Source of the DNA: Methanobacteriota archaeon
GTDB taxonomy: Archaea; Halobacteriota; Methanosarcinia; Methanosarcinales; Methanosarcinaceae
DNA length: 60,530 nt
Reading direction: 5' to 3'
Assembly: GCA_016841625.1 (NCBI GenBank)
Contig: JAENYU010000005.1
Location: 83,353 to 143,882, forward strand
Shown: positions 1-60,530 of the stretch, in pieces
Layout of the letters: each line of letters opens with the position of its first letter
Position numbering within the stretch: the first letter of the stretch is position 1
Notes under the pieces: model-generated
Told to the model about the DNA's origin: nothing
The model's input: only the letters and a program-made list of their open reading frames with translations
The model's database searches: none
Translations under genes and position numbers: made by a program

Positions 1-60
1 AGAAACATTCAGGAAAGAAACATTCAGGAAAGAAACATTCAGGAAAGAAACATTCGGGAA
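1..60. repeat. 15-bp tandem repeat, four copies
   Basis: The unit AGAAACATTCAGGAA occurs four times head to tail; the fourth copy has one substitution (CGGGAA). The array ends 26 bp before the flavodiiron start codon, so it lies in the promoter or leader. It may extend beyond the left edge of the window. Confidence 0.95.
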
Positions 61-86
61 ATCGGGGCTATTTCCGGGGGATTGGC

Positions 87-1292
87 ATGGAAAGTGGAGA
101 ACGAGGCGGAGCCGTGGAGCTTGCCAAAGGAGTTTACTGGGTCGGGGCAATTGATTGGAACGGGAGAGACTTTCACGGCTTTACCACGCCTGAAGGAACC
201 ACCTATAACGCCTATCTCGTGCTGGGAGAGAAAACCGCCCTCATTGACACCGTAAAGGCTGAATTTGCAGGAGAGATGCTGGAACGCATCCGTGAGATCA
301 TTGACCCTGCGAAAATCGATTATGTCGTGGTAAACCATATGGAAATGGACCACGCCGGCGCCCTGCTAGAGCTGCGGAAACATACCGATGCAAAGATCTT
401 CATTTCAAGGAGGGGAAGGGACATCCTGGACGGCTATTTCAAGCCTTTCGGATGCGACGAATGGGACTTTGAAATTGTCCGGACAGGGGATGAACTGAGC
501 CTTGGCAGGAAAACCCTGGTCTTTCTGGAAGCAACCATGCTCCACTGGCCGGACAGCATGGAGACCTTCCTTAAAGAAGATAAGATCCTCTTTTCAAACG
601 ACGCTTTTGGGCAGCACATCGCCACCTCCGGGAGATATGACTCTGAAGTGGGAGACCTTATTCCCGCCGCTGCCGAGTACTACGCTAACATCCTCATGCC
701 CTTCGGTTTGCCGCTTCTCCGCTACCTGGCCAGGCTAAAAGAATACGGGATTTCCCCCGAACAGATCGCACCTTCCCACGGAGTGGTCTGGAAGCGGGAC
801 CTCGATAAGATCCTGGAAGCCTATACTGCCTGGGCAAACGGAAAAGTCACGGAAAAGGTGCTCGTAATCTATGACAGTATGTGGGGCAGCACCGAAATCA
901 TGGCAGGGGAAATCGCGGAAGCCGCCCGGAAAGCAGGCGTAGAGGTTAAACTCCTGCACCTCCGGAAAAACACACGGAATCGTATCATGAAAGAGATACT
1001 GGATTCAGCAGCCTTTGCTGTCGGTTCCCCCACCCTGAACAACGGGATCTTTCCTCCCGTCGGGGACTTTCTTGCCTACCTGAAAGGCCTGCGCCCCCCG
1101 AAGAAAAAAGCCGCAGCTTTCGGGTCCTACGGCTGGGGAGGGGGAGCCGTAAAAACCATAGAACAGGAACTGAAAAGTGCAGGAGTGGAGCTGCTCGAAC
1201 CGGGCATCCAGATAAGGTACAGGCCTGATGAATCGGAACTGGAGATGTGCAGGGAACTCGGAAGGCAACTTGCGGAGATTGCAAAAAGGTAA
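87..1292 (+). CDS. fprA: Flavodiiron protein, F420H2 oxidase-like (FprA family)
   Basis: This 401-residue cytoplasmic flavodiiron protein would reduce O2 to water (or NO to N2O); in methanogens the usual electron donor is reduced F420. The N-terminal metallo-beta-lactamase domain carries the diiron ligands H84, E86, D88 and H89 (motif HMEMDH), H153, D172 and H231. From about residue 257 a flavodoxin domain begins, with the FMN loop IYDSMWGSTE. Length is normal for the family. The ATG at 87 follows a GGGGGATT ribosome-site-like run; homologs often start nearer the ELAKGVYWVG motif, so a start slightly downstream (GTG at 113) is possible. It stands alone behind a tandem repeat. The role is oxygen or NO detoxification in a strict anaerobe; family assignment is firm, donor specificity inferred. 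Confidence 0.93.
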   Translation: MESGERGGAVELAKGVYWVGAIDWNGRDFHGFTTPEGTTYNAYLVLGEKTALIDTVKAEFAGEMLERIREIIDPAKIDYVVVNHMEMDHAGALLELRKHTDAKIFISRRGRDILDGYFKPFGCDEWDFEIVRTGDELSLGRKTLVFLEATMLHWPDSMETFLKEDKILFSNDAFGQHIATSGRYDSEVGDLIPAAAEYYANILMPFGLPLLRYLARLKEYGISPEQIAPSHGVVWKRDLDKILEAYTAWANGKVTEKVLVIYDSMWGSTEIMAGEIAEAARKAGVEVKLLHLRKNTRNRIMKEILDSAAFAVGSPTLNNGIFPPVGDFLAYLKGLRPPKKKAAAFGSYGWGGGAVKTIEQELKSAGVELLEPGIQIRYRPDESELEMCRELGRQLAEIAKR

Positions 1293-1504
1293 AGCAATAC
1301 AGTCCGGAACTTTACAATAAAAAGTTACCCCTATTCTATTTTTCAGCATCAATGGACTCACTCATCAGCAGAAATGTCAACAGACGTATCTACAGGTGTC
1401 AATATCCTCTAAAATCACCCTCAAATATCCTCGCAGAATACTTTCACCTAGCTTGGCTGAGCTTAATAAGTACTGAAGTAATTTAGGATATTAAGGTGAT
1501 AACA

Positions 1505-1639
1505 ATGGAAGAGTTATTCAATGGATTGGTCGAACGCGCCCTGTACTATGAACAGTTTGAAAGCTTCAGAAACACCCACATTTCCAGGCAGTTTCAGGAT
1601 ATGCAGGTAACAGAACCTGAACTCAAATCTCCTGCCTGA
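1505..1639 (+). CDS. Small protein, 44 aa, paralog of the 2851 mini-protein
   Basis: The ORF starts at an ATG preceded by AAGGTGAT, a good archaeal ribosome site. The product begins MEELFNGLVERALYYEQFES and has no membrane segment. About 1.2 kb downstream, a second unlinked ORF on the same strand encodes the same core (GLVERA-x-YYEQFE-S/T-FR), while the C-terminal halves differ. Conservation of the N-terminal 22 residues with diverged DNA supports real coding. The core is predicted helical and amphipathic, which would suit a protein-protein contact. Function unknown. It sits between the flavodiiron gene and the oppositely oriented acetolactate decarboxylase. Confidence 0.75.
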   Translation: MEELFNGLVERALYYEQFESFRNTHISRQFQDMQVTEPELKSPA

Positions 1640-1842
1640 ACTTCTAAAATAAATTAGAAACAGAGGGTAAAAGCATCCGAGAACATCTGAGGAAAAAAGA
1701 GTGAGATAAGAAACAGGAGGACAGAGGAAGGTAACTCAAAAGAAGAAGGAAAACGGGAATAATAAAAAGAGGTAAAAAAGGGGAAAATGAAGAAAAACTC
1801 CAGGGATAAAAAGAGCCGGAAAGCTTCATTTTAAGCGTACAC

Positions 1843-2682
1843 TTACTTTTCAACCCTTTCTAAATCGGACTGGAGATCCTGTCCCAGTTCAACTTCATAA
1901 AAGTCGCCACTGGTAGGAAGTTCCATGAAGAAAGCCCTGGTGATGTCAACTGTGGCATCTCCATCTTCAAGCTTGAAGTCCAGAACATGCCCTCCTGCCC
2001 TCCTGTCCCTGGTAATAAAGTGAATATGGTAGCCCGGTACATTTACTCCTTTCACGTAGTCGGGAGCCCTGAACCCTACCAGTGTGCCGCCTATATTTTC
2101 AAATTCGAAAACTGCCTGAGTTGAGACCACGTCCACAAGCCGGGGGTACGGTTTTTCCTGCTTTGGCACGCTGCGGGCCTTCAGGTAGGAAAAGGTCCCG
2201 TCAACGTGGACTGCGTAGAAGAGGTTTTCCGAAGGGAGCTTTGAGTCCAGGAAGACTTCGAGTTCCGTGAGGTTCATTGGCCCCTCCAGCTCGAAACTCT
2301 CGTCGGTTTCAAAGAAGGTGACTGTGGCAAAGGGGGTGGCCATTTCCCCGGAAACAGGATATGCAAGCCCATCGGTTTTTATCTGATAATAATCCCCGTC
2401 AAGGGCAAGCATCTCCCCTTCGAGCCCGTCAAATGTCCCGATTCCGAAATCCCCGTGAGTTTCAAGCTCTTCGATAGGGAGGATGCCATCGTAGACGCTC
2501 TGGAGCAGGGCATCAAGGGTGGAGACCTGGTAGAGGACGTCGTTTCCAGATCCGGAAAGTTCTGGCGAAGCCTCATCAACACCGTAAGGTTCAGTACCCA
2601 TATCTTCAGTACGTTCGGCGCAGCCGGAAATAAGAAGAAATACAAAAAGTGTTGCCATGATGAATGATTGGTGTTTCTTCAT
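1843..2682 (-). CDS. budA: Secreted lipoprotein acetolactate decarboxylase
   Basis: The 279-residue product converts 2-acetolactate to acetoin and CO2. An N-terminal hydrophobic segment ends in a lipobox-like LISGC with the lipidation cysteine at residue 21, so the mature enzyme should be anchored outside the membrane. The catalytic fold starts at about residue 50 (YQVSTLDALLQSVYDG). The metal-binding histidines of the family are visible as H219, H221 and H232 in GYHIHFITRDRRAGGH. Length matches bacterial AlsD/BudA plus a signal peptide. Start ATG at 2682 is the only one before the signal peptide. Export is odd for an enzyme whose substrate is made in the cytoplasm by IlvBN, encoded elsewhere in this window. 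Both flanks carry mini-protein genes on the opposite strand. Confidence 0.9.
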   Translation of the reverse strand: MKKHQSFIMATLFVFLLISGCAERTEDMGTEPYGVDEASPELSGSGNDVLYQVSTLDALLQSVYDGILPIEELETHGDFGIGTFDGLEGEMLALDGDYYQIKTDGLAYPVSGEMATPFATVTFFETDESFELEGPMNLTELEVFLDSKLPSENLFYAVHVDGTFSYLKARSVPKQEKPYPRLVDVVSTQAVFEFENIGGTLVGFRAPDYVKGVNVPGYHIHFITRDRRAGGHVLDFKLEDGDATVDITRAFFMELPTSGDFYEVELGQDLQSDLERVEK

Positions 2683-2850
2683 GTAAAATCCTCATGATAG
2701 AAAGTTCAAGCTCAAAGCTAGAAACATTCCAGTTTAATATTCCACGATGAAATTTTAAGAAACTTGAATACGATACATGTTCACTGATGCTAAATATTTA
2801 TAAAGCATTAGATACTATATTTATATTGTTACTAATGGGGGGATTAATTA

Positions 2851-3000
2851 ATGGATAAATATTTTAAGGGACTTGTTGAAAGAGCCTTTTATTATGAACA
2901 GTTCGAGACTTTCAGGAAAAACCTGACTGTTTCCTGCGAAGAGCTAGTGCCAAAAATTGGGGAAAACGATAGGGAAAAAAAGGTTTCACAGGTGGGGTAA
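2851..3000 (+). CDS. Small protein, 49 aa, paralog of the 1505 mini-protein
   Basis: ATG follows a strong GGGGGGATT ribosome site at 2837-2845. The product starts MDKYFKGLVERAFYYEQFET and shares the GLVERA-x-YYEQFE-S/T-FR core with the ORF at 1505; the tail is charged and lysine-rich. The acetolactate decarboxylase gene lies between the two copies in the opposite orientation. An AT-rich stretch just upstream (2780-2830) could hold the promoter. No domain recognised, no membrane segment; function unknown. The paralogy plus a ribosome site on both copies is the coding evidence. Confidence 0.78.
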   Translation: MDKYFKGLVERAFYYEQFETFRKNLTVSCEELVPKIGENDREKKVSQVG

Positions 3001-3134
3001 AGCACCTGAATCATCCATACCCTAAAAATTTGGGTAATAAAGATTTGGCTAATAAAGATTTAGCTGAGAAAATTTGACAGGGAAATTAAGCTCAAAAAGA
3101 CCGGTAGGGAATGATTAACAGGTTCTGGACGGAG

Positions 3135-4145
3135 TTAGAGGCTTTTCAGAAGCGTTTTCAGGCATTCTGCAACTGCATGCCCGACTTCTGCCGTTCCTGA
3201 CTTCCCGCCAAGGTCAGGGGTTATGATTTTATCTTTAAGTACGTAGCTTACGGCTTCGTCGATGAGCTGAGCATTCTTTTCGCCCATCCATTCCAGCAGC
3301 ATCTTTACGCAGAGAACTGCCGCAAGCGGGTTTGCAATGCCTCTTCCTGCAATGTCAGGCGCACTCCCGTGCACGGGCTCGAAAAAGGCGTACTTTGAGC
3401 CGATGTTGGCGCTTGGCAGTAGTCCCAGGCTTCCCACCAGAGCCCCGGACATGTCGCTCAGGATGTCTCCAAAGATGTTTGTTGTGACCACGACATCGTA
3501 ATTTTCGGGGCGCATCATGAGGCTGTACGCCATAGCATCCACAAGCATGTCATTGTATTCAACTCCCCGGGCATCGGCGACCTCCCGGCAGACGTCCAGG
3601 AAAAGTTTGTCGGATTTCAAGACGTTTGACTTATGGACAATGGTCAGCCTGTTCTTCCTCTCTTTTGCAAGTTTGCAGGCGTATTCCGCAATCCTTTCGG
3701 AACCTTTCCGGGTGACAAGCCGCTGGGTGGTGGCAAAATCCTCATGAAGCTCCTCAATTCCTGAATAGAGCCCTTCCGTGTTTTCCCTGACAATCACAAA
3801 ATCAAAATCACTCCTGCCGGTCACACCCGTAACTCCGGGCAGGGGCTTTATAGGCCGGACATTGGCATAGAGGTCCAGTTCTTTCCGGATGGTAAGCAGG
3901 ATGCTCTTATAGTTCGGGTCAGGCACTGTGGTGATCGCCCCGAACAGGACCGCGTTGCACCCCTTTATGGTTTCAATGTCCTCCTCAGACATCGCAGTCC
4001 CGGTCCGCTCCCACCGGGCATATCCAAGTTCCAGGGGCACTTTTTCAATTTCGAGCCCGAAAGCATCCAGGACTTCCAGGGCTGCAGGGATCACTTCCCT
4101 TCCTATTCCGTCACCTTCGATTACCGCAAGTTTCGTCATCCTCAC
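3135..4145 (-). CDS. leuB: 3-Isopropylmalate dehydrogenase family
   Basis: The 336-residue protein belongs to the NAD-dependent beta-decarboxylating dehydrogenases. Visible landmarks are the N-terminal GDGIGREV, the substrate-loop region [11 protein letters not shown], the catalytic tyrosine/lysine neighbourhood, and the C-terminal nucleotide-binding stretch [18 protein letters not shown]. The reaction would oxidise 3-isopropylmalate to 2-oxoisocaproate in leucine synthesis. Methanogens also have close paralogs acting on (homo)isocitrate in coenzyme B synthesis (AksF), and sequence alone does not separate them; the nearby leuD-type gene and leuA/ilv genes fit either. Start is [15 protein letters not shown]; an alternative ATG two codons inside (MTKLAV) is equally possible. 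Upstream mntP-type gene ends 48 bp away on the same strand. Confidence 0.88.
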
Positions 4146-4193
4146 CTCACAGATTGTGACTGCGAGAGAGTATATGAACCTGACGAACCCCCA

Positions 4194-4754
4194 TCATATC
4201 CAGAGCAGGTGTTCGGCAAGGATTTTCACCCCGAGCCCGATCAGGATAAGCCCGCCCAGGATTTCAACCTCACTCTCAAAGAAATGCCCTATCCTGTAGC
4301 CCAGGATTGCCCCGCAAAAGGACATGAAAAAGGTCACACAGCCTATGATGAGCACAGGCTCGAGAATCGGGGTATTCAAAAACGCAAAGCTGATCCCCAC
4401 CGCCAGGGCGTCAATGCTCGTTGCAACGGCAAGCAGGAAAAGCACGGAGTAATTGAGGGAACTTACCCTGCCGTCCGGGCTCCCGTAAAGGGCTTCGTAT
4501 ATCATTTTGCCTCCTATGAAAGCCAGAAGCCCAAAGGCGATCCAGGGCGCATAATCCGAGAAAAAACCGCTTACCGTGCTCCCTCCCAACCAACCCAGAA
4601 CCGGCATAAAGGCCTGGAAACCTCCGAAAAAAACTCCCATTTTCAGGGCGTCATTGAGCCGGAAAGGCCTTACTGTAGAACCGCTGGAGATGGATACGGC
4701 AAATGCATCCATTGCAAGGCCAAGAGCTAAAAGGAAGTTTGCAAAGAAGGGCAT
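4194..4754 (-). CDS. mntP: MntP-type manganese efflux pump
   Basis: The 186-residue integral membrane protein has about six transmembrane segments built as two similar halves, each with an acidic signature: LAMDAFAVS near residue 17 and TSIDALAVG near residue 113. These aspartates are characteristic of the MntP/YebN family, which exports Mn2+. Length is typical. No yybP-ykoY-like manganese riboswitch was recognisable upstream; instead the 5' side has a run of GGATAATT repeats. It may be co-transcribed with the leuB-type gene downstream (48-bp gap), but the two functions are unrelated. Confidence 0.9.
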   Translation of the reverse strand: MPFFANFLLALGLAMDAFAVSISSGSTVRPFRLNDALKMGVFFGGFQAFMPVLGWLGGSTVSGFFSDYAPWIAFGLLAFIGGKMIYEALYGSPDGRVSSLNYSVLFLLAVATSIDALAVGISFAFLNTPILEPVLIIGCVTFFMSFCGAILGYRIGHFFESEVEILGGLILIGLGVKILAEHLLWI

Positions 4755-4795
4755 TGAATATTACTCCTCTTTCGTTTTTAAATGGAATTTCAACC

Positions 4796-4866
4796 GGATA
4801 ATTTCCCCGGATAATTCAACTGGATAATTCATCCGAATAATTTACACGGATAATTTACACGGATAC
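4796..4866. repeat. Degenerate GGATAATT repeats
   Basis: Five to six imperfect copies of a 12-16 bp unit (GGATAATT followed by YMAC or similar) fill the spacer ahead of the mntP-type gene. They may be simple slippage products; they also place several TATA-like ATAATT elements in the promoter region. Confidence 0.8.
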
Positions 4867-4890
4867 TGGATTTCAACATACATTTTGAGT

Positions 4891-5763
4891 TCACTTAAGC
4901 TCTTTTTCCCTCAGCTTCTGCACAAGTTTCCTTACAGCTTCCGAGACCTGGTATTCCGAAGCCCCCCAGTGTACGACGGCCCCTTCAAACCCGTTGATAT
5001 TGACAAGCCCCGATTTTTCGGACCTGCAGCAGCGGGTGATAAAGGGCTTTGTGGGCACAACGATTTCGGACTTGAAAGGACAGATGTTTACGAAAGAATA
5101 TTCAAGTTCCGGGAAGCGCGCCTCAAAAAGGTTTTTCGAGATCTCGCAGCCTACAAGCAACTGCCCGTGTTCCGTGAGCGTGTCCGAGTCCAGGCATTTT
5201 CCTTCAAGCCCTGAGGCATTGCAGGGAAAGACCGTGTTTTCGCCTTCAAACTGCCTCAGGTTGATGACGTTTTCCCTGAAACGGACCTGCAAATCCCCGA
5301 AAATCCCACTGGCTTCAAGCCTCCGTACCACCTGGGAGAGCCAGGAAGGTTCGGGGGGAGCAACGTCTAGAATCTCAATCTCAAGGATGGCAGAGGGATC
5401 AGGATCGTGGACAATCGTTACGTGCTTGTCCACGCCGGTAAAAATGACAGTATTTACCTTTCCGCTGCAGAGTTCTGCGGCAGTCTCAATCATAAGGGAT
5501 CGGTCTTTTATGTTCAGTTCCTTTTCGTAGCTGACCACTTCTCCCCCGGAAGCTATCAGCTCAAGGGCTTCGACCTGCACGAGCAGTCCGTCCCCGCTTT
5601 TCTTTACGTGGTAGACGGAGTACTCAATGTTACCTGACTCAGGGTCCTCATTTTCAACGATCAGGTATTCGGTCAGGAAATAAATGGGCTCTTCCGTACC
5701 CTCAGGAAGGGATTTTGATACGCCCACATGCTTGTACTCTTCAGGAAAGATCATAGGAATCAC
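4891..5763 (-). CDS. Conserved-looking protein of unknown function, 290 aa
   Basis: No domain recognised. The product is soluble, mixed alpha/beta, acidic, with no signal peptide or membrane segment. The C-terminal third has cysteines in NICPFKSEI and ITRCCRSEKSG that could bind metal, and the middle holds VIFTGVDKHVTIVHDPDPS, which reads like a beta-rich core. The start MIPMIFPEEYKHVG at 5763 is the first ATG; the second ATG three codons later cannot be excluded. It lies 35 bp downstream of the leuD-type gene on the same strand, so the two are probably co-transcribed, which hints at a link to amino-acid or cofactor metabolism but proves nothing. Confidence 0.75.
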   Translation of the reverse strand: MIPMIFPEEYKHVGVSKSLPEGTEEPIYFLTEYLIVENEDPESGNIEYSVYHVKKSGDGLLVQVEALELIASGGEVVSYEKELNIKDRSLMIETAAELCSGKVNTVIFTGVDKHVTIVHDPDPSAILEIEILDVAPPEPSWLSQVVRRLEASGIFGDLQVRFRENVINLRQFEGENTVFPCNASGLEGKCLDSDTLTEHGQLLVGCEISKNLFEARFPELEYSFVNICPFKSEIVVPTKPFITRCCRSEKSGLVNINGFEGAVVHWGASEYQVSEAVRKLVQKLREKELK

Positions 5764-5798
5764 TTCAAATTAGGGTTTTAAAACCCGGCTTTTTTACT

Positions 5799-6305
5799 TC
5801 AGTTTTCCTTTTTCATTTCCTGGCTCTGAAGCTTCTTCCTGTGCGCCACAAGCCCGCCGTCGGTCAGGATTTCAAGCAGGAAATCTGGGAGTTTGTTCCC
5901 TTCGAATGTGCCCTTGTCCTGAACAGAGACCTCTCCGTTGAGCAGGTCAACCTCGATCTCATCCCCTTCCTGGCACTCGACATCCGCTTCCATCAGGGGC
6001 AGCCCCACGTTGATTGCGTTCCTGAAAAAGATCCTTGCAAAAGACTTTGCAACAACGCAGGCAACCCCGGCATATTTCAGGGCAAGTGGGGCCTGTTCCC
6101 GTGACGAGCCGCAGCCAAAATTGTTTCCTGCAACAATGATGTCTCCAGCCTTCACATTTTTAGCGAATTCGGGGTCGATGCCTTCCATGGCATGGGACGC
6201 AAAGACCTGCATGTCCTTGGTCCGCAGGTATTTCCCGGGGATGATAACATCGGTATCGATATCGGCCCCGAAAATCCAGACTCGGCCTTTGATAGGGTTT
6301 TCCAT
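5799..6305 (-). CDS. leuD: 3-Isopropylmalate dehydratase small subunit type
   Basis: The 168-residue protein is the swivel-domain subunit of an aconitase-family isomerase. Landmarks: [15 protein letters not shown] (substrate-recognition loop), [14 protein letters not shown] (the family signature), and the small C-terminal beta section. It pairs with a large [4Fe-4S] subunit that is not in this window. The longest open frame extends to 6467, but that extension is low-complexity hydrophobic sequence from a purine-rich spacer; the start [10 protein letters not shown] at 6305 is preceded by AGGTG and matches homologs. Substrate could be isopropylmalate or (homo)citrate-type intermediates of coenzyme B synthesis (HacB); the YLRT loop favours the archaeal LeuD/HacB group. 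Confidence 0.9.
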
Positions 6306-6463
6306 AGTTTTCACCTGGCATCTAGGTTTTTTTAATGGTATATGTAAGTAGCGGAAAATGAGGGGAAAATGGAAGAAAAGAAAAGTGAAGGAGAAAGAGA
6401 AAAGAAGTGAAGTGAAAAAAAGCAGGAAAAAGAAAAGAGAGGTAAACGCACAAGAAAGTGCGC

Positions 6464-8989
6464 TCAAACCTTAATCTCTTCCCCGTTTAACACAGCTTCT
6501 TCACTAACCCCTACTTCTTTTGTCGTGCTTCCGTAACTGACAAGATAAGGCCTGACCGGAGCCGTGTCAAATTGGGTCTCTCCGGAAATCGGGCCTTCGG
6601 TTGAGTAAGGCACTGTGAACTCGTACCTGCCTTCCGCATCCGCAGTTGTAGACTGGGAGTATTCAAAGTCCCTGCCCTGCCCTGTCATAATGCTTGTGTC
6701 TATCATGACCTTCTCATTCGGGGAAGCAGTCCCGGTTATTTTTGCACCTTTTACGTATTCGAAAATCTTCACGTAACCGGTGTCCGCCTCATCAAGTTTG
6801 CCTCTAGGGTCATCAGCAGCAAGCTGAGTGAGATAGAAATAATTGAACACCTGCTTGTATCCTAATTCAGCTGTCTGCCCCGCCCAGGTCTCGTGAACCA
6901 GACGGTACTGCTCAAGCCCGGTCCCGTCAAAGAGGTGGAGCCTGGCTTCCATGGAATTGTAGTAGCGCAGGGCTGGCAGGGTCTGGTACCCGTTTCCTGT
7001 TAAGATCGATTCGTAGTAACCCTCAGAGTCCAGGGTCCAGGCGGTCATTGCATAGAACTTGCCTGTGGCCATCTCCACATCTGATACGATGTAGCGGGCT
7101 GCAGCTTTGTCGGGGTCAGGATGGATGGCTTCGAGGATGTCGGTTGCTTCTTCTTCGGACTGGGCGGTGAAGAAGGTGGATGCCCCCGGTTGATTCTCTT
7201 CTTCAAGGCTGTTCCTGCGCCCGCCAACCCCCTGCTGGAAGGGGTTTGCGTTCGGAATCCGGTGCCCGATTACTTCGATCCAGTGGCCGTAGTCCCACCA
7301 GGACATTACACCGTAGGCAGAGTCAGGGTAGGAGTAAAGTTCCCCATCTGCGGGAATTTCATAGTTTTCATAGTAGTCCAGCCCGGGGTCCGGAGTGTTG
7401 GAGTTAAGCCAGAGGGTTGCTTCGATCCAGGGGCCGTTGGGACCGCCTGTTCCCTTGGTGTATTCCATGGCAAGGCCGTAGCTCGGGACGATGAGGACAA
7501 GCGCAGAAACCAGAAGCACAACTATTGAAAAAGCTTTTTTTGCGCTCAGGTTTTTCCGGACAAAGTCAGGGATTTCTGCAACGGTTTTTACTTTTGCTCC
7601 GAAATCATCGGAAAGGGATTTCAAACCGACAGAGTCCGCAATCCAGATCGCAAAATAGGCAGAAAGGATGGCGACATTCACCGAAAAGTAGTACGCAAAA
7701 CGGTTCTGCTGAAGCATTGCCCAGAAAATCATCAGGGTCCAGACAAGCAAGAAGGTTTTTTCCTGACTGTTCTTTTTGAAAGTTTCATAAACGAGAGCTG
7801 CAAGCCCCAGAAACACAACGTATCCACCATATGCAAACTGGGCATAGAGCTGTTCTAATCCGCCTCTGCTGAAGAATGGGGAGGCTTCTGCAACAGTGAG
7901 AGCCCCACCGGTACGCATGAAGTAACTGAAGATGCTCATCATCAATCCGTAAACGGATGGCATGAAAGCTTTTGCAAGAAGGATACCGGCTCCGAAAAGC
8001 ACGATGAGTGCGATGGGGTAATAGAACTTTGGAAGTTTCCTTTCAGTCATGTAAAGAGAGATCCCGGTAAGAACCGGAAATGCCAGAATCCCTGCAAAAA
8101 GCCCTTTTATGTACATGGACTTTGTGCCGCCCAGGAAAGGAGTGGGCATTATCAAGAGGAGAGCAACGGCAAAGACGACTATTCCTGAAATTGCCAGGTA
8201 TTCCGTCTGTTTACCTTTCATGTGGTCAAAAATATGTTGAATTGTAATGTACACACCAAGGATGAATGCGAAAAAGAGTGCACCTTTCCAGGCAAGAGCG
8301 TAGGCTCCGAGAAAGAAACCCGCAAGCAGAAGATAAGGAATTGCAGGCTTCAGGGACTCGAATTCCTTATCCCTTATCCTTTCAAATGAAATCCCGGATT
8401 TACCTGCTTTATTCAAGGCCATTACAAAAAACATCGCTGTAACCGTACTGAGCAGAGTTTCGGCAATATGGTGGTCGTTAAAGCCAATCATAGACCTTGA
8501 AAGAAACTGCCCTGGCTGAACGGCGAGGATAAACACAGCAAGTAAGCCAATCCTGCGGTCGTCAAAGATCCATTTTGCGACAAAATACGTGGGGATAAGG
8601 ACGAGAGCTCCCAGGAAAGAAGGATAATATGCGCTAACGTTGTTGATTAAATCCTGGCTCGGATTCCCTCCGCCCAGAACCCAGATAATTGCGGCAAGGA
8701 ACATATCATAGAGGGGCGCAAAAACCTGGTTGGTTCCGAAAGGATAGTGGGTGTGGGCATCGAACCAGAGCATGTTTGGAAAATTATGAAGGATGGACTC
8801 TACGTTTCTTAAATGGTACCAGGGGTCATTTCCTCCGAAGCGGACAAAGCCGTTTGAGAGGAAGACTCCTGCTTTTGGGAGAGTTCGAATATAAAAAGCT
8901 ACGAGGAAAGAAATAATGACTCCAAAAAAGTATGGAAGGCTTTTTAAAAGCTCCTTTGTTCTTTCATTCTCAGCATTCATAAGGCACAC
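6464..8989 (-). CDS. aglB: AglB/STT3 oligosaccharyltransferase
   Basis: The 841-residue membrane enzyme transfers a lipid-linked glycan to asparagine in N-x-S/T sequons on the outer face. The first ~490 residues contain about a dozen transmembrane segments, with the first acidic catalytic motif in FGGNDPWYH near residue 55. The C-terminal globular domain carries WWDYGHW near residue 563, the STT3 hallmark, followed by a beta-rich domain. Start: GTG at 8989 or ATG at 8980 (MNAENERT), neither with a clear ribosome site; the difference is three residues. The gene is alone on its transcript and borders the surface-glycan island, whose products it may use. Confidence 0.95.
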
Positions 8990-9152
8990 TCATTGAAATT
9001 TGATAACTAAATTTGCTGGTAATATCAATAATAAATGCAGTTATAGTGATTAAGTGGTTAAAGCAGTTTAATTCGATTTAATTCGGTTTAATTGTGTTTT
9101 TATATCTTTTAATCGTGTGATTATTTTAAAACTTTAACAAAATAAATAAAAC

Positions 9153-9283
9153 CCACATTCGGCAGAAACACACAAATGAGACATTTATCTATACAAATGA
9201 ATCATATTAGGGAGGCTAACTCCTCTATTCTGGCATTGTTGGGTATTAATATATCCTTATTGTGTCTTAGTGCCGAATGTAGG
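9153..9283. mobile_element. MITE, 131 bp, with 24-bp terminal inverted repeats
   Basis: The ends CCCACATTCGGCAGAAACAC... and, reading the other strand, CCTACATTCGGCACTAAGAC... match at 20 of 24 positions. The element is flanked by a perfect 6-bp direct repeat ATAAAA (9147-9152 and 9284-9289), the expected target-site duplication. There is no ORF inside, so it would depend on a transposase elsewhere. It lies in the spacer between aglB and the first island glycosyltransferase. The parent IS family was not identified. The rest of the 8990-9407 spacer is AT-rich with short TTAATTCG repeats (9067-9092) and no gene. Confidence 0.85.
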
Positions 9284-9407
9284 ATAAAAATTTAGTGGAC
9301 AGAAATAAATTGCAATCCTATCATATAATATTTGTTGAAATGACCTGCATGCTTTCTTCAGAACCTGAAATCATTTAACCTTTTCTTATTAAGTACTTGC
9401 TTTATTC

Positions 9408-10529
9408 TTAACTATTCTCTCTTTTATTTGGTTCCCAGATGTGGACGTCTTTTCTTATATTCAGGAGGCCACGGAAAAGGTACCACTGGTAGATGATAAA
9501 TGAAGAAAGCATGTTTGATTTGAAATTTCCTGCAAGTACTGCGGCAATTATGAGTCCGAGAAGCCCGATACCATAGAGGATGTTAATTGAAGAGAGAAAT
9601 ACCGTCCAGAGTATGATTGACAAAAAGAATGCTGCAGGAGCTACAAAAAACATCAGAAATCGCAATGGGAAGATGAGCATTCCGAACTTACCATACTTTG
9701 GAGACATGAGATCCAGATTCATGATAGTTGCTTCCATGAGCCTTGTGGCTCTTCTTATCTTCTGCTTTTTTTGCTCCGAAAATTCAAAAGGAACGTACTC
9801 GTAAAACTTGGCTGAGGGAACATACTTGCACATGTACCCATTACGGATAATTGAAAGAGCCCTGCTTGCGTCATCCGCTCCTTTTCTAGCATGCAGGGAA
9901 GGGGAAGCATCTCTTTTGAAAGCCACCACTGCTCCGTTCAGGCAGTAAGTGGAATGGACGTTACTTTCCCATACACCTATTTTTCCATAAATCGAGCGGT
10001 ATGCAGACTCGGATTTGGAAAAGAGGGTATCACCTTTTGATAGGGGGACAATGTCGCCGCAGACAGCCCCGATTTTATCTTCACTTAAGAGGACAGTTAC
10101 AAGATCCGGAATGGTATCTTTGTCAAACCTGCCGTCTGCCCCTGTAATGACGATTATGTCAGAGGAAGCATCTTCGATCCCGCGGTTGATGGCTTTGTTA
10201 GCGCCGCTCCGAGAATGAGTGATTACTTTTCCTTTCACGGAGTTCTTCTTCAGGGCTTCGAGGGAGACTTTTTCAGTGTTGTCTGTTGAGCCATCGTTGG
10301 AGATGATTATTTCTAGTTTGTCTTTCGGGTAGATTTCTGCAAGGTTGTCGATGTGGTCCGGGAGGACAAGTTCTTCATTGTAGGCGGGGATAACTATGGA
10401 GACATTTGGGAGAGATTCAACATGCTTAATTTTCACCTGTTTCTGATTAAATGCCGCAATTATGTAGATTAGATAAACAACTAGCGGAATTGCCGTAATA
10501 AGAAGGGTTAAAACAAACAAATAATTCAT
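9408..10529 (-). CDS. Membrane glycosyltransferase, family 2
   Basis: The 373-residue protein has an N-terminal membrane segment (residues ~3-27), a GT-A catalytic domain, and two or three C-terminal membrane segments (from about residue 285). GT2 landmarks are SIVIPAYNEE, the ISNDGSTDNT nucleotide-binding loop, VITGADGRFD (DxD-like metal site) and the later acceptor region with RRATRLMEA in place of the QxxRW motif of processive synthases. The layout resembles polyprenyl- or hyaluronan-synthase-like enzymes building surface polymers. It is transcribed away from the rest of the island and has clearly higher GC than the genes that follow. Donor sugar unknown. Confidence 0.88.
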   Translation of the reverse strand: MNYLFVLTLLITAIPLVVYLIYIIAAFNQKQVKIKHVESLPNVSIVIPAYNEELVLPDHIDNLAEIYPKDKLEIIISNDGSTDNTEKVSLEALKKNSVKGKVITHSRSGANKAINRGIEDASSDIIVITGADGRFDKDTIPDLVTVLLSEDKIGAVCGDIVPLSKGDTLFSKSESAYRSIYGKIGVWESNVHSTYCLNGAVVAFKRDASPSLHARKGADDASRALSIIRNGYMCKYVPSAKFYEYVPFEFSEQKKQKIRRATRLMEATIMNLDLMSPKYGKFGMLIFPLRFLMFFVAPAAFFLSIILWTVFLSSINILYGIGLLGLIIAAVLAGNFKSNMLSSFIIYQWYLFRGLLNIRKDVHIWEPNKRENS

Positions 10530-10911
10530 GATGGTTATCCTCTAACTTTAAAAGTTAGTCAGCAATACAATCAACAATCTATTAAGCAATCAATATTAAT
10601 TTTATTTAAACACTGTGGACAGCAAATCTAAATAGAAAAACGTCCACAAATAGATAAAAGTTTGGAATATCACACCTTCACGAAAATCGATTAATACAAG
10701 AATGCCTGCAAATTAAATCAGGAGATTTTCATGAAGAACAGTATGCTCTCATGGTACATCTCCCATTGATTCCCGGATAATTAACAAGGCAAGGAATCAA
10801 AATCCTTTCAATTTTTTTCATTATAACTTTGAAGTTTATGGTAACAATATATAATAATCGGGAAATTTTGTGTAAATTTGTGATGGGGTCAAATGAATGA
10901 AAGGAGATAAC
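10530..10911. other. Spacer between divergent glycosyltransferase genes
   Basis: No coding sequence seen. For the + strand gene, an AT-rich element AATATATAATAA at about 10846-10857 is a plausible TATA box, giving a leader of about 30-40 nt, and AAAGGAGAT at 10900-10908 is a strong ribosome site. The remainder is AT-rich sequence marking the left edge of the low-GC island. Confidence 0.6.
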
Positions 10912-12837
10912 ATGGAAAACACCGATATTAAACATCTGGTTTTCTGCGAAAAAAACTCATTTCAACAAGTCAAATCCTTACTTATTTCTGAAAAACATGT
11001 TACACTAGTATGCTTGGATGAAGAAATTAGAGAAGAATTAGAAAGAAAAAAAATACCATACAAAGTAATTTCCGACTATAAATTTGATTTTGACATTGCA
11101 AATAAATGTATAGATTGGTTTAAAACATGGGCGAATTCTAAAATTTTTGAAGGGAAAAACGTAAAAGAATTATTTACTTACAGGCAAGTTTCCTTATGGT
11201 GGTTCATGGAAATAGCGATTTTCGAATCGTTCAAAGGAGTCAAATTTCCAATTCCAATCAAAAAAATAATTGAAGAAATAGAGTTTGTAAAAAAAGTAAT
11301 TGAAACTGAAAAACCAGAAAGAGTAACAGTACTTAACACAAATGATCCCTTTCATATCATTATCAGTGAAATAAGTAACTCAATGGGTCTAAATTCGAGA
11401 GTTGTTCGAACTAGGGCAGTCATACTCAGAGAATTAGGCTGGTCTAAAGGCTTTCCACTGTTTATAAAATTATTTTCAAAAACAAGGCACTTTATTAGAA
11501 GAACATTATCAAGTGTGTTAAAACTCATATTTAGGGAACAAAATTGTAAATCAACAAAAAAAGTAATGATAATTTCAATCAACATCAACTGGCGGAACAA
11601 AAAAGATTTCATATTTGGAACATTGATTGAAGAATTAAGCAAAAGTGGGAAAAAAAGTGTTACCCATATCGATTTTCCTGGTTTTTCCTTAATAGGTATA
11701 CGACAAATATTTGAGAAAAAAATGTCTGATCATGAGAACATCACTTACAAAATTATTGAAGACTATTCAGCAAACACATCCATAAAAGAGGCAGTAACAG
11801 AAATAAAAAAGAAGTACTCTCAAATCAAGAAAGAAAAGATCTTTTACGAAGCTTTCGACATAAGTAGCTTTTTTTACAAACAAATGGATTTCCATTTCCA
11901 TTATTATGGTTTGTCAAACTATATTTACTACATAGAGTCAATGCTAAAGGCAATAGGAGATGAAAAGCCTGAAGCAATTATTTTAATTGACGAGTATAAT
12001 CCAGTAGGAAGAGCAACCGTTGTAGCTGGGAAAATATCCGGGATAAAAACTATCGCGATTCAGCACGGGGCAATAACTCGAAACCGACTCAGTTATCTTC
12101 ATTATAAAGATGAAGTTTCAAAAAATAATGATTTCAGGTCACCTTATTATCCATTACCTGACATTACAGCAGTATTCGGACCTTATTATCAAAAATATCT
12201 CTATGAGATAGGAAACTATCCAGAAAGCAGTATTTCAGTAACTGGAGCCCCACGTTATGATGAACTGGTAGATGGGAAAAACGAATATAATAAAAAGCAA
12301 ACGTACAAAAAGTTGAATTTAGATCCTGACAAAAAACTTGTAGTTTACACATCCCAACCCCTTGAAAAAGAAGAAAACGACAGGATCCTCTTAAGCATAC
12401 TTAAAGCTCTTTCAGAATTACCAGATTTCCAATTAGTAATTAAAATGCATCCTACTGAAAGAGGAATTAATACAGAACTAATCGACAAATTTGATGAAGA
12501 TGTTATTGTTATTAAGAAATTTGATATCTACGAAATTTTAAACGCCTGCGATGTCATGCTAACAGCTTTTTCAACCACTGCTCTTGAAGCCATGATGCTT
12601 GGGAAGCCAGTGATCACAATAAATTTTACAGGGAAACCGGATGTAATGCCCTACGTCCAAAGCGGAGCAGCTATCGGGGTTTACCAAAGAGAGAAACTTT
12701 CATTAGCTATAAAATCCATATTTGAAGATGAACATATTAGAAAAGAATTGGAAGTGAATAGTAAGGAGTTTGTTCATCAGCATGCATATAAAATTGACGG
12801 AAAAAGTACGAAACGAATAATGGAACTAATACCATAA
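10912..12837 (+). CDS. Large GT-B-type glycosyltransferase of the glycan island
   Basis: The 641-residue protein has no close family that I recognise across its full length. The C-terminal half looks like a GT-B fold: QHGAITRNR, a GAPRYDEL segment, a TSQPLEKEENDR beta strand-loop, KMHPTE, and the donor-site signature AFSTTALEAMMLGKPVITIN. These features recur in CDP-glycerol/polysialyl-type and capsule transferases and in UDP-GlcNAc 2-epimerase relatives. The N-terminal ~250 residues are lysine-rich and of unknown fold. Start ATG at 10912 is chosen because AAAGGAGAT precedes it; the in-frame ATG at 10897 would overlap that site. Its AT-rich codon use matches the island. A role adding an acidic nonulosonic sugar is suggested by the NeuB/NeuA genes next door, as inference only. 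Confidence 0.78.
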   Translation: MENTDIKHLVFCEKNSFQQVKSLLISEKHVTLVCLDEEIREELERKKIPYKVISDYKFDFDIANKCIDWFKTWANSKIFEGKNVKELFTYRQVSLWWFMEIAIFESFKGVKFPIPIKKIIEEIEFVKKVIETEKPERVTVLNTNDPFHIIISEISNSMGLNSRVVRTRAVILRELGWSKGFPLFIKLFSKTRHFIRRTLSSVLKLIFREQNCKSTKKVMIISININWRNKKDFIFGTLIEELSKSGKKSVTHIDFPGFSLIGIRQIFEKKMSDHENITYKIIEDYSANTSIKEAVTEIKKKYSQIKKEKIFYEAFDISSFFYKQMDFHFHYYGLSNYIYYIESMLKAIGDEKPEAIILIDEYNPVGRATVVAGKISGIKTIAIQHGAITRNRLSYLHYKDEVSKNNDFRSPYYPLPDITAVFGPYYQKYLYEIGNYPESSISVTGAPRYDELVDGKNEYNKKQTYKKLNLDPDKKLVVYTSQPLEKEENDRILLSILKALSELPDFQLVIKMHPTERGINTELIDKFDEDVIVIKKFDIYEILNACDVMLTAFSTTALEAMMLGKPVITINFTGKPDVMPYVQSGAAIGVYQREKLSLAIKSIFEDEHIRKELEVNSKEFVHQHAYKIDGKSTKRIMELIP

Positions 12838-12884
12838 CTGATGAGGATTAATATTGTAGAAAAATATTTGGAATCAAATTGCTA

Positions 12885-13145
12885 CGGCCACTCCACCCTA
12901 AAGGAGAGGGTATTCTTCTGGTCGCCAGCTCGGTTTCTTGGGAACAGTTTAGTATCATGTAACAAGGTTTCCTTAATATAGAATAGCATTTACAAATCCT
13001 GGAACCATAGTACCAAGAAACCTCATTTTAAAATGAAGTAATGATTTATCGATTTAAAGGAGCACAAAAAACGTGCGAGAATTCGCTTCATCCCCGGCCT
13101 GAAGGGCGCGGTACTCGTGACCCTCCGCGCTCCAGATGGGATAAA
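12885..13145. mobile_element. IS200/IS605-like end fragments
   Basis: No ORF occurs in the 12838-13330 spacer. At 12895-12911 a short hairpin (ACCCT/AGGGT) is followed by TATTCTTCTGG, the hairpin-plus-GTATTC pattern of IS200/IS605 right ends. At 13089-13140 a second degenerate hairpin (CCCCGGCCTGAAGGGCGCGG) is followed by TACTCGTGACCCTCCGCGC. The 14-mer TCGTGACCCTCCGC (13115-13128) recurs after the NeuB/NeuA pair. Downstream, 13160-13320 is very AT-rich promoter-like sequence. Assignment to IS200/IS605 rests on pattern only. Confidence 0.5.
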
Positions 13146-13330
13146 GTAAACAGAATTCAATACTTAAACCTCTATTTTTGTTTAGTATATTGATGAATAT
13201 AATATATTTGCAAATAAAATATATCACCTACAAGACAAAGTGATAAACAAAAACAAAAATAATGTTATTGTAAACTTGTCAATTGTAATTACTAATTGAA
13301 TTATTATAGGTAATACAAAAGAGGAGTCAG

Positions 13331-14206
13331 GTGTCGAATATGGTAAAAGTCATTGCAGAAATAGGCTGTAATCACAAAGGGGAAATGGAAATTGCACATG
13401 AAATGATAAAAATTGCTTCCCAGTTTTGCAAAGTTGATGTTGTCAAATTCCAAAAACGTAATCCTAAAGAACTGCTTAATTCTGAGGAATATAATGCTCC
13501 ACATCCGGTACCCGAGAATTCATATGGAAAAACATATGGAGAACACCGGGAATTTCTTGAATTTAATCTGGAACAGCACAAACAGTTAAAAGAATGGTGT
13601 GAGGAATGGGAGATCGAATATTCAACTTCCGTATGGGATATGACTTCTGCAAAAGAGATTGCTTCATTAAATCCTGAAATGATCAAGATCCCATCCGCAT
13701 GCAATTTGAAATTTGACATGCTTGAATATCTTTGCAAAAGCTATGGAGGAGAAATTCATCTTTCTTTTGGCATGACATCCCATGCCGAAGAAAATCATAT
13801 TGTAGAGTTCTTTGAAGATAATGGTCGTGCAGAAGACCTTATAATTTACAGCTGCACATCAGGATATCCAGTGTCCTTTGAAGACATCTGCTTAAAAGAG
13901 ATTTTAAGGCTTAGAGAGAAATTTGAAAAGAGAGTCAAAGGCATTGGATTTTCAGGACATCATTTAGGGATTGCAGCTGACATCGCAGCACTTGCCTACG
14001 GGGCGGATTATTTCGAACGTCATTTTACACTGGATCGAACCTGGAAAGGAACAGACCACGCAGCGAGCCTTGAACCTGACGGCATGAGAAGGCTTACAAG
14101 AGATTTGAGAAATGTATCAAGGGCATTGACTTACAAAGAGAAAGAGATCCTTGAAATAGAAGAGGTCCAGAGAAAGAAGCTTAAGAGGTTCTCTTGTGCT
14201 GAATAA
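13331..14206 (+). CDS. neuB: NeuB-type nonulosonic acid synthase, lacking SAF domain
   Basis: The 291-residue TIM-barrel enzyme condenses phosphoenolpyruvate with a hexosamine (N-acetylmannosamine or a modified or phosphorylated form) to give a sialic-acid-like sugar. Landmarks: IAEIGCNHKGEMEIA at the N-terminus, DVVKFQKR, KIPSACN, GFSGHHLGI and the barrel end YFERHFTLDRTWKGTDHAAS. Typical NeuB is about 340-350 residues with a C-terminal SAF (antifreeze-like) domain; that domain is absent here and the frame stops soon after the barrel. Start GTG at 13331 follows GAGGAG by four bases; an ATG three codons later is the alternative. It overlaps the next gene by 11 bp, so translation is coupled. 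Confidence 0.88.
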   Translation: MSNMVKVIAEIGCNHKGEMEIAHEMIKIASQFCKVDVVKFQKRNPKELLNSEEYNAPHPVPENSYGKTYGEHREFLEFNLEQHKQLKEWCEEWEIEYSTSVWDMTSAKEIASLNPEMIKIPSACNLKFDMLEYLCKSYGGEIHLSFGMTSHAEENHIVEFFEDNGRAEDLIIYSCTSGYPVSFEDICLKEILRLREKFEKRVKGIGFSGHHLGIAADIAALAYGADYFERHFTLDRTWKGTDHAASLEPDGMRRLTRDLRNVSRALTYKEKEILEIEEVQRKKLKRFSCAE

Positions 14207-15425
14207 ATACATTGCCCTGGTGCCCGCAAGGGGAGGTAGCAAGAGCATCCCATTAAAGAACATCAAAGAAATTGCAGGCAAACCTCTTGTTTGCTGGGTT
14301 CTTGAAGCAGCAATAAACTGCGACCAAATAGCAAAGGTGTATTTATCTACAGATTCGGATCTGATCGGAAACGTTGGACAATCTTTAAATCATGAAAAAT
14401 TAGAAGTTATCAGCAGAAGTCCTGATACAGCCACGGACTATGCAAGTACAGAGTCTGTGATGATTGAGTTTGCCAACTCCCATGATTTTGAAAACATCAT
14501 ATTGATACAGGCAACCTCCCCCCTGCTTACATCAAAAGAACTTGAAGAAGCAATTTCTATATTTGAGAGAGAGAAAGCAGATTCTCTGCTTTCAGTAGTA
14601 GAACAGAAAAGGTTCATGTGGAAATTGACAAAAGAAAATTTTGTGAGACCATTAAATTATGACCCAAAATGTCGGCCCAGAAGACAGGATTTTAATGGGG
14701 CCTTAATAGAAAATGGGGCATTTTACATAACAAAGAAAAACCTTCTTCTTGAAAAAGAATGCAGAATTTCTGGCAAAATTACATACTATAAGATGCCAGA
14801 AGAAACTTATTACGAAATAGATGAGCTCCATGATTGGATAATCGTTGAAAACTTGCTCTTACAAAGAAGTAGAACTAACATCTCTAAGGAAAAGAATGAT
14901 ATCAAGCTATTTTTAATGGATGTAGACGGAGTTCTTACCGACGCAGGCATGTATTACACTGAAAAAGGAGATGAACTCAAAAAATTCAATACTCATGACG
15001 GGAAAGGGATTGAACTTTTGAGGCAAGCAGGTATTAAAACCGGTATAATCACCAGTGAAAATACAAAAATTGTTGAAAATCGGGCAAGAAAATTGAAGAT
15101 AGATCATCTGCATCAAGGTGTAAAAGACAAGCTAACTGTTGCAAAAGAGATTTGTAAGAAAGAGGAAATCACATTAAGTGAAGTTGCCTACATTGGTGAC
15201 GATGTTAATGATACAGAGTTACTGAAAAAGGTGGGAGTTGCAGCTTGCCCTATAAATAGCCTTGGTGCAGTAAAAGAGATACCTAATATAATAAAACTCC
15301 AAAAAAGCGGTGGGAACGGCGCCGTAAGAGAATTGGTAGATATTATATTATGTTCGGGGAATAGCATCAACACTCCTTTTGCAGTTAGAAAAGGGTGCTC
15401 AATTGAAGGTAAAAAAAATCCATAA
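14196..15425 (+). CDS. neuA: CMP-nonulosonate synthetase fused to KdsC-like HAD phosphatase
   Basis: The 409-residue protein has two parts. Residues 1 to about 230 form a CMP-sialate-type cytidylyltransferase (ALVPARGGSKSIPLKNI, then LIQATSPLL and RRQDFN...ENGAFYI). Residues about 237-395 form a HAD phosphatase of the KdsC/8-phosphatase type: LFLMDVDGVLTDAG (nucleophile DxD), TGIITSEN, KDKLTVAKE and YIGDDVNDTELL. The same order is known from vertebrate CMAS and some bacterial NeuA proteins. A phosphatase fused here suggests that the NeuB partner may make a phosphorylated sugar. GTG start inside neuB, with GAGGTT upstream. CMP-activated product would feed a transferase such as the 10912 gene. 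Confidence 0.9.
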   Translation: MLNKYIALVPARGGSKSIPLKNIKEIAGKPLVCWVLEAAINCDQIAKVYLSTDSDLIGNVGQSLNHEKLEVISRSPDTATDYASTESVMIEFANSHDFENIILIQATSPLLTSKELEEAISIFEREKADSLLSVVEQKRFMWKLTKENFVRPLNYDPKCRPRRQDFNGALIENGAFYITKKNLLLEKECRISGKITYYKMPEETYYEIDELHDWIIVENLLLQRSRTNISKEKNDIKLFLMDVDGVLTDAGMYYTEKGDELKKFNTHDGKGIELLRQAGIKTGIITSENTKIVENRARKLKIDHLHQGVKDKLTVAKEICKKEEITLSEVAYIGDDVNDTELLKKVGVAACPINSLGAVKEIPNIIKLQKSGGNGAVRELVDIILCSGNSINTPFAVRKGCSIEGKKNP

Positions 15426-15489
15426 CCAAATGGCTTCAAAATCCATTCACAGCAGCCCCTCTGATAGTAAAAAATCTATGAATAACAAT

Positions 15490-15530
15490 ACTGTGAAGGT
15501 AAGGGCATTCGTGACCCTCCGCACTTCCTT
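15490..15530. repeat. Second copy of the TCGTGACCCTCCGC repeat
   Basis: TCGTGACCCTCCGC at 15509-15522 is identical to 13115-13128 and in the same orientation; flanking bases (AAGGGC before, CTTCC-like after) also resemble. The two copies bracket exactly the neuB and neuA-HAD genes. The rest of the 15426-15599 spacer is AT-rich with no gene. Confidence 0.75.
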
Positions 15531-15599
15531 ATTAAGTAATAATACATTAAAGATAATAAATAAAAGTAATTAATTAACAAAAATAAATAAGAGATTTTT

Positions 15600-16763
15600 A
15601 TGAATCCAACATTACTTTTCGTTCAAGCTGAAAAATTAAGTTATAATAGTGCAGCCCAATCAAGATTTTTGTACATATCTAAAGAACTACAAAATATAGG
15701 ATATAAATCTATTGTAATAGGAAAATCTTTAAAAAAAGATATTAACAACAAAATGGTATCACTTCCTTTTGTTAAGGAAAAAAGTCTCTTTTCAAGAATA
15801 ATTCAAGATATACAAATTTACCTATACTCATTTAAATATATTTTATTTTCAAATATTAGATTTGTCTATGTTCGTCGTACAAATATCTTGATACCCATAA
15901 TTATATTTGCCAAACTATGTGGAAAAAAAGTGATATATGATTTTCACGGTTACAGATTGATTAACTCAACTTTTCCTAGAAAAATAAATTCAAGTCAAAG
16001 AGTGGATAGGTATTTAGAATTGCAACTTTTAAAAGTATCAGATTACGTTATTACAGTAAGTGAAACCTTAAAGTCTCAATTGCCTCCAAAATATCAAAAA
16101 AAAACTTTAGTTATTGAGAATAGTGTAGATCTTGGAATTTTTAAAAATCAACTTGGAATAAAACAAATAAAATTTTTAAAGGAGAAATATGGGATAAAAG
16201 ACGAAAATAAAAAAGTAGTTTTTTTTGTCGTAGGAGGAAGCAGGTCAGAGTATTATCCTGAAGATCTAATTGAAATGCAAAGGTATGTAGATAACATTTA
16301 CAGTTTGATTGTTTGTAATTTAACAGCATATCGCAATTTAAAAAAAATATCTGCAAAATATGATGATGTATTATTATATGATAATATTCCAAATCAAGAG
16401 GTAATATCTATATTGAAATACGTAGCAGATATATGCATTATCCCTTATGATAAGGACAGTCCAAATTCCCATATTAAAAATTATTGTTGTTGCCGAAAAT
16501 CAAGTGAATACCTTGCTTCTGGAAAGCCAATAATTATTTCTGAAGTTGAAAGAATTCCAGTTTATTTAAAAGAAAAAGAAAATTATATCACTTACAAATC
16601 AAAAGATCCTCAAGACCTCGCTGACAAAATTAACTTATTGCTTGAAAATAAAAACCTATACGAACAAATGTGTAGAAACAATTCAGAACTTGCTCAAAAA
16701 GTTACTTGGGGAGAAAGTATAAAAAAATCAGGCATCTTAAATATATTAGATAAGAGGATATGA
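15600..16763 (+). CDS. Glycosyltransferase, family 4 type
   Basis: The 387-residue protein shows a GT-B architecture: an N-terminal Rossmann half with DFHGYRLIN, a linker ITVSETLKSQLP, IENSVDLGIF (the usual GT4 junction), and a C-terminal donor-binding half ending in CCRKSSEYLASGKPIII. The classical EX7E motif is modified, with KSSEYLASGKPIIISE in its place. Codon use is extremely A-rich, the most extreme in the island. The ATG at 15600 lies 174 bp after the neuA gene, and the upstream sequence (AAATAAGAGATTTTT) carries only a weak ribosome site. Donor and acceptor are unknown. Confidence 0.85.
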   Translation: MNPTLLFVQAEKLSYNSAAQSRFLYISKELQNIGYKSIVIGKSLKKDINNKMVSLPFVKEKSLFSRIIQDIQIYLYSFKYILFSNIRFVYVRRTNILIPIIIFAKLCGKKVIYDFHGYRLINSTFPRKINSSQRVDRYLELQLLKVSDYVITVSETLKSQLPPKYQKKTLVIENSVDLGIFKNQLGIKQIKFLKEKYGIKDENKKVVFFVVGGSRSEYYPEDLIEMQRYVDNIYSLIVCNLTAYRNLKKISAKYDDVLLYDNIPNQEVISILKYVADICIIPYDKDSPNSHIKNYCCCRKSSEYLASGKPIIISEVERIPVYLKEKENYITYKSKDPQDLADKINLLLENKNLYEQMCRNNSELAQKVTWGESIKKSGILNILDKRI

Positions 16764-16774
16764 AACCAAAGTTG

Positions 16775-16830
16775 CACTGGTGCACCCCGCTGCAAGCAAC
16801 GGGGTATTCGGCTGAAATAAAAGCTCAACA
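16775..16830. mobile_element. Solo IS200/IS605-like right-end hairpin
   Basis: A 6-bp stem ACCCCG/CGGGGT with loop CTGCAAGCAA is followed directly by ATTCGGCTG. This is the same hairpin-plus-GTATTC pattern seen at 12895 and, on the other strand, at 23285. No transposase is present. It sits at the junction where the two convergent halves of the island meet, and may also serve as a terminator. Confidence 0.5.
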
Positions 16831-16880
16831 ATCACCAACTATTTATTGATAGAGTGAGATTCATAGTTCCCCGTATCCTT

Positions 16881-18053
16881 TTAGGAATTATACAGAACCA
16901 ATTTTTGATATATATCTATTATTTTCTCACATACTACTTTGGTACTATAGTTATCATTTACATATTTTTTGATTACACTGGCATCATACTTATCATAATT
17001 CTTAATCATTTCAATAATTCCCTCTGAAAGGCTATCTACACTCTCTTTTTCGACCAGTATACCTACTGCATCTTTAATGTAATCTTCTGGACCACCACAG
17101 CGAGTAGCGATAACAGGTATTCCAGATGCCATCGCTTCAATTCCTACTACGCCAAATGTTTCACTCCTACTAGAAATAATTAAAATGTCTGACGAATTTA
17201 GATAGTTTCCTAAATTATTATTATCTACTCGCCCATGAAAGGTACAAAATTCTTGTAAATTTAATTCTTCGGCTAAATTTTCATATTTTTGTTTTTCAGC
17301 ACCGTATCCGATTAAGTGTAAATGAACATTTTCATATTTATTGGAATAAATCACGTTATGCAAACTTCTCAATAGAATATCTATACCCTTTATATATTTC
17401 ATTACGGATACGTGTACCAAATTAAATATATTATTGTATCCATCCTTAGGTTTTTTAGTCGAATTGAATTTTTCCGTGTTGATAAAATTTGGTATCACTT
17501 CACATTGTTTTCTTCCAGTTTTAACTATTTTATTTTTTAGATCAGAACTTACTGCACTATAATAATCAGCTTTTATTAAAGTTTCTTTTGTGTAACTACT
17601 ATATTTAGTCATCAATGTATTTTCAAAAAATGAGGCGTGTTCTGTAACCATGTATGGAACTTTAAATTTGTTACTCAAGACCATGGCTCCATATCCAGCA
17701 GGATAACTTACGTGGGCATGAATTAAATCGGGCACCCCAAATTTTTTAATAACTTCTTGATATCCTTCTATCAATCTTTTTTCATAAATCTTGTTACTTA
17801 ATATTGTGATCTTTGGTGCCCAATTTACATAATTAAGTTTGAAAGTAAATAATCCATTCTCTCTGTTGGTAACTTTGCGTTTAGTATGGATGATTTTTCT
17901 TGGTTGATTTAATCGAATAGAATTAACACTCAAAACAGCCACGTCAACATATTGATTTAGAGCTTCAGCTTGTTCTTTTAAAAAAATACCGCGAATAGGA
18001 TTATCTTCACTAGGATACCAAGATGGTAGTATAAGAACTTTCAATCGACGCAT
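16881..18053 (-). CDS. Glycosyltransferase, family 4
   Basis: The 390-residue GT-B enzyme has a clear GT4 pattern: LILPSWYPSEDNPIRGIF with the glycine-rich acceptor loop, DLIHAHVSYPAGYGA, VIPNFINTEKFN at the domain junction, HLIGYGAEKQKYE, and the EX7E donor motif within SSRSETFGVVGIEAMASG. It would move a nucleotide-sugar hexose or similar onto a lipid-linked or polymer acceptor at the cytoplasmic face. Transcribed last in a four-gene unit (two nucleotidyltransferases, flippase, this gene), 52 bp after the flippase. Start MRRLKVLILP is the first ATG. AT-rich codons as in the rest of the island. Confidence 0.9.
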   Translation of the reverse strand: MRRLKVLILPSWYPSEDNPIRGIFLKEQAEALNQYVDVAVLSVNSIRLNQPRKIIHTKRKVTNRENGLFTFKLNYVNWAPKITILSNKIYEKRLIEGYQEVIKKFGVPDLIHAHVSYPAGYGAMVLSNKFKVPYMVTEHASFFENTLMTKYSSYTKETLIKADYYSAVSSDLKNKIVKTGRKQCEVIPNFINTEKFNSTKKPKDGYNNIFNLVHVSVMKYIKGIDILLRSLHNVIYSNKYENVHLHLIGYGAEKQKYENLAEELNLQEFCTFHGRVDNNNLGNYLNSSDILIISSRSETFGVVGIEAMASGIPVIATRCGGPEDYIKDAVGILVEKESVDSLSEGIIEMIKNYDKYDASVIKKYVNDNYSTKVVCEKIIDIYQKLVLYNS

Positions 18054-18105
18054 AAAAACCCTTTTCTTTATATTACAAAATATGAATTTGAAACCAAACT
18101 ACACT

Positions 18106-19464
18106 TCATCTGAATATTGAATCTTTCACTGTATTGATACCTTCCTGAAATAATAATTTGTCACTAGAACTAAATAAAATAGCTTTCCACCATGGGTTTT
18201 TGCTGAGGTGAGAATATAGCCATAATTTAGCAACAGCATTCAAACCATAGGCGATAGTAGTGGCCATGGCTGCTCCCACAATACCTAACCTTGGGATTAG
18301 AATTATATTACAAATTATATTAACAGAAACTACCAATATTGAAGTATACAAATTTAATTCTGGTCTGCCCCGTGCAGCAATATCATTTGCCAGTATCCGT
18401 GACATACTACCGACCAGAATACCTGGAAGAAGCCATAGAAGTGCACCGACGGCTGGAGTAAATTCACTACCATATAACAGGTTAATTAGAGGCGATGCCA
18501 ATAGTGCTAAGACCAATGTGCCGACTGCTGAAACTAGCAAAACCCAACGAGCAATTAAAGGGGTGAGTTGTTGGCGTTTTTCATCGTCGTTATGCAATTC
18601 AGATAGACGTGGTAAAAGCACCGTGCTTACTGCCTGTGATAATATCCATAGTTTCTCAGCAATTTGTACAGCAATTAAATAGATCCCTGTAGCTGCTGGT
18701 GTAAGAAAGAAATTCACTAAAAAGAGATCAGCTCTGTAGTTTACAAAAGCAAGGATATTACTCAAATGTGCCTTCCAACCATATCCAAGACATTCTTTGG
18801 TATAATTTTTTAAAACATCATTTTCATGCTTTTCATTGTCTTTTTTGAGGTGAGGCTTTAAAATAATCAGTGTAGTTATCAGCCCACATAAATTACCGAT
18901 AATAAAAGATAATAAAGCTCCAAATACGCCAAGTTTTAATATCCCTACTAGAAATACCGCAAGTAGTAGCGTCATGCCAGGCGTTATCAACGAGACATAG
19001 TTATAATTTTTAAAATCCTGTAACCCTTGAAATAGACTGCTCAAGAATGCCTGAAGTAATGATAATGGAAATGCTAAAATGCCAAGCCAGAGAATAGATA
19101 GAGGTACGCCTGGAAACCAGGTATTGCTTTGAGTTTCAAGTACTAATGCAGCTATTAAAACGCCTATTATACATAAAATAAACCAAAGCCAAAGATTAGT
19201 TTTAAACGCAGAATTGAGTTTAATTTTTTTTGAAGCAATAAAGTAAACGTTAGCAGGAGACACTCCAATATTAAGAAAACTAGCAAGCATCGTTGGTAAA
19301 AGAATCCCCATTGCATATTGACCATTGCCCATTGGACCCAATGAGCGAGCCAAAAGTATAGATAGTCCTAAACCGATGACTATTCCGATCGCTTGACGGA
19401 AAAGTGTACCAAGGATGTTTTTACCTAACTTCATTAGATTTAATTTAGCAATTGTTGGCCCCAT
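18106..19464 (-). CDS. Polysaccharide/lipid-linked glycan flippase (Wzx/RfbX type)
   Basis: The 452-residue membrane protein has about 12-14 hydrophobic segments spanning its length, with an N-terminal LGLSILLARSLGPMGNGQYA pattern typical of the MOP-superfamily flippases of O-antigen and teichoic-type pathways. It would carry a lipid-linked oligosaccharide to the outer face, where AglB or a polymerase could use it. Start at 19464 overlaps the preceding nucleotidyltransferase by 20 bp; a second ATG ten codons in (MKLGKNILG) would remove most of the overlap. GC content is a little higher than in its neighbours, which may mean a separate origin for this gene. Confidence 0.9.
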   Translation of the reverse strand: MGPTIAKLNLMKLGKNILGTLFRQAIGIVIGLGLSILLARSLGPMGNGQYAMGILLPTMLASFLNIGVSPANVYFIASKKIKLNSAFKTNLWLWFILCIIGVLIAALVLETQSNTWFPGVPLSILWLGILAFPLSLLQAFLSSLFQGLQDFKNYNYVSLITPGMTLLLAVFLVGILKLGVFGALLSFIIGNLCGLITTLIILKPHLKKDNEKHENDVLKNYTKECLGYGWKAHLSNILAFVNYRADLFLVNFFLTPAATGIYLIAVQIAEKLWILSQAVSTVLLPRLSELHNDDEKRQQLTPLIARWVLLVSAVGTLVLALLASPLINLLYGSEFTPAVGALLWLLPGILVGSMSRILANDIAARGRPELNLYTSILVVSVNIICNIILIPRLGIVGAAMATTIAYGLNAVAKLWLYSHLSKNPWWKAILFSSSDKLLFQEGINTVKDSIFR

Positions 19465-20581
19465 TAAATAATCGTTCCTTTTTTATATTTGCAATCCATT
19501 GCCAGTACCCCTTATAAAATAATTGAATGATGGGATTTGAGGAATCATATGGCATCCCTAAGTATCCTCCCATTGAATAATTTATATTCTTTTCTTTCAA
19601 AAACAGGCTGTGACTATAAACAATCTTGGATCTTTTATTTAATATATTGTTATATTTGTTTGTGTTCAAAGTTAATGTAAGATCTTTTTGAAAACATTTA
19701 TCTGGAGATCCATACTGGTTTAGATGAACTGCATATTCTAAAGGTGCATAAGTAGTTATAAATGGTACAGTGTAATTCTTGATTTTTAAATTACGAATCA
19801 ATGAATAAGGTTCTGATATATTGGCAGAACAGATAATCCTTTTATTCCGGCTTTCAAAAATACATGGACCCGAAAGTATTTCCGGCCCCTCAATTCTTAT
19901 GGAACTTTCTTTGCATGCAGTTTTCATAACTTCTTTTGCAACTGCTTCTGAACGATAAAATATATTTAAAAAATAATCATTATTAAGAGGATTTCCTTTT
20001 AACCAGTTTTCTCTAAGATTCTTTATATCTTCAATAATTTTACATGAGTTTTCACTTAGTTTTATTTCCGCATATTGACAAAGATTCTGTGTGTGAACAT
20101 ATGACCATAATCTGGTCATCCATGCTCGTTTATCAATTTTACCCTGTTGTTTAGTTTTTGCATATTGTACCAACCTGCTTTCCGTAAAATCTACCAAATA
20201 TGCTAAAGAAATGTTTTTTTTCTCAAGATTTGAGAGTTCACTTACTTTTGAAGCTAACTCTACTTCGTCTGTATCTGTTAAGTTTGAAGCATATATAAGA
20301 TATTGCAAATCTCCAATCATACTTTCAGGAACGATGACTGGACCATGCAAAAATATATTCTTGTCTAAATGATTTACGGATAACTTATTTGAGTATTTCT
20401 TATTAAAATTATCTTTAACCACACATATTACATCTAAATCAGATAGACCTGGGGCTCCAATAGAGCCCATTGTCATGACACCTACAAGATCATTTACATA
20501 TTTTACTCCATCTACGTATTTTTTCAGTTCTTCTTCGTATTTTGATCTTGCAATAGAAACTGGTTCATTGAATATCATCAT
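19445..20581 (-). CDS. Polymerase-beta-type nucleotidyltransferase, second of a pair
   Basis: The 378-residue soluble protein carries the nucleotidyltransferase signature near its N-terminus: MGS (G39-S40) followed by SDLDVI (D48, D50). This matches the hG[GS]...DxD metal and NTP site of the polymerase-beta superfamily. The rest has no recognisable domain; residues ~100-200 look helical, like the substrate-binding halves of aminoglycoside-type enzymes. Start MMIFNEP at 20581 overlaps the upstream partner by 4 bp (ATGA-type coupling), and its end overlaps the flippase gene. The likely chemistry is transfer of a nucleotide, or an NMP-activated group, to a glycan or lipid, but no substrate can be named. 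Confidence 0.72.
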   Translation of the reverse strand: MMIFNEPVSIARSKYEEELKKYVDGVKYVNDLVGVMTMGSIGAPGLSDLDVICVVKDNFNKKYSNKLSVNHLDKNIFLHGPVIVPESMIGDLQYLIYASNLTDTDEVELASKVSELSNLEKKNISLAYLVDFTESRLVQYAKTKQQGKIDKRAWMTRLWSYVHTQNLCQYAEIKLSENSCKIIEDIKNLRENWLKGNPLNNDYFLNIFYRSEAVAKEVMKTACKESSIRIEGPEILSGPCIFESRNKRIICSANISEPYSLIRNLKIKNYTVPFITTYAPLEYAVHLNQYGSPDKCFQKDLTLTLNTNKYNNILNKRSKIVYSHSLFLKEKNINYSMGGYLGMPYDSSNPIIQLFYKGYWQWIANIKKERLFNGANNC

Positions 20582-21552
20582 ATTTGTAACCTATTTTCAA
20601 GTTCTTTATACAGGGGGAGAATGCCAGGCACAACGTTTTCATAGAGATCATCTTTAATATATTTATTATTATACCCCAATCGAGAAATGTATGTTAGTTT
20701 TGATGCAAATGGAAGTTTTCTGGATCCAAGAATCAATTCTCTTATCAATGATGGTGTTTTTGGCCAATTATTTCTTATTTTACTTGCTTCTTTGATCGGA
20801 TCCGCCAAGTCCCCATATTCTTTATAAAAAATATCAAATGAATCAGCTTTGTGCATCGGACAACCTACATCTGTGTAATAGAATGCTGGAATAAGCATTA
20901 AATTACTAAGATATCTTTTCATTTGATACATATTGTGCCCATGTCTAAAAAATTTTTTATGATTTAAAAGCGATTCGCATGTTATAAGGGATAGTGCTTT
21001 TGTCTCGGTTAGGGGAAAATCACAATCAAAATGTCTGAAGTTCATCTCAATTTCTTTTACTCCCCATGAGCGCCGATAAACTTCTATGGGAAGAATATCC
21101 TCAGAATAATTAGATATCAAAGAGTCCCACAGGTAAAAAGAACCATGGTGCTGCAGAGGGTCAACTGAAAGCATAAATGTAAAAAAATCCCTTTCAGACC
21201 AATTTCTAAAAGAATTCATTAGGTCCTTGTTTTGAAATATTTGTTCATCAATATATAAAGTGAGATCCAGATCGCTATAATTTGTGAATGTCATGTCACC
21301 ATAACTGCCATGTACGATCACATTTTTTAGGAAGCCTTTTTTAAATCCCTGGTCAAATAAAATTTCTAATTTGTTATACCACCATATTTTATTAATAACA
21401 GTTTGATCGATTTCAGGAACAGTTACATTTGAAGTTATTAATTTATTCTTAGTTTTTGTGGATAATGGTTCAATCTGAAAATCCGTGGATGTATTCAAAC
21501 TTTTCTCAAAAAACTTTGAAATCCGGCAATATTTTTCACGAGTAGGTGACAT
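20578..21552 (-). CDS. Polymerase-beta-type nucleotidyltransferase, first of a pair
   Basis: The 324-residue protein has the same kind of active-site motif as its downstream neighbour, here further inside: HGSYGD (G82-S83), then YSDLDLTLYID with D94 and D96. A basic N-terminal ~60 residues precede the fold. The C-terminal part includes FFRHGHNMYQMKRYL and conserved-looking cysteines. Outside the motif the two proteins show little similarity, so they are a pair of distinct enzymes and not a recent duplication. First gene of the minus-strand unit with the flippase and GT4. Start MSPTREKYC; no strong ribosome site. Function unknown; a glycan-modifying role is inferred from context. Confidence 0.72.
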   Translation of the reverse strand: MSPTREKYCRISKFFEKSLNTSTDFQIEPLSTKTKNKLITSNVTVPEIDQTVINKIWWYNKLEILFDQGFKKGFLKNVIVHGSYGDMTFTNYSDLDLTLYIDEQIFQNKDLMNSFRNWSERDFFTFMLSVDPLQHHGSFYLWDSLISNYSEDILPIEVYRRSWGVKEIEMNFRHFDCDFPLTETKALSLITCESLLNHKKFFRHGHNMYQMKRYLSNLMLIPAFYYTDVGCPMHKADSFDIFYKEYGDLADPIKEASKIRNNWPKTPSLIRELILGSRKLPFASKLTYISRLGYNNKYIKDDLYENVVPGILPLYKELENRLQI

Positions 21553-21889
21553 AGTATCAACATCAATTTATACAGATTGATTAAAATCAATATAAAAATG
21601 ATTCCATACCTTAAAGATGACAATATTCAATTAGGATTATATTAAGATTAGCACTAACGAAAGGTCGACATGTTGTTTATTCAGACATTAACTTTCATTT
21701 AATGAAAGTAAAATTGTTAACATACCCAATTGATTGCGGTGATGATATTACTATAACTTTAAGTCTTCATTCAACTCATGAAAGTATTTGTATTAATAAG
21801 GCAGATCTATCAATCATTATGTTTGATGAGTCCATCCAAATTCCTTCTTAACAATTTCACACTTGATTCTCTTAATTTTCAAAATTGAT
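21553..21889. other. Spacer upstream of the nucleotidyltransferase operon
   Basis: No convincing gene. A perfect inverted repeat ACTTTCATT/AATGAAAGT with a one-base centre lies at 21691-21709. A 49-codon open frame (21702-21851) begins inside this palindrome but has no ribosome site. The sequence is AT-rich and probably holds the promoter of the minus-strand unit. Confidence 0.5.
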
Positions 21890-23266
21890 TCAGCTCCTCC
21901 CATACACATCATCGAACCTCACAATATCCCCTTCATCCACCATCTCTCCCAGCTGCACCTCAATAATCTCCAGCGGAACTTTCCCCGGATTCGACAACCT
22001 GTGTTTTTCTCCCGCACGAATAAAGGTACTCTCTCCGGGCCTTAAAAAGAACTTTTCCCCGTTAACCTCGACACATGCCATCCCCTTCACAACTACCCAG
22101 TGCTCGCTTCTATGATAGTGCATCTGAAGACTCAACTTATGCTCAGGAAGTACAGCAATATTCTTAATCTTGTGCCCTGGCGAGCTTTCAAGCAGAGAAT
22201 AGGAACCCCAGGGCCTGTATACTTTCTGCCCTATGTACGCCCTTTCATCGTCCCTACTTTTGAGCTCGGTAACGATTTCTTTTACTTTCTGGCTACTCTC
22301 TTTGGGACAGACCAGCAGGGCATCCGGGGTATCAACAACAACAAGGTCATTTACATCTATAAGGGAAACAATCTTTCCTGTCTTTGAGTGAATTAAGTTT
22401 CCGGTAGAGTTCAAAAGGAAGGGGTCACATCTATGGACCACGTTTTCATCCTTATCCTTTTCAAACTCATCGTAAATTGCAGAGAAATTCCCGAGATCAC
22501 TCCACTTATGGTCCAGCCTGACAACCGCAACTCTATCGGATTTTTCCATAATACCGTAGTCAACGGAGATTTTTTCCACGTTTTCGTAGATCCCGGCAAT
22601 ATCCTCGAATTGCTCAAAACAGGCAAGGACTTCAGGAGCATGCATCCTGACTTCTTCAAAAAAGAGATCGGTGTCAAACAAAAACATCCCACTGTTCCAG
22701 AGACAGCCTTCTTCGATATACTTTTTTGCGGTATCCTCGTCCGGTTTTTCCCTGAACCCGGAAACACGGTAGCCGGGGCCAAGAGGTTCGGCAGGTTTAA
22801 CGTAGCCGTAGCCTGTATTCGGGGAGGTTGGCACGACTCCGAAGGTCACGAGAGAAGAGGATACCAATTCTTCTGCAGAGGAAATGGTTTGCATGGAGGC
22901 TTTATCGAGGACGTGGTCGGAGGAGAAAACCCCGACAGTGGATTTCCCGAAAATCCTTTCAATCTCCTTCATTCCGTAAAGGATAGCAGGAAGGGTGTTC
23001 TTTCCTTCGGGTTCGATCAGGATGTTTTCGGGAGGGATTTCATGACCGAGTTCCTTGATCTGCCCCATCACGAAAAACTTCTGGGCTTCATTGGTGACCA
23101 CGAAAAGTTCTTCAATTTTGGAAATTTCGAGGCAGCGGAGCACCGTGTCCTGGAAAAGGGACCTCTCGCCGAATTTGAGGAACTGTTTCGGGTACATTTC
23201 CCGGCTCAGGGGCCAGAGCCGTGTTCCCGACCCGCCTGCAAGGATGATTGACTTAATGCTTTTCAT
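21890..23266 (-). CDS. manC: Mannose-1-phosphate guanylyltransferase / mannose-6-phosphate isomerase
   Basis: The 458-residue bifunctional type II enzyme has an N-terminal pyrophosphorylase (residues 1-~290) with IILAGGSGTRLWPLSREMYPKQF, GVFSSDHV, FREKPD and WNSGMFLF. A linker leads to a C-terminal cupin isomerase (from ~345): YRPWGSYSLLE, HYHRSEHWVVVKG. It makes GDP-mannose for surface glycans, the central donor for mannose, rhamnose or fucose branches. GC content is back to genome-like, so it may be resident rather than imported. The start ATG has GAGGATATC ahead; directly upstream is the structured element at 23270. Confidence 0.95.
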   Translation of the reverse strand: MKSIKSIILAGGSGTRLWPLSREMYPKQFLKFGERSLFQDTVLRCLEISKIEELFVVTNEAQKFFVMGQIKELGHEIPPENILIEPEGKNTLPAILYGMKEIERIFGKSTVGVFSSDHVLDKASMQTISSAEELVSSSLVTFGVVPTSPNTGYGYVKPAEPLGPGYRVSGFREKPDEDTAKKYIEEGCLWNSGMFLFDTDLFFEEVRMHAPEVLACFEQFEDIAGIYENVEKISVDYGIMEKSDRVAVVRLDHKWSDLGNFSAIYDEFEKDKDENVVHRCDPFLLNSTGNLIHSKTGKIVSLIDVNDLVVVDTPDALLVCPKESSQKVKEIVTELKSRDDERAYIGQKVYRPWGSYSLLESSPGHKIKNIAVLPEHKLSLQMHYHRSEHWVVVKGMACVEVNGEKFFLRPGESTFIRAGEKHRLSNPGKVPLEIIEVQLGEMVDEGDIVRFDDVYGRS

Positions 23267-23269
23267 GAT

Positions 23270-23640
23270 ATCCTCAGCAGGATACCTACGATTTCAATCG
23301 TAGGAGGAATGCGTAAACTCCATTCCTGCTTTTTTTGAATTAGATGGAAGGGGGTTTTATCCCCCTAAAATGGAAGCTAATAAGCTCCCCACCTACCGAA
23401 GTAGGGTAATGCGTATTCGGTATTGTGGACTTCCACTTTGTGAAGTGGAAGTGTTGCAGCGAAGCCGCAACAGAGTCAATCCCGTTTTCCGGCTTCCTCT
23501 CGATCAGATATGGAAAGGTTTGTATGATGCAAGCACTGTCCCTACCTCTCAGGACTGTTTAACCGGCATCCTTAGAGCCTTAAACTGAGGCGGCATTCAA
23601 GGGTAACTATGTATTCTTTCCTATCGTTTACCGATTTTCC
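23270..23640. ncRNA. Hairpin-rich element, candidate ORF-less IS200/IS605 (HEARO/omega-RNA-like)
   Basis: No gene. Successive strong hairpins occur at 23285-23304 (CCTACGAT TTCA ATCGTAGG), about 23306-23327 (GGAATG/CATTCC), 23350-23366 (GGGGG/CCCCC), 23392-23404 (CCTAC CGAA GTAGG), 23430-23451 (CTTCCACTT TGTG AAGTGGAAG) and 23453-23471 (GTTGC/GCAAC). On the minus strand the series ends in a hairpin followed by GTATCCTGC, as in IS200/IS605 right ends. A structured RNA read on the minus strand, ending just ahead of manC, is plausible. It could be a transposon omega-RNA remnant or an unrelated ncRNA. Confidence 0.5.
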
Positions 23641-23699
23641 GTAGCTCCAAATCGGTGATCTGGTCAATCAAGGCTTACAGAAGCAAGCCTCCCTCTTTA

Positions 23700-23816
23700 C
23701 AGGCTGTCCGACAATTACTATCAATAATAATTGAATTCCTTCTTCTTCAATTTAAAGGCTTTAGATTCCTTCTTTTTTACATGTTTTTGCCCTGAAATTG
23801 AATTATCGGACAGCCT
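23700..23816. mobile_element. MITE, about 117 bp
   Basis: Inverted repeats AGGCTGTCCGACAATT (23701-23716) and the complement of AATTATCGGACAGCCT (23801-23816) match at 15 of 16 positions. Flanking CTTTA at 23695-23699 and 23817-23821 may be a 5-bp target duplication. The interior is AT-rich and has no ORF. Different in sequence from the 9153 element. Confidence 0.75.
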
Positions 23817-23874
23817 CTTTAGAGGGGGGTTATTGACCTCCTTTATGATAAGTGATTTGCAAATTGACAAACTT

Positions 23875-23960
23875 CAGCATTGAATTAAGGGTATTAAGGA
23901 CATTAAAGGTGATTAAAGGTAATTAAGGGTGATTCGGAGAATTCCAGGTGATTCGGATTA
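23875..23960. repeat. Degenerate ATTAAAGGTG-type repeats
   Basis: About seven imperfect copies of an 11-12 bp unit (ATTAAGGGT, ATTAAAGGTG, GATTCGG variants) follow one another. The remaining sequence to 24286 is AT-rich, with ATATATGATATATAG at 23995-24010 as a possible TATA element for the large surface-protein gene. No coding sequence seen. Confidence 0.65.
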
Positions 23961-24286
23961 ACTTAAGATATCTTATTAACTTCATACATTTTTTGATATA
24001 TATGATATATAGATGTCCCAGCGAATAATAGAATTATAGACATATCCTGACAATATTCTTATTTTTTGACAGTATATGGTAGAAAATTATTAAAAACCTT
24101 TGGATGGCCGCTCATATTTTTAAAAATATTCACTCAGAAGGGGCACATAAGAAACAATATGGCCCTGTTTTTCATGGGACCTGTAATTTACAAACATAAT
24201 TAAATAATTAGGCCGAAAAGTCTTAAATATTTTTACTGTAAATTGAAATTAATTTATTCTGTTTTTGAGGGGATGGGGAAGGGAGA

Positions 24287-27200
24287 ATGAACGGGAGACC
24301 TGAAAATAGCGCATCGGAAAAGAGAGTTTTGGACAGGAATAGTTCGTCCATCTTTCAGAATAACGACGCCTACATCCCTTTTGCTGTTATCGGTATTTTC
24401 ATCGTCCTTGCCGCAACCTTCACCTCCGTCTACCTCGTGAAAATGGACTCTGAAATTGCCGAGACCATCTATACCACCGAAAAAAATGACCCCAGACAGA
24501 CTGCAGTCAACCTTGCCGCGGCAGACCTTGCGCGCTGCCTTAACTATGCGGGGATGGAAGCCCTGGAATGGCAGGGGGAACACCCGGTAATCCAGCCCGA
24601 AGGGACCCAGGTTGAAAGAAAAATGGAAGACGGCTTTATGGTGCTTCCGCAAAACCAGAACCTGGAAAGGGGAGACATACTTAAGATTTCCATAACCCTG
24701 CCCTCGGACGTCTGGGGAAAAATCGAAGCCCTGTGGAAAAACAAAGACGTCGTTTTGATTGTAAAGGACTCGGCAGGAGATGAGATTAAAAACGTGAACT
24801 ATGGGCAAGCAACGGGAATTCTTCAGAAAGTATCATTTGATGAATACATGGAGATTCCTGAAACAGTAGAATCCGGCTATGCTTCAATCGAACTCTACTA
24901 CGGGAATGAAACAAAAGCCTCCGACTGGTTCCAGATAGAGGTCAGCCCCGTAAAAGATATTGCAGTCGACTGCATGAACCGCCTGCTTGCCCAGAATTAC
25001 CAGGGCAACATGCACAGTTTCAGGGAGTATGCAATCAACGTGCATCCAGATCTCAAACCCGAACAGCTCGAAATCCGCAAAGTAAATGGGACCCTTGAGC
25101 GGGAAATTAACCCTACCGACCAGACCTACACGATCTACTACACCTTCGAAATCCCAAACCTTAATTACACTCTTGTGAACCTGGAATCGGGAGAGACTTT
25201 TAACAGAAGTATGAACATCTCCACCCTGATTCCCTCCCGGGAACCTCTTCTGGAAGAACTTGTAAGGGAATACGAAAAGGAACTTGAAAACTCGGCGAGC
25301 CTGGACTCCGCCCCCCTCATAGTGCTCGGGGCAATGAACCTTAGGACCTTTGCCTATGGCCCCTGGCAGCATTACGCAAATGGCCCTCTGAACATCCTTA
25401 CCAATCCTGCCCTTGCAAGCGCTGTCAACGCGGGCACAATCTACACCCAGAAAAGAGTCTTTGATTCGGTGGACCCGCTGGCCCTGACCTACACCACCTA
25501 CTACAACGGGAAAGTACTGTATGAAGATGTTAATTCGGCTCGAGAGGTGAAAAATGAGGCAGATTCTGATTCAGATTCAAGTTCTGATTCAAGCTCTGGT
25601 TCAAGCTCGGACTCAAACTTAAATTCCAATACCTCGACCTCTTCCGCAGACCTCTACGAGAAAGATAAAGGTGTGAACCTGTCAACAACTTATGACTCCC
25701 TTTCAGAAAACAAGTCCTTTAACATTGACATCGAAGAAGGAATCGAAGAATCCTTTTCAGACGCTGATACCTCCTACGAGGAAATCGCGGAATATTCGGA
25801 AATAAAAGTTGCAGCCTCGAACTACACGGAAGGGGTTATAGACGGCTGGGTTTTCAATGACCGGGAATGGACTTCGGAAAATCCGGACCTTATCCACGAT
25901 GTCACTAACAGCGTCTACACAGCTCCTGTTCGGGGGCAGGTGATAAGGGACGGCTTTGATTCCCCTGATCCTCTTGTTTCTGCGATCATGGCAGATTTCG
26001 ACCGGAGTTCGGTTTCTTATAGTGGGCATACGGTCAGCTGGGATTCGGACTATTTTGCATCCGGAACGCATGTAGGGTCCCTGGTGCCCACCTATGCCTG
26101 GAGTGATTCGACTACTAATTCCTATTCCGAAACCGTGACCCCTGATATTGATCCTCCGAGAGGGAGGGTAGTTAGCTGGTGGATTACCACTGCATCGGTC
26201 AATTTGAAGTCCGTAGAGATAACAGATGTAAAAGTAGAACCCCACTACGATTACAGGGATGACGACAGGCTTATCGCTGAGAATAGGACAGAAGGATACC
26301 TGACAAAGGAAGTCCACATTTTTGATTGGGGTATCCGCTATGATATCTCCTACAAAATAAAGACAGGTTGGATAATTGACTACAAATACGGATACAGATA
26401 TGTCTGGCATACTGTAACCCACAGTGCGGACGGAACCAACACCATAAAGGCACATTACGGCACAAGTAGCGGTTCAGCTTCCGAGACAACAGATAAAACC
26501 AACCCAGAATCCCTTTCCCATACCGAAATAGAATCCGAGAACCTGACTATCATCTTCCACAAACTCCTGCCGACCGGCGGCTACACCGGCCTTTCCACTT
26601 ACACGGACCCGACGGAAAGGGAATACAGGGAAACAACCGTTGCCATAGAAGATGCTGAAAGGTTTGACCCCTGCTGCTCGGATGCCGCCGACAAATACCG
26701 GGCTGAACATGTGGACCTCAGGGCAATAGAACGTGATTTCTGGATTTATCCCAACGAACGCTTCATGCCGCAGCACGCCGTTTCCTGTGACATCCCACCG
26801 TGGCTCCACAAGCTGATGGCAGAAGAAGTGCTTGCGATGCTTGACTCAATCGAACAGGACAATCCCACCTTCAGCTACTCCCTTCTCGACAACCCCGGGC
26901 AGGATCCGACCGACTTGCAGGTCGAAACCGCCGAAAAGCTCATTTTGGATCTGGAATCGAAACGGGAAACCTACGTGGATAAGAGCCAGCATCTCACTGC
27001 TTCAGGCTCGATGTATACTTCCAGCGATTCTGCTCGCTACATCGCAAGAAACGAAGCCTACAACAAACTCATAAAAGATATCGAAGACAAAAACGAAAAG
27101 CTCGACGATGAACTTGACTCCTATGTCATCGATATGCTCGAGAAAAAAGGTCTGGATACCAGCATGCTGGACAGCGTAACTTCAGGCCCCCTTACCCTTT

Positions 27201-28474
27201 TTGATAACCCCGCCACAGAGCGGGCAGCCTCGGCCCTCGGGAAAGAGATGGGCATAATCAGCACCATGGAAGTCACCGGCCAGCCCGAGAGCAAGTACAA
27301 CTGGTCCGAAAACCTGACCCTGATCGTGGACCAGAAGCCCAACTACCTCTACCACGACCCGGACTTCGACCTGAAGATGGAGTACGAATGGACCGACGAG
27401 ATGACAGGGAGAGCAATCTACCCACTGGGCGTCCGGAATACCTGCGTATTCACCACCGGCATCTCCGAAGAAATCGCCGACGCCATAGCCTCGAGCACGG
27501 AATACGTAAAAACCGAAACCTCCCAGCAGATCAGCCAGAGCATCTCCGTCCTCAACGAAGAAGTTCTCCTCCTCGAAGCAAACCTCAGCGAGCAGGGGAT
27601 ACCCCAGGACACAACAGCCCTTGATATCGAGATTTACAACCTGAAACATACCTACACAACGGAACTGAAAAGGGGAGTAATCGAAGAAATAGCAGCCGAA
27701 GTAAGCTCAAACCCCATTATCTCTGACCTGATAGAAGAAGACAAAGTCAAACTCATAACCTCTCAATACCTCGAAAGCCTCTCCACAGACGAAATAATAG
27801 AAAAGTCCTCAAACGGCAACCTCTCGTCTGAACTCTCCCATCTCATAAAAACCGAAATCAAGAACTCAAACCCCCCAATCGAAGCCGACGAACTGGATGC
27901 CGCCCTGAACAGGGTAGACACCGACGTAAGAATGGGGGTGGCCAGTGGGATCTGCGACATCACAGTGAACAAAGGCGCTTTGATTGACGAGTACTTCGAG
28001 CAGATTGACAGCGAACTGAAAGAAATGGCAGATGAGAGTTTAGATGAACTCAGTGGAGAAGCTGCCGAAAAAGTCTCTAAAAGATTCCAGATCGCTATGA
28101 AGGCCGTGCCATGCGGACTGCCAGTACTTCCACCGCACTGGGTGTTTACGGTTAATGTGTGGACTTATGAAGTAGTCGGAAAATATCAACAGTTTGTGGT
28201 TACAGATAATGATAATGAAGTGATTCCAACTCCTTATTTTGGGCATAAAGGGCAGAGGTATGTGAGAGAAAAATCGTTAATATTACATCCATTTAAAAAA
28301 GGTGAAAATGGGGCAGCATTAAAATTGGGTAGCAATAACATTATTACATTTAATTTTAATGGATATTCTTCAACTGTTGTAGGTCCTAGACCACTTGGGG
28401 TAGGGGACAAAGAAGGAGATGACATTGAGAAATCAATTAGATACGATGAGCTTTTGGACGAACTAGGAGGCTAA
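24287..28474 (+). CDS. Large membrane-anchored extracellular protein, 1395 aa
   Basis: The first ~28 residues are polar, then one hydrophobic segment (residues 29-50, AYIPFAVIGIFIVLAATFTS), which suits an N-in anchor with a large outside domain. The start resembles archaeal pilus-locus proteins of the DUF7286 kind known from haloarchaea, but I am not sure of that match. Residues ~422-455 form a Ser/Asp repeat linker. Residues ~800-1250 contain acidic helical, coiled-coil-like stretches. Sequons are common, fitting AglB glycosylation. The last ~110 codons (after about 28160) are more AT-rich than the rest, suggesting a swapped C-terminus. The start follows GGGGATGGGGAAGGGAGA. The next gene begins 3 bp later, so they form an operon. 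Function unknown; a surface filament or layer component is inferred. Confidence 0.8.
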   Translation: MNGRPENSASEKRVLDRNSSSIFQNNDAYIPFAVIGIFIVLAATFTSVYLVKMDSEIAETIYTTEKNDPRQTAVNLAAADLARCLNYAGMEALEWQGEHPVIQPEGTQVERKMEDGFMVLPQNQNLERGDILKISITLPSDVWGKIEALWKNKDVVLIVKDSAGDEIKNVNYGQATGILQKVSFDEYMEIPETVESGYASIELYYGNETKASDWFQIEVSPVKDIAVDCMNRLLAQNYQGNMHSFREYAINVHPDLKPEQLEIRKVNGTLEREINPTDQTYTIYYTFEIPNLNYTLVNLESGETFNRSMNISTLIPSREPLLEELVREYEKELENSASLDSAPLIVLGAMNLRTFAYGPWQHYANGPLNILTNPALASAVNAGTIYTQKRVFDSVDPLALTYTTYYNGKVLYEDVNSAREVKNEADSDSDSSSDSSSGSSSDSNLNSNTSTSSADLYEKDKGVNLSTTYDSLSENKSFNIDIEEGIEESFSDADTSYEEIAEYSEIKVAASNYTEGVIDGWVFNDREWTSENPDLIHDVTNSVYTAPVRGQVIRDGFDSPDPLVSAIMADFDRSSVSYSGHTVSWDSDYFASGTHVGSLVPTYAWSDSTTNSYSETVTPDIDPPRGRVVSWWITTASVNLKSVEITDVKVEPHYDYRDDDRLIAENRTEGYLTKEVHIFDWGIRYDISYKIKTGWIIDYKYGYRYVWHTVTHSADGTNTIKAHYGTSSGSASETTDKTNPESLSHTEIESENLTIIFHKLLPTGGYTGLSTYTDPTEREYRETTVAIEDAERFDPCCSDAADKYRAEHVDLRAIERDFWIYPNERFMPQHAVSCDIPPWLHKLMAEEVLAMLDSIEQDNPTFSYSLLDNPGQDPTDLQVETAEKLILDLESKRETYVDKSQHLTASGSMYTSSDSARYIARNEAYNKLIKDIEDKNEKLDDELDSYVIDMLEKKGLDTSMLDSVTSGPLTLFDNPATERAASALGKEMGIISTMEVTGQPESKYNWSENLTLIVDQKPNYLYHDPDFDLKMEYEWTDEMTGRAIYPLGVRNTCVFTTGISEEIADAIASSTEYVKTETSQQISQSISVLNEEVLLLEANLSEQGIPQDTTALDIEIYNLKHTYTTELKRGVIEEIAAEVSSNPIISDLIEEDKVKLITSQYLESLSTDEIIEKSSNGNLSSELSHLIKTEIKNSNPPIEADELDAALNRVDTDVRMGVASGICDITVNKGALIDEYFEQIDSELKEMADESLDELSGEAAEKVSKRFQIAMKAVPCGLPVLPPHWVFTVNVWTYEVVGKYQQFVVTDNDNEVIPTPYFGHKGQRYVREKSLILHPFKKGENGAALKLGSNNIITFNFNGYSSTVVGPRPLGVGDKEGDDIEKSIRYDELLDELGG

Positions 28475-28476
28475 AT

Positions 28477-29061
28477 ATGAAAGAAAAAATAATATTTTTT
28501 GTGATCACAGTCACACTTTTTACGCCTACTTTGGTTGCAGCAGAATCCCAATACGGCTCAATGGAAGTTTATTACAACGATGACATTTTACTAGGAAAAG
28601 AAATCGCAAAACCAGTTTTGAAAATTGGCGAACCTTTTAAATTAAAAATTAATCTAACCGTAAATCAGAAAAGTGATGTTTATGTTTCATTATCCTGCAT
28701 GGAAAAAAGTTCTTTTGAAATCATTGATGGTCCATCATTAAGAATAGATGACTATTCAGATGGAGATGTTTTAGAAGCAAAATCTTCCATGGAGTATGAA
28801 TGGACCGTAAAAACAACTGAAAGATGGAGTGGAGGATCTCTACCACTGGATATATATTATGGAATTTACTCCCATGGAAGTCCAGAACCGCTGGTAAATG
28901 GCGGATTCACCGTAATTTATCCTTACATCTCCACCGAATACTACGAAGGCAAAACCCCCGAATCCTCATCCTCTGAAACCGAAACCTCCTCAGAATCAAC
29001 ACCGGCTTTCACAACCTTCGGAACCTTCCTGGCAGTAGCTTTAGCGGCATCCCGCCGCTGA
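28477..29061 (+). CDS. Secreted protein with PGF-CTERM-like tail
   Basis: The 194-residue product has an N-terminal signal peptide (residues 1-~21, cleavage near VAAES), a beta-rich body of about 135 residues, a Ser/Glu/Thr-rich spacer (~160-176) and a C-terminal PAFTTFGTFLAVALAASRR. That tail has the motif-hydrophobic-basic order of archaeosortase substrates, with PAF where PGF is usual. The body is reminiscent of the Methanosarcina sarcinarray/MAST-type proteins, named from memory with low certainty. It starts 3 bp after the large surface-protein gene, with GGAGG overlapping that gene's end. Codons are as AT-rich as the 3' end of its neighbour. Likely a co-secreted partner; function unknown. 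Confidence 0.8.
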   Translation: MKEKIIFFVITVTLFTPTLVAAESQYGSMEVYYNDDILLGKEIAKPVLKIGEPFKLKINLTVNQKSDVYVSLSCMEKSSFEIIDGPSLRIDDYSDGDVLEAKSSMEYEWTVKTTERWSGGSLPLDIYYGIYSHGSPEPLVNGGFTVIYPYISTEYYEGKTPESSSSETETSSESTPAFTTFGTFLAVALAASRR

Positions 29062-29159
29062 AAATATATTGCCCAGGACAGCCGAGATTAAAAGTGTCAA
29101 TTAATCAGAAAACAGGTACGGGGTTCAATTACAATTATTAGGTATTAACATCTGGGAAA

Positions 29160-29188
29160 GGCCGTCCGCTTCGCTCCGCTCTGCGGCC
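29160..29188. other. GC-rich imperfect hairpin
   Basis: GGCCG (29160-29164) pairs with CGGCC (29184-29188) around a CCGCTTCGCTCCGC-type core. It lies between two convergent genes and could be a bidirectional terminator or a fragment of a mobile element. The GC-rich block contrasts sharply with its AT-rich surroundings. Confidence 0.4.
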
Positions 29189-29281
29189 GTTGAGAACGTC
29201 GGTACCTGAAAATCAAATTAAAAAACGGATTCATGGGGCAGGAAAAATTCAAAAAAATTGGAATCCTGTGTTCTACAAAAA

Positions 29282-30361
29282 TCATTCATCATCGTCATCG
29301 AAATCGTGATCCAGATTGTCTCCCCAGCCCATTACTTTTTTTGTCACGAATACGGCAAGCCAGAGGCTGAATATGGCAAATACAAGAAGTGGAAGGGCGA
29401 TGACGTAAGGAGGGGCTTGGACTGTCCGGGCACTGCTGAAGATGAGGGGCATGTGGTCGATGTTGCCTTCTCCCAGGTCATATGAGACATCACATAGTCC
29501 ATCGTCATTTTTGTCTTCTCCCATGCAGAGGGCTGTACTTTCAGCATCTGTCCAGTAGTTGCCGCCGGTGTAGGGACCGCCTGCGATACTGGCCCCCATT
29601 TTCTTTTTTGTGTTCCAGACGTTTTCGAGGTTTATTCCGTCATAGCCGACGTTTGCGGTGTTCTGGAAGAAATTGTTGTAGATCTGATTCTTGCTGCTGT
29701 TCGAGAGCATGATGCCGAATTCTTCATTGGAAAGCAGAATGTTTCCGGTAAGCCTGTTTTCATCGGAGGTTTGCAGAAAGATTCCTTCCCGGATGTTTTC
29801 CGTTGCCTTATTGTTGATGACCCAGTTGTCCCGGGAAGCCTCCAGATAGATCCCGATCTCATTTCCTGAAATGTCATTGACGTTCAGCATGTTGGTATTC
29901 GAGTCCCTGAGGTAGATCCCGAGGCGGTTTTCCGAAAGCCTGTTGTTGCTGATCAGGGTCCCATGGGTGCTTTCGAGATAAATCCCTGCTTTTTCCGGGT
30001 CAGAGGCTCCTTTTATGGAAAAGCCGCTGATCGTTACGTTATTGGCCTTAACGTGAAAAACATGGTCCCCGGGATCTTTCGCTATTACGATGAAATTCTC
30101 CGGAGTGCCCGCGATAGAACGGATGGTGATTTCTTTTTCAAGGTCCACGTTTTCCCTGTACAGTCCGCTGTAAACATATACAATGTCCCCCGCCTTCGCA
30201 GCATCCACAGCTTCCTGAATTGAAGAATAGTCCTTGTAATCGTCATCCCCCACAGTGATCCTCCTTGCAGCCGAAGAGCCTGTGCTCAGCACCAAAAATA
30301 TGGAAGCTACGATAAAACAGATTTTTGCTGTTTGTATGCTTACCAGTAGTACCACCCTCAA
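29282..30361 (-). CDS. NosD-type parallel beta-helix surface protein
   Basis: The 359-residue protein starts with a signal peptide (hydrophobic residues ~12-31, ending in SSAARR). A right-handed beta-helix follows: DYSSIQEAVDAAKAGDIVYVYSG is the entry motif of NosD/pectate-lyase-like proteins, then repeats of the N-x-x-G-I-x-L type between about 105 and 235. A GGNYWTD segment, common in archaeal NosD-repeat proteins, precedes a C-terminal membrane anchor (~318-342) and an acidic cytoplasmic tail. Such proteins are usually surface carbohydrate-binding or adhesive; copper delivery, as in true NosD, is not indicated here. Start choice: first ATG before the signal peptide. Confidence 0.85.
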   Translation of the reverse strand: MRVVLLVSIQTAKICFIVASIFLVLSTGSSAARRITVGDDDYKDYSSIQEAVDAAKAGDIVYVYSGLYRENVDLEKEITIRSIAGTPENFIVIAKDPGDHVFHVKANNVTISGFSIKGASDPEKAGIYLESTHGTLISNNRLSENRLGIYLRDSNTNMLNVNDISGNEIGIYLEASRDNWVINNKATENIREGIFLQTSDENRLTGNILLSNEEFGIMLSNSSKNQIYNNFFQNTANVGYDGINLENVWNTKKKMGASIAGGPYTGGNYWTDAESTALCMGEDKNDDGLCDVSYDLGEGNIDHMPLIFSSARTVQAPPYVIALPLLVFAIFSLWLAVFVTKKVMGWGDNLDHDFDDDDE

Positions 30362-30609
30362 GAAGATTCAGGTCTCCGGACTCCTATTCCCCAAATTCGA
30401 AATGGCCCGGGAATTCTGAGGCTCAAACCGTGAATACGCGGACCACGAAAAAGAATAATTGAATAGTAATATAAAAGCCTGTAAAGGATATACTTATTGA
30501 AGCAGAGTTTCTGAGAAGTTTTGCTGATAATAGTTGACATTATAGCTGGAGATAATGGACAACTCTTAAACAGTTCTGTAGTAATAAACGGCTTCAATTC
30601 GTATATAAT

Positions 30610-31359
30610 TTACTTCAAGGCCTTTAACTTGAGGCTTTCAACCGGAAGCCCACCGTACTGCCTGTCGCTTATACCGGAATCTTCTTCCAGGATTTCAACG
30701 GCAAAACCGGCGTCTTTCAAAAGCCCGAGATACTCCTCTTTAAGGACCGCTCCTGCCACGCAGCCTACCAGAAGTTCTTCATTTTCCCGCAGATCTTCAG
30801 GAAGTTCGGCCAGAAGGACCATATCCGAGATGTACATCCTTCCCCCGGGCTTCAGGACGCGGAAAGCTTCCCTGAAAACCTTTTCTTTGTCTGGGGCGAG
30901 GTTGATTACGCAATTGCTGATGATAACATCCACCGAACCTGCTTCAAGAGGAAGGGCTTCGATATCCCCCAGGCGGAACTCAACATTCGGGTATCCGTAT
31001 TTCAGGGCATTTGCCCTGGCCTTTTCCACCATCTCTCCGGTCATGTCAACCCCGATGACCTTTCCCGTATTCCCCACCTTCTGCGCGGCCAGGAAGCTGT
31101 CAAAACCTGCACCTGAACCCAGGTCAAGGACCAGGTCTCCTTCTTTTAGTTCTGCAAAAGCCGTAGGGTTCCCGCAGCCCAGGCCCAGGTTTGCTTCCGG
31201 GACTGAACTGACTTCCTTTCCCGAATAGCCGAGGCTTTTTGAGACCTCTTCCGCGCTAATATCTCCACAGCACTCGCTGCTGCAACAGCAGGAACCTCCG
31301 ACTGTTGCAATTTCACCATATTTCAGCTTGATTATCTTCTTTTTTTCATCGGCATCCAT
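30610..31359 (-). CDS. arsM: Arsenite S-adenosylmethionine methyltransferase
   Basis: The 249-residue class I methyltransferase would convert arsenite to methylated arsenicals using SAM. The SAM loop [14 protein letters not shown] lies at ~79-92. Three cysteines in the positions used for As(III) binding are present: C62 in GLGCGNP, C150 in ISNCV and C200 in LVGCVAG; the 50-residue spacing between the last two equals that in characterised algal ArsM. An extra N-terminal cluster CCC...CC (residues 24-31) may also bind arsenic. The start has GGAG upstream. It is the second gene after arsR in a unit controlled by the palindrome at 31781. Confidence 0.93.
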
Positions 31360-31441
31360 TTATTTCAGCTCCATATCCTCATACATTTTCCTGTTCTTAC
31401 TTTTCTTGTTCTCATTTCCCCTGCTCTCATTTGTCCAATTC

Positions 31442-31768
31442 TCATATGTTGTCCTTTTTTGTGCAACATACCCGGGAACTTTCCAGCCTTTCGCAGCAGG
31501 GTTTCAACTCCCCTATTCCAAGTACCAGCAGCATATCCCTTGTCTTCTCGTCCCTGAGACTGTAGATAATATTGCGCCCCCGCTTTTCATACTTCAGGAT
31601 CCCGGCTTCGACCAGCACTTTCAGGTGCTTTGAAACCGTCGTCTGGGTTTTCTCGGTGAGGGGCGTGAAATCACAGGCGCAGTAACTATGCTCCAGAAGG
31701 TAGGAAAGAATGGTGAGCCTTGTTTCGTCACCCAGGGCTTTGAAAAACTTTACCTTATTTTCAATCAT
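31442..31768 (-). CDS. arsR: ArsR/SmtB-family metalloregulator
   Basis: The 108-residue winged-helix repressor starts MIENKVKFFKALGDETRLTI. The longest open frame starts 10 codons earlier, but that extension lies in the operator palindrome, so ATG 31768 is preferred. A Cys pair sits in the helix where ArsR proteins bind As(III) (YCACDF, C30 and C32), and the DNA-recognition helix follows as TQTTVSKHLKVLVEAG. The C-terminal region holds CC and CC pairs (KPCCER, RVCCTK) that could add metal ligands. It is co-directional with arsM, 82 bp downstream, and likely represses the pair until arsenite or antimonite binds. Confidence 0.93.
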   Translation of the reverse strand: MIENKVKFFKALGDETRLTILSYLLEHSYCACDFTPLTEKTQTTVSKHLKVLVEAGILKYEKRGRNIIYSLRDEKTRDMLLVLGIGELKPCCERLESSRVCCTKKDNI

Positions 31769-31780
31769 GAATATATGTAT

Positions 31781-31800
31781 ATATGCGCATATGCGCATAT
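31781..31800. promoter_or_regulatory. Perfect 20-bp palindrome, probable ArsR operator
   Basis: ATATGCGCATATGCGCATAT is fully self-complementary and contains two tandem ATATGCGCAT half-elements. It ends 12 bp upstream of the arsR start codon, where a repressor would block initiation or leaderless translation. The flank GTATATATG could supply the TATA element. ArsR-family sites are usually imperfect 12-2-12 repeats; this one is unusually symmetrical. Confidence 0.8.
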
Positions 31801-31850
31801 AAAATTTGTGGAAAAAAAGCTATCAACAATCATCACGAAAGAATGAAGAA

Positions 31851-31912
31851 AAAAATCAGATGTAAAAATCAGATGTAAAAATCAGATGTAAAAATCAGAT
31901 GTAAAAATCAGA
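31851..31912. repeat. 13-bp tandem repeat, nearly five copies
   Basis: The unit AAAAATCAGATGT occurs four times in full (31851-31902) followed by a partial fifth copy. It lies between the divergently placed arsR operator and the mini-protein gene at 31984. Confidence 0.95.
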
Positions 31913-31983
31913 AAAAAAAGATTGAAAAGGTTAAAAAACCTTTATATAATGTTACTTTTTAACCCTCAAAGCTGAGAAAAGAT

Positions 31984-32121
31984 TCAGGTCTTTTTATCTT
32001 CTTCCCAGATTTCTTTCTTCTCTTCCTCATCGTATTTTTCGCAGCTCACCAGAGGTTTTTTCCTGCCCCCACGCTCTTTTTCCATCGGATCTATAGGCTC
32101 AACACTCGCGTTCTCTGCCAT
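31984..32121 (-). CDS. Small charged protein, 45 aa, paralog of the 32223 ORF
   Basis: The ORF begins with ATG behind AGGGGGTTAATT, a strong ribosome site. The product contains VEPIDPMEKERGGRKK and then a Lys/Glu-rich tail with one cysteine (VSCEKYDEEEKK). The core V-E-P-I-x-P-x-E-x-R-G-G-K/R-K is repeated in the neighbouring upstream ORF, although the DNA has diverged. No membrane segment; highly charged, perhaps disordered alone. Unknown function. It lies beside the ars genes but is separated from arsR by the operator and tandem repeat. Confidence 0.75.
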   Translation of the reverse strand: MAENASVEPIDPMEKERGGRKKPLVSCEKYDEEEKKEIWEEDKKT

Positions 32122-32222
32122 AATTAACCCCCTGTATATACTGTAGTATTAACTCATTGTAGTATTCAACTCATCCCTGTTAATTCATTCCAGCCCAGAA
32201 AAAATAAAAATTGAAAACCTGC

Positions 32223-32345
32223 TCACTTGCAGGTGTCCAGAAGACCTTTCTTCTTACCTCCCCTCTGTTCAGAGGGGTGTATGGGCTCAACTTTAGCTTC
32301 TTCTTCGCCTTCTTTCTTCTGCTCTTTCTTCTGTTCTTCCGTCAT
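32223..32345 (-). CDS. Small charged protein, 40 aa, paralog of the 31984 ORF
   Basis: ATG with GGGAG nine bases upstream. The N-terminal ~17 residues are almost entirely Glu/Gln/Lys, followed by VEPIHPSEQRGGKKKGLLDT and a terminal Cys-Lys. The shared core with the 31984 product, preserved order and orientation, and ribosome sites on both indicate a tandem duplication of a real gene. The core is positively charged and Gly-rich, which would suit nucleic-acid or ribosome contact, but this is guesswork. Confidence 0.75.
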   Translation of the reverse strand: MTEEQKKEQKKEGEEEAKVEPIHPSEQRGGKKKGLLDTCK

Positions 32346-33009
32346 AGATCCAACTCCCTTAATCAGCTTACGCATTTTAAAAACAGTGTCTTAATCTTAA
32401 GTTTTAATCTCATGTCCCAGGGTTCGGTTAACCTCCGAAGGTTTCCCAGTTTTCAGGCCTCATTCAGCTTGTCATTCAGCTTGCCTTTTCAGCAATTTTC
32501 AGGTTTAGCGGCCTTAAAGAAGGATTCTCTGGTCCTGTGGCAGGTTAGCAAATGATCTCCTGGTTAGTTTTCCTTTGCAACGCATGGTTTTTCGAACCTC
32601 AGGGGTTCGACTCTGGAGCACTATTGATTCGCGTTCTTCTCTTCTATCCCCCCCTTATCTGTATAACCCTGGGATATAATGGAAGTAGGGAATTTGCCCC
32701 TAAATTTATTATACCCATTATATTTATTAATTTTTTGCAACAAGGGTAAATAGGTCGAAAATAGTCAGGTTCCTTGCCGGAGATATACCCCGAAATAAGA
32801 CACATACAATATTTAACAAATAAGTGATGTGAGACCGGCAAGAGAATTAAAAATTATTTGGGAGAATATATATCCCATTAACCAGTATAAGGTGAGCGTT
32901 CAGGCAGGAAAGCACAGGACTGAAGAAGCCTGTGTGAAGTTTCACCATAGTTAAACTTATCAATTCATTTGTTCAGAAATTATGCTTCTATTCAGGAAAA
33001 TGTGATCTT
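32346..33009. other. Spacer ahead of the NfnAB-type operon
   Basis: No gene accepted. A perfect hairpin TCGAACC/GGTTCGA (32592-32610, five-base loop) may be a terminator or a decayed tRNA T-arm. AT-rich elements CATTATATTTATTA at about 32717-32730 and ATATATATCCC near 32867 are possible TATA boxes for the + strand operon. Confidence 0.5.
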
Positions 33010-33855
33010 ATGGCATATAGAATACTGGAAAAGGAAGAAATCGCCCCGTCGGTGCACAGGATGGTCATCGATGCCCCTGACGTGGCAAAAGCTGCAAAAG
33101 CCGGACAGTTCATAATCCTCAGGATTGATGAAAGGGGGGAAAGGGTTCCTCTTACGATTGCGGATTTTGAAAAAGAGACAGGTACTGTCACCGTAATTTT
33201 CCAGGAAATGGGCAAGACCACAAAACAACTTGCAAAGCTTTCCGCAGGCGATGCCCTGGAAGATTTTGTCGGGCCCCTCGGGACCCCTGCTGACGTCAGA
33301 AAACTCGGAACGGTCATCCTTGTGGGAGGCGGTGTCGGCGTTGCCCCTGTCTATCCCCAGGCAAAGGCATACAAAGAGGCTGGAAACAAGGTACTAACCA
33401 TCATCGGGTCCAGGAACAAGGACCTCCTCATCCTTGAAGACGAAATGCGAAAAGCCAGTTCCGAACTGTATATAGCAACGGATGACGGGTCAAAAGGGCA
33501 CCATGGGTTTGTGACCGATATCATGAAACAAATCCTGGACAGCGACGAGAAGGTTGCAAGGGTCGTAATCATCGGGCCGCCAATTATGATGAAAGTAGGG
33601 GCAGGTGTTGCCTCTCCCTATGATGTGGAAATCCTGGTCAGCCTTAACTCCATTATGGTGGACGGGACAGGGATGTGTGGCGGCTGCAGGGTCACTGTAG
33701 ACGGAAAGACAAAGTTTACCTGTGTAGACGGGCCCGAGTTTGACGCGCGGCAGGTTAACTTCGTCGAGCTCATGAACAGGCTTGCAATGTACCGCGGTGA
33801 AGAGGCAAAAGCCGTGGAAAAGTACGAAGAGGAATGCAGGTGCGGCCTGAACTGA
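33010..33855 (+). CDS. NfnA/SudB-type ferredoxin-NADP reductase small subunit
   Basis: The 281-residue flavoprotein has a ferredoxin-reductase beta barrel (RVPLTIADF is the flavin motif near residue 46), an NAD-binding half starting at VILVGGGVGVAPVYPQ, and a C-terminal [2Fe-2S] site GTGMCGGCRVTV...FTCVDGPEFD. It forms a heterodimer with the downstream gene and would exchange electrons between NAD(P)H and ferredoxin (or act as sulfide dehydrogenase). In methanogens lacking abundant NADPH-linked enzymes, the physiological partner is uncertain. The next gene starts 25 bp later. Confidence 0.9.
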   Translation: MAYRILEKEEIAPSVHRMVIDAPDVAKAAKAGQFIILRIDERGERVPLTIADFEKETGTVTVIFQEMGKTTKQLAKLSAGDALEDFVGPLGTPADVRKLGTVILVGGGVGVAPVYPQAKAYKEAGNKVLTIIGSRNKDLLILEDEMRKASSELYIATDDGSKGHHGFVTDIMKQILDSDEKVARVVIIGPPIMMKVGAGVASPYDVEILVSLNSIMVDGTGMCGGCRVTVDGKTKFTCVDGPEFDARQVNFVELMNRLAMYRGEEAKAVEKYEEECRCGLN

Positions 33856-33880
33856 AAGTGGGAGTGAAGGAGGACTCAAT

Positions 33881-35284
33881 ATGAGCGAGAAAACAGGTGA
33901 TAAAAAGAAATCCAGGACTCCAATGCCCGAGCAGCCCCCTGCGGTGCGGGCAGGAAATTTCGATGAGGTAGCCCTGGGCTATTCGAAAGAAGATGCAATT
34001 GCAGAAGCCTCCCGCTGCCTTAACTGCAAGGACCCGAACTGTGTGGAAGGCTGCCCCGTAAACGTGGACATCCCTGGCTTTATCAAGCTGATCTGTGAAG
34101 AAGACTTTGAAGGGGCGATTGAAAAGATCAAGGCTACAAACGCCCTCCCCGCAATCTGCGGCAGGGTCTGCCCCCAGGAGTCCCAGTGCGAAGCCCTCTG
34201 CGTGCTCGGGAAGAAGGGTGAACCCGTTGCCATCGGAAGACTTGAGCGTTTCTGCGCTGATTCCGAGCGCGAAAAAGGTGTTAGTGCCCCCGATCCCGAC
34301 ATCCCGGAACCCACAGGCAGGAAAGTGGCAGTTGTGGGCTCAGGTCCGGCTGGCCTAACCGCCGCAGCCGACCTGGCAAAACTCGGGCACAAAGTAACAA
34401 TCTTTGAGTCCCTCCACAAGACCGGAGGAGTCCTGAGTTACGGCATCCCCGAGTTCAGGCTTCCCAAGGAGATCGTAAAGCAGGAAGTCGAGTACATCAA
34501 GCAGCTAGGCGTCGAGATTAAGCCCAACTACATCATCGGCCGGATCAAGACCCTGGACGAGCTCTGCGAGGAATTCGACGCTGTCTTCCTGGGTACAGGC
34601 GCAGGTCTTCCCAGGTTCATGGGCATTGAAGGCGAAAACTTAAACGGCGTGTACTCCGCAAACGAATTCCTGACAAGGGTCAACCTCATGAAAGCCTACG
34701 ACCCGAACTACGATACCGTGGTCAGGTACGGGAAGCATGTGGTGGTAGTCGGCGGAGGAAACGTTGCAATGGATTCTGCCCGCTCTGCTCTCCGTCTGGG
34801 AGCCGAAGAAGTCAGTGTTGTCTACCGTCGCGGGGAAGAAGAAATGCCCGCCCGCAGGGAAGAAATCGAGCACGCAAAAGAAGAAGGAGTCATCCTCAGG
34901 CTCCTTGCAAATCCGACCCGCATCCTGGGGGATGACAAATTCAATGTCACAGGGATCGAGTGCATCAAGATGGAACTCGGAGAACCCGACGCCACAGGCA
35001 GGAGAAGCCCTGTCCCGGTAGAAGGCTCGGAATTCATCATCGACGCCGAAGCGGTTATTATAGCCATCGGCACCTCCCCGAACCCCATCATCTTCAAAGG
35101 CTCCGAAGGCCTGGACCAGAGCAGGAGAGGCACCGTCGTTGCCGAAGAAGAAACTGGCACAACCTCCAAATGCGGGGTCTATGCCGGCGGAGACGTCGTG
35201 ACAGGAGCCGCAACCGTCATCAGCGCCATGGGTGCAGGAAAGAAAGCTGCAAAGGCAATTGATGAGTATCTGAAGGAAAAGTGA
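33881..35284 (+). CDS. gltA: NfnB/SudA-type or GltA-type NADPH oxidoreductase
   Basis: The 467-residue FAD-binding protein matches the small-subunit-of-glutamate-synthase fold. N-terminal Fe-S cysteines appear in RCLNCKDPNCVEGCPVN and ICGRVCPQESQCEALC. The FAD loop VAVVGSGPAGLTAAADLA and the NADPH loop VVVVGGGNVAMDSARSALR follow, and a third dinucleotide site GVYAGGDVVTGAATV lies near the C-terminus. With the upstream subunit it would make an electron-bifurcating NfnAB or a SudBA complex. GltA naming is common in annotation, but no glutamate synthase large subunit is next to it. The start has AAGGAGGA upstream. Confidence 0.92.
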   Translation: MSEKTGDKKKSRTPMPEQPPAVRAGNFDEVALGYSKEDAIAEASRCLNCKDPNCVEGCPVNVDIPGFIKLICEEDFEGAIEKIKATNALPAICGRVCPQESQCEALCVLGKKGEPVAIGRLERFCADSEREKGVSAPDPDIPEPTGRKVAVVGSGPAGLTAAADLAKLGHKVTIFESLHKTGGVLSYGIPEFRLPKEIVKQEVEYIKQLGVEIKPNYIIGRIKTLDELCEEFDAVFLGTGAGLPRFMGIEGENLNGVYSANEFLTRVNLMKAYDPNYDTVVRYGKHVVVVGGGNVAMDSARSALRLGAEEVSVVYRRGEEEMPARREEIEHAKEEGVILRLLANPTRILGDDKFNVTGIECIKMELGEPDATGRRSPVPVEGSEFIIDAEAVIIAIGTSPNPIIFKGSEGLDQSRRGTVVAEEETGTTSKCGVYAGGDVVTGAATVISAMGAGKKAAKAIDEYLKEK

Positions 35285-35474
35285 AATAAAAACTGGAAAA
35301 TCGAGGGCTGGAAAAAACCTTTTCAGTTCCTCATTTCTCAAACTTTTTTCAATTTAAGGAAGCTCTTCCAATTCCGGACCCTCTTTTTTATTTCTGAATC
35401 CTTAATTTCCGCCGCCCTGCACACACAATCAGGCTTTGTACGCAATTCTTTGCACAGCAGTTCACGGTAAAAGA

Positions 35475-35699
35475 TCAAAGCATTTCAAAAACTACCTTCA
35501 AAAGCACAATCAGGACAACGATTAAAAAGAGCGTCCAGATAAGTGGTAGCAGGATCCTGAGCAGGAAATACAGTATGACTGCTATCAGGATTATCTGAAG
35601 CAAGGACAGCTTCCTTCCCGCAACTCGAGTGAAAGGCCGGTTCACACTGCGTGAAAAATCGCCAAAAGCTCCGGATCTGCTCCTTCGTCTTCCTGCCAT
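35475..35699 (-). CDS. Small membrane protein, 74 aa
   Basis: The product begins MAGRRRSRSGAFGDF with a basic N-terminus, then two adjacent hydrophobic segments (roughly residues 33-52 and 54-73) rich in Leu, Ile and Val. The open frame can extend to 35738, but that adds an unsupported hydrophobic leader; ATG 35699 gives a typical small membrane protein with positive-inside orientation. No known family. It is close to a tRNA gene and read in the same direction. Confidence 0.6.
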   Translation of the reverse strand: MAGRRRSRSGAFGDFSRSVNRPFTRVAGRKLSLLQIILIAVILYFLLRILLPLIWTLFLIVVLIVLLKVVFEML

Positions 35700-35780
35700 A
35701 AATATCCCATAAAAAACGCATAAAATATAGAAATCCAAACTTTTAAAATCCGGAATACCTTTTTTGAAAGGTTTTTAGTA

Positions 35781-35852
35781 CAGGCCTGCTGGGAATCGAA
35801 CCCAGGTTCGGGGCTCCGGAGGCCCCAGTGATATCCACTACACCACAGGCCT
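35781..35852 (-). tRNA. tRNA-Arg (CCG)
   Basis: On the minus strand a complete 72-nt cloverleaf folds: acceptor AGGCCTG/CAGGCCT with discriminator G, D arm GTG/CAC, anticodon stem GGGGC/GCCCC with loop CTCCGGA (anticodon CCG, reading CGG), and T arm CTGGG TTCGAAT CCCAG. No CCA is encoded and no intron is present. Confidence 0.95.
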
Positions 35853-36007
35853 TTATCATGTAAACCCCGGAGGGTTAACTGGCTGTCTATAGTGCGAAAT
35901 AGCTTATATATTTAATCCTCATATTCTTATCCCGGCTCCCTAAACCCGGAAACAAAAATAGAAAGAGGGGTGCTCGAAAGAGAATTCTTGCACAGAATTT
36001 TCATCTA

Positions 36008-36110
36008 TTTTCATCTCTATCTATCAATCTGTTTTCATCTCTATCTATCAATCTGTTTTCATCTCTATCTATCAATCTGTTTTCATCTCTATCTATCATC
36101 TGTTTTCATT
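36008..36110. repeat. 24-bp tandem repeat, about four copies
   Basis: The unit TTTTCATCTCTATCTATCAATC plus TG is repeated exactly at 36008, 36032 and 36056; a fourth copy at 36080 lacks one base and a partial fifth follows. The array directly abuts the stop codon of the PPDK-like gene on the minus strand, so it is in the 3' untranslated region. Confidence 0.95.
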
Positions 36111-36111
36111 T

Positions 36112-37719
36112 TTATCTAATTTCTTTTTTCCACGTTTCCACCACTCCCAGCAGTTCCACTGGTTTTTCGTATTTTACTTCCACTTCTCCTTCATAGACCG
36201 TTCCACTGGCCCCGTCAAGGCTGATGATGTCTCCTTCCCGGAACGCTTTTTCCCCGATTACACATATTCTTGCTTCTGTTTTGAGTTTAAGGTCCCCGCA
36301 GTTCACGATACAGACCTTTCCCATCTGGCGGGCTACCACCACTGCATGGGCAGTCCTAGCTCCCCTGGAAGTCAGGAGCCCTGAAGCGGCATGGATTCCG
36401 GGGATGTCATCGGGAGACGGGGTTTCCCTGATAAGGATTACGGGACCTTCTTTTGCATAGGCCCTTGCCCTTTCGATGCCAAGCGCGATTCTCCCACTTG
36501 CGACTCCACAGGAAGCCGAATCTCCTTTTGCGAGCGGGGCTTTTTCAGCCTTAATTTCCTGCACGCAGATAGAATCTAGATCCACTTCTTCCAGCTGTTT
36601 TATGGCTTCAAGAGTGGGGAGTATGCCTTCCTTCCAGAGGTCCACCGCGATTCTGAGGGCAGCAAGGGGAGAGCGCTTTCCACTCCTGTTCTGTAGCAGG
36701 TAGAGCCTTCCCTCTTCTACTGTGAACTCCAGGTCCTGCATGTCCCTGAAATGGGCTTCGAGCTTCTTTCCTATTCTTTCGAGTTCCCGGAATACTCTGG
36801 GAATTGCAGTTTGTAATTCGACTCCGTGGCTTGCCGCCTGAGCCCCGGAAACAACGTCTTCCCCCTGGGCCCCGAACTTGAAGTCAATTACAGGGACATT
36901 TTCCCCTGTCCAGGGGTTTCGCGTAAAAGCTATTCCAGCCCCTGAATTCATCCCCATGTTCCCGAAGACCATCGCCTGGACCGTGACTGCCGTCCCCCTT
37001 GCCCCTTTGATCCCGTTGATCCTCCGGTACTCCCGGGCTCTGGGGCTCATCCAGGAATCAAGCACGGCTTTTACCGCAAGCTCAAGCTGTTCATAGGGAT
37101 CCCCGGGAAAGGGTATCCTGCTGGCATCCTGAAAAACCTTTTCATATTCCGCGGAAAGTTCCCTGAGTCCGCAGAAGTCCAGTTCCACCTCATCGGGGAC
37201 TTCCTGGGCAGCCAGAGCCCCTTTCAGGAGTTCCCTGTACGGGGCAGGGTCCTGGAAAAACACGTTACTCCCAAAACCTTCCACCAGCCTGCGGTACGAG
37301 TCCCAGGCAAAACGGGGGTTCCCGGTCCTGGCGATCATTCCGCTTACGGTTTCCCGGGTCATCCCCACGTTAAGCAGGGTCTCCATGGACCCCGGCATGG
37401 AAACCGAAGCCCCGGAACGGACCGAGACCAGCAGAGGAGGTCTCCCTCCAAAGAACTTCCGCGTTGCATTTTCCAGGAAAGATATACCTTCCCGAAGCAG
37501 AGCGGGAACATCTTCGGGAAGCTGCCTATCATTTTCAAAGTACTCCTCACAGATCGAAACGTTGAGCACAAAACCCGGCGGCACCGGGACTCCAAGGGCT
37601 ACCATTACCGAAAGCCCCGCCGCCTTGTTCCCGAAAGCTTCCCTGGAAGCTTTTCCTGCATGCCTGTTTCCGAACTTGAAGATCCTTTCCCCGGCTCCTC
37701 TTTCTTTTTCGGCCTCCAT
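36112..37719 (-). CDS. PPDK-like protein without the PEP-binding barrel
   Basis: The 535-residue protein matches the first ~60% of pyruvate phosphate dikinase. Residues ~30-350 form the ATP-grasp domain (FGNKAAGLSVMVALGVPVPPGF, SVRSGASVSMPGSMETLLN, NSGAGIAFTRNPWTGE, LEFTVEEGRLYLLQNRSGKR). Residues ~400-510 form the swivelling phosphohistidine domain, with the active-site histidine at about 458 in RGARTAHAVVVAR. The C-terminal TIM barrel that binds PEP or pyruvate is entirely absent: the gene stops about 25 residues after the His domain. A full PEP synthase is therefore excluded; phosphotransfer to another acceptor, as in rifampin phosphotransferase, is possible. The upstream PhoU-type gene ends 25 bp away, so they are an operon. 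Confidence 0.85.
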   Translation of the reverse strand: MEAEKERGAGERIFKFGNRHAGKASREAFGNKAAGLSVMVALGVPVPPGFVLNVSICEEYFENDRQLPEDVPALLREGISFLENATRKFFGGRPPLLVSVRSGASVSMPGSMETLLNVGMTRETVSGMIARTGNPRFAWDSYRRLVEGFGSNVFFQDPAPYRELLKGALAAQEVPDEVELDFCGLRELSAEYEKVFQDASRIPFPGDPYEQLELAVKAVLDSWMSPRAREYRRINGIKGARGTAVTVQAMVFGNMGMNSGAGIAFTRNPWTGENVPVIDFKFGAQGEDVVSGAQAASHGVELQTAIPRVFRELERIGKKLEAHFRDMQDLEFTVEEGRLYLLQNRSGKRSPLAALRIAVDLWKEGILPTLEAIKQLEEVDLDSICVQEIKAEKAPLAKGDSASCGVASGRIALGIERARAYAKEGPVILIRETPSPDDIPGIHAASGLLTSRGARTAHAVVVARQMGKVCIVNCGDLKLKTEARICVIGEKAFREGDIISLDGASGTVYEGEVEVKYEKPVELLGVVETWKKEIR

Positions 37720-37744
37720 ATCTGGAACTCCCTTTAATTTCCTT

Positions 37745-39706
37745 TTACCGCCTTTCCCAGGCGTTCAATTCGAAAGCTCTCTCCCGGACAGTATAGGCTG
37801 CCCACATAAGGGAATTGATAGCTTCCTCGATATTTCTTGCAAGCTCGGAAGAAACAAAACATTCCCGGAAATCCTGGCACTCCCTGACGAAGATTTTCTT
37901 TGCCACCCTGTATTCATGGTCGCCCTTTTCCTCAAGTTCGATAACCTTTGCCACCGAACCCAGGAAAAACTGCATCTCGTCAAGGGAACAGCCACGTGTA
38001 GTGCACTGGAAAGCGTACATGGTCTTCAAAAATTCCCGGTTCCCGGTGAGAGCCGTGTCCGCCAGCTTGCAGAGTTCTGATAGGATCTTTTCCGACGGTG
38101 CGTTCTCGGGGACAAAAGTCGTGAAAAACGCGGCTTCTTCCAGATAGTCCAGTACATCGTCTGAGAGACAGATCAGCCTTTCAAAAAAAACTACGGCATC
38201 GATCCTCCTTGAAATTGTACGCACCCTGTTTACCAGTTCATCCGCCTGCCTTTCCCACTGCTTTGCCCGTTTTGCGTTTCTCAACACAAAACCCGCTTCT
38301 CCGCCATAAAGGACATGGAGGAGAGAATCCCGGACCGCTCCTGCCACCTCTACGGTAAGGGAGGCGTGTTCCGCACAAATTTCCATCAGGTCCTGCTCGG
38401 CCGAATTGAAGTAGCGGAGCAGTTCAGCTTTGATTTCATCCCGGATCAGGAGGAGAGGCTCTTCCGCAAGGAGCCCTTCTGTGGCTCTTTTAAGCACCCA
38501 CTGAAAAAACTCGACGGTCCTTTCCCTGCCCATGACCTGATGGAGGGGTTCCCCGTAGCGGATAGGGACCCTGGACGCAAGTTCCAGAGCTTCGAAAATC
38601 AGCTGTTCTCCCCCTAGCACCAGAAAACCCCTGTGTCCGCACTCATTTTCCGCAGCCCAGTGGAGCACTCTGCTGCAGTCGGCGTTTCGCATGAAGTTCC
38701 TGAGGCGTTTCCTTGCCCTGTTCCAGTCGATCAAAAAGACGAGCTTTGCCCCGAGGTGAGTCAGGAAAGCTTCGAGCTCCTCTCCGTTTTTTCCCCTGAA
38801 CTTTCCCACGGATAGGTGGTAGACATTCTCTTCAAAACTGTCGGATGATTTCGAAAGCGTGTCTTCCCAGACCGTGCCGGTGCCCTCGAAAAGGCTCCGG
38901 AAGAAAAGCACTCGCTGCATATGGACATCAGTGTAGGTTACGGAAGCTTCCAGCCCCTTAACATTCACGACCAGCACATGCGCTTCGGTTTCCCCTATAT
39001 CGTTCTGGATCACAAGCTTATCCGCCGTGCGGGTGGCAGTTGTCCCCAGCCCAGGGTGCTCGAACTTCAGGGGCTTTGTCCGGTTTACGCCTTTCATAAA
39101 GGCTTTAACCAGCCTCCGGTCCCGAGCATCGATCATGTAAACCTTTGCCCCGTCGATAGTCTCCCCTGCAAGCTCTTCCTGCATCCGGGAAAGGGCTTTA
39201 TGGACGTCCATGACCAGGAGGTGAAGGCTGTCCCCGGCTTTCCTGTCCCCGGAAGTAAGGGCCCTTATGAATTCCCCGCTCAGCCCTTCCCCCTCCCGGA
39301 CCCGGAATTCTTTTCCCCCGGGCTTCGTCAACTGTTTCAGCCTTATTTCAAACGCTTCTGCTTCAGTTCCCCCGGTTGCCAGAAGGGGTTTTAACATCTC
39401 AGCCATGCAGTTCCGGGTCCGGGAAAAGACCTCTTCCGCAAAAGGAAACTCGTAAGAACCGGAATCCTTTTTCACTGCCCCGGCAACGACCCTGTCAAAC
39501 CTGGAGTCCTCTTCCCCCGCAGTTTCCCGCTCGGTCCTGAGCACCGGAAACTCCCTTTCCGGATGTTCGGCTTTTTCCCGCGCCGTCTGAAGAAGCGTAA
39601 AATAATATTTTATACGGTCGTTTGCAAGAAGAGCCGAGTTCACCAGCCCCGGCAGGAGAAGTTCCTCTTCCCCAAGTTCCCTTACTATGGATTTCTTTTC
39701 GACCAT
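37745..39706 (-). CDS. PhoU/DUF47-like protein paired with the PPDK-like gene
   Basis: The 653-residue protein has several parts: an N-terminal helical region (~1-90), an unknown alpha/beta middle with VYMIDARDRRLVKAFMKG and a GLGTTATRTADKLVIQND stretch (~145-270), and a C-terminal ~220-residue helical bundle resembling PhoU/DUF47 (KRAKQWERQADELVNRV, LICLSDDVLDYLEEA, IELEEKGDHEYR). PhoU-type bundles bind multinuclear metal through E/DxxxD motifs, of which EEKGDHE is a candidate. ATG 39706 follows GGGGGTGGGG; the open frame to 39769 extends into low-quality sequence. It is transcribed first, and the PPDK-like gene follows after 25 bp. A phosphate- or nucleotide-linked role is inferred. Confidence 0.75.
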   Translation of the reverse strand: MVEKKSIVRELGEEELLLPGLVNSALLANDRIKYYFTLLQTAREKAEHPEREFPVLRTERETAGEEDSRFDRVVAGAVKKDSGSYEFPFAEEVFSRTRNCMAEMLKPLLATGGTEAEAFEIRLKQLTKPGGKEFRVREGEGLSGEFIRALTSGDRKAGDSLHLLVMDVHKALSRMQEELAGETIDGAKVYMIDARDRRLVKAFMKGVNRTKPLKFEHPGLGTTATRTADKLVIQNDIGETEAHVLVVNVKGLEASVTYTDVHMQRVLFFRSLFEGTGTVWEDTLSKSSDSFEENVYHLSVGKFRGKNGEELEAFLTHLGAKLVFLIDWNRARKRLRNFMRNADCSRVLHWAAENECGHRGFLVLGGEQLIFEALELASRVPIRYGEPLHQVMGRERTVEFFQWVLKRATEGLLAEEPLLLIRDEIKAELLRYFNSAEQDLMEICAEHASLTVEVAGAVRDSLLHVLYGGEAGFVLRNAKRAKQWERQADELVNRVRTISRRIDAVVFFERLICLSDDVLDYLEEAAFFTTFVPENAPSEKILSELCKLADTALTGNREFLKTMYAFQCTTRGCSLDEMQFFLGSVAKVIELEEKGDHEYRVAKKIFVRECQDFRECFVSSELARNIEEAINSLMWAAYTVRERAFELNAWERR

Positions 39707-39962
39707 GCCCCACCCCCGGAGGCATTTGTTAGGTATTGATTCGGGTTTCCGGCAGGCTAATAATGCCATTGCACGAATAACGCCATCGCAAAAGGATAAT
39801 TTTTGTTATTTTTGTTGTATAATTATATAAATGTCCTGAATATTAAACATTGGTATCCCTTCTAAAAAAGACGAGGATCCGCAGAGAAGAGTAGGGAATG
39901 AACAGGAAAAAAAGAGAAGGTAAAATTCAAAATTGGATCGGGCAAAATTTTTGAAATCTTTT

Positions 39963-40508
39963 TTAGCCTTCCCAGACCTTCCCGTACTTTTCCTCAAACA
40001 CGAGCTCTTCAAGCCCTTTCCGCGTGGACGTCCTCTCCTTCAGAACCGGTTTCCCGACAGCAAGCACTGCCATGAGCTCAAAGCTTTCCGGGCATTCCAG
40101 AACCGAGTTGACCTTCTCACTCTGCTTCAGGATTTCTCCCAGCCACACGGCTCCCAGGCCCAGTTCACAGACGGCAAGGAGCATGTTCTGGATGGCGGCA
40201 CCGACTGCCTGGACATCTTTAGTGTGGTTGTACGAATTTTCCGTATCCAGGTAGACAGCAATCAGAAGCGGGGCAGCTGCAACTACTTTCGTATAGTGCG
40301 TGCACTCCGAGAGCTGCATAATGGTATCCTTTTCCCGGATTACGATAAAGCGCCAGGGCTGGTTGTTCAAGCCGGAAGGGGCCCAGCGCCCGGCGTTGAG
40401 GATGCTGTTGATATCTTCCGTACTAACGGGACTGTCCGTAAACTCCCGGACGCTTCGCCTCTTGAGGATTGTATCAATTACCTTGCTTTCTTCTGTTGCT
40501 GGCATCAT
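39963..40508 (-). CDS. Nitroreductase-family FMN oxidoreductase
   Basis: The 181-residue enzyme has the family's FMN-binding RRSVREFTDSPV near the N-terminus, NAGRWAPSGLNNQPWRF, AAIQNMLLAVCELGLGAVWLG and the C-terminal GKP. Such homodimeric FMN proteins reduce nitro groups, quinones or flavins with NAD(P)H; the native substrate is unknown. Start MMPATEESKV, with GGAGGGA upstream on the minus strand. It is 254 bp downstream of the DUF47-like gene's start, on the same strand, and seems to be its own transcript. Confidence 0.88.
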   Translation of the reverse strand: MMPATEESKVIDTILKRRSVREFTDSPVSTEDINSILNAGRWAPSGLNNQPWRFIVIREKDTIMQLSECTHYTKVVAAAPLLIAVYLDTENSYNHTKDVQAVGAAIQNMLLAVCELGLGAVWLGEILKQSEKVNSVLECPESFELMAVLAVGKPVLKERTSTRKGLEELVFEEKYGKVWEG

Positions 40509-40714
40509 TTCCCTCCGGATTGAATTTTAAATTTCAGACTTATGAACGTTCTGTTCTACGGCTGCAACTAATCGACAAAAAATCAACTGTCTGGAGGCCA
40601 GAACCTGCCAAAAAAGTCCGGACAGCTAAGCTGCCAAAAAAAATTCCCGGACGGATCTGGAAAACGACCCGGACGGGAAAGGAAAAAATAAGTTCAGGAT
40701 AGATCGGTTCAGGA

Positions 40715-41722
40715 TCAGTCGTCGTCGATCTTCTTGTTAAGCCAGGGGATGTTTGCCCTGATTTCCTTGCCGACTACTTCGAGGGGGTGCTCTTTTTCCT
40801 GGCGTTCCATGGCTTTGAGCACGGGGTGGTTGACCATGCCTTCGAGGACGAACTCCTTGGCAAATTCCCCGTTCTGGATCCTCTCGAGAGCTATGTACAT
40901 GGCTTCGCGGGATTCTTCATTGATGACCCTCGGGCCCACGGTCATGCCGCCGTATTCCGCTGTGTTGGAAACGGAGTGCCACATCCTCTCGAGCCCGCCT
41001 TCGTAGATCAGGTCAACGATGAGCTTGACTTCATGGCAGGTTTCGAAGTAGGCCATTTCAGGCTGGTACCCGGCTTCTACGAGGACTTCGAAAGCTGTCT
41101 TGATAAGGGCGGAAAGCCCTCCGCAGAGGTCAACCTGTTCCCCGAAAAGGTCGGTTTCGGTTTCTTCCCTGAAGGTTGTCTCGTAGACGCCTGCCCTGGT
41201 AGCCCCTATTCCCTTGGCGTAGGCTATGGCAAGGTCTTTTGCAGTGCCTGTTGCGTCCTGGTAGATAGCGATCAGGCCCGGAACCCCTATTCCTTCGGTG
41301 TATGTCCTCCTGACAATGTGTCCGGGACCTTTGGGGGCGACCATGAAGACGTCAACGTTTTTCGGGGGCACGATCTGGCTGTAGTGGATGTTGAACCCGT
41401 GGGCGAAAACGATAGCGTTCCCTGCTTCGAGGTTAGGCTCGATTTCAGAGTAATAGACCCCTGACTGCTTTTCATCAGGCAGGAGGATCATGATAACGTC
41501 TGCGGCTTTTGCTGCCTCTGCAACGGTCATGACCTTCAGGCCGTCGGCTTCGGCCTTGACGCGGCTGGAACTGCCTTCCCTGAGTCCCACAACCACATTG
41601 AGCCCGGACTCATGGAGGTTGAGGGCATGTGCGTGTCCCTGGCTGCCAAAGCCCATTACTGCGATAGTCTTGTCCTTAAGCGCATCAAGGGTGGTGTCAT
41701 CGTCATAAATTATATTTGCCAT
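40715..41722 (-). CDS. ilvC: Ketol-acid reductoisomerase, class I
   Basis: The 335-residue enzyme isomerises and reduces 2-acetolactate (or 2-aceto-2-hydroxybutyrate) for valine, isoleucine and leucine synthesis. The dinucleotide motif [13 protein letters not shown] lies near residue 25, the phosphate-binding loop [11 protein letters not shown] indicates NADPH, and the all-helical C-terminal domain has the Mg-ligand stretch [17 protein letters not shown]. It lies 274 bp after ilvN, possibly with its own promoter, because a 20-bp tandem repeat fills the gap. Confidence 0.97.
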
Positions 41723-41740
41723 TGCTTGCTTCTCCTGATA

Positions 41741-41820
41741 AATTCCTTATACTTTTTAGAATTTCCTTATACTTTTTAGAATTTCCTTATACTTGCTCGA
41801 ATTTCTGTATAAATTCTTTA
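41741..41820. repeat. 20-bp tandem repeat upstream of ilvC
   Basis: The unit ATTTCCTTATACTTTTTAGA appears at 41741, 41761, 41781 and, more diverged, at 41801, in exact 20-bp register. On the minus strand it reads TCTAAAAAGTATAAGGAAAT and places several TATA-like AGTATAAGG elements just before ilvC. Confidence 0.9.
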
Positions 41821-41996
41821 ATTCTTATATGAACAATTACCTGTATTTTTAAAAAATTTTCCTCAACTTTTAAGGAAAATTCCTGTTTTTGGGGAGGGCT
41901 TATTCCGTGCCCGGCACCATTAAAATATCCGGACCCGGAGCCCCCATCTGAGAAAAATAATTGAGCAGTCACCTCTTTTTAACTGCTCTTTAATAT

Positions 41997-42482
41997 TTAA
42001 ACCTTCTTTGAACCGCGGGCTATGGCAATCTTTCCTGTCCGGACCATCTCCTTGATCCCGAACTTCTGGAGCAGGTTTTCGATTGCCATGATCTTCTCTT
42101 CATTCCCCGTGACTTCCACGGTAACGGATTTCGGGCCCACGTCCACTATACGAGCCCTGAAGATATCGGTGATCTGCATGATTTCGGCTCTGGAACTCTC
42201 ATCGGCTGCGACCTTGAAAAGCGCCAGTTCCCGCTCCACGGCGTCTTCGCTTGCAAGGTCCGAGACCTTGATGACTTCCACCAGCTTGTTCAGCTGCTTC
42301 TTGACCTGTTCGAGTACGCTGTCGTCCCCGTGGACAACAATGGTCATTCGGGAAACGTCCGGTTCTTCCGTGACCCCGACAGCCAGGCTGTCGATGTTGT
42401 ACCCACGCCTCGAAAAGAGCCCTGCAACCCTTGACAGGACCCCTGCCCTGTTCTCAACCAGAACCGCAAGTGTGTGTTTCAT
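41997..42482 (-). CDS. ilvN: Acetolactate synthase regulatory subunit
   Basis: The 161-residue subunit carries an N-terminal ACT domain ([29 protein letters not shown]) that binds valine for feedback inhibition, followed by the usual C-terminal ALS-regulatory domain. It activates and regulates IlvB, whose gene ends 2 bp upstream. Start [11 protein letters not shown] at 42482. Confidence 0.96.
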
Positions 42483-42484
42483 TC

Positions 42485-44173
42485 TCAGTCCTCCAGGTCA
42501 AGGATTTCATTGATTGCAGCCCCTGCCGGGACCATAGGATAGACATTTTCCTCACACTCGATAATCACGTCGACAATAGCAGGCCTGCCTGAATTGATGG
42601 CTTCCTCGATCGCCGGCCTGACCTCGGACGGCTTTTCAGCCCTGAGCCCGAGAGCCCCGTATGCTTCGGCAAGTTTCACGAAGTCAACGCTACCGGAGAT
42701 GTCGGTGCAGGAGTACCTCCGGTCAAAGAAGAGTTCCTGCCACTGCCTGACCATTCCCAGGTAACCGTTGTTCATGATCACGGCAACGACCGGAATGTCG
42801 TTCTGGACTGCTGTGGCAAGTTCCTGGGAGTTCATCTGGAATGAGCCGTCCCCTGAAATGTCAACGACAAGTTTGTCAGGTCTCCCAACCTTGGCCCCAA
42901 TGGCTGCCGGGTAGCCGTAGCCCATGGTCCCCAGGCCACCAGAAGTAAGGAAAGTCCTGGGCTCGCTGAACTTGAAGTACTGAGCTGCCCACATCTGGTG
43001 CTGCCCGACTTCGGTGACAATGATAGCGTCCTTGCAGACCTCCGAAATCTGTTCCACGACGAACTGCGGCTTGATAACGTCTGTTTCCTTCCTGTAGCTG
43101 AGCGGATATTCCTTCTTCCATTCGATTATCTTTGCAAGCCAGAATTCGGAGTTGCAGCATTTGACGTATTTGGTCAGGGCCTTGAGGATATGTTTTGCAT
43201 CTCCCACAATCGGGATGTTCACGGGCACGTTCTTGGAGATCTCTGCGGGGTCGATGTCAATGTGGATGACCCTGGCATTCGTGGCAAAGGATTCCAGCTT
43301 CCCGGTCACCCGGTCGTCAAACCTTGCCCCCACCGCAATTACCAGGTCCGATTCCTGGATTGCGTAGTTTGCATACTTGGTGCCGTGCATCCCCAGCATC
43401 CCCAGGTTCAGGGGGTGCTCGGTAGGAATGGACCCGATCCCCGTAAGGGTCGTGGTCACGGGAGCCATGATTGTTTCGGCAAATCTCACCAGTTCTGCGG
43501 CTGCATTCGAACTGATTACCCCACCTCCTGCGTAAATGATGGGCCGGAAGGATTTTGCAATTTCTTCGGCAGCCCTTTTCACCTGCTGGAGGTTGCCTTT
43601 GTAGGTAGGCTTGTAACCCCTGAGTTCCACTTTCTCAGGGTAATGAAAGTCAATTTCGGAGATCTGGATGTCTTTTGGAAGGTCAATTAATACCGGGCCA
43701 GGCCTTCCGGTGGAAGCGATGTAAAAGGCTTCTTTCATGATTCTTGGAAGCTCGTTTGCGTCCTGTACGAGGTAATTGTGCTTGGTAATGGGCTGGGTAA
43801 TTCCCTTGATGTCAGCTTCCTGGAAGGCATCATTCCCGATCATGAACTGGGGGACCTGACCGGTTAAGGCTACTATGGGCACTGAGTCCATATATGCGGT
43901 AGCAATGCCTGTTACCAGGTTGGTTGCTCCGGGACCTGAGGTGGAAACGCAGACCCCGGTCTTTCCCGTCGCGCGGGCGTATCCGTCTGCAGCATGGGCT
44001 GCTGCCTGTTCGTGGCGTACGAGTATGTGGCGCAGATCTGAATCATAGAGTTCATTGTAGAAAGGTATGATCTGCCCTCCGGGATACCCGAAGATAGTGT
44101 CAACGCCTTCCAATTCAAGGCATTTTATAATAGCCCTGGCGCCATTAATTTTTTCTGTTGACCCGGTTGTCAT
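42485..44173 (-). CDS. ilvB: Acetolactate synthase catalytic subunit
   Basis: The 562-residue thiamine-diphosphate enzyme makes 2-acetolactate from pyruvate, the shared precursor of valine and leucine, and the substrate of the secreted decarboxylase at 1843. Landmarks: [12 protein letters not shown], the catalytic glutamate in [17 protein letters not shown], the FAD-domain [10 protein letters not shown], and the ThDP motif [18 protein letters not shown]...[10 protein letters not shown]. Start [13 protein letters not shown]; the upstream 450-bp spacer holds its promoter. First gene of ilvB-ilvN-ilvC. Confidence 0.97.
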
Positions 44174-44623
44174 TGTATTTAATCTCCTTCTTGTCTCTTG
44201 GCGACTGATTCGACTTATATATTCTTTTTATCCAGTCGAATACAGTCCTGAAAGTGCATGTTTATCAGAAATACTTTTTGCCAATCACGCTCGCAATTTT
44301 CATTCTGAGTTTCATTGTGATTTTTTTCGAGTTCATTTTGAATTCAACTGAATTTCATTACGAACTCAACTGAATTTCATTATGAATTCTTTAAATTTCA
44401 TTGAATTCGTTTCATTATAAATTCTGTGCTTGAATTCATTCGATACATCATTATCAATCATGTTGTATATGAATGCAGGTTTCCTCCGGCTCACGAGTCC
44501 AAAAAGGCCTTTCATTTCCAATTCTTCCATTACCAATCAAATCCCCGCTCAAAACGGAAAAATTAGAGGGGGACAATAAGTCCCCTGAAAAACCCATGTA
44601 AGGAAAGCATCCTTCTTTCGAGC
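44174..44623. other. Spacer upstream of ilvB
   Basis: No gene. Two near-identical copies of CTCAACTGAATTTCATTAYGAA occur around 44345-44386 and more degenerate GAATTC/TTTCATT units continue to about 44445. This is likely the ilvB promoter/leader. The side next to the leuA-type gene (44500-44620) has no notable structure. Confidence 0.6.
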
Positions 44624-46114
44624 TCACTCTGCCGTGATCAGGCGGTTCATCCCGTTCATCACGGCCTCTACTGAAGCCATGATGATGTCCGTCCGGGCTC
44701 CGCTGGCTGTGACCGTCTTTCCTTCCTTGGAAAGCTTTACCCTTACTTCTACAAGGGCATTGGTCCCGCCGCTGATGGCATCTACGTGGTACTCTTCAAG
44801 GACAATATCTTCCGCACAGGAGCTTACAGCCTTTCGGATGGCATTGATAACTGCATCCACCGGCCCGTTCCCGATCCCGGCCTGTACGATCTCCTTATCC
44901 TTTACGGTGAGTTTAATGGACGCAGTAGGAGTCACCCGGTTACCGGATACTATGGTAAACTCCTCTAACTTCACCAGAGATTCCCTGTAGATATCAAGCA
45001 CGGTTTCCGCAATGGTCTGCAGGTCGGCATCGGTTACGTGCTTCCCCTGGTCGCCCATCAGCTTGACCCTGTTGAAGATCTCTTCAGTCTGGGTCTCGTC
45101 AGCTTCAAGCCCCAGCTCCTGTAAGGCCAGGGAAATGGAACTCCTTCCGGCATGCTTTCCGAGTACGATCTGCCGTTTCCTGCCGATTTGTTCGGGGCCC
45201 ATGGGCTCGTAGGTAGCCTTGTCAGCCAGAAGCCCGTGCACGTGAATTCCGGCCTCGTGGGTAAAGGAGTTGCCTCCCACCAGAGCCTTGTTCGGGCTAA
45301 CGGGAACCCCTGTCAGGCGGCTCACTAACCTGGAAGTCCGATAGATCTGCTCGTGTTTGATCCCGGTGTCGTACTTGTAGAGCCATTCCAGGCTCATGAC
45401 CACTTCTTCCAGGGCGGCGTTTCCTGCCCTTTCCCCTAAACCGTTTACAGTTACATGGGCCTGCTTTGCGCCTCCGACAAGGGCAGCTACGGTGTTTGCC
45501 GTTGCAAAGCCGAAATCGTTGTGGCAGTGGACACTGATCGGGGCCTTCAGGGAAGAAGATAGTTCCCTGAAAATCTCGGTGGCTTTCTCAGGTACTAAAA
45601 GCCCAACGGTATCACAGTAACATAAGCGGTCAGCTCCGGCATCAATTCCGTCGGCATACAGGGCTTTCAGGAATTCCAGGTCTGCCCGGGAGGAGTCCTC
45701 CCCGCTTAATTCCACGATTAAGCCGTGGTCCTTGGCATACTCCGTAACCTCGGCTGCAATCTGCCGCACGACATCCCGGTCTTTTTTGATCTTGGTCTTG
45801 ATGTGCAGGTCGGAAACCGGAGCTACCAGGTGGATAGAGTCCACGTCGCATTCCAGGGCACGGTCAACATCTGCCTTTACAATCCTGCAGTAACTGCAGA
45901 TTTCGGCATCCAGCCCGTCGTTTGCGACAGCTTTGATCGATTCCCTCTCCCCGCTGGAAGTGATCGCGGAACCTGCCTCTATTATAGAGACCCCCATTTC
46001 GTCCAGAGCCCGGGCAATCAAGAGCTTCTTCTCTCTTGTCAGGGCTACGCCCGGAGTTTGTTCACCATCTCTTAAAGTAGTGTCAAGAAAGCGGATATTT
46101 TCGAATAATACAAT
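44624..46114 (-). CDS. leuA: 2-Isopropylmalate synthase type, no canonical start codon seen
   Basis: The enzyme condenses 2-oxoisovalerate with acetyl-CoA (relatives make citramalate or homocitrate). The catalytic barrel, the HCHNDFG motif, GERAGNAALEE and the C-terminal LeuA allosteric domain (from ~385) are intact. The conserved N-terminal LDTTLRDGEQTPGVALTREKK is encoded at 46025-46087, upstream of the first start-like codon (TTG at 46021), which would delete the catalytic Asp/Arg. Reading back in frame there is a stop at 46118-46120, and the eight or so codons between (GGG ATT GTA TTA TTC ...) include no ATG, GTG or TTG. I therefore report the frame to the ATT at 46114; true start unknown. 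Possible causes are a non-AUG start or a frameshift in the leader. Confidence 0.85.
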   Translation of the reverse strand: MVLFENIRFLDTTLRDGEQTPGVALTREKKLLIARALDEMGVSIIEAGSAITSSGERESIKAVANDGLDAEICSYCRIVKADVDRALECDVDSIHLVAPVSDLHIKTKIKKDRDVVRQIAAEVTEYAKDHGLIVELSGEDSSRADLEFLKALYADGIDAGADRLCYCDTVGLLVPEKATEIFRELSSSLKAPISVHCHNDFGFATANTVAALVGGAKQAHVTVNGLGERAGNAALEEVVMSLEWLYKYDTGIKHEQIYRTSRLVSRLTGVPVSPNKALVGGNSFTHEAGIHVHGLLADKATYEPMGPEQIGRKRQIVLGKHAGRSSISLALQELGLEADETQTEEIFNRVKLMGDQGKHVTDADLQTIAETVLDIYRESLVKLEEFTIVSGNRVTPTASIKLTVKDKEIVQAGIGNGPVDAVINAIRKAVSSCAEDIVLEEYHVDAISGGTNALVEVRVKLSKEGKTVTASGARTDIIMASVEAVMNGMNRLITAE

Positions 46115-46509
46115 CCCTCAGTGTAATTTTGTATCTATAGATTTGTTCGGCAATCATTGAACTTATTAGTACACACCATTAGTACACGATGTAAATATAC
46201 AAATGGGAATATATTAATAGCCCATATGATGCAAACTCCATTTTATTATACATATTACATATATTTTTGCTCAAAACCCCGGATTTCCCGGATAAATTCC
46301 GGATTCATCCCCGACATTCTGAAATTGCATTCCAATAAGTAGACCATAGTATTTTTAGTTTCCAGTTAACAATACAGAACTTATTGGAAAAATAAAAAAG
46401 ATTCCCCCCGGGCACGGGCTTTATTCCTCACAAAACTGACCCGGACCCACGGGCAGTATAAGGCAGTATAAAATAGAAGATGGAAGGGAGAGGCCGGGAA
46501 TACCCCGGT
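46115..46509. other. Spacer upstream of the leuA-type gene
   Basis: No gene. In another frame, an ATG at about 46157 opens a short frame (MIAEQIYRYKITLR...) that ends after the point where the leuA homology begins, which is a possible remnant of the original N-terminus out of frame by one base. AT-rich stretches with ATATATTAATAG (46208-46219) may hold a promoter. The rest (46330-46509) is the 3' side of the M42 gene. Confidence 0.5.
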
Positions 46510-47583
46510 TCAAAAGTACCTGTTCACATTCTCTATAGCCTTCACAATGAGGTTTACGCAGGCTTCCACGTCGGCTACATCCAGTACCTCCACCGGGGAG
46601 TGGATATAGCGGGTAGCGACACTTACGGTGCCTGTGGGGATGCCTTCCCGGGTCAGGTGGATGGCAGTGGCATCGGTGGTGCCTCCGGACCCTACTCCTA
46701 GCTGGTAGGAGATCTCGTTTTCCCCTGCGGTATCCCTCAGCCACCTGAGGATCTGCGGGTGGGCGATTAGCCCCCTCCCCGAGGCATCGGCAACCGTAAG
46801 CACCGGACCTTTCCCGATTTCCAGGTGGGAATCGTTCTTGCTGATGCCGGGGTGGTCTCCGGGGATCGTGGTATCGACGGCAAGGGCGACATCCGGGATA
46901 AGCCCGTAAGCCGAAGTTCTGGCCCCTTTGAGCCCCACTTCTTCCTGGACGGTGCCAACGGCATATACGTTTGCATCGATATTAAGTTCGGAAAGCCGCT
47001 TCATCACTTCCACAAGGATCACGACCCCTGCCCGGTTGTCAAAGGCTTTGGACGTTACTTTCCCGTTTGCCAGGGGCACGAATTCCCGGTCGATGGAGAC
47101 AGGAGTCCCGATTTCGACCCCGAGCATTTCGGCGTCTTCGGTATCCTTTGCCCCTATGTCGATAAACATGTCTTCGGCCTTTACAGGCTTTTTCCTATCT
47201 TCATCCTTCATCACGTGGGGAGGTTTGGACCCCATGACCCCGGGAATGGTACCTTTCTTGCCGTGGACCCGGACCCGCTGGTTCAGAAGGGTCTGGTCAA
47301 ACCAGCCGCCGATCTTGACAAAGCGCAGGAAACCGTTCTCGTCAATATACTTGACCATGAGCCCGATTTCATCCATGTGCGCAGCCAGCATTACGGAAGG
47401 GCCTTTTCCCTTTTTAGTTGCTATCAGGTTCCCCATGGTATCGGTCCGGATGCCTTCAACGTAAGGTTCGAGCTCCTTTTCCAAAAGCTTCCGGATCTCC
47501 CCCTCGGAACCGGAAATCCCGTGAGCGTTTGTATACTTTTCAAGAAGATCCTGAATTTCATTAAATTTCTTGCTTTCTTCCAT
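46510..47583 (-). CDS. M42-family aminopeptidase
   Basis: The 357-residue zinc or cobalt enzyme belongs to the tetrahedral TET aminopeptidase/FrvX family; homologs form hollow dodecamers that degrade peptides after the proteasome. Metal ligands and catalytic residues appear in order: AAHMDEIG (His and Asp), TSKAFDNRAG (bridging Asp), TVQEEVGLKG (catalytic Glu and metal Glu), ALAVDTTIPGD (Asp) and RYIHSPVEV (His). Length is standard. Some members were once called endoglucanases; there is no evidence for that here. It stands alone on the minus strand. Confidence 0.94.
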   Translation of the reverse strand: MEESKKFNEIQDLLEKYTNAHGISGSEGEIRKLLEKELEPYVEGIRTDTMGNLIATKKGKGPSVMLAAHMDEIGLMVKYIDENGFLRFVKIGGWFDQTLLNQRVRVHGKKGTIPGVMGSKPPHVMKDEDRKKPVKAEDMFIDIGAKDTEDAEMLGVEIGTPVSIDREFVPLANGKVTSKAFDNRAGVVILVEVMKRLSELNIDANVYAVGTVQEEVGLKGARTSAYGLIPDVALAVDTTIPGDHPGISKNDSHLEIGKGPVLTVADASGRGLIAHPQILRWLRDTAGENEISYQLGVGSGGTTDATAIHLTREGIPTGTVSVATRYIHSPVEVLDVADVEACVNLIVKAIENVNRYF

Positions 47584-47801
47584 TATAATACTCTCCTGAG
47601 TTTATATTTGCCAGTAATGGGCATCAGCTGTCGGACTTTCATTTCCTGATTACTATCTTTTCATTAAGATTCAATACTTGTTTAAGCTTTTGTCCGCAGA
47701 CGCCGATTGGCATTTCGAGGCACGTAAGGCATTTTCGGGAGCTGGAAGGACAGAAACATTAAAATCCCTTCAGGTGTATTCTGGAGGCAGGTGAAAATCA
47801 T

Positions 47802-48155
47802 ATGACAGCAGAATTACCTCCGCAAATCCAGAATCAGATTGCACAGCTTCAGCAGTTGCAGCAGCAGATCCAGGCAATTGCAATGCAGAAATCCCAGATC
47901 GAAGCTATGCAGAAAGAGTCGAAGATGGCTCTTGAGGAACTCGAAAAACTCGCAGACGACGCGGTGGTCTACCGGACAGTCGGGGAACTGGTCATTAAAA
48001 CGGAAAAAGGGGAGTCTATCGTCAAACTGAAAGACCGGGAAGAGACCCTCTCACTCAGGCTCCAGTCCATTGCAAGGCAGGAGGAACGGCTCACAACCCG
48101 CTTCAAACAGCTCCAGGAGCAGATCCAACAGGCAATGGGTCCCAGGGTACAATAA
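47802..48155 (+). CDS. pfdB: Prefoldin beta subunit
   Basis: The 117-residue chaperone subunit is a helical hairpin: coiled coils at about 5-50 and 75-115 rich in Gln (QNQIAQLQQLQQQIQAIAMQ), joined by a beta-hairpin (DDAVVYRTVGELVIK). Four beta and two alpha subunits form the jellyfish-like hexamer that hands unfolded proteins to the thermosome. The start has GGTGA at a proper distance. The DHH-type gene follows after 139 bp. Confidence 0.96.
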   Translation: MTAELPPQIQNQIAQLQQLQQQIQAIAMQKSQIEAMQKESKMALEELEKLADDAVVYRTVGELVIKTEKGESIVKLKDREETLSLRLQSIARQEERLTTRFKQLQEQIQQAMGPRVQ

Positions 48156-48294
48156 CTTTTTATTTTTTCTTTTACATCTATAGTGTACAGACACCTGAAA
48201 TGTACATTAGTGGATGCCGGGTATGCAAAGAAACCCGGCATCCAGTCCCTGGATGTATCGATGCCTGAAAGAAAAGCGACAGCTAGAGTGAACT

Positions 48295-49308
48295 ATGCAA
48301 GTAGACGAAGCGGAGTTTTTCAACCGGATCCTTGACTATCAAAATATTTTGTATTTGTGCCACCGGAACGCAGATCCGGACGCCGTGAGCAGTGCTTTTG
48401 CTCTTTCCGAAGCAGTGGGAGGGACCGTAGGGCTTGTAGACAGTTGCAACCGGGTAGCTTCCATCCTGATCGAGAGGCTCGGGATAGAAGTCGTGGAAAA
48501 ACCCAACCTGAGTGACTACGGTTTTGTCGTGGTAGTGGACACTTCCACAAAAGCACAGCTAAACGACCTTGAACTGACCAACTACTGCGTAATAGACCAC
48601 CATACCACCACTGCCCTTACCGAGAAAGCCGAGTTTTACCTGCACCGCAATGCCACTTCCACCGTTGAAATTGTCTACGACATCTTAAAGTCCATTGGTG
48701 CCCCCATCACCCGCAGGGTGGGAATCGGGATGATCACCGGGATTATCACGGACACCGGTCATTTTAAACACGCTGGAGAGGAAACTTTTCGGACCGTGGC
48801 AAACATCATAGAAGCCAGCGGTGTGGAATACGGAGAAGTGCTTGACATTATGGCAGCCACTCCCCAGGACATTTCCATGCGTATTGCGATCCTGAAAGCC
48901 GCAAGCCGTGTAGAAATCGACCGGATGGGGGACATGCTTATTGCAACTTCCCACGTGAGCTCTTTCGGGGGTTCGGCCTCATCCATGCTAATTAACATCG
49001 GGGCGGACGTAGCCTTTGTCGGCACTTCCAAAGACGGAAGCGTAAGGATAAGCGCCCGGGCAAAGCGGGACGCCGTAAATGCCGGGGTCAACCTTGGACA
49101 GCTCATGGAAGATGTCGGTAAAGAATTCAACGGTACCGGAGGCGGACATTCCGGAGCCGCGGGGATCGAAGTGATCGGAGAAATGGACGAAGTACTCAGG
49201 AAATGCAGGGATGGAACCCGGCAGATTCTTGAAAATTCCCTGGGAAAAACGTCCGGAGACATCGCCTTTGAGGACGAAGAGGAGAAAATAAAAAATGATG
49301 ATAAATAA
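48295..49308 (+). CDS. DHH-family phosphoesterase
   Basis: The 337-residue protein has the DHH active-site motifs: RNADPDAVSSAFAL (motif I), VVVDTS (motif II), VIDHHTTT (the DHH motif) and the C-terminal DHHA1 motif GTGGGHSGAAG. Such manganese enzymes hydrolyse short oligoribonucleotides, pAp or c-di-AMP-type nucleotides, so this one is a NanoRNase/NrnA-like candidate. An acidic C-terminal tail (EDEEEKIKNDDK) is family-variable. The start follows GAGTGAAC. Co-directional with prefoldin beta. Confidence 0.92.
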   Translation: MQVDEAEFFNRILDYQNILYLCHRNADPDAVSSAFALSEAVGGTVGLVDSCNRVASILIERLGIEVVEKPNLSDYGFVVVVDTSTKAQLNDLELTNYCVIDHHTTTALTEKAEFYLHRNATSTVEIVYDILKSIGAPITRRVGIGMITGIITDTGHFKHAGEETFRTVANIIEASGVEYGEVLDIMAATPQDISMRIAILKAASRVEIDRMGDMLIATSHVSSFGGSASSMLINIGADVAFVGTSKDGSVRISARAKRDAVNAGVNLGQLMEDVGKEFNGTGGGHSGAAGIEVIGEMDEVLRKCRDGTRQILENSLGKTSGDIAFEDEEEKIKNDDK

Positions 49309-49770
49309 AATAAAAATAAGAATAAAAAATAAAGATAGGTCAGAATAGAAACAGAATGAAAAATAGAATTTGAAAAAATAAGCAGGGCAAAACAGGAAGA
49401 ACAGGAAAAACCTTTTTCCAGAAACCCCGATTACCTTCTTTTTCAAAAAGTTCTCAGCAGGCTTTTTTTAAATTCATTTTAAATAAAAATCCGGTCCGTA
49501 CACAGGGCTGCAGAACTTTTGACATAATCGAAAAGCTGTCCTCTTTTTATATGATGAACAATTATTTTTTATATGAATCCAGCCTAATTCTCACATTGCC
49601 GGATCTGCCGGAAGATCGTGTCCGCCAGAAAAACCTTTAATGGCTCCCCGTTGATATGGACGAGGCGGAACCTGACGTGAAAAACACGACACAAAAGAAG
49701 CAGATTGAAAATAAAGGCCTGAAAAGTAAGGCTGCAAACAATGTTTAAAGAATAGCAGAGCGTGAAAATA
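49309..49770. other. Spacer ahead of the ligase gene
   Basis: No gene. The first part is purine- and A-rich (49309-49400). Two TTTTTATATGA elements at about 49542 and 49566 are plausible archaeal TATA boxes for the downstream gene. A weak ribosome site precedes the ATG at 49771. Confidence 0.5.
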
Positions 49771-51075
49771 ATGCCAGAATACTGGGATCCTGAAATCGAA
49801 ACAATGCCTGTAGCAGAACTTAGAAAACTGCAGGAAGCAAAACTGAGAGAAATAGTGCACTATGTGTATGAGAATTCTCCTTTTTACAGGAACAGGTTTG
49901 ACGAACACGGCGTCAGCCCGGATGACATCCAGACCCTTGATGATATTAAAAAATTACCTTTTACGTTTAAGCAGGATCTCAGAGACACCTACCCCACCGG
50001 AATGTTTTGCGTCCCCAACTCAAAACTCGTCCGCTTTCACGCCTCTTCGGGGACAAGCGGGAAGCCTACAGTTGTGGGTTATACGGAAAATGACATCGAC
50101 AAATGGGCTGAGTCCCTTGCCCGGGCATTAACATCGATAGGGGTTGGAAATGAGGACGTGCTCCAGGTCAGTTACGGATACGGGCTTTTCACCGGGGGCC
50201 TTGGAGCGCATTATGGCGCCGAGAAAGTTGGAGCAACGGTGCTTCCCACAAGCTCCGGAAATACGGAAAAGCAGATTGAACTGATGAAGGACCTGGGAAG
50301 CACGGTTATTGCCTGCACCCCCTCGTACTTTGCCTACATGATCGAAGCTGCCGAGGATCAAGGAGTCAGCATAAAAAATGATACGAAAATGAAGGCAGGA
50401 ATTTTCGGGGCGGAACCCTGGTCTCCCGAACTCCGGGAACGGATCGAAAGGGAATCCGGAATAAAAGCCTACGACATCTACGGGACTTCGGAAATGAGCG
50501 GCCCACTTTTCACCGAATGCAGCGAACAGCGCGGCATTCACATCTGGGCAGACATGTACCTGGTAGAAATCCTGGACCCGGAAACAGGAGAACCGGTCCC
50601 TGACGGGGAAACCGGGGAGCTTGTGATAACAACCCTTGCCAAGGAAGCCCTCCCTCTGATCCGGTACAGGGTCAAAGACCTGACCAAAAAGACCGAAGAA
50701 CCCTGCAGATGCGGCCGGACCCATCCAAGGATCATGAGGATTACAGGCCGGACGGATGATATGCTCATTATTCGCGGAATCAATGTCTTCCCCGGCCAGA
50801 TAGAGTCAGTCCTGCTGAAGATCCCGGAAGTCGGGAACCACTTTATGATTATTGTGGACCGGGTGGGGGAACTGGATTCCATTACAGTGCAGATCGAGAT
50901 GAACGAGTCCGCCTTCAGTGACCGGATGTCGGACATGATGTCCCTGGAGAAGAAAGTTGCAGCTGCCCTGAAAAGTGTACTGAACCTCGCTGTTCGGGTT
51001 GAACTTGTGGAACACGGCTCCCTTCCGCGCTCCATGGGAAAGTCGAAGAAGGTCATAGACAACCGGAAACTCTGA
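49771..51075 (+). CDS. Phenylacetate-CoA ligase family (PaaK-like)
   Basis: The 434-residue AMP-forming ligase has the phosphate-binding loop ASSGTSGKPTVVGY, the adenine/acid region GAEPWSPELRERIE, DIYGTSEMSGP, and the hinge RTDDMLIIRGINVFPGQIE, all in PaaK order. It would activate an aryl acetate to its CoA thioester. In methanogens with an ACT-domain protein nearby (the 51647 gene, typical partner) and indolepyruvate oxidoreductase elsewhere, it probably recycles arylacetates for aromatic amino acids. Start: ATG 49771; the GTG at 49762 adds three residues and cannot be excluded. Confidence 0.93.
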   Translation: MPEYWDPEIETMPVAELRKLQEAKLREIVHYVYENSPFYRNRFDEHGVSPDDIQTLDDIKKLPFTFKQDLRDTYPTGMFCVPNSKLVRFHASSGTSGKPTVVGYTENDIDKWAESLARALTSIGVGNEDVLQVSYGYGLFTGGLGAHYGAEKVGATVLPTSSGNTEKQIELMKDLGSTVIACTPSYFAYMIEAAEDQGVSIKNDTKMKAGIFGAEPWSPELRERIERESGIKAYDIYGTSEMSGPLFTECSEQRGIHIWADMYLVEILDPETGEPVPDGETGELVITTLAKEALPLIRYRVKDLTKKTEEPCRCGRTHPRIMRITGRTDDMLIIRGINVFPGQIESVLLKIPEVGNHFMIIVDRVGELDSITVQIEMNESAFSDRMSDMMSLEKKVAAALKSVLNLAVRVELVEHGSLPRSMGKSKKVIDNRKL

Positions 51076-51506
51076 AATACTGAGGGCTCGAAAGAACCAA
51101 AAGGTTTTTGAAAAAGATTTAAGAGGAATTCGAAAAGAAAAGTCCGTAAAATATCAAAAAGAGACTCGAGCAAAAAGACCCGGGTAGAAAGATGCCCCTG
51201 CAGAAAAGGTGTCCTGCAGAGCTTATCTTTCTCTTCTTTTCGCTTCCTTTTTACCCCTATTTCCTGAATCCCGCAAAAATAAGTTTCCAAAATATTAACA
51301 TGTAAGTTTAAAATACACACAGCAACTTATATTATATTCTGAAAGAAGAAATTCCCTACTAAATTTCGGAACAAGCATGGAGGATCAGGATTATAACATA
51401 CAGGGGGCTTAAACAGGATTAAAGTAATATAATAAGGATAATAAGGATTTCTTAAGAATAATAAGGAATTCATAAGGTTGATAAAAATCTATTAGAATAA
51501 TACGAA

Positions 51507-51604
51507 TTCATAAAGTCAATAAGAATTCCTCAGATCAATGAAAATTCATAAAGTCAATAAGAATTCCTCAGATCAATGAAAATTCATAAAGTCAATAAGA
51601 ATTC
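51507..51604. repeat. 38-bp direct repeat, 2.6 copies
   Basis: Two exact 38-bp copies begin TTCATAAAGTCAATAAGAAT at 51507 and 51545, followed by a third partial copy from 51583. Upstream (51420-51500) more degenerate AATAAGGATT units occur. The rest of the 51076-51646 spacer is AT-rich with no other gene. Confidence 0.95.
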
Positions 51605-51646
51605 AAAAGAAAAATATTCAGGGATGTGAAGGATATGGGTGCTGGA

Positions 51647-52084
51647 ATGGAAGACAAAGTCATAAAGCAGATTTCCCTTTTTGCGGAAAACAAACCTGGC
51701 AGACTTGCAAGCGTGGCCAACAAGCTGAAAAGCGCCGGAATAAATATCAGGGCCTTTACCATTGCGGAATCGGGCGATTTCGGGATTATCCGCATGGTGG
51801 TTGACAGGTCTGACTATACCCACACCGTCCTGCACGACGCCGGGTTCACGGTTTCGGAGACAAATGTACTGGGGATCGAAATGGACGACGTTCCCGGCAG
51901 CATGTCCCGGATTGCAGAGGTTTTCGGAGAGGCGGAAATCAACCTGGACTATGCCTATGCCTTTGTCACCAGGCAACAAAAAGCCCTCCTCATCGTCAGG
52001 GTGAACGAAATAGAGCGGGCTATCAAGCTTCTGGAAGAAAATAATATCAAGCTCGTTGGCATGAATGAGCTTGAAAAAATCTGA
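51647..52084 (+). CDS. Tandem ACT-domain regulatory protein
   Basis: The 145-residue protein consists of two ACT domains: residues ~5-70 (QISLFAENKPGRLASVANKL) and ~72-143 (LGIEMDDVPGSMSRIAEVFG), each a ligand-binding babb-type fold. Such proteins next to PaaK-type ligases probably sense an aromatic amino acid. ATG 51647 is preferred because GGTG lies five bases before it; the frame remains open to GTG at 51626. It is separated from the ligase gene by the 38-bp repeats, so its transcription may be independent. Confidence 0.9.
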   Translation: MEDKVIKQISLFAENKPGRLASVANKLKSAGINIRAFTIAESGDFGIIRMVVDRSDYTHTVLHDAGFTVSETNVLGIEMDDVPGSMSRIAEVFGEAEINLDYAYAFVTRQQKALLIVRVNEIERAIKLLEENNIKLVGMNELEKI

Positions 52085-52452
52085 GATTAAGGTAAACAGA
52101 TTCCCGGAAGAGATATCCGTATTTCAGGAAAAAGAGCTGTTTTTAAGCGAAAAAAGGAAAAATCCAGAAGCCTTGGACTGCTTCTTTACTCCCGGCTTTC
52201 TGGAAAGCTCTCTATTTTTATATCCCCCGGATCTTATCCATGCAACTTATCTTTCTTAAGCCAGGATAAACATTTCATGGAGTGCGCATATTATAAACGG
52301 CTTTTTTATGGGTTTTCGACCCTCAATAAAAATGTATTCCATATATATAAAAAAAGGTTAAATCAGATAAGAAAAAACTACAGTGGAACAAAAAACCCCA
52401 AAACTGTAAATAACAACGAAGAAGGCGTAAAAAGCCGGGTATCACATTTACA
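52085..52452. other. Spacer upstream of the DUF2103-like gene
   Basis: No gene. A CATATATATAAAAAAAGG TATA-like element lies at about 52337-52355. The coding start at 52453 has no ribosome site upstream (CATTTACA), so it may be translated in an unusual or leaderless way if a closer promoter exists. Confidence 0.5.
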
Positions 52453-52806
52453 ATGACTGAAAGTGCTGAAATTTCACTAGACAGTGGAAAAAGTTCCTTA
52501 AAAAGCAAACTTGGAGGAGCACACACCACCATTATCGGGGGGCGGACAGGAAAAAAGATCGTGAAGCTTGTAAGTCAGCACTCCGAAATAAAAAAGATCA
52601 TCCCTTCCGTGATTTCTGTCAAAGGGACTGCAGGCGGAAAGTTCTCCGGGAAAGTACTGCGCGCTGATGCCAGGGGAAACCTGAGGCTGCTACTTTCGGA
52701 AGGGAGGAGTTTCCAGGAACTCAGGCTCGTGACAACAGTGGGGGCCGCAGAAGAAGGGGACAGGATCATGAATGAATTAAACGAAATTTTAAATGAGGCC
52801 CTCTAA
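52453..52806 (+). CDS. DUF2103-like small protein
   Basis: The 117-residue protein begins with an acidic, Ser-rich ~20 residues, then GGAHTTIIGGRTGKKIVKLV, then KKIIPSVISVKGTAGGKFSGKVLRAD and a helical end. This looks like the archaeal DUF2103 (predicted metal-binding) family from memory, not a firm match; the metal-ligating His/Cys pairs of that family are scarce here (one His in AHTT and one in QHSE). It is followed 23 bp later by marker 12, so the two are co-transcribed, which suggests a methanogen-specific role. Confidence 0.75.
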   Translation: MTESAEISLDSGKSSLKSKLGGAHTTIIGGRTGKKIVKLVSQHSEIKKIIPSVISVKGTAGGKFSGKVLRADARGNLRLLLSEGRSFQELRLVTTVGAAEEGDRIMNELNEILNEAL

Positions 52807-52829
52807 GGCATTCAAGGAGAGATTGCTAC

Positions 52830-53810
52830 TTGGCATTTATAGGAATTGACCACGGGACGACAGCAATGCGTTTTGCCCTGCTGGAAGGAGAGGAAGTACG
52901 GACTTTCGAACTTGCCAGGGTTGAAGCGGCTGCCATGTCGGAAGAGGATGTACTTGCATCCATTGAAAAGAATTTCGGCATTCGCCGCGGAGACATAGAT
53001 TTAATTGCCGCCACATACTCCATGGGGGACGGGTTTTCTACAATAAAAGATGTCCGTGCTCTGGAAGGAAGAGGGCTCCGGAGCCTGGAGGGAGCAGGGA
53101 AGAAAACAGGTGGAGGCACGAGGGTTTTTGATGCGGTCCGAAACTCCGGGATTCCGGCAGTGGCAATCCCCGGTATCCATACGGAAAGCCGGGTAGACCC
53201 CCGGATGAAAGTTTTTTCCCACCTCACAAGCCCGGAAAAGCTGGGTATCGCCTACCACATCATATGCCTGGACTGTGAGGACTTCGTTGTCTCCGACATC
53301 AGCTCCAATACCGTAACTCTCGCCGTCACCGGAGGGAAGCTGCTCGGTGCAATCGACGCCTGCATCTTTGCTCCGGGGGTGCAGCACGGTCCCCTTGACC
53401 TTCAGGCAATCCGGGACGTGGACGCCGGAATCATAAGCGCAAACCAGGCTTTCATAGAAGCAGGCACCCTGAAAATGACCCCCTATAAAGACCGGGAAGA
53501 AATGCTTGCAGCAGCTGAAAAAAGAGATGCTTCCGCCCTGCTTGCCCTGGACACCATAGCCCTTTTTGCAGCCATGGAAATTGCCTCCATGCAACTCCTT
53601 CTCAGGGACTACGGGGTTTCCGGAGAAGCTGTCTTCCTTGCAGGATCTGTCGGGGAAGTGGAGTATGTGCAAAAAAAGATAAGCAGGCACCTCGGGCAGG
53701 AATGCCGCTGTCTCGGCAAGTGGCATGCAGCGATCGGCTGTGCCGAGATTGCCAGGGACGTGGCCGGAGGGGCGGAGCAGATCCTTGGGGTGGACGTGGA
53801 ATATCCGTGA
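52830..53810 (+). CDS. Methanogenesis marker 12-type protein (DUF1464-like ASKHA fold)
   Basis: The 326-residue protein starts with the ATPase-like phosphate-1 motif FIGIDHGTTAMRFALLEG and contains a second glycine-rich motif VFLAGSVGEVEYV, the two nucleotide-binding loops of the acetate/sugar kinase-Hsp70-actin superfamily. The family occurs only in methanogens (TIGR methanogenesis marker 12 as I recall), but no activity is proven. Start is TTG at 52830, supported by AGGAGAG at the right distance. It follows the DUF2103-like gene by 23 bp. Confidence 0.9.
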   Translation: MAFIGIDHGTTAMRFALLEGEEVRTFELARVEAAAMSEEDVLASIEKNFGIRRGDIDLIAATYSMGDGFSTIKDVRALEGRGLRSLEGAGKKTGGGTRVFDAVRNSGIPAVAIPGIHTESRVDPRMKVFSHLTSPEKLGIAYHIICLDCEDFVVSDISSNTVTLAVTGGKLLGAIDACIFAPGVQHGPLDLQAIRDVDAGIISANQAFIEAGTLKMTPYKDREEMLAAAEKRDASALLALDTIALFAAMEIASMQLLLRDYGVSGEAVFLAGSVGEVEYVQKKISRHLGQECRCLGKWHAAIGCAEIARDVAGGAEQILGVDVEYP

Positions 53811-53924
53811 AAAAGAATGTCCTGCGGCAGGCCATTCTTTAAGGAAGATCCTGAAAGCGGAAGAAAAGAAAGAACGAAAGAAAGGAAATGAAAAAAGATC
53901 GTATCAGACTTTTTCCGTGCTTTC

Positions 53925-54512
53925 CTACTTTTCGTCATCCGGGTGTTTTTTGAATTCCGGGGCATCCGGATTTCTCCTGGCGTCCGGATTCTTCTTGGTG
54001 TTCGGGTCCTCGAGTTCGTTATAACTGCTCATATTATCCTTACTCATCAGGATGACGTAGTCCGCGGAATTCTTAAGCGCTGTGGAAAACCCGGGTTCTA
54101 CCCCGAAAATAATCGTTTCTTTCCCGTGTTCATTCGCCTTGTTCAGGAGAGGTTTGAAATCCGCGTCCCTGGTTACAATTGCGAGGGTATCTATGTTGGG
54201 GTTGTAGACCAGTTCCATGCCCTCCACTGCAAGGCGGACGTCCACATCACTTGAACAGATGATGGGTTCAAGTCCATGGTTTTCGATTGCTTCCACCAGT
54301 TTGTCAGAGGCATACTGGTTCAGGAAAACCCTTCCGATCTTGATGTTCCCGTAATCTTTCAAAACATCTCTTATTTCTTCCAGGTTCACGTCGAACTCTT
54401 TCCTGAGAATGTTCGGACCGTCCACGAGAAGGCCTATCTTTCTCCTCCCTACCTCTTTTTTCGTGCGAAGGTACCTTGAAATCGAATCGAGTCCACTTTT
54501 TACAGGTTTCAT
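53925..54512 (-). CDS. NYN-domain (LabA/TIGR00288-like) nuclease family
   Basis: The 195-residue protein has an N-terminal ~25 basic residues, then the NYN/PIN-like fold: KIGLLVDGPNILRKE, a middle GNIKIGRVFLNQYASD, and DTLAIVTRDADFKPLLNKANEHGK. The aspartates D31 (VDGPN) and those in TRDADF (metal ligands of PIN-like nucleases) are in place. The C-terminal ~35 residues are charged and low-complexity (NPDARRNPDAPEFKKHPDD). A ribonuclease role is inferred from the family. The start has GGGGATA upstream. Confidence 0.88.
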   Translation of the reverse strand: MKPVKSGLDSISRYLRTKKEVGRRKIGLLVDGPNILRKEFDVNLEEIRDVLKDYGNIKIGRVFLNQYASDKLVEAIENHGLEPIICSSDVDVRLAVEGMELVYNPNIDTLAIVTRDADFKPLLNKANEHGKETIIFGVEPGFSTALKNSADYVILMSKDNMSSYNELEDPNTKKNPDARRNPDAPEFKKHPDDEK

Positions 54513-54929
54513 TATCTGTATCCCCTATAAATGTTACAAACTCCGGGACCGACAAACATCTTATCTTCACATCCGGCTAATTTTTCAGGGCACCGGCATC
54601 GGGAGGAAGCAAAACCGCTACAGCCTCCACAGATCGTCCTGAATTAGTTTCACGCTTCAGCCCTGCGCCTGGCACGGCTTCAAAGCATTAAGTCCCGGAT
54701 TATTTTAAGTTTGCAGTCCTGGTACCTGAATGTTCGGATAACTATCCCATAATATCTAAATATTTTCTATTATGTAGTAAAGATTTGCATTATCAGGTAA
54801 TTCCGTACCTGAACCCTGGCCTCACCTTCCGGAATGGACCAGGACAAGGAGTTTATCCTTTAAGGGTCGAAAACCCCGAGAAGGCAAATCAATCCACTAA
54901 TTATATAACACAATATATAATATATAAAA
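54513..54929. other. Spacer between the NYN gene and the 54930 gene
   Basis: No gene accepted. An AATATATAATATATAAAATTATAAT element at 54911-54935 is the most TATA-like sequence here. Parts with balanced base composition (54590-54690) show no clear ORF or structure. Confidence 0.45.
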
Positions 54930-55355
54930 TTATAATTTATCGGAAAAAGTACCTTTTCTCACTTCCCTGATAATATAAGGAGCCTCCTTTAACTCAAAGA
55001 CATTTTCTGTTTTCCGTCCTTTTTTCTGCCGTACGTACCTGATTTCCCCGAAGTTCCGGAGAAACTCCTCATAAACTTCCGTAAATTGCTCGAATTCCTC
55101 TGCCGTAAGCTCTATGATTCCTTCCCGGCCAGCCAACCAGTCATAGACCCTGAGAAGGACGATTTCCCTCACCCGCTTCAAACCCTCTGCTTCAGGCAGA
55201 TTTTTAAAATAGAGACTTTTTTTCAGGTCTGGAGCCCAGGCTGCAAAGAGCCTGCGGAAATCAACAATCTGGATCGGGATTTTCTCTCCCGGCTCAGGCC
55301 TGGGATAATAATGATTCTTTCCGGGGGGGAGCCCTGCCTCTTCCAGGCTCACCAC
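54930..55355 (-). CDS. Unknown protein, 141 aa, coupled to the rhomboid gene
   Basis: No family recognised. The protein is soluble, with helical segments around RLFAAWAPDLKKSLYF and EEFEQFTEVYEEFLRNFGE. It starts with GTG inside the last codons of the rhomboid gene (7-bp overlap), with GGAAGGTG upstream, so translation is coupled to it. There are no membrane segments or signal peptide. Perhaps an accessory or substrate-linked protein of the rhomboid protease, by context only. Confidence 0.65.
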   Translation of the reverse strand: MVSLEEAGLPPGKNHYYPRPEPGEKIPIQIVDFRRLFAAWAPDLKKSLYFKNLPEAEGLKRVREIVLLRVYDWLAGREGIIELTAEEFEQFTEVYEEFLRNFGEIRYVRQKKGRKTENVFELKEAPYIIREVRKGTFSDKL

Positions 55356-56017
55356 CTTCCGGCGGACCGGGACCCCTTCCAGTGCCTTTCCTGTATTTTC
55401 TTGATTCTGTAGCCCATGTAGAGCCCCACAAAAAGCCCGCTCAGGTGAGCGATATGGGCTACCATGTCGGTTGAATGTATCATGAGGAAGTCGAGTGCGG
55501 CAAAGAGCACGAGGGCCTGTTTCAATTTCATGGGGATAAAGTAGACATAGACACGTGAGTCAGGCTCAAGCACCGCCAGGGCTGCAAAGACCCCGTAGAT
55601 TGCCCCGCTGGCTCCCACGATAGGGGTTGGGTATACCCCGAAGATGGGCATGCTCATAAGGGCATGCCCCACTGCCGAGAGGACCCCTGCCGTAAAAAAT
55701 ACCCCGAGAAGCTGCTTTTTTCCAACCCTCTGTTCAAGCCCCCTCCCGATAAAGAACATAACAAGCATGTTAACAAAAAGATGGCTAATATCATTGTGCA
55801 GGAAGATGTAGGTCACAAGAGTCCAGGGTCTGCTAAGGATATAGGAAGGATCGAACCAGAAAGTCTGGTAATACAGGGGCCCTATCCCTGGCATCATCTC
55901 CACCAGGTAAGAAATTATGCAGAGGGCAATTATTGCCATGGAAGGGCTGGATAATACCGAACGTTTTATCTTGTCCGCCGTTCCGCCGGACCCATATGGT
56001 ATGCTGCTGTGATACAT
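55349..56017 (-). CDS. Rhomboid-family intramembrane serine protease
   Basis: The 222-residue membrane protein has about six hydrophobic segments. The catalytic serine is S137 in VGASGAIYG and the partner histidine is H191 in IAHLSGLFVG, so it should be active. The L1-loop region WTLVTYIFLHNDISHLFVNM fits, with the HxxxN-type motif (H80/N83 region) intact. It cleaves transmembrane segments of unknown substrates. Start has TTAGGAAAC upstream. The last bases overlap the 54930 gene. Confidence 0.93.
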   Translation of the reverse strand: MYHSSIPYGSGGTADKIKRSVLSSPSMAIIALCIISYLVEMMPGIGPLYYQTFWFDPSYILSRPWTLVTYIFLHNDISHLFVNMLVMFFIGRGLEQRVGKKQLLGVFFTAGVLSAVGHALMSMPIFGVYPTPIVGASGAIYGVFAALAVLEPDSRVYVYFIPMKLKQALVLFAALDFLMIHSTDMVAHIAHLSGLFVGLYMGYRIKKIQERHWKGSRSAGRW

Positions 56018-57202
56018 GTTTCCTAATTCTCATTTATTTTTATATAGTATAAAGCTACCTGAATGTGCAACTGAATGACAGAAATTCTTTCCGGGAAATC
56101 CCATCTAAATGAATTCATACAGAGGCCCAGGATTTCAATACATAGAAAGGTTTGTAACAATCCCCTCAAAACCCGTGAAATATCCCTCAAAGTCCGGACC
56201 CTGAATTCTTCACAGCAGGATAAGAAAAGTCCCTGATCAAAAAGTCCCATGCTTCACCTTTGAAGCACGAAAGCTTTAAGCAGGAAAATTCTCGGCTTTA
56301 CCTTTGATGAGTAGGAATGCTTCCTGCTTAACCCTGGAGATCTGATGCCCGTACAAAATTTTGACCCGAACTACACCTGATACATATAATACATAATTAC
56401 TTGTTACGTGAACTCCCCCCCCCCTGCCAGCCTGCGGATGTCGAGGACGGGGTCTTCCCGTCTGCGGAGATAAATGCTGACATACATAATAGACCCAGTA
56501 AGTAAGATGTCTGTAGCAATGCTGTAGCTGTTAATATATATTTTTACGAGACTATTCGATGAGCTTGATCTACTAGATTATTCGATGAGCTTACGCATGC
56601 AGACTTATCATCTGAACCTTTCAAACGTATGTATTGTTATTTGATCCATATCCAGGTAACTAGAATTCGATGGACGCCAGAACCTTGCTAATCCGTATCA
56701 CATTTTTATAGAAAAAATATATATTCAAAGCAAATAGATTTATAAGTATATATATATCATGAAAAATCAATACGGGGTTTGACCCGGATAAAAGGGTAAA
56801 ATCGGTTTACGGCGTTCACTCCTGAAAAATGTTTTGGGGCATTACTTCTATATATAAATTTTGGTAATTTCATCAGAACCAATTTTATAAAAAACAGATA
56901 AATTAAATATAAAATATAATTTTATATTTATAATCTGAAATCCTTTTATACTATTTTTAAATATATTTCCTAATATGAAATATCCGGTGATTTATTTGCC
57001 ATAAATGAGAAATAATTATGAGATCTACATGAAAAAATAATATTATAATATAACTTATTCATACTCAAAATTATTTTTTTTGAAAATCGTTACCTTGCGG
57101 ACTTGCTTCTCGTAATTCATAATTACAAAACATTAATTTCCATACAGGCTGGAAACAAACTTTTCGCACTTTACCCCTCTCGAAATAGGGAGTTACAAAT
57201 TA
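56018..57202. other. Long non-coding region upstream of the cdh promoter
   Basis: No gene. Noted: two related segments around 56252-56276 and 56301-56325 (CTTTGA, CTTCCTGCTTAA), a run of 11 C at about 56415-56425, a hairpin GACGGG/CCCGTC at 56446-56462, and a direct repeat ATTCGATGAGCTT at about 56554 and 56580. The section 56700-57060 is extremely AT-rich. The purpose is unknown; small RNAs or long-range control are possible. Confidence 0.5.
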
Positions 57203-57217
57203 GAAAATGTTATATAG
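57203..57217 (+). promoter_or_regulatory. Probable cdhA promoter (TATA box)
   Basis: GAAAAT followed by GTTATATAG forms a BRE-like and TATA-like pair. Transcription should begin about 25 bp downstream, near 57240, leaving a leader of about 358 nt. This is close to the long leader length known for the Methanosarcina cdh operon in published work. Confidence 0.65.
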
Positions 57218-57239
57218 ATTTGGTACATTTACTCACCTA

Positions 57240-57597
57240 ATTAGTGTTTATTACCCATCGGTAGCGACCTCTTCGTAAAAATCCAGGTCACAATCGCTGG
57301 AAAAAAACGGTTTTTAAAGAGAAAACGGCGCAATAAAAATTATTTGCAAATTAAAGCCCGAAAAACGAGTTTTGTTAGATATATTTCCGAAAAAACGTTT
57401 TGGTTGGGAAAAACGTTCTGTTATTTGAAAAAACGAATAAAACGTTTTATCAGAAAGGTTCGGTTCAAACGATTGGAAGTATAATATTTAGAGCAAGAAT
57501 TATAATTTTCAATCGTTATGGTTATGCCGGACTATGCTCTAATTTGCAATCGTTTCAATAAAGTCGACTTTAAACAAATTTAGGAGGTAAAGCTCAG
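57240..57597 (+). promoter_or_regulatory. Long 5' leader of cdhA with alternative pairing
   Basis: A 9-nt arm AAACGATTG (57467-57475) can pair with CAATCGTTT at 57547-57555 and, over 8 nt, with CAATCGTT at 57510-57517, so the two structures exclude one another. The first choice encloses a perfect 8-bp stem TTAGAGCA/TGCTCTAA (57488-57495 with 57535-57542). Upstream, AAAACG occurs about seven times in 57300-57450, some in self-complementary AAAACGTTTT. The ribosome site AGGAGG (57582-57588) follows the last stem. An RNA-level control of elongation or translation of the CODH/ACS genes is suggested. Confidence 0.65.
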
Positions 57598-60003
57598 ATG
57601 AGCAAACTAACTACCGGGAGTTTTTCTATCGAAGATCTGGAATCCGTTCAGATCACAATTGAAAATATTGTAGGGGCAGCAAAAGAGGCTGCCGCAGAAG
57701 AAGACCTCGGTCCAATGGGCCCAACTCCGTTCCCTGGGATCGCTACTTTAAGGGACTGGAGTTTTACACTGTTCGACCGTTACGAACCAGTGTACACCCC
57801 CATGTGTGACCAGTGCTGCTACTGTACATTCGGACCTTGTAACCTGGAAGGGAACAAGAGAGGTGCCTGTGGTATCGACATGAAAGGCCAGACTGCAAGA
57901 GAATTCTTCCTCCGCTGCATCACTGGATGTGCATGTCACAGCGCCCACGGCCGCCACCTGCTCAACCACATCATTGACCTCTTTGGGGAGGACATGCCAA
58001 TCAACATGGGTGCCTCGAACGTCATTGCCCCCAACATCCAGCTTGTCACAGGAAGGCAGCCAAAGACCCTTGGCGACCTCAAGCCCATGATGGAATATGT
58101 TGAAGAGGAACTTGGACAGCTGCTTGCAACCATCCACGCAGGACAGGAAGGAGCAGCAATCGATTACGATAACAAGTCAATGCTGGCAGGTATTCTTGAC
58201 CACGTAGGTATGGAAGTTTCCGATCTCGCCCAGGTCACAGCCCTTGGCTTCCCGAAGTCCGACCCCGACGTCCCGCTTGTGGAAGTCGGTATGGGAACAA
58301 TTGACCCCAGTAAACCAACGATCATTGCCATCGGGCACAACGTTGCCGGGGTTACCTATATCATGGACTACATGGAAGACAACGACCTGACCGAAAAGAT
58401 GGAAATCGGAGGTCTCTGCTGTACCGCATTCGACATGACCAGGTACAAGAGAGAAGACCAGAAGGCCCCCTACGCAAAGATCGTAGGTACCATCTCAAAG
58501 GAACTGAAGGTTGTCCGCTCCGGAATACCTGATGTAATCGTCCTTGACGAACAGTGTGTAAGAGCTGACCTCGTTGTTGAAGGCCAGAAACTTAATATCC
58601 CGATCATTGCATCCAACGACAAGATCATGTACGGCCTGCCTGACAGGACCAACGATGACGTCGATGCAATCATCGCGGACATCACCTCAGGAGCAATCCC
58701 GGGTTGTGTGATGCTGGATTACGACAAGCTCGGAGAGCTCGTACCCAGGCTCGCTCTGGAAATGGCCCCACTCCGTGAAGGCATATCCTCCATCCCCACC
58801 GACGAAGAAATGGAAGCACTTGTCGGCAAGTGTGCGGACTGTGGCGAATGTAAGCTCGCATGTCCTGAGGAACTGGACATCCCTGAAGCAATGGCAGCCG
58901 CCAAGGAAGGCGACCTCAATGCACTTGAAGCACTGCACGACCTATGTGTGGGTTGCCGCAGGTGTGAACAGGTCTGCAACAAGGGTATCCCTGTACTCGA
59001 CGTGATCGAGAAAGCCGCCCAGAAGGCTATCGCCGAAGAGAAGGGTCTGGTAAGAGCAGGAAGAGGTCAGGTAAGTGACGCAGAAATCAGGGCAGAAGGT
59101 CTGAACCTGGTTATGGGTACCACCCCTGGTGTCATCGCAATCATCGGATGTTCCAACTACCCTGCAGGCTCCAAGGACGTTTACAACATCGCAGAAGAAC
59201 TCCTCAACAGGAACTACCTCGTTGCAGTGTCCGGATGTTCCGCAATGGACATCGGTATGTACAAGGACGACGATGGCAAGACCCTTTACGAGAGGTTCCC
59301 CGGCAGATTCGAGAGAGGTAACATCCTCAACACCGGGTCCTGTGTCTCAAACGCCCACATCTCGGGTACCGCCCACAAGGTCGCTGCAATCTTCGCAGGC
59401 AGGAACCTTTCAGGCAACCTCGCAGAAATCGCTGACTACACCCTGACCCGTGTCGGTGCAGTCGGTCTTGCATGGGGTGCATACTCCCAGAAGGCAGCCG
59501 CTATCGGTACTGGGTGCAACATGTACGGTATCCCCGCAGTTCTCGGTCCGCACAGCAGCAAGTACAGGAGAGCCCTGATTGCCAAGAACTACGACGAGTC
59601 CAAGTGGAAGGTTTACGACAGCAGGGACGGCAGTGAAATGTCAATCCCGCCAGCACCGGAGTTCCTCATAACCACCGCTGAGACCTGGCAGGAAGCCTGC
59701 ATAATGATGGCAAAGAACTGCATCCGCCCGTCCGACAACAACATGGGCAGGTCCATCAAGCTGAGCAACTGGATGGAACTCAGCCAGAAGTTCCTCGGCA
59801 TCATGCCCGAAGACTGGTGGAGGTACGTCAGGCACGAAGCAGATATACCACTCTCCAAGCGTGAAGCGCTCCTCAAGATCCTCGAAGCAGATCACGGCTG
59901 GGAAATCGACTGGAAGAAGAAGAAGATCATTTCCGGTCCGAAGATTAAGTTCGATGTCTCCGCACAGCCTACTAACCTCAAGAGACTTTGCAAGGAGGCC
60001 TGA
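57598..60003 (+). CDS. cdhA: CO dehydrogenase/acetyl-CoA synthase alpha subunit
   Basis: The 801-residue nickel-iron enzyme oxidises CO to CO2 in the five-subunit ACDS complex that cleaves or forms acetyl-CoA in aceticlastic methanogenesis. The N-terminal cluster cysteines appear in [12 protein letters not shown] (~residue 70). Two ferredoxin-like motifs [14 protein letters not shown] (~411) and [11 protein letters not shown] (~449) bind [4Fe-4S] clusters, a feature of the archaeal enzyme. Further cysteines in [27 protein letters not shown] and GTGCNMYG belong to the C-cluster. The start follows AGGAGGTAAAGCTCAG. Codon use is strongly biased, as in highly expressed genes. Confidence 0.98.
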
Positions 60004-60005
60004 AA

Positions 60006-60518
60006 ATGGTAGACACAACCAAGAACACCAAACTGTTCACCTCCTACGGTGTAAAGACCTCAAAAGCGATCTCCACCGAAATTGCCGCCAAGATGATTTC
60101 AAAGGCAAAGAGACCTCTGTTCGTAATCGGGACCGCAGGCCTCACCCCTGAAGTCCTGGACCGTGCAGTGAAGATCGCAAAGGCAGCCAACCTGCCCATA
60201 GCCGCAACCGGCAGCTCAATGCTCGGCTTTGTGGACAAGGACGTGGATGCCAAGTACATAAACGTGCACCAGCTTGGTTTCTACTTAACGGACCCCAACT
60301 GGCCCGGACTTGACGGCAAAGGGAACTATGACACAATCATTGTTCTGGGCCACTACAAGTACTACATCAACCAGGTACTGACTGCAACAAAGAACTTTAG
60401 CAGTGTAAAGTCAATTTCAATTGAAAAGAACTACATCCAGAACGCAACAATGTCCTTCGGAAACCTTAGCAGGGCAGACCACATTGCCGCACTGGACGAA
60501 GTAATCGCAAACTTGTAA
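60006..60518 (+). CDS. cdhB: ACDS epsilon subunit
   Basis: The 170-residue epsilon subunit binds the alpha subunit in the CO dehydrogenase part of the ACDS complex, perhaps linking it to FAD or electron acceptors. The Rossmann-like body shows [20 protein letters not shown] and [17 protein letters not shown]. Translation starts at ATG 60006, two bases after the cdhA stop codon, with AAGGAGG (59992-59998) inside the end of cdhA; the longer in-frame ORF (from 59988) overlaps cdhA and is less likely. The remaining cdhC-E genes are expected beyond the window. Confidence 0.95.
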
Positions 60519-60530
60519 ATTTGAATTAGG

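Follow-up and report, generated by a model that had tools for sequence, protein, structure and literature searches.

We found a pair of genes, here called NT1 and NT2, that encode nucleotidyltransferase (NTase)-fold proteins and that occur together in both bacteria and archaea. With a probability of roughly one half, we consider NT1-NT2 to be a mobile two-protein glycan-tailoring module, in which the pair puts a nucleotidyl or phospho-substituent on a lipid-linked oligosaccharide before flipping. That the pair has a role in glycans is highly probable. Only a few NTase-fold enzymes act on glycans, and both teichoic acid decoration and human dystroglycan disease have their basis in them. The conservation of this flippase-linked pair across domains points to a modification of surface glycans and flagellins that has not been recorded before.

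Gene layout

The window, i.e., the whole stretch of 60,530 nucleotides that was analysed, has the pair and its immediate neighbors on the minus strand:

20578-21552, minus strand: NT1, 324 aa, NTase fold with an N-terminal NTase domain and a helical C-terminal domain
19445-20581, minus strand: NT2, 378 aa, NTase fold
18106-19464, minus strand: Wzx/MOP-type flippase, 452 aa (Pfam scan: Polysacc_synt_3, 9e-23; MurJ, 4e-15)
16881-18053, minus strand: TuaC-like GT4 glycosyltransferase, 390 aa (Glycos_transf_1, 2e-35), a member of the four-gene cassette of loci L020-L023

The flippase and GT4 assignments are firm. NT1 and NT2 are intact genes located upstream of the flippase and then the GT4 gene, in agreement with the original prediction. 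The predicted overlaps were also borne out. The NT1 stop and the NT2 start share 4 bp (ATGA), and NT2 overlaps the flippase gene by 20 bp. The latter value depends on the flippase start chosen: it holds for the annotated start at the first ATG, and a start at codon 11, which is also an in-frame ATG, would abolish the overlap.

Active sites and family coverage

Both proteins have the expected GS...SDLD active site (NT1, HGSYGDMTFTNYSDLD; NT2, MGSIGAPGLSDLD). We looked for loss of the active site in homologs, and found that the motif is kept in relatives of both proteins, so it is not due to chance. In NT1, the motif HGSYGDxxxxxYSDLD spans residues 81-96, and takes the form HGS..SD[LFIV][DE] across relatives. 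G82, S83, S93 and D94 are present in 18 of 18 sequences, and residue 96 is D or E. A second NT1 motif is D131-PLQHHG-137 (D131-PxQHHG in the family); its Asp131 is likewise found in 18/18, and is Asn in a fusion protein discussed below (G625). P155, K212, K235 and R260 are nearly invariant in the alignment of relatives. The NT2 site occupies residues 38-50, with the family form PG[LI]SDxD. Here G39, S47, D48 and D50 occur in all 21 sequences, and the serine after G39 is variable. Other conserved NT2 residues are Y15, H79 (19/21), R152 and R190.

Beyond their active sites, the two proteins had been said to share little else. This is only partly right. A profile comparison yields an alignment of 82 columns (E = 5e-5, probability 67%), which pairs the QHHG of NT1 with an xLHG strand of NT2 as a second common motif. 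The profile alignment, as distinct from model coordinates, places no conserved acid of NT2 opposite Asp131 of NT1.

The window pair reaches no family at its cut-off in Pfam, NCBIfam or PHROGs. NT1 of the window matches Pfam Polbeta at 2.6e-4, which is under the cut-off, and its NT2 has no Pfam match. Among relatives, the NT1 part of L033 passes the NTP_transf_2 cut-off, and the NT2 part of L038 matches Polbeta at 2.9e-4, again under the cut-off. Single-protein searches with NT1 or NT2 gave no match in PDB sequences, plasmids or viral contigs. We found no earlier description of the pair in the open-access literature. NTase-fold glycan transferases as such are already known.

Structural similarity to aminoglycoside-modifying enzymes

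AlphaFold models of the single proteins (pLDDT 83 for NT1 and 85 for NT2) have an NTase domain plus a C-terminal helical bundle, as in AadA/ANT. The top PDB match in Foldseek is AAD(9) for both proteins, and AAD(9) and AadA are the nearest solved folds. The best E-value is weak for NT1 (9e-3) and modest for NT2 (2.5e-4), with low TM-scores of 0.3-0.4. A fold search of the NT1 model against viral models gave no E-value below 1e-3.

AadA and AAD(9) put AMP on hydroxyls of aminoglycosides, and AadA uses Asp47, Asp49 and Glu87 in catalysis, and Arg192 and Lys205 for ATP (PMC4631478). AadA/ANT(3'')(9) and AAD(9) resemble NT1 and NT2 in combining an NTase domain and a GS..SDxD site with a helical C-terminal bundle. 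The invariant K and R residues of NT1 may have roles like those of Arg192 and Lys205. However, AadA and AAD(9) are single resistance enzymes that are only ~10-14% identical to our proteins, whereas NT1 and NT2 are two proteins in glycan clusters, and the Glu87 base of AadA has no clear counterpart in NT2. KNTase and LinB are also of the NTase fold, and build their active sites from two subunits (PMC4631478), so they could serve as a model of how NT1 and NT2 might form a heterodimer. Unlike such a pair, they are homodimers that act on drugs, and their fold match is weak.

Distribution and pairing

As the query for a survey of ~85,000 species genomes, we took an alignment that covers the active-site region of NT2 and includes no information on NT1. 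This survey found 20 loci, distributed among Bacteroidota, Gammaproteobacteria, Sericytochromatia, Planctomycetota, Patescibacteria, Woesearchaeota and Nanohaloarchaea. The hosts include Splendidivirga, a Sericytochromatia bacterium, Methylotuvimicrobium buryatense, Rhabdochromatium, several Bacteroidota, a Planctomycetota bacterium, Patescibacteria, five Woesearchaeota and one nanohaloarchaeon, among others.

NT1 is present in all 20 of these genomes. In a six-frame HMM search, the two genes are adjacent on the same strand in 11 of the 20 (L020-L025, L028-L030, L032 and L037), with the NT1 of L024 truncated by the contig end. They are arranged tail-to-tail in five (L027, L031, L035, L036 and L039), are separated by a single sulfotransferase gene in two (L026 and L034) and are fused in the remaining two (L033 and L038). 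In each of the five Woesearchaeota loci, a protein of ~267 aa is encoded upstream of NT2 (L036:9046-9849; also L027, L031, L035 and L039). For the copy in L036, neither Pfam nor NCBIfam gave a match.

Searches with an NT1 profile added two loci. In the phylum to which L032 belongs, 247 genomes were searched and gave an NT1-NT2 fusion (G625). In that of L031, 123 genomes gave, in addition to loci already known, G781, in which NT2 adjoins NT1. The same search of 114 genomes in the class of L022 gave nothing beyond L022 itself. A further 17 weak matches to the NT1 profile (E-values ~1e-5 to 1e-7), in the phylum of a Woesearchaeota locus, were rejected as generic NTases, with no clear adjacent NT2 in the short loci fetched. 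In total, NT1 is paired or fused with NT2 in all 22 other loci found to have NT1, with fusions in three (L033, L038 and G625), consistent with the prediction that the two genes are coupled as one unit. Because of the searches from the NT1 side that yielded G625 and G781, we conclude that the module is rare and patchy, yet paired.

The G625 fusion is an ORF of 1141 aa that contains NT1, NT2, a stretch without a Pfam match and TPRs. We read the unmatched stretch as glycosyltransferase-like. Downstream are genes for large multi-domain glycosyltransferases (a GT9/GT1/GT2 protein and a further protein, by our reading a GT2), and then for flagellin and FliD. The whole stretch from the fusion onward (L046:8019-19667) is likely a flagellin glycosylation locus.

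Among the kin of the window organism, NT1 is rare: leaving aside the window's own genome, neither 150 relatives nor 393 genomes of the phylum gave an NT1 in sequence searches. The NT1 sequence alone matched only itself in the phylum sample. Distant relatives of NT2 occur in just two genomes, which look haloarchaeal and belong to another family of the phylum (L011 and L012). These NT2 genes lie between, and overlap, glycosyltransferase genes (L018:8937-10181 and L019:8963-10168). A profile search found no NT1 in either genome, and therefore the pairing is not obligatory.

The pairwise divergences of NT1 and NT2 across 18 loci are correlated (r = 0.92), and none of 5000 permutations reaches this value. 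When three close Woesearchaeota are removed, r is 0.87, again reached by 0/5000 permutations. Such a correlation is expected of co-inherited genes, and is not by itself proof of an interaction.

Flippases and other glycan genes near the pair

The gene order of the window, NT1-NT2-flippase-GT4, also occurs in L020, and the order in L021-L023 is NT1-NT2-GT4-flippase. In the Sericytochromatia locus, the flippase is split over two overlapping frames (L021:12069-13479), reflecting a frameshift or an assembly error. Overall, 15 of the other 22 loci have a flippase at most one gene away from the pair, which upholds the proposed coupling to a flippase. Thirteen of these flippases were recognized with a flippase profile built from these loci, and the others are MurJ-like genes in L030 and L032. 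Two of the seven loci without a flippase this close are contigs of <5 kb.

The commonest families among 123 neighbors are GT1/GT4, Polysacc_synt, methyltransferases, hexapeptide acyltransferases, DegT, Gfo/Idh and NeuB. We considered a role specific to nonulosonates and rejected it: NeuB is present in the window and in L030, L032, L033, L038 and L068, but absent from most loci.

Proposed function and alternatives

Because they occur in surface-sugar clusters beside a flippase, NT1 and NT2 probably add a group, perhaps one containing phosphate, to surface sugars before export. The proteins would act as one heterodimeric or tandem enzyme, which we take to be cytosolic since we noticed no transmembrane or export signal. 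NT1 would be the main catalyst, with its SDxD site and invariant Asp131, and NT2 a divergent partner with an SDxD site of its own. Using an NTP with Mg2+, they would transfer either a nucleotidyl group to a sugar hydroxyl, in the manner of AadA/ANT, or a phospho-substituent. The acceptor would be a lipid-linked oligosaccharide on the inner side of the membrane, and the adjoining flippase would then export the modified glycan. In the window organism, AglB could attach the exported glycan to protein.

The ANT-like fold and the canonical motif suggest that the group transferred is a nucleotidyl group, which is quite possible but tentative. To our knowledge, no glycan bearing a nucleotidyl group is known. 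It is conceivable, though rather unlikely, that NT1-NT2 represents a new heterodimeric glycan-modifying class that has spread across bacteria and archaea by transfer, and that caps or decorates lipid-linked surface glycans, prior to flipping, by adding a nucleotidyl group or another phosphodiester. If so, the product would be a type of surface glycan that is so far undescribed in either domain. The pair is directly testable, since there is one clear homologous locus (L022) in Methylotuvimicrobium buryatense 5G, which is genetically tractable.

The main rival to nucleotidyl transfer is that the pair, like LicD and FKRP, transfers to the glycan a phospho-alcohol or phospho-sugar taken from a CDP-type donor, which creates a phosphodiester, perhaps in two successive steps. 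The catalytic domain of FKRP has an NTase fold, and the LicD-type enzymes fukutin and FKRP sequentially add two ribitol phosphates to one glycan (PMC6965139, PMC4873967), a precedent for two sequential enzymes with a glycan acceptor. In view of this precedent, the statement in the original prediction that two such enzymes occur in no named glycan pathway is not supported in that wording. The unit, the flippase, the glycan context and the active site are supported, and the addition of nucleotidyl or phosphoryl groups to a lipid-linked glycan remains a hypothesis. In bacteria, the LicD-family protein CpsC works in capsule synthesis (PMC11666461). However, neither NT1 nor NT2 matches LicD (PF04991) in a Pfam scan up to E = 1, both have canonical GS..SDxD sites, and they adjoin a flippase. 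Moreover, no family that makes CDP-alcohols is among the 25 commonest neighbor families, the nearest folds are of the ANT type, and FKRP is not among the 50 fold matches listed for NT1 and NT2. We regard phospho-alcohol or phospho-sugar transfer as unlikely.

It is less probable still that the pair consists of soluble precursor enzymes that make an activated donor or a nucleotide-linked lipid, as Tam41 makes CDP-diacylglycerol. Tam41 demonstrates that an NTase fold can transfer NMP to a lipid phosphate (PMC11646218), and it appears in the fold list of NT2. This structural match is very weak (E ~0.5), however, and we detected no sequence relation of Tam41 to NT1 or NT2. The flippase is also a closer and more constant neighbor than any single sugar-nucleotide gene.

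We also considered regulatory nucleotidylylation, of the GlnE or DrrA type, of a glycosyltransferase or flippase, which would control glycan output. There is a match between the NT1 profile and DrrA in the active-site stretch of the latter (E = 2e-4), and a GlnE domain is in the NT1 fold list, but the DrrA match covers ~31 residues and reflects only the shared active-site motif. The partner genes differ from locus to locus in both family and order, which leaves no single protein as a conserved target, and we consider this function very doubtful.

Finally, although their fold resembles that of ANTs and of the MNT/MntA antitoxins of HEPN toxins, which have a minimal NTase domain, it is scarcely credible that NT1 and NT2 (324 and 378 aa, with helical domains) are toxin-antitoxin, defense or antibiotic-resistance proteins present in a glycan island by chance, and context and family scans speak against it: neighborhoods are of the glycan type wherever the flanks are long enough, with no HEPN partner noticed near the pair and no toxin or drug-resistance context seen, and for the window pair no PADLOC family matched below E = 0.01, and the MntA model, at 0.047, was far under its cut-off and gave no equivalog.

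A variable glycan island

Next to the gene for AglB, the N-glycan oligosaccharyltransferase, is an exchangeable glycan island that contains the NT1-NT2 module of the window. In addition to the genes listed above, the island and its borders comprise:

21890-23266, minus strand: ManC-type GMP/PMI, island edge (96-97% aa identity in same-genus genomes)
15600-16763, plus strand: second GT4-like glycosyltransferase
14196-15425, plus strand: CMP-sugar synthetase fused to a KdsC-like HAD phosphatase (NeuA-KdsC-like), a single ORF
13331-14206, plus strand: NeuB-family nonulosonate synthase
10897-12837, plus strand: surface-carbohydrate GT-B (TIGR04396/BFO_1060-like)
9408-10529, minus strand: GT2 glycosyltransferase, island edge (92% aa identity in one sister genome, 45% in another)
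6464-8989, minus strand: AglB oligosaccharyltransferase, conserved island flank (86-95% aa identity in sisters)

We regard the island as exchangeable because two same-genus genomes keep ManC and AglB, but differ from the window in most of the DNA between them. In these sisters, the manC-aglB interval holds other glycan genes, and is mostly low-GC DNA unrelated to that of the window. The only island content in common is the GT2 gene at the AglB edge, shared with one of the two. The GC content of NT1, NT2 and GT4 is 31-32%, lower than the 45% of the window, and ManC and AglB are at 48-49%. A 32-nt direct repeat with 78% identity (13100-13131 and 15494-15525) brackets the genes for NeuB and the CMP-synthetase/phosphatase, as if this block were a separate insertion.
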